18,862 nucleotides of DNA, taken from contig NW_013654566.1 in the NCBI RefSeq assembly GCF_000499385.1, positions 1 through 18,862 of the forward strand. The letters are read 5' to 3'. The notes under the pieces are model-generated. The model was given only the letters and a program-made list of their open reading frames with translations, was not told where the DNA came from and searched no databases. The position numbers and the translations under genes were made by a program. Every line of letters begins with the position of its first letter. The first letter of the stretch is position 1. Positions 1 to 18,862 of the stretch are shown here, piece by piece. Source of the DNA: Eimeria necatrix. Its lineage: Eukaryota > Apicomplexa > Conoidasida > Eucoccidiorida > Eimeriidae.

Positions 1-1492
1 GGCCCCGACAAACACATGCAAACCACGCAAGCGCACACTTCATTCTGCACAACAGCGGTTCCAGCATAGCTCTACTCACGCCTGCTCGAACTCTAGTCGC
101 GTATTTTGCATGCTGCATTCCATGCAGATCACAAACAACGAAGACGCATTTGTGGTCGTGCCGGAGCGCCATTCAAACCCAACTGTCGTTCCCAAACGGA
201 GAAAACAGCAAGACACTCCGTAGCCTTGGAAAGCACCCGCGTTTAGCCGCATAATTACAGCTTCCATATGCAAAACCGCGATGCGCTGGCTACGAAACAC
301 GCCAAACCCGATACAGAATTATGCGTCCAACTTCGCGGCGTCAATACCACACCTCCAATCCGGACGACTGTGCAATAGCCTGCACCCACTTCACTTTCCC
401 ACTCATCTAAAGGCCAAATCAAGCCACGCCAAAACACGAACAGTTCCGACAATAAATGCACAATTTACAAATACTTCCCGCCTCCAGGCGCGCTGCTGCA
501 TGCGCGGCAAAGCCAGCATTCTGTGCCCGCCGCTGCCACAACCTTGCTCCATACATGGCTCGGTGTGTGCTTTACATATTTTTCCACGTCGGGCACCCTT
601 TTGCAGACCTATCCACCATTTCAAGCATTTCCGCACAAGTCCCAGTCTATCTTATCCTGACTAGTCAATTCGCGCTTAGCCAGTCGACAACCACATACAA
701 GCAGACTCTGTGCTTTATGGTGGTCCGTCACTCGTGAGCCACAGCCAAAATATGCATAACGCGGCGAACGCGCTCGTGCCGCTGTTAACACTTTCTAGGA
801 ATTCACATTTGCCCTGTATGCTGTGTGGCGTAGGGTTGTTGGATTTGCGCTCTTTCCATGAAGAACACGCAAATACTTTCCAGCGCGCACTACCTGTCCG
901 TTCGTGTTGCAGCATGTTGCCGTTGCTGTATGTTACAGCTCTCGTAATACAAATTTTCCATTTCAATGCAATGAAGTCGAGCAAAGCCCGCAGCAGCTCA
1001 TGCTCATTCATGACCAGGTATCAAGAACATATCAGAAGCCACGCCAGGAGTAGACAGTTTCTCTTGCGGCCATTTGCAGCACAAACTAACGCAAGACGCA
1101 CATCCTGTGCACCGCATGAACGCAATGCGGCCTCAATTACATAAAATCAGGGCTAATCCATTGCTTTTGCTATGGGCCGGTGACTCGTACACTGCTTCGC
1201 AAACTTTGGCCCACTTTCAAGCACTCGATAATATGCAAAAATTGCGCATTGCATCGAACGGGCATTGGAGGTCCAGATGCACCAGTTCATCAATGAAATG
1301 CATTTTACCGCAAGAATCAACCCGCGTGCCAACCAGCTTCCGTTTTGTAGCCAGTAACACCTAACTGGATCATTCCTAACCAGCTAGAAGGGCCTGCAAT
1401 CGAAATAAGAACCACTGCAGGCCAGACACAACGCACGCCTTTTAACGTGTCGGCGTCAAATACATTTTTGGAAGGTGGACAGTTGAAAGGGA

Positions 1493-1524
1493 CAAATACT
1501 GTTCCAATCAAATACTGTTCCAAT
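1493..1524. repeat. 16-bp perfect tandem duplication
   Basis: The unit CAAATACTGTTCCAAT occurs twice without a gap (1493-1508 and 1509-1524). It is probably a replication-slippage duplication. No gene or regulatory role is suggested. Confidence 0.9.
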
Positions 1525-1906
1525 ATGTCCATCGCTCCTTTGAAAAACCAGAGCGCACCTCTGAGACACCGCAAACATGCATCAATCCATAATGTAAACA
1601 CCTCTGCGGATATTTGATTAAAGAGACCTGCCTGCCAGATGACAACGATGCTGTGCACACCCCACCTCCGCTGCCTTGCTCCGCATGCGCCCCTAAGCGC
1701 GTCCTCCCTTCGGAGATGTCCAGAACTCGCTTGCGCGCCACATCAGAGCTCTATGCAACACGTCATAACCAGTCGATGACAAGCCACATGATCTACATCG
1801 GCACGCTGTGCGGACAGACCCTCACGGTCCAAATCATCACTCCACACTTGGCATAGATACACACGAATGGATAGAAACACGCCAATGCGCGCAGACTGTT
1901 TAGTAA

Positions 1907-2201
1907 ACGATTAGAACGTTCGTTATCTTGGCAAGCGCTGGCGAGTGCGTTATTACAGCATATGCACTCTCGTCGCGATTGAACAGCGCAAACGCTAATA
2001 TGTCCTAGCCACCTGCCTGAACTCGTTCCAGCGTACGGCTTTCGACAAGGCTTTTGCTCTTCCCCACAATCCACTTAAACCTGCTCCACAGGAGCCCACA
2101 AGCATTGGCCGGCAACTAACAAAAACAACTTTGTCTGCACTTCAGATCCACCCTACAAAGTCGCTGTCTCCAGCACGTCAAGCTCTTTCTGGCGCCAAAC
2201 G
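1907..2201 (+). repeat. 295-bp direct repeat, copy 1
   Basis: This segment pairs with 2361-2655 at a constant spacing of about 454 bases. A central stretch of more than 50 bases, beginning near the AGCATATGCACTCTCG motif at about 1957, is identical in both copies. Other parts carry scattered substitutions, for example CTCCACAGGAGCCCAC here against CTCCACAGTAGCCCAC in copy 2. Similarity fades upstream, where the next 30 bases still align loosely, and stops downstream after the GGCGCCAAACG end. No coding capacity is evident. It could be two units of a degenerate satellite, or a segmental tandem duplication with about 160 bases of unrelated sequence between the copies. Confidence 0.93.
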
Positions 2202-2360
2202 CACATCCTGTCTCCCAAATGCATCAAACGCACCTATGATCCCATCTAACATCTCCGCTACCACTGCCCACGCTGCGAGGTATCCCACCATCAGCCTACA
2301 CGCATCCTTCACAAACCAAAGTGGCCAGATATGGGCCAAGGCGCAAAGAATGCACAGTGC

Positions 2361-2655
2361 ACGATTGGAGCGCTCGTTATCTTGGCAAGCTCTGGTTGCT
2401 GTGCTAATACAGCATATGCACTCTCGTCGCGATTGAACAGCGCAAACGCTAATATGTCCTAGCCATCTGCCTAAACTCGTTCCAGCGTACGACTTTCGGC
2501 AAGGCATTTGCTCTTCCCCACAATCCGCTTAAACCTGCTCCACAGTAGCCCACAAGCATTGGCCGGCAACTAACAAAAACAACTTTGTCTGCACTTCAGA
2601 TCCACCCTACAAAAGTCGCTTTTTGAGCACTTCAAGCTCTTTTTGGCGTTAAACG
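2361..2655 (+). repeat. 295-bp direct repeat, copy 2
   Basis: This is the second copy of the 1907-2201 unit, in the same orientation. It diverges by point substitutions and small indels, such as an extra A in the CTACAAAAGTCGC segment near 2608-2620. Its right end, GGCGTTAAACG, matches the GGCGCCAAACG end of copy 1, so the boundary is shared. Nothing in it resembles a transposon end or a coding exon. Confidence 0.93.
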
Positions 2656-3130
2656 GAAATTTTTTGTCGTAGATTTGCGTAGTGCGGCAAAGTAAATGAT
2701 TGCTACTTTATTGCTGAGCCCATGAATAGCTGAAGGCAAGTTGGAACTTGGATTCTCCAGGGTCACGCCTTCAAAGCAGACTGTGGTAAGAAAGAGAACA
2801 TTTATCCCGCTTGCCCCTATTTCAGGCTGGCGCACCACACCCGGCACATCGGCCTACCGTGTCATACAGAAGGAGCTGCAAGATAATTGCAGTGTACGTG
2901 CCTTGACTCTCAGCCTCAACTTCAGCACATGTGACGCCTATGTCGCACATTTGCTGAGCGCTCTGAGCAACTCTGCAAAAGCCTCGGGCGATCTAATCCA
3001 ATGTCGGCCTGTGCGTGTTCAGTAGACCGATGTGTTTCGATAGTCATTCGCTTCTCCTCACCACGAGCCTTCATTAGCCATTCACAGCCGACAGCCTTTT
3101 CAAAATTACGCCACAATCTCGTTGCATTAA

Positions 3131-3245
3131 CGATTTTTATGCAAGCTGTTTGCTCTTACGTTACGGCATCTCCACTCTCGTCATGAAATAAAGACCCGAA
3201 CTCTCCTCTGCGTTCATCGCCCATCTGGCCTTGTTACCAGCGACT
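3131..3245 (+). repeat. Diverged third copy of the 454-spaced repeat
   Basis: Landmarks of the repeat recur in order: GCAAGCT (3141), CACTCTCGTC (about 3173-3182), CCATCTG (3221) and a final CCAGCGAC (3237-3244). The offsets from copy 2 are 756-758 bases throughout, so the colinearity is hard to ascribe to chance. Sequence between landmarks is much more diverged than between copies 1 and 2. This is visual alignment only. Confidence 0.55.
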
Positions 3246-3987
3246 AAGAACCCTGCACAGGACCAATGGGCGAAACTTTTTTCCATGGCCGCCGATTTTT
3301 TTGCCGATTTCAAGACAGCCCACTGACGCTAAACTACAGTTATGAATGTTGACAACCTCGACACCTGATTTGTACACAGCCTTTCCTCCACATATTTCCA
3401 GTGCCCTTTTCCCCACAAACGCATTCCGGGCTTTTACCGCGTACCCGCACCGCATCTATAGTGGCAGCTGCGCCATACAAACTTCATTCCTCCTGCTGCA
3501 TGCCAGTGACTGTGCCACAACTCTACAGGCGCCCGCAAAATTTGCAGATTCTGCAGTGGAAACTTTCCACCCAACGGAAACGACGCGCACACGTTGCAGG
3601 TCGCCGTAAAATCCCGTTTCACCTCTATGACGTTTTCTAAAGTAGGGACCCAGTGACGAGTCACGCCATGGCTATACGTAACCTGCACCCACCTGCACTG
3701 TTTTGCTTCCGCGCAGCTACAAGGGCCTACAAATTAGCTGCAATATGCGCGAATTTAGACATCATCACGAGTCCAGCGTGGTGGGATTAAAGGTACCCCT
3801 ACAAAGTGCACGGTAAGATGTTTGCATCCATAGCAAATTCCGTATTCTTCCAGCTGCCTAACGATGCCACGCTAAACCATACCCTGTTTTGTACAGAAAC
3901 GGATGCAGACTGTGCATATACACCTTGCCAACACAAGCTCACCTCCTTGCACGACAACACCGAAGTTCTGCGCCCGCCTGTCCCACA

Positions 3988-4006
3988 TTTTGTTTTGAAA
4001 ACAAAA
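3988..4006. repeat. A/T-rich short palindrome
   Basis: TTTTGTTTT and AAAACAAAA are perfect reverse complements separated by one G. The hairpin is short and may be fortuitous in this composition. Confidence 0.7.
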
Positions 4007-4236
4007 CAGGTGCAAGTTACGCATCTCTTTCATGCATCCTAGAGCGCCCATGACATAACTAAGGTTGAGTGCCAGCTGCGCTCCAACAATCTTGCTGTGC
4101 GCATGCGTCAATGCTCGCCCGCAATTTCTCCACTCCGAGCACTGTCGTGCATGGCGGCTCATTGCTTCAAGCAGCACTGCACAAGCACTGCTATTTTCAA
4201 ACCGAAATGTCCGCACACTCACGACACTGGCATTCC

Positions 4237-4380
4237 CAGACAGTCAGACTCTCCGTCTCATCACCAACATCGTCCTCCACAGTCAAACTGTACGAAAACA
4301 ACCTTGATTCCATAAAATGGTGAAATGCGTATGACGCGTTCACTTTTCCCGGGCATGCTGTTGTCCGTGGCACTAGACAA
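4237..4380 (+). repeat. Second repeat family, copy A
   Basis: Shared blocks with 5578-5746 in the same order include CAGACAGTCAGAC, a CTCCG-TCTCAT block, a TCGT-CT-CACAG block, a GCGTTCAC block and CACTAGACAA at the right end. The intervening spacing varies by small indels. Divergence looks greater than for the 1907/2361 pair. No coding sequence is recognisable. Confidence 0.7.
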
Positions 4381-4810
4381 TCTGCGCTCTTGTCTCCAAG
4401 CAAAAGGCACAGTTGCTATCTTGCGCACAGCACCTATCCAAACTTGATGCCAGTGTATCGCCGCCCTTGGTTCCTAGTTTGCCGTCCATCAGAGACAACT
4501 TTAACAGATGTCCAAAACCAGAAGATTCAGCAACGTGCAGGAGTTTGCAAAGCTCAGAGCGCAATCATGCCACGCTCATGTTTCCGACACATGACATTTG
4601 CTGGGAAACTAGAGTATATGCGTTCTTGCTTTAGAGTAGAACGGCGGACGCTTTTTTTGCGAGTAGCACCTGTCCTACATCGTTGCCAGCTTCAGGTAGG
4701 GTTTAATTCGCTTTGTGTCATCTTCAGTCTCTGTGTAGCCAATTTCAAAACGGCCAGAATTCGCCGAATGCCAGTTATTCATGTATGCTCTCTTCCGTAC
4801 CTCATTCCCA

Positions 4811-4829
4811 TATAGGTATATATATATAT
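4811..4829. repeat. TA microsatellite
   Basis: A short run of TA dinucleotides, interrupted once by GG near its left end. No function is implied. Confidence 0.85.
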
Positions 4830-5577
4830 CTTTAGCGTTTGCTGATACAAGGCGCACCTTCTGTTTTCCGCAGATGCACCCAATGCGCCTACGATTACAT
4901 GTAACTCACGGTGCCTCCCCTCATGCTGCAGGGGTCTGGTTGTTACACACTTCCACAGGCTTGCTCTGGAACTTTAATCGTAAAATCTGCACAGAAGACT
5001 GCCTACAGATTCAAAAGAAACGGGACATGTTGCAGCTCGTTGCGAAGCTCCACTCAAACTCCCTAACTTCACGGACGGTAAGAACGAAGTGTGATGTCAC
5101 GGACCACCTTGAGTACACGCCAGCACGGCTGCGCCAAGTCACTGCCGCACTGTTGCAAAGACCCACGAGCTGTTTGCAGAACAACCTAGACCACATGCAG
5201 CACCATGCTTTCTAGGCGGCGGCATGAAAGACACACCTGAAACATAAAGGTTTGGACAAAAGCGTACACTGAGCACACTGGGCCGCTTCTCTAGCAGCGA
5301 AATCGCACGATATTATAACAACAGATTACATGTAAAATGCAAAAACGCAAATTATGCATGCATCTCGTGTAACCTGGCTTTCATCTTCCTGTGGGGCAAC
5401 GCCAATGTTATGCGCTAAACTCTATGGGCTTGATGCGCGCATGCTCGACCCTCTCTCTGCATTCATGCACTTCCGTTGCACTCCTTTGTGCCTGCTAATC
5501 ACTGTGGGCACTTCTGCACAAACCTTCAACGGTCTGCTCCAGGCTCTGCGTTTGCATGCCCAGCGAACGGATGCTTT

Positions 5578-5746
5578 CAGACAGTCAGACGCTCCGCCAT
5601 CTCATTAACCTCTACTCGTTCTTCACAGCCCAAATCTACATAGGCACAGCAAAGCCAACCAAATTCATATCCACGAAGCGTTCACAATTTCCGTGAACGA
5701 AGTGCGTTGTGCTACTGAAGGCACGTCCACTCTTTTCACTAGACAA
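5578..5746 (+). repeat. Second repeat family, copy B
   Basis: Diverged same-orientation copy of 4237-4380, sharing CAGACAGTCAGAC at the left end and CACTAGACAA at the right. It is about 25 bases longer because of small insertions. Together with the other repeats it indicates that much of the first 6.9 kb arose by duplication and decay. Confidence 0.7.
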
Positions 5747-5788
5747 GAAAATCAATCACTCTTCCTGCACTCACCACCTGTCGGACCT

Positions 5789-5817
5789 CGTGTGTGAGTT
5801 TGTGTGTGTGTGTGTGG
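5789..5817. repeat. TG/GT microsatellite
   Basis: Repeating TG dinucleotides with one GAGTTT interruption. A simple repeat, useful only as a polymorphic marker. Confidence 0.9.
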
Positions 5818-7218
5818 CAGCCGTCACCGAATTCGTCGTCTGCCAGATATGACGCGACTCACACACAATAGGCTTCAGTGGTCGGACGCCACAGATCAGA
5901 AATAGCGCCTTCGACACCTCATTTCGCAGCTTCTCATTCGTGCATTCGCTACAATCCCTGCAGCCATACATTTTTCACCTGTTCAGGCATGCAAGAAACG
6001 CACCTTCAAATGCTTTTTCAAATGCATTTGGCATATAAGACTTTACTGTTTTCGCTGCATATGATTGGCTGCTGCGCAACTCCGAAGACCCGCGCTCGAG
6101 CTGCAGTCGCAGCTTCTGCACAGAAGGCTACACACAGACAACACAAACAACGAGCAGCTGTTACAAGTGGCCGTCATTAGTCACGAAATGTCTGCAAGGC
6201 TCCTATGAGTAGAGGCCAGGCGACATGTCTCCCGACTTTCGCAAGGTCCGCCTTGTAGACTACGCTGGCAAGCTGTTTAGAAAACACGCCAGACCCAAAA
6301 CAGCACGATGCTTTCAGCATGGCAGCGTCAAACGGGACAGCAGCCTACACTCATGTTTTTGCACTACTCTTACAGCCACCAAGCGAGACTACACCAGGAC
6401 AACGCGGTCATTTTAAAGTCATGAGCGACGCCCAAAAACTGTTGGGACCGCCTTCACGACTATGCTTCGCAGATGCGTTGATTTTACGTGCATCTGCATA
6501 CAAAACGCGCTCCTTTCGCGCGTTCCTGCTGCGTTTGTAGGTGATCAGGCGAGCAGATGTGCCGCAATTCGTTTGAAGAAAGCGCACTTGACGCGCAATA
6601 TACAGCCTGTGAAGTCCCTAACGTGCCGTCGCAATCCACCTTGCCACTTCCTGCCAATTTACGTGGGCGTCAAGATTAAGAAGGAGGTACCACACGAAAT
6701 TCCTCCTTTACGCTGTTCCTCCATCGATACACAAAATTTTAACTTGCTGGTTTTTCTCTTTCCACCAAATAGGAGCAGTGACATTTTGCAGTGACATTTT
6801 CCTCTACTGTTCATCACTTAGAAACTGGAAGGCGCCGCATGATTGTCAACTGGAGAAGTCTTGCTTGCCCTGCGCTGCGCAGACCTGATTAAACTCTTAT
6901 CCCCGGCTGTCTAACGGCTCGCACACTGTGCAACGTTTGAACTGATGGACAAAAAGCCAAGTTGTCGTGTGGGTGGCGATGAGGCAGAGGAGCTAGCGCG
7001 GTAACAAATTTTGGTTTTCTCCATTGTACGCAAACGAACAGTGGTTTCTATTTGCAGGCAAGCTACATGAATTATTCACAGTGCTATCATTCGTCAATCA
7101 AACATGCGGTGCTCGTCTTATTCTGCGGGTATCCCCCATAAAACTGCAAAGCGCCTCGCACGTTCGCCACAAGCTGCTCCTACGCCTCTGGTACTTCTTG
7201 TTTTACCAATCATTCCGC

Positions 7219-7320
7219 TTAATCTGCCAGCCACTCAGGAGGCTCTCGCAGGCTCAATTTAAAGGAGGACTGTGTGCAGCCAAAGGACAACTTAACATTG
7301 TCACAACGCCAGCTGGAAGT
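7219..7320 (-). CDS. Possible terminal exon of the RRLAE gene
   Basis: Read on the minus strand, a CGGCAG acceptor ends at 7321 and is followed by 33 open codons to a TAA at 7219-7221. Exon 1 ends in phase 0 and this segment is open in phase 0, so joining them gives a 107-residue product from the internal start. The 127-base intron between them starts GTAAGT (7442-7447), has CTGAC about 30 bases before its end, resembling a branch point, and a moderately pyrimidine-rich TTTCCCCTTC tract. The encoded tail is mildly charged and has two Cys and three Trp but no domain I recognise. The true downstream exons could lie elsewhere, and a 33-codon frame can occur by chance. Confidence 0.35.
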   Translation of the reverse strand, partial: TSSWRCDNVKLSFGCTQSSFKLSLREPPEWLAD

Positions 7321-7441
7321 CTGCCGTTATGCGAAGGGGAAATTTTCGGTGTCAGCACCACAGCTGTGCAAAATTGTTCTCCAGGATTAAGGAACAACGA
7401 TGAAAGCTGAGGGTTTTGGTCAGGCTACGTTTTCCATGGAC

Positions 7442-7447
7442 ACTTAC
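7442..7447 (-). other. 5' splice donor GTAAGT
   Basis: On the minus strand the exon reads ...GGTCATTGTTAT and then GTAAGT, matching the optimal U1 pairing sequence. It lies eight codons after RRLAE, as expected for the end of a short N-terminal exon. It is the strongest splice signal I found in the window. Confidence 0.6.
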
Positions 7448-7768
7448 ATAACAATGACCCTCAGGAGCTTCTGCAAGTCTTCGCGTGCCGTTTTCAAGGT
7501 TCGTGTTCGCTCGTAGGGCATTGAAGCACTGTAAGATTAAAAATGTCACAGCCAACGCGGCCGCCAAAAAGAAGAGCGTGGAGATGCGCAAAGTCGTTCG
7601 CCGAGTTCTACCAACCGAGGTATTCAAGCCCTGGTATATCACAGTTTCACCTTCTGATGGTGCGTCCATAAGTTCAGTGAGACTGGAGCATTTTACTTCA
7701 AGGCTGGCATGCGTCGCCGACCACACGAGCACAGCAGGGATGATGTTGCATAGCAGCACCCGGGGCAT
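7448..7768 (-). CDS. First exon: membrane-anchored RRLAE (TEXEL-like) coccidian protein
   Basis: Two in-frame starts are possible: 7768, or the Met 33 codons later at 7669 (ATG followed by G). From the internal start, residues 1-28 are polar with a basic TRR cluster at 22-24. Residues 29-48 form a hydrophobic membrane span, followed by CFNALR and then RRLAE at residues 63-67 (bases 7469-7483). The exon ends at 7448 on a perfect GTAAGT donor. From the upstream start the first 21 residues look like a signal peptide, with a THA-S cleavage-like end. RRLxx just beyond a signal or anchor is the TEXEL signal cut by the Golgi protease ASP5 in Toxoplasma, and N-termini of this layout (anchor, Cys-Phe, basic, RRLAE, acidic) fit many Eimeria secretory-pathway proteins as I recall them. 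The protein is therefore probably secreted or membrane-tethered. Its function after exon 1 is unknown. A plus-strand frame overlaps it but lacks such features. Confidence 0.6.
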
Positions 7769-7796
7769 CTTGGTGAAGAAAAGAAATATACGTAAC
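7769..7796 (-). promoter_or_regulatory. Polypyrimidine tract plus AG just before the upstream ATG
   Basis: On the minus strand a TATATTTCTTTTCTTCACC tract leads into AAG directly before the ATG at 7768. This could be a 3' splice acceptor for a 5' UTR intron or an upstream exon, in which case 7768 might be internal to a longer coding region. It may also be a chance pyrimidine run in the leader. Confidence 0.3.
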
Positions 7797-10306
7797 TTGG
7801 ACTATCGGAAGCACGTGCTATTGATTTCTGGAGTGGAGTTTATGAATAAAAGAATGAGAAGATGCTGCATAGGCACAGCTATGCCATTTTCTGTGTTGAA
7901 CTGTGTTTGTGGCTTGCACACCTCGCTCAGTGGGCCTGTCGGCACTGATTCTACTGCTGGCGATGGATCGACAGCTTGTACAAGCCACGTTTCTCTGCAG
8001 TTACGATTGAAACTGGAGAAAAATATATGGTTTGCTCTTCTTTTCTTCAGAATCACAATAAAGCATTAATACATAGTGTAGCGCCTTCATGAATGAATGA
8101 TTGCACGGCGGTTGCTCCGATAGAGCACTCAGCAAACGTGGCAAATCGACTTAAAAACACACTGTTCATCTCTGCATCATCCCCAACGCTATCAAGTAAA
8201 TTTTTAGCCAGATATTTTCATGTACTGATGCAAGTTGGCAATTTTCCTAAACTTCCCGTAACGTTTTTGCACTGATATGCTGCTCTCTGTTTAGATCCCT
8301 TAATACGTCGCCCTACGTCTCTCTGCGAGGCAACTCTGGCTTGAACATATTTTTAAGCTCCGCCCTTTTTCCAACGGCATTTTGAGCGCTGGGGCTTGTT
8401 GTGGAATGCGCTGCCGAGAGCTTCAGCCATTCCAGCGTTTAGGACGAAGTGTGATCATCGCCTTTTATGCAATAAAGGAATCCGCAGCGGGTAATTTTGG
8501 ATGCAGTATGCGGTCGCCTATGCGTTTCCTTACTTCCGAAGAAATAGCACTTCTTCAGACCTATAAGTATAATCTGTCCTCCGGCTTCTCGGTACATTGG
8601 AAGAGCGAAACAACCTTCCACTGTTATTTTCAAGATGTCGCTGAAATTGAGCTATTACAAGTACTCTTGGATAGCCTGCACTCTCCCGCTTCCTCCCGCA
8701 AGCTCTTCAATGTGTTTATTGTGTCTCACTTGCTTCGAGAATTAATTAGTTCTCAGTGGTTCCTATTATTGGTTCACTAGCAGTTCCGTGGTAATCTCAG
8801 CTGTAAGCTCTAAATGTCTTCTAAACTTTATTCGCAGCGTTAGCGAAGGTAACTGCCCTGAACATTATCCTGTATTTTCGTTAGATTTTGACTGATGTCA
8901 CCGCAGCCTCTCGGAGAACACTTTTATGTATATTATCTTTCGGATATATCATTAGCTGCCCGTGCCAGCAAAACATTAAGACGCCGCGATGTTACCTTTG
9001 AAGCATTTTTTCTTTTTCAAGCTCGCTACACAGTTGCAAGAGCAAACACTTTCCCTGTCCTACTAACCCTCAGAGCGAGTCGCCTTTTGCTGCTGAACGT
9101 TTAGCAACTCTCCGGAAATCCCCTAGGTCCCCGAAATAAAGTCGGAAGAAAATGCTGCATGAAGGCCGAGGGTCTGCGTGGGGTCCACTATGCCAGTGTG
9201 TAGCATTTTCACGCAAACTCATGCCAAGAGTAACAACAGATGTCAACAAATCATCGCCTCTGCATTCGGCTGCTATGCGAGACAGCTATAGATCTCGGCA
9301 TTCATTGCAACCTGCGCAGCTTGCAGGACCTTGGAGAGCTGTAACAGAAGCTGGCACCATAGTGACAGCAGCATGTTTCGGAGTCTCCGGGGAGGGAGCG
9401 AGTATGCATTTCACCGCAATGTATGGAACCACAGGCTCACCCCAAAGGCAACAGGTGCTTACAAGTTCCTCAACGGGCCGATTCTTCCTCTTTGTATGCC
9501 TCACCATCATGACTCTCCCGTGCGTAAAGGGCCCGGAATGCTAAACAGTTTAAGAGAACGCAAGAGAGCTGCATTACCAGAAGGTTTTGCATCGTTGGGT
9601 CATTTGAACAACGAATAGTTCTGCATGCAGCGCAGGGGGTACACTCAGAATAGTTAGCAGAGCAGCTCAACCTCTCTGGAGATATTTGAAGCACGACTAA
9701 CGCAATAGGCCGTCAACCCGTCCTGTACAGCTGTGTCTGGAAGTTCCTTTGGCAAAATTAGGGTCTGAACCAACCCAAGAAACGAATAACACAAAAATGA
9801 ACTCGTTGAAGAAGAATGGAGAACTAGTGTTGAACACTGCGTTTGCCTGGTTGGGTTACCCCTGTGCCCTGGAGTGTACATCTCACCTCTCATTGGAAAT
9901 ACCAAAGTAAAATGCATTCATTTTGTTGTTTTCATTGACTAGGGTTTCGAATCGCAGGCCGAGCAATAATTAAGCTCAAGAAATCCAGTGCAGGCAATGC
10001 CGCCAAGCAACCGCAGCTGGATTGTATCCCATTTCTTTAGGAGGAGTAGGCGCAGCTCTCCTTTCACTCACCCTTCATAATTTATTTTTATTCGTTTCTT
10101 TGAAACACTAGAAGTTTACCACATTAACGCCAGAGCATTTCTGGTTAGCTGAACGTAAACCCGAACGCTTAAGGCTGAACACTAAGCGCCAATACTTGAT
10201 TGGGCTGGTTGAATTTAGTTAACGACTTAACTTACTACGTTCTGTCGGGAGCACACAAAAATATTAATGCAGTAACACTTCTGCAATGCATATCCATCCT
10301 ATATTG
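7769..10306. other. No recognisable gene; medium competing open frames
   Basis: Open frames of 60-130 codons occur here on both strands, notably at 8382-8780 and 9152-9618 on the plus strand. None shows a domain, signal peptide, consistent splice signals or a clearly preferred strand. The plus-strand frame 7485-8069 is mostly the antisense of the RRLAE exon. An AATAAA motif lies near 8057, but no credible gene ends at it. Unrecognised exons remain possible, particularly at 9150-9620, where two plus-strand frames overlap. Confidence 0.5.
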
Positions 10307-10551
10307 TTTAGGGTTAGAGTTTGTGAATTCAACAATCGTGCGCCGTCATGTTACTTACCGCTCAAATTTCACGGCCAAAGCACCAACCCTCGCACGTAAG
10401 TCGTTTCGCTAAACAAGAAACCCTCAAATCTGCAGCCAAGACCCTTTAACCATAGACCCTACACTAGACTCTGGGACTCCAAATTCCCAAACCTGAACAC
10501 TAAACCTTCAAACTCACATGCTGAATTCACAAACATAAACCTTAAACAATA
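10307..10551. repeat. Degenerate interstitial telomere-like sequence
   Basis: TTTAGGGTTAGAG at 10307-10319 is the G-rich telomeric orientation. From about 10385 the strand shows the opposite orientation, with AACCCT, AAACCCT (10418-10424), ACCCTTTAACC, AGACCCTACAC, CCCAAACCT, TAAACCTTC and ATAAACCTTAAAC spaced at roughly multiples of seven. Apicomplexan and plant-type telomeres are (TTTAGGG)n, and interspersed telomere-like AAACCCT is a known component of Eimeria repeat-rich segments. The array is much decayed and there are no long perfect tandem runs, so it is not an active chromosome end. Confidence 0.65.
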
Positions 10552-10752
10552 TAGGTTGTCTACGCAATGCAAAAAATTTGACAGACCGAAATCTGCGTGT
10601 GCTCATAATAAGTTAGGCAATTAACTAAAGTCAACAAGTCTAATTCAGCATTAATCACATACCGTGAACAATAAATTGCTTGTTAACAACTTTATAATGA
10701 GTATGTACGTTCAATATGCATGTAATTTCCAGAACGCACGTCTAATAATTGC

Positions 10753-11007
10753 ATGGCTGAGCCGTCGAGGGCCAATGCACGTTGTGAACGCCGGATGGAA
10801 GCGTCAGTGCCACATAAAAGCCTACCATATTCTGAAAAGCTCAAATCCCTAATTTTAGCAGCGAGGACTTCACGAGAGTCCGCAGAGCCCTTGATGCAGC
10901 AACTGCAGGCGGTGCCGCAACCACTCAACGCCAACAAACAACGAGCCATAATCTTTAGCTCGTTGCGGCATCATCGGGATTCATGGGGTCAAAGGGAAAC
11001 CGTGTAA
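10753..11007 (+). CDS. Small hypothetical protein or exon, unrecognised
   Basis: An 84-codon frame starts at ATGGCTGAG, with the favoured G at +4, and ends at a TGTAATC stop context. It coincides with a local rise in GC content between AT-rich flanks, which is typical of an exon. The product is hydrophilic and rich in Arg, Ala, Ser, Glu and Gln, with a likely amphipathic helix around residues 24-55 and no signal peptide or membrane segment. No domain is recognised. There is no strong splice donor inside it. The opposite strand is also open over most of the same interval (10949-10692), so the coding strand is not certain. It could be a relic exon of a larger gene. Confidence 0.35.
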   Translation: MAEPSRANARCERRMEASVPHKSLPYSEKLKSLILAARTSRESAEPLMQQLQAVPQPLNANKQRAIIFSSLRHHRDSWGQRETV

Positions 11008-11554
11008 TCAATGATTGAAAACTGTGAAAATCAGCTGGCACATAATTTAGCATAGAATTCGTGGTTTGGCTGAGACGCCTACAAGGAATGTGCAGTTTCA
11101 AGAGCTTTATTAAGACACCTTTACAAGTCAAAAGGAAATGAAGGTGACTTTTTATCAGCTAATCAGCACAGGACATGGAAACGCTGCGTGAAGCAGTAGC
11201 TGGGATTAAAATGTTGAATGTCCCAGGTGCAGCAGCAGGACTCATTAATTAACTGTTTGACAACTACTACTCCTTGGTAAATGGAACAATGAGCATACCA
11301 ATGTAGGAGAAAACTGGCAATCATAGTTCAGTTAATCAGTTTTTCAGGACTGAACAACTAACGAATGGAATAACTGATCAGCTAATAATATTATAGTAAT
11401 GTGCAATTCATTTCTCAATTTACCTGACGGCTTTGCAGTTCCGCGAACTTGTGAGAAGTAGGAAGGAATGAAACAGACAATGCAAAGCAGATGCAAAGGC
11501 GAAGAAGCATGTAACTAAAACGAAATCAATGTGGACAAAATACGTAATCTGTGC
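11008..11554. other. AT-rich non-coding stretch
   Basis: The sequence is AT-rich with frequent stops in all frames. TTAATTAA-type and AATCAGTTAATCAG-like short direct motifs are common, for example around 11159 and 11330-11380. No gene, RNA or strong repeat is seen. Confidence 0.6.
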
Positions 11555-11845
11555 CTCCTTTTGGTTCATTTCCCCTTCCTTTGCATGAAGTTTTGCCCCT
11601 GTTTTATTTTTTACTTGCTACGCCATCAGTTGTTTTGGTTTTATCTTTTCGATCCTTTTCCCTTTTATTTTACTTTTGCTTTTTCCTGATTCATTTTATC
11701 CCCTTCTAGTGTATTTTCGACTGAAGGGACTGCCGTTTGTCTCTTCCTCGCTTTATGTTTCCTTTTGATCCATTGTTTTCTCTTTTTGATGTACATTCGT
11801 GTCCGCTTGCTGCACCTTTTGTTGCGTTTTCCATATTGTTCCTCT
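11555..11845 (+). repeat. Pyrimidine-rich strand-asymmetric tract
   Basis: About 290 bases of plus strand are dominated by T and C, with many TTTT, CCTTTT and TTTCC runs and only scattered purines. The minus strand consequently reads as a Lys/Arg-rich open frame (11865-11665), which I regard as a by-product of purine richness. Possible roles are an unusual DNA structure or a long intronic polypyrimidine region; neither is demonstrated. Confidence 0.6.
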
Positions 11846-11950
11846 GCTGCTTCAATCATCTGCACATATGAGGCTTGACGTAGACGAAGAAAAAGACAGA
11901 TGAGAGACAGCGGAAAAAATCTGATTGCTGTCCCACAGGCGAAGTGGCAG

Positions 11951-12040
11951 TTTGGGGAGAGGGTCTGTGATCTATCGATTAGAGGGTTGTAGATCTAGGA
12001 TAGAAGATTTTGGATATTAGCATAAGATTTGAGGGTTTCA
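11951..12040 (+). repeat. Second telomere-like cluster, G-rich orientation
   Basis: Degenerate motifs GAGAGGGTCTG, TTAGAGGGTTG and TTTGAGGGTTTC lie within 90 bases and match one-off versions of TTTAGGG. They have the orientation opposite to the C-rich part of the 10.3-10.55 kb cluster. The array is short and decayed. Confidence 0.4.
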
Positions 12041-12515
12041 ATGTGCTTTTTTTAGTGTATTGTTTAGTGCCTTTTGTCATGGCTTGAAGTTCAATAGCAG
12101 CTTCTCGTCGGGTTTCATTTTTGCTCAGAAAGGCTGCTCTGTAAGCAAGCGACTGTTTATATGCTATTTTTGTGTTTCTTTGTAGCGTTTGCTTTGATTT
12201 TGTGGGGGTACTTGGCCTCCTGAGACGCAATCGTTTTATCTGCGGTCGCGTTTCCTTGTCTTCCTGCTACTGCTTTGTACTGCAAAACGGTGCTCATGAT
12301 GCTCCCTCTGCAGTCTACTGCCACTACAGTGTTCTCATACTAGGGCCGGCGTAAACAATGCGCGAGCTATTGCAAATATATGTACAAACACCTGAATCTA
12401 GTTATACTAAATATGGGAAAACTTAAGTACACCGAGAAGAAATAGAGACGCGGATACACGCAAGTGTTTTCCGAACCAAATACCTCACCCTCGCAGCAGC
12501 TGAAATGCTTTCGGC
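12041..12515. other. No recognisable gene
   Basis: Mixed composition. A minus-strand frame (12230-11979) is hydrophilic and Lys/Thr-rich, but has no motif and runs into the telomere-like cluster, so I do not call it. Nothing else stands out. Confidence 0.5.
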
Positions 12516-12701
12516 ATGAAAGCGGTGAAAAGCCACAAAATATATGGAAAGAGAAGCACAATTCAAGGAGAAAAGTTGAAAACTTGTGCTTTTATTCCTG
12601 CTGCTGCCGCTGCTGCTGCTGTTCCTGCTGCTGTTCGTGTTTCTAGAGATGAAAAAGCTCCTGCTGGCTTAACGAGCTTGCCATCTGCTACTCCTAATTG
12701 A
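12516..12701 (+). CDS. Possible low-complexity exon with alanine run
   Basis: A 61-codon frame contains seven consecutive Ala codons, mostly GCT, flanked by Pro and Val, encoded by the CTG/GCT repeat at 12596-12640. A hydrophilic Ser/Pro tail follows to a TGA stop. Alanine and glutamine homopolymers encoded by GCA/GCT/CAG triplets are a hallmark of Eimeria proteins, so a coding origin is plausible. There is no domain and no clear splice signal, and the repeat is open in other frames too. It may equally be non-coding repeat. Confidence 0.25.
   Translation: MKAVKSHKIYGKRSTIQGEKLKTCAFIPAAAAAAAVPAAVRVSRDEKAPAGLTSLPSATPN
12596..12640 (+). repeat. CTG/GCT trinucleotide repeat
   Basis: Imperfect run of CTG triplets with CCG and TTC interruptions. 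It is the first of the CTG/CAG blocks that continue to 15.05 kb. Confidence 0.9.
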
Positions 12702-13802
12702 CGGGATCTCTCAAAAATAAGATGGACTGCTTTCAATGTTCAAAACCCATTGCCCGCGGCTTCGGTGCTGCTGCTGCGTTTGCTTATGATGGGTTAGTCG
12801 GTGCTACCGCGTCTGTTGTAGGAATTCTCCCTCCTCTGAGTTGCTGCAGCAACAACTTAGTTGCTGGTGTGCGCCTGAAGAAGATGTAGGAAAAGATTTC
12901 CAAAGCATTCTTAAAGTCGCGACGAGTGTAGACAGCTAAGTAGCAAAGTACTTCTCTGTCCGTGGCCTTGTTTCTGCAAATTATCGGTGGATCTTCGAAG
13001 TGCAGCAGTCGCTTGAAACAGCAGGAGCGCAGGCATGGAAAAGCATGCTACGCACTTGGGAATTCGTGTGAACCCGGATATGCCTGTATACCTGAACAGA
13101 GAATTGCAACGTGGATGCGCGGTGGGTGGTTTCGCCTTCCCAAAGCATGGTATTGAACTGATTGAACATAAGATCGAAATAAGGGAAACAGAAGAGCAAG
13201 GATAAAGCCGGGAAGAAGCAGCTATAAGCGCAACAAACCGGCCTGGACATACACCCAGACCATTGAAACAGCGGCACATCGCGAAAACATACAAGAAGAT
13301 AGTTTGAAACGAACTCAGATGCTTTACAGTGCTCTAGTCATTTGAAAACAAGTAATGCAAAGAGGGTGCAAAAAAGACGAAGATAAACTAAAGTATGCAA
13401 AAGTCGCTGTTCCGGCGTGGTGTACGCGCATCGTACAGTTACACGCAATAAAAATTATCTGATTTCGACCGCTCCAAATATAGTATAACAACACCGGAAA
13501 GGTATTATTTGGTCACCTAGTATTCTGAGGACAACAAATTCAACAGGGAAAATGTTGGATTCTGGGGTCTGGCCCACGAGCTCTTGGGGCAGTGGATGGT
13601 TATTCTGTTGCACGCACACATTTGATGCTGACACAAGCAAAAAGAATAGCTCTTACCGGTTCTGCTTTCAAAACAAACGAATCAACTATGAAATAGACGC
13701 AAAAATGAATGAACCAACGAAAAGGAAGGTAGTGAACATAAATAAACAAACCCCCAAACAGCTTCCTGCTGGCGCTATCTACATTGCACCACAGAGACTT
13801 TC
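12702..13802. other. No recognisable gene; palindrome GTTGCTGCAGCAAC at 12840
   Basis: Frames of 60-127 codons occur on both strands without motifs or consistent strand preference. Two small candidates, 12698-12889 and 13552-13806 on the plus strand, are not supported by composition or splice sites. A perfect 14-base palindrome centred on CTGCAG lies at 12840-12853 and fits the CTG/CAG richness of the area. Confidence 0.45.
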
Positions 13803-14025
13803 CTGACTAGCTTATGCTACTAGCTAGCTATCGGCATGAGTAAGTGGCCGAGTATGCTCCTTGTCTTTGTAAAGGGCGACCTATCTACACCCTAGCTAAT
13901 CATTTGGTCAAGTGTCCACGTAGCTTTCGATCTAGCTGCTGAAATAGCTAACTAGCTCCTTAATAAGGCGCGAAGAAGCACTGCAGCTTTATACTAACAG
14001 TGCGTCTGCTTGACTAGCTCTAACT
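13803..14025. repeat. TAGCT-rich patch
   Basis: The pentamer TAGCT (or its complement AGCTA) recurs about ten times in roughly 220 bases, sometimes overlapping as CTAGCTAGCTA near 13820. Spacing is irregular. It may be a decayed tandem repeat or simple-sequence drift; no gene is seen. Confidence 0.55.
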
Positions 14026-14099
14026 GCCTCTTCAAGGCAGCCCGTAAATGAATAATTAACATACACCAGCAAATCAAGCTTTAAGTAGCAAAGCCAGAA

Positions 14100-14770
14100 G
14101 CCCTCGATATTCGCTGCTTCTGTCTCTGCTTCTGCTGTCTCATATGTGTGGCTGCTGCTGCTGAGTCTTCTGCTGGTGCTTTGGCTGCCGGTGCTGTAGC
14201 CTAGAGCACAGCTGCTGCAACTCTGTAAGAAGGCTTCTTGCACAGTAAACATGCTTTTGAAAGCAAATTAATCCTGCTTTATCTTTCGCTCTCCTCACAT
14301 GCTGCTACTGCATCGGCTGCCTTGTTTATTGCGGCTGTGTCTGCAGCACTGTAGCAGCAGCACCAGATTTGCCGGCGGTCAAAATACCGTGCTTCTGCTG
14401 CTGTTACTCGAAGCCTGTGGCCACATAACTCGATTTTGATGAAGTTTCGCTAGTTACTTCCCCTCCTGCTGCAGCGTCTGCCACTGCTGTCACAATGTCT
14501 GCCGATACTGCTCGCTGCCGTTTCTGCTGCTGCTGGTTTGCTGCTGAAGGTGTGCGTGGTCCCTCCTCAATCATCTCGTCTCATCACATTGATACTTCCA
14601 AAAGAAGATGCAGCGGAGCTTCAGCAGGAATTGCCGCTACTTGCCGCGGCATGCAGAGGAAAGCGGTCGCAGCTTTTGAAGCTTCAATGACTCATCGTCA
14701 TCTTGTGCTACTGCCACGTGCTGCTGCTGCTACTTGCTGCTGTTGCCACGTGCTGCTGCTATTTTCTGCC
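14100..14770 (+). repeat. CTG-rich trinucleotide domain (CTG on plus strand)
   Basis: Short CTG/GCT runs recur in clusters: about 14120-14226, 14300-14370, 14392-14410, 14463-14549 and 14707-14768. The last contains the duplicate GCCACGTGCTGCTGCT. Interruptions are frequent, so these are old, imperfect arrays. GCA/CAG-type triplets in Eimeria are mostly found within coding sequence. Here several frames are open on both strands, so coding status is unresolved. Confidence 0.85.
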
Positions 14771-14971
14771 AAGTGCGGACAGCATCACCATCGCCCAACT
14801 CACAGCCACTGCCGGCCCACCGTAGCTTACAGCTCCAGGCATTTGGGGCGGACGTCTGCTGCTTCGTCTGTGGCTGCTTTTGGCTTTGCAGCAACAGACA
14901 AAGGGGAAGCGCCGACGCTGCTCCTGGTTTGCGGCTGTTGCAAGGCTGGAGTCGTCAGTAGCAGACGCTAA
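14495..14971 (+). CDS. Possible low-complexity coding frame, Ala/Cys/Ser/His-rich
   Basis: A 158-codon frame runs through the CTG-rich domain and stops at TAA (14969-14971). The same frame then continues open for about 35 codons as an Ala/Val/Thr-rich tail across the CAG-rich 14990-15050 stretch, so the TAA could be a late disruption or lie in an intron. Cys and Ala clusters simply mirror TGC and GCT repeats. There is no signal peptide, domain or strong splice site. The minus strand is also open at 15088-14759. I treat it as an uncertain, possibly decayed exon. Confidence 0.2.
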   Translation: MSADTARCRFCCCWFAAEGVRGPSSIISSHHIDTSKRRCSGASAGIAATCRGMQRKAVAAFEASMTHRHLVLLPRAAAATCCCCHVLLLFSAKCGQHHHRPTHSHCRPTVAYSSRHLGRTSAASSVAAFGFAATDKGEAPTLLLVCGCCKAGVVSSRR

Positions 14972-14988
14972 TCCGTGTGCGCTGACAC

Positions 14989-15049
14989 ACCAGCAGTAAC
15001 AGCACCAGCACATGCGTCCGCAGCGGTAGCTGTTGCTGCAGTAACAGCA
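14989..15049 (+). repeat. CAG/GCA-rich block (opposite strand bias)
   Basis: Here CAG/GCA triplets lie on the plus strand, opposite to the CTG bias just upstream, with GCAGTAACAGCA at 14993-15004 repeated at 15038-15049. The adjoining GTTGCTGCAGTAAC (15032-15045) is almost palindromic. The switch of strand bias puts complementary CTG- and CAG-rich blocks within a few hundred bases. Confidence 0.75.
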
Positions 15050-15149
15050 GTCGCGTCCCGCCTCTGTTTCCAAAGCTAAACGTTGCATTTAGTTCTGAAA
15101 ATACATTCTATGTCAAGCCTATTTATCCAGTCGAATCTGTGAAAATAAT

Positions 15150-15349
15150 TATCTGGAACAAGCAGAAGTTGACCAGAAAAATTCAAACAAAAAGCAATAA
15201 GCAATCCAGACAAAAAGCAGCGGACTAGAAACACGCAAGGACATCGATGCCATGAAATATCAATGTCCTTGCGTGTTTCTAGTCCGCTGTTTTTTGTCTG
15301 GATTGCTTATTGCTTTTTGTTTGAATTTTTCTGGTCAACTGCTTAGATA
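15150..15349. repeat. Long near-perfect inverted repeat (hairpin or foldback element)
   Basis: The left arm 15169-15244 and right arm 15263-15338 are 76 bases each and reverse-complementary except for one position. At that position G in the left arm (15218) faces T in the right, which would still pair as G-U in RNA. The loop is 18 bases (15245-15262). Beyond a three-base AAG bulge in the left arm, AAGCAG (15160-15165) pairs with CTGCTT (15339-15344). After a further five-base bulge, TATCT (15150-15154) pairs with AGATA (15345-15349). No target-site duplication or coding sequence is seen. It could be a MITE-like foldback element, an inverted duplication, a transcribed dsRNA hairpin, or an assembly or cloning foldback artefact. 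Confidence 0.96.
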
Positions 15350-18300
15350 CATTTACTCTCACGTGTCCCACAGATAACGTTCCCGGCGAGGGAGAAAGCT
15401 CCACGTTCGACAAAATTTGTTAATGCGTTTCAAAAGCACGTAAATGTTGTTTGAGGAGAATCACAGTTTTATCTTTTTAAGCATAATCCAAGGAAATGTA
15501 AAGCGTGAATAACGAGCATATAACCGAGGCGTGGCGTTCTCACGGAATTTCGATTGGAATATCATTTACACAGTGCATACATGTGTCTTCCTTCGGATTT
15601 CTAGAAATATTGAAAAATGAGGGGTTAGTAGAATAGCTCATGGTGCTCCTAATGCATTTTCGCACACAAGAAAAGTGCATATACTTCCAAGCATGCTTCA
15701 CTGGCTCTTCTTCAAGTTTCGCCTTACGTGGCTGACAAGTCTGACGAAAATTCCAGGGAGAAATTCACAAAATATCTCTCGCTGATCCAATGCCGAGTTA
15801 AAATGAGGCATTGTGATGCTGAAGCTCTACTAAATGAGCCGCAATAAATAGTAGGTGCTCCAGAAAAACGTAGGATAAGGCGCATTTGGTAGCTTACCAC
15901 GCTATTGGGGCTCTTATGCTTCTTGCGCTGAATAATAGGTTCCACGCAGCATCCAAGAACTACTTAAGCCTAGAATTATGCTTGTACAGAAAACCTAAGA
16001 GACCCGTTTTGGCTAAAAGGAGGTCGTTTTAATCATTGGGAGTGATATACCTTCAGTTCCAAGTCGTCCTACGTAGTAAACGGCGATCATGCGCGTGACC
16101 AAAGATCCTCCGACACAAAAGTCAAGGATTGAAAATTGGTGAGGCCAGAGGCCCCGTGAGAGGAGTTTGCACTCTTTATTTGATGTGCATTCTCCGTGTT
16201 GCAGACGCTTAGAAGTAGAGCGGAGAAGTCTTCTAGTGGCTGCCATCCATAAAACAAGCACAGTACTCTGCACGGAGAAAACCAAAAATACCATGTGGAT
16301 TTTTTCGTACAAAAGTGCGACCGACGATAGTCTGAACGTGGCGGTCTGCCCGGTGGAACACCACTTTTTTTAACTCCTGAACCAGGAGACCCTGCTGTTT
16401 CGCCGGTGTCCCTTAGAAAATGAGATAAGCCCGTGTGCTTCTCCAACCGAAGCCGCTACGCTAACCATGGAGCACCGGCATTCAATCAATGAGCTAGCGT
16501 ACATTCTGAGGGCAGGCAGGTCTCATCGGAAAGTTCAGCATCTGACTTAGCCTGCAAATAATCACGTCAAAGCTTCCTCGATGAAGTTGCTGTTCGGCGA
16601 TAGCTCGCAGATAGAATATTCTCCCCACATGAGCAAATGCGACATTCAACATGCGCTCTTGACGGCTTAATTACTGCGTTTTTTTCCTCCATTGAGGCCT
16701 TCCAAAATCGGCCATGAAGCTCTTGCTGGTCCAGAGCTCTTCTTCATTTTAGTGTTGTTTAGCACTCGAACAAGGAGCCCTAGCCATTCAAATGCACCTT
16801 TGACTACGAAGTTGCAAATTAACCCGTTTAGGCAAGCCCAGCACTACACGTACACTTTGTTGCTGTCATGCAGCAGAGTAGGCTTCGCACTTCTTGTTTC
16901 TCGCAGAGTGCGAACAGCAGTCTCATCGTACGGGCATTTTGAAAGGAATTTTAGAGTCCGTCGTGAACAATTCAGGCAGAAGCCACTGGCCGGCCGCAGT
17001 TTACATCTACAGATCAGGACTTGAATTGCCTGGCAAACAGAGCAAACTGTACTTCGACGCGCGGCAATCCTCATGATGGTTAAAAAGCTCGCTCGATCTC
17101 CTCGGTTCTGGCTCCAGAACGAGCCTGATTACGTAGCAGTGTGTTAGACGTTACTTACCTCAACGACTACAACCACTTATCGAATGTATCTTGAATTGCC
17201 ATCAAGCACTGCTTGGAGTACGTGGTACGACAGGAAGCATCGAGGCATTTTTCAAATAGAGTCACGAGAAAGCGCATGAAGATTAGGATACCTGCCTTTT
17301 TGTATAAGTAATCGACGCAATTTTATTCCTCAAGTAAGTACGCTTGCAAAGTTTTCAACCAGTCAAATAAACACCAGTGTCGTGTGACACCGTAGGCCAT
17401 ATTTTGGCAGCCTCCACCCGCATGTGTGTGCTCGCTGCAAACCACAATGCTTCAAAGAGATATCTTGAAAGGGTCACAAAAGCTCGCTACATGTTGATGA
17501 GGCCGCAGAGTATTGCAAGGCGGCGCCGGGGGTGTATAGCCCAATTCTCAAAACACTGCAAGCAACAAATGAGTGCTCGTTCGAACGCTTGTTCGCCTTA
17601 CCTCGCAAAATGCCCATAATCGAACACCCAATCGGATACTAATACCGTGGTCCAAATATCGCAACGGCATTATCCATTAGACAAGCATGCAACGTCTTGA
17701 CAGCACGACCTGCTCTTGACAGCACGACCTGATCGTCTCGAACACAGCGGAAAGGAACAGGTAAGTGGCAGCCTAGTCCACAAGCTGAGCAATGCTTGGC
17801 CTGCAGGACAAGTAATGCTTTCTATAAATCAGACATTTCGTCACACTATGCATTCAGAAGCACCGAATATTTCTTCTGTCGTCGAGTGCAAAATCATTGT
17901 GTATGCGCAGATACTTCAATACCGCGTATAAGGGTGCTTCATACAACCGAATTACCTGGTGAATACCACGTGTTCGAGCTGCTGTTGGTTCCATAATTCG
18001 CAGGATTTAGAGCCTTAGAAGAGTGACACGGTTTGGAGGGCACAGCTCGTTTGTGACCGATTGTGAGGTGGGTAAGGCCTTCTTAGGAAGCGTACTCAGA
18101 TACCACCAACGCTCTACGGTGAGCTCAAAGATAAATGCCACAATTGGGCACGTGTCAGCTTTCCATAAGATACAGAATGGAAAGGCGAAACAAAGAGCAG
18201 CAGGGAATGCACCAGTAAACGACCCGTGCAACGCCTGTAGGGGCCAAAGCCTAGCAATTAATCTTGGTAAGGTACTTCATAGCATCCAACACGGCAAATG

Positions 18301-18862
18301 TTTCCAATGAACTACTCAACCACCAATGCCGATAAACATACCAAACAATTTCTCTGCAGTTTCCACCCACCAACATATAAATCAAAATGTTTCAAAGAAA
18401 TGCCTTTACCTGAAGCAGCACAGGGAGATTTTTTCTTCCTTTGCATATCACGCTTATGAATCTTCATTGGCATGTCAATGCTCATTAGAACAACGCATGA
18501 GCTGTACACCGCAAGTGTCGTGTTCCGATTGCGATTGATCAAAGAATGCTAGCTTGGTTGATATCAAATATAGCATTCGGTATTTTCCCGAAATGGTTCG
18601 AAATATCGATTCACGCTCAGAAGAACGAACAGTGTACTGATTGTTACAAACCTGCTTCCCTAGGCACTTGCGAAAATTACCCACTTTAACACGAAATGCT
18701 CTTGACGCAGAGAACAAATCTCATTTTATAATTTGACCATCATTCGAAACATTTTTTGACTACAAATAAATCAAATAAAAACATTCCAAATTTGTTACTG
18801 ACATCCATTCAGAACCTGGCACCTACAAACACTTAATTTCAGCAGACCAGATTGCCCTGAGA
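15350..18862. other. No recognisable gene
   Basis: Open frames of 60-119 codons occur on both strands (for example 16446-16087 minus, 16692-17024 plus, 18023-18310 plus). They overlap one another, lack signal peptides or motifs, and have no convincing splice signals. Composition is balanced, without the C-rich bias of the left end. Small hairpins such as GTTCTGG-CT-CCAGAAC (17105-17120) are unremarkable. Exons of an unrecognised gene cannot be ruled out. Confidence 0.5.
17695..17731. repeat. Two-copy 19-base tandem duplication
   Basis: TCTTGACAGCACGACCTG occurs at 17695-17712 and again at 17714-17731, giving a period of 19 bases. The copies are identical, so the duplication is recent. Confidence 0.92.

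Follow-up and report, generated by a model that had tools for sequence, protein, structure and literature searches.

How a long and nearly perfect inverted repeat came to lie in otherwise diverged repeat DNA was the question raised by an 18,862-nucleotide stretch of DNA (the window). Such a structure could be a mobile element, a hairpin under selection, an artefact, or the trace of a recent mutation. Comparison with related copies in the same genome indicated that it is most likely a recent, one-off templated inverted insertion, a silent scar left by a known kind of mutation.

The inverted repeat at 15150–15349 was confirmed by symmetric pairing about its centre, with arms at 15167–15244 and 15263–15340. 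Watson-Crick pairs are formed at 77 of the 78 positions, in an inner uninterrupted block of 27 bp (15218–15244 with 15263–15289) and an outer one of 50 bp (15167–15216 with 15291–15340). The sole non-Watson-Crick position is G15217 opposite T15290, which becomes a G-U pair solely upon transcription of the + strand. The loop of 18 bases and the single difference between the arms, as given in an earlier reading of this DNA, were both borne out by the pairing. The "76-bp arms" of that reading were correct in that the repeat is real; the paired arms span 78 positions and 76 is the length of the newly inserted sequence (Table 1). In a repeat search each arm reached 85 nt, at 96% and with 10 nt in between. 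When the window was scanned for inverted pairs with a 14-nt exact seed and at most 1.5 kb apart, this hairpin was found and no others.

Table 1. Positions, in window coordinates, of the parts of the hairpin and of the repeat that carries it.
Feature	Position	Strand	Basis or remark
Arm 1, ancestral, template for the copy	15167..15244	+	Also in C577 and C783 (paralogues), beside the same flank
18-nt spacer (loop)	15245..15262	.	Pairing about the centre
Imperfect fold-back pair, in spacer and arm ends	ATCGAT 15243–15248 / ATCAAT 15259–15264		Inner loop of 10 nt
AT shared by old flank and copy	15263–15264		
Arm 2, 76-nt inverted templated insertion in place of ancestral CA	15265..15340	-	Missing from 3/3 paralogues found; reverse-complements arm 1 except at one position
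Return point, where the old right flank GCTTAGATA restarts	15341..15349	+	Aligned with C577, C783 and C994
Sole arm difference, pairs with 15290	15217	+	Arm 1 G; arm 2 A (reverse-complemented); C577 A; C783 ambiguous
Low-copy dispersed repeat bearing the hairpin	12103..18862	.	Left edge near 12103 (versus C994); right edge past the contig end

We take the host to be an eimeriid coccidian. Its assembly has 1148 contigs totalling 44.0 Mb, the loci examined contain runs of CAG and of CCCTAAA, and surface antigens of family PF11054 gave 131 exon-wise matches, many of them arrayed, with none in 14 control genomes. For Eimeria falciformis, an assembly of 43.7 Mb in 753 contigs has been reported and CAG and CCCTAAA runs are described (PMC4287421). 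The hairpin is embedded in a low-copy repeat of at least 6.8 kb, which begins near 12103, reaches the right end of the window and has at least three further copies, on contigs C577, C783 and C994; the numbers of repeat and hairpin copies obtained from the own genome are lower bounds throughout. Over long stretches the copies are 81–90% identical, and their left edges differ (12103 for C994, 12131 for C577 and 13947 for C783, in window coordinates). By comparison with the own genome, window positions 2000–5000 matched only themselves. A Pfam scan at E ≤ 0.01 of 14 distinct ORFs and frames of the window, mostly the longer ones (10 ORFs and 5 further frames, one of which is an extended form of an ORF among the 10), matched no family. 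The description of the surroundings as decayed repeat DNA was thus roughly right, in the sense of a repeat with at least four copies, 81–90% alike, and no Pfam-recognised gene in the ORFs scanned.

A search for other copies and for empty sites, as had been advised in the sequence-only reading, showed that arm 2 is missing from each of the three paralogues found. The empty site reads ATCAAT-CA-GCATAGATACA in C577, ATCAAT-CA-GCTTAGATACA in C783 and ATTAAT-CA-GCTTAGATACA in C994. In the window, the CA gives way to 76 nt whose reverse complement is found in the adjacent DNA. Both C577 and C783 contain arm 1, with homologous flanks on either side of the empty site; arm 1 is therefore the older sequence, from which arm 2 was copied in inverted orientation. 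The copy on C994 has lost the sequence homologous to window positions 13577 to about 15240, and hence most of the arm 1 region, but its site is nonetheless empty. The break point of this deletion (L043, 2045–2069) lies near the inner end of the window's arm 1. As shown by the aligned copies, the ancestor had the order arm 1, spacer, ATCAAT, CA and GCTTAGATA, and after the split from C577 and C783 the CA was converted into 76 nt of reverse complement of DNA beginning about 20 nt upstream.

The empty sites bear directly on a second reading, that of a foldback or MITE-like mobile element inserted whole with long terminal inverted repeats. Foldback and MITE elements have a long inverted repeat and a short spacer, and it is by this shape alone, a long near-perfect inverted repeat about a short spacer, that the hairpin resembles them. 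Several complete copies at unrelated sites, a target-site duplication and an empty site lacking the whole unit would be expected of such an element. In the own genome, where counts are lower bounds, a second complete hairpin was not found and only single-arm paralogues were recovered besides the window. A target-site duplication was absent at the insertion, where CA was lost instead, and C577 and C783, which lack the insertion, retain arm 1. The letters AAGCAG...CTGCTT, named earlier as the outer ends in case the structure were mobile, are present, but they are not element ends, since the GCTT at the outer edge belongs to the old flank and also occurs at the sites lacking the insertion in C783 and C994 (GCAT in C577). 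Unlike foldback and MITE elements, the hairpin has one ancestral arm, carries no target-site duplication and was not found repeated as a unit. We consider a mobile element to be ruled out by the sister-copy empty sites, the probability that we would still assign to it being negligible.

The insertion was dated relative to the divergence of the copies, using columns in which C577 equals C783 within the arm and at least one window arm differs. Three states private to the window are common to both arms (15176, 15189 and 15222, the placement at 15173–15176 hinging on gap placement) and one is confined to arm 1 (15217). The presence of the three private substitutions in both arms implies that the window copy had already separated and diverged when the insertion took place. 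The base of C577 at 15217 is clearly A, as in arm 2, and the state of C783 is ambiguous because of a neighbouring gap, on the placement of which it depends; from these states, arm 1 would have mutated at this position after the insertion. The donor was local, since arm 2 is closer to its own arm 1 (77/78) than to the paralogues C577 and C783 (about 87%). The difference between the arms is 1.3% (1/78), while the window differs from C577 by 9.8% (153/1558 columns, window 13601–15150) and from C783 by 10.6% (128/1208 columns, window 13947–15149). A simple ratio of these values, calculated by hand and with an apparent age that later exchange between the arms could lower, would make the event about one tenth as old as the copy split (with a wide Poisson range, roughly 0.003 to 0.7). 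The proposal of a recent origin is upheld by the sister empty sites together with the shared private substitutions, and takes the form of a recent one-off inverted duplication. The near-identity of the arms is explained by youth, and no selection is required.

We regard it as very probable that the hairpin is the scar of a single short-range fold-back template-switch mutation. A template switch is recognised by new sequence that is the reverse complement of nearby ancestral DNA, here seen at 77 of 78 positions with arm 1 ancestral, and by the unmutated state in relatives with the flanks kept, here the empty site in all three paralogues found. A 3' end at 15264, either growing or broken, would have paired back through an imperfect inverted match of 6 nt and would then have been extended by about 76 nt with arm 1 as template. 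Its release would have been followed by rejoining to the right flank, with 2 bp lost, either because the end went back to its original template (replication) or because a break was closed by end joining. At the leaving point, ATCAAT pairs with ATCGAT (5/6 pairs, loop of 10 nt). An equally good fold-back pairing is available at 1749 of 18801 window positions (9.3%); so commonplace a match permits the model but, taken alone, is weak evidence for it. In the ancestor, the four points of the event lie in the order 3 (15167), 2 (15244), 1 (15264) and 4 (just right of CA), that is 3-2-1-4. In great apes this order is reported as one of the two majority patterns that yield single inverted repeats, and a point 2 preceding point 1 is described as allowing the nascent strand to have served as template (PMC7954356). 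The hairpin shares with the short-range template-switch model, as set out in that report, the local reverse-complement copy, the two switch points, the return to the old flank, the order 3-2-1-4 and the new near-perfect inverted repeat. It differs from the great-ape events described there in its tract of 76 nt, in its eimeriid-like genome and in being inferred via paralogues and not via sister species (PMC7954356).

On inspection of the return junction no clear microhomology was seen, which, like the ordinary priming match, counts against the model, and 2 bp are lost; this also fits fold-back priming at a break followed by end joining. Break repair in yeast is reported to generate fold-back inverted insertions at imperfect inverted microhomology; they measure from 2 to about 150 bp, the majority being shorter than 14 bp, and are joined with 0–5 bp of microhomology (PMC11724301). 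Priming by imperfect inverted microhomology would be common to these double-strand-break insertions and to the hairpin, and both have little or no microhomology at the far end; the 76 nt of the hairpin fall inside the range reported for yeast but exceed most of the yeast events described (PMC11724301). In the own genome, the Ku domain gave one exon match (E 2.5e-10). An identical scar is expected from either route, so that replication and break repair cannot be separated.

The junction with the right flank also bears on the possibility that the contig incorporates a fold-back chimera formed during sequencing, amplification or assembly. Chimeras of this type are a familiar fault of libraries and amplification, which speaks for this explanation. 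A simple chimera, however, would not rejoin exactly the old right flank that is common to three paralogues, and arm 2 carries the base of C577 at the sole arm difference (15217). The artefact that had been envisaged from the sequence is for these two reasons improbable.

Folding energies were computed against shuffled sequence, as had been suggested. The + strand of 15150–15349 folds at −144.5 kcal/mol (z −24.6) and the − strand of 15160–15344 at −140.4 kcal/mol (z −27.9). A chance origin of the pairing is excluded, because none of 200 shuffles of the + strand folded equally well and the seed scan of the window gave no second pair. For the one-armed paralogues no fold is seen: C577 gives an MFE of −4.4 kcal/mol (z +1.3) and C783 one of −5.6 kcal/mol (z +2.4). 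The + strand fold has the stability and length expected of a precursor of microRNAs or hairpin siRNAs, and the hairpin, if transcribed, would yield a strong dsRNA.

The very strong fold predicted for either strand favours a present function, in which a long dsRNA would be cut to small RNAs, possibly targeting the three sister copies of the repeat. At C218:42272–43729 (L046/L047), RNase III was matched twice on one strand, with about 1 kb between the matches; one covers the full profile and the other 47 of 102 profile positions, and the first was confirmed by Pfam in a 551-aa frame. At least one of the two lies in a frame rich in Q, S and A runs, possibly a Dicer-like gene. A Dicer-like protein with two RNase III domains has been described in E. 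tenella, which the pair on C218 resembles, and one Argonaute is reported in each Eimeria species examined (PMC9353057). Against this, the same report gives the Dicer-like protein as found in E. tenella alone among chicken coccidia (PMC9353057), and a Piwi profile had no match in the own genome at E ≤ 0.001, in an intron-blind search that was positive for 1 of 14 control genomes. A known microRNA family was rejected, since the nine Rfam matches at E ≤ 0.1 were all below their gathering scores (the best, mir-616, had 54.9 bits versus 100) and reflect the hairpin shape only. These sub-gathering matches also count against a small-RNA function, as does the fact that youth explains the identity of the arms without selection.

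New microRNA hairpins have been suggested to originate by template switching (PMC8794818), a point in favour of the functional reading. In both cases, as described in that report, one event produces a long hairpin from a single-arm ancestor; the present hairpin, in contrast to microRNAs of this origin, is known from DNA sequence alone (PMC8794818). In its most developed form, a newborn dsRNA gene would be proposed: one template switch would have made silent coccidian repeat DNA a transcribed hairpin, and small RNAs matching two sister copies at about 87% would act on the repeat family in trans via a minimal Dicer-like protein bearing a pair of RNase III domains. On balance, we hold a current small-RNA function to be highly improbable, and the newborn-gene scheme would have equally slender prospects. 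The hairpin is probably without selected function.

The locus offers a clean, polarised case in which one mutation gave rise to a 78-bp hairpin and in which the states before and after are found within one genome. The event is unusually legible, as the state before it survives in three sister copies, and it illustrates that near-perfect arms in old DNA require neither mobility nor selection. If expressed, the hairpin would provide a natural test of hairpin-gene birth in coccidia. Among the papers listed in the library searched on Eimeria or Apicomplexa and template switching or inverted duplication, no earlier event of this kind was seen, which does not prove absence.

Inverted pairs were also surveyed in 99,961 bases, consisting of the window and 22 of 47 loci, together a non-random sample. 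The survey gave 3712 raw pairs, 181 past a complexity filter and, among these 181, 4 with arms of at least 20; without the filter, simple repeats dominate. These four consist of two merged from separate CAG seeds (L035), the present hairpin and one pair in a tandem array (L016). The latter (C1063:63–3122, at 2536–2679 of the locus) is an inverted repeat with arms of about 64 nt, a spacer of 16 and an MFE of −116 kcal/mol; it lies inside a 26/78-bp tandem array and is perhaps an inverted stretch of that array.
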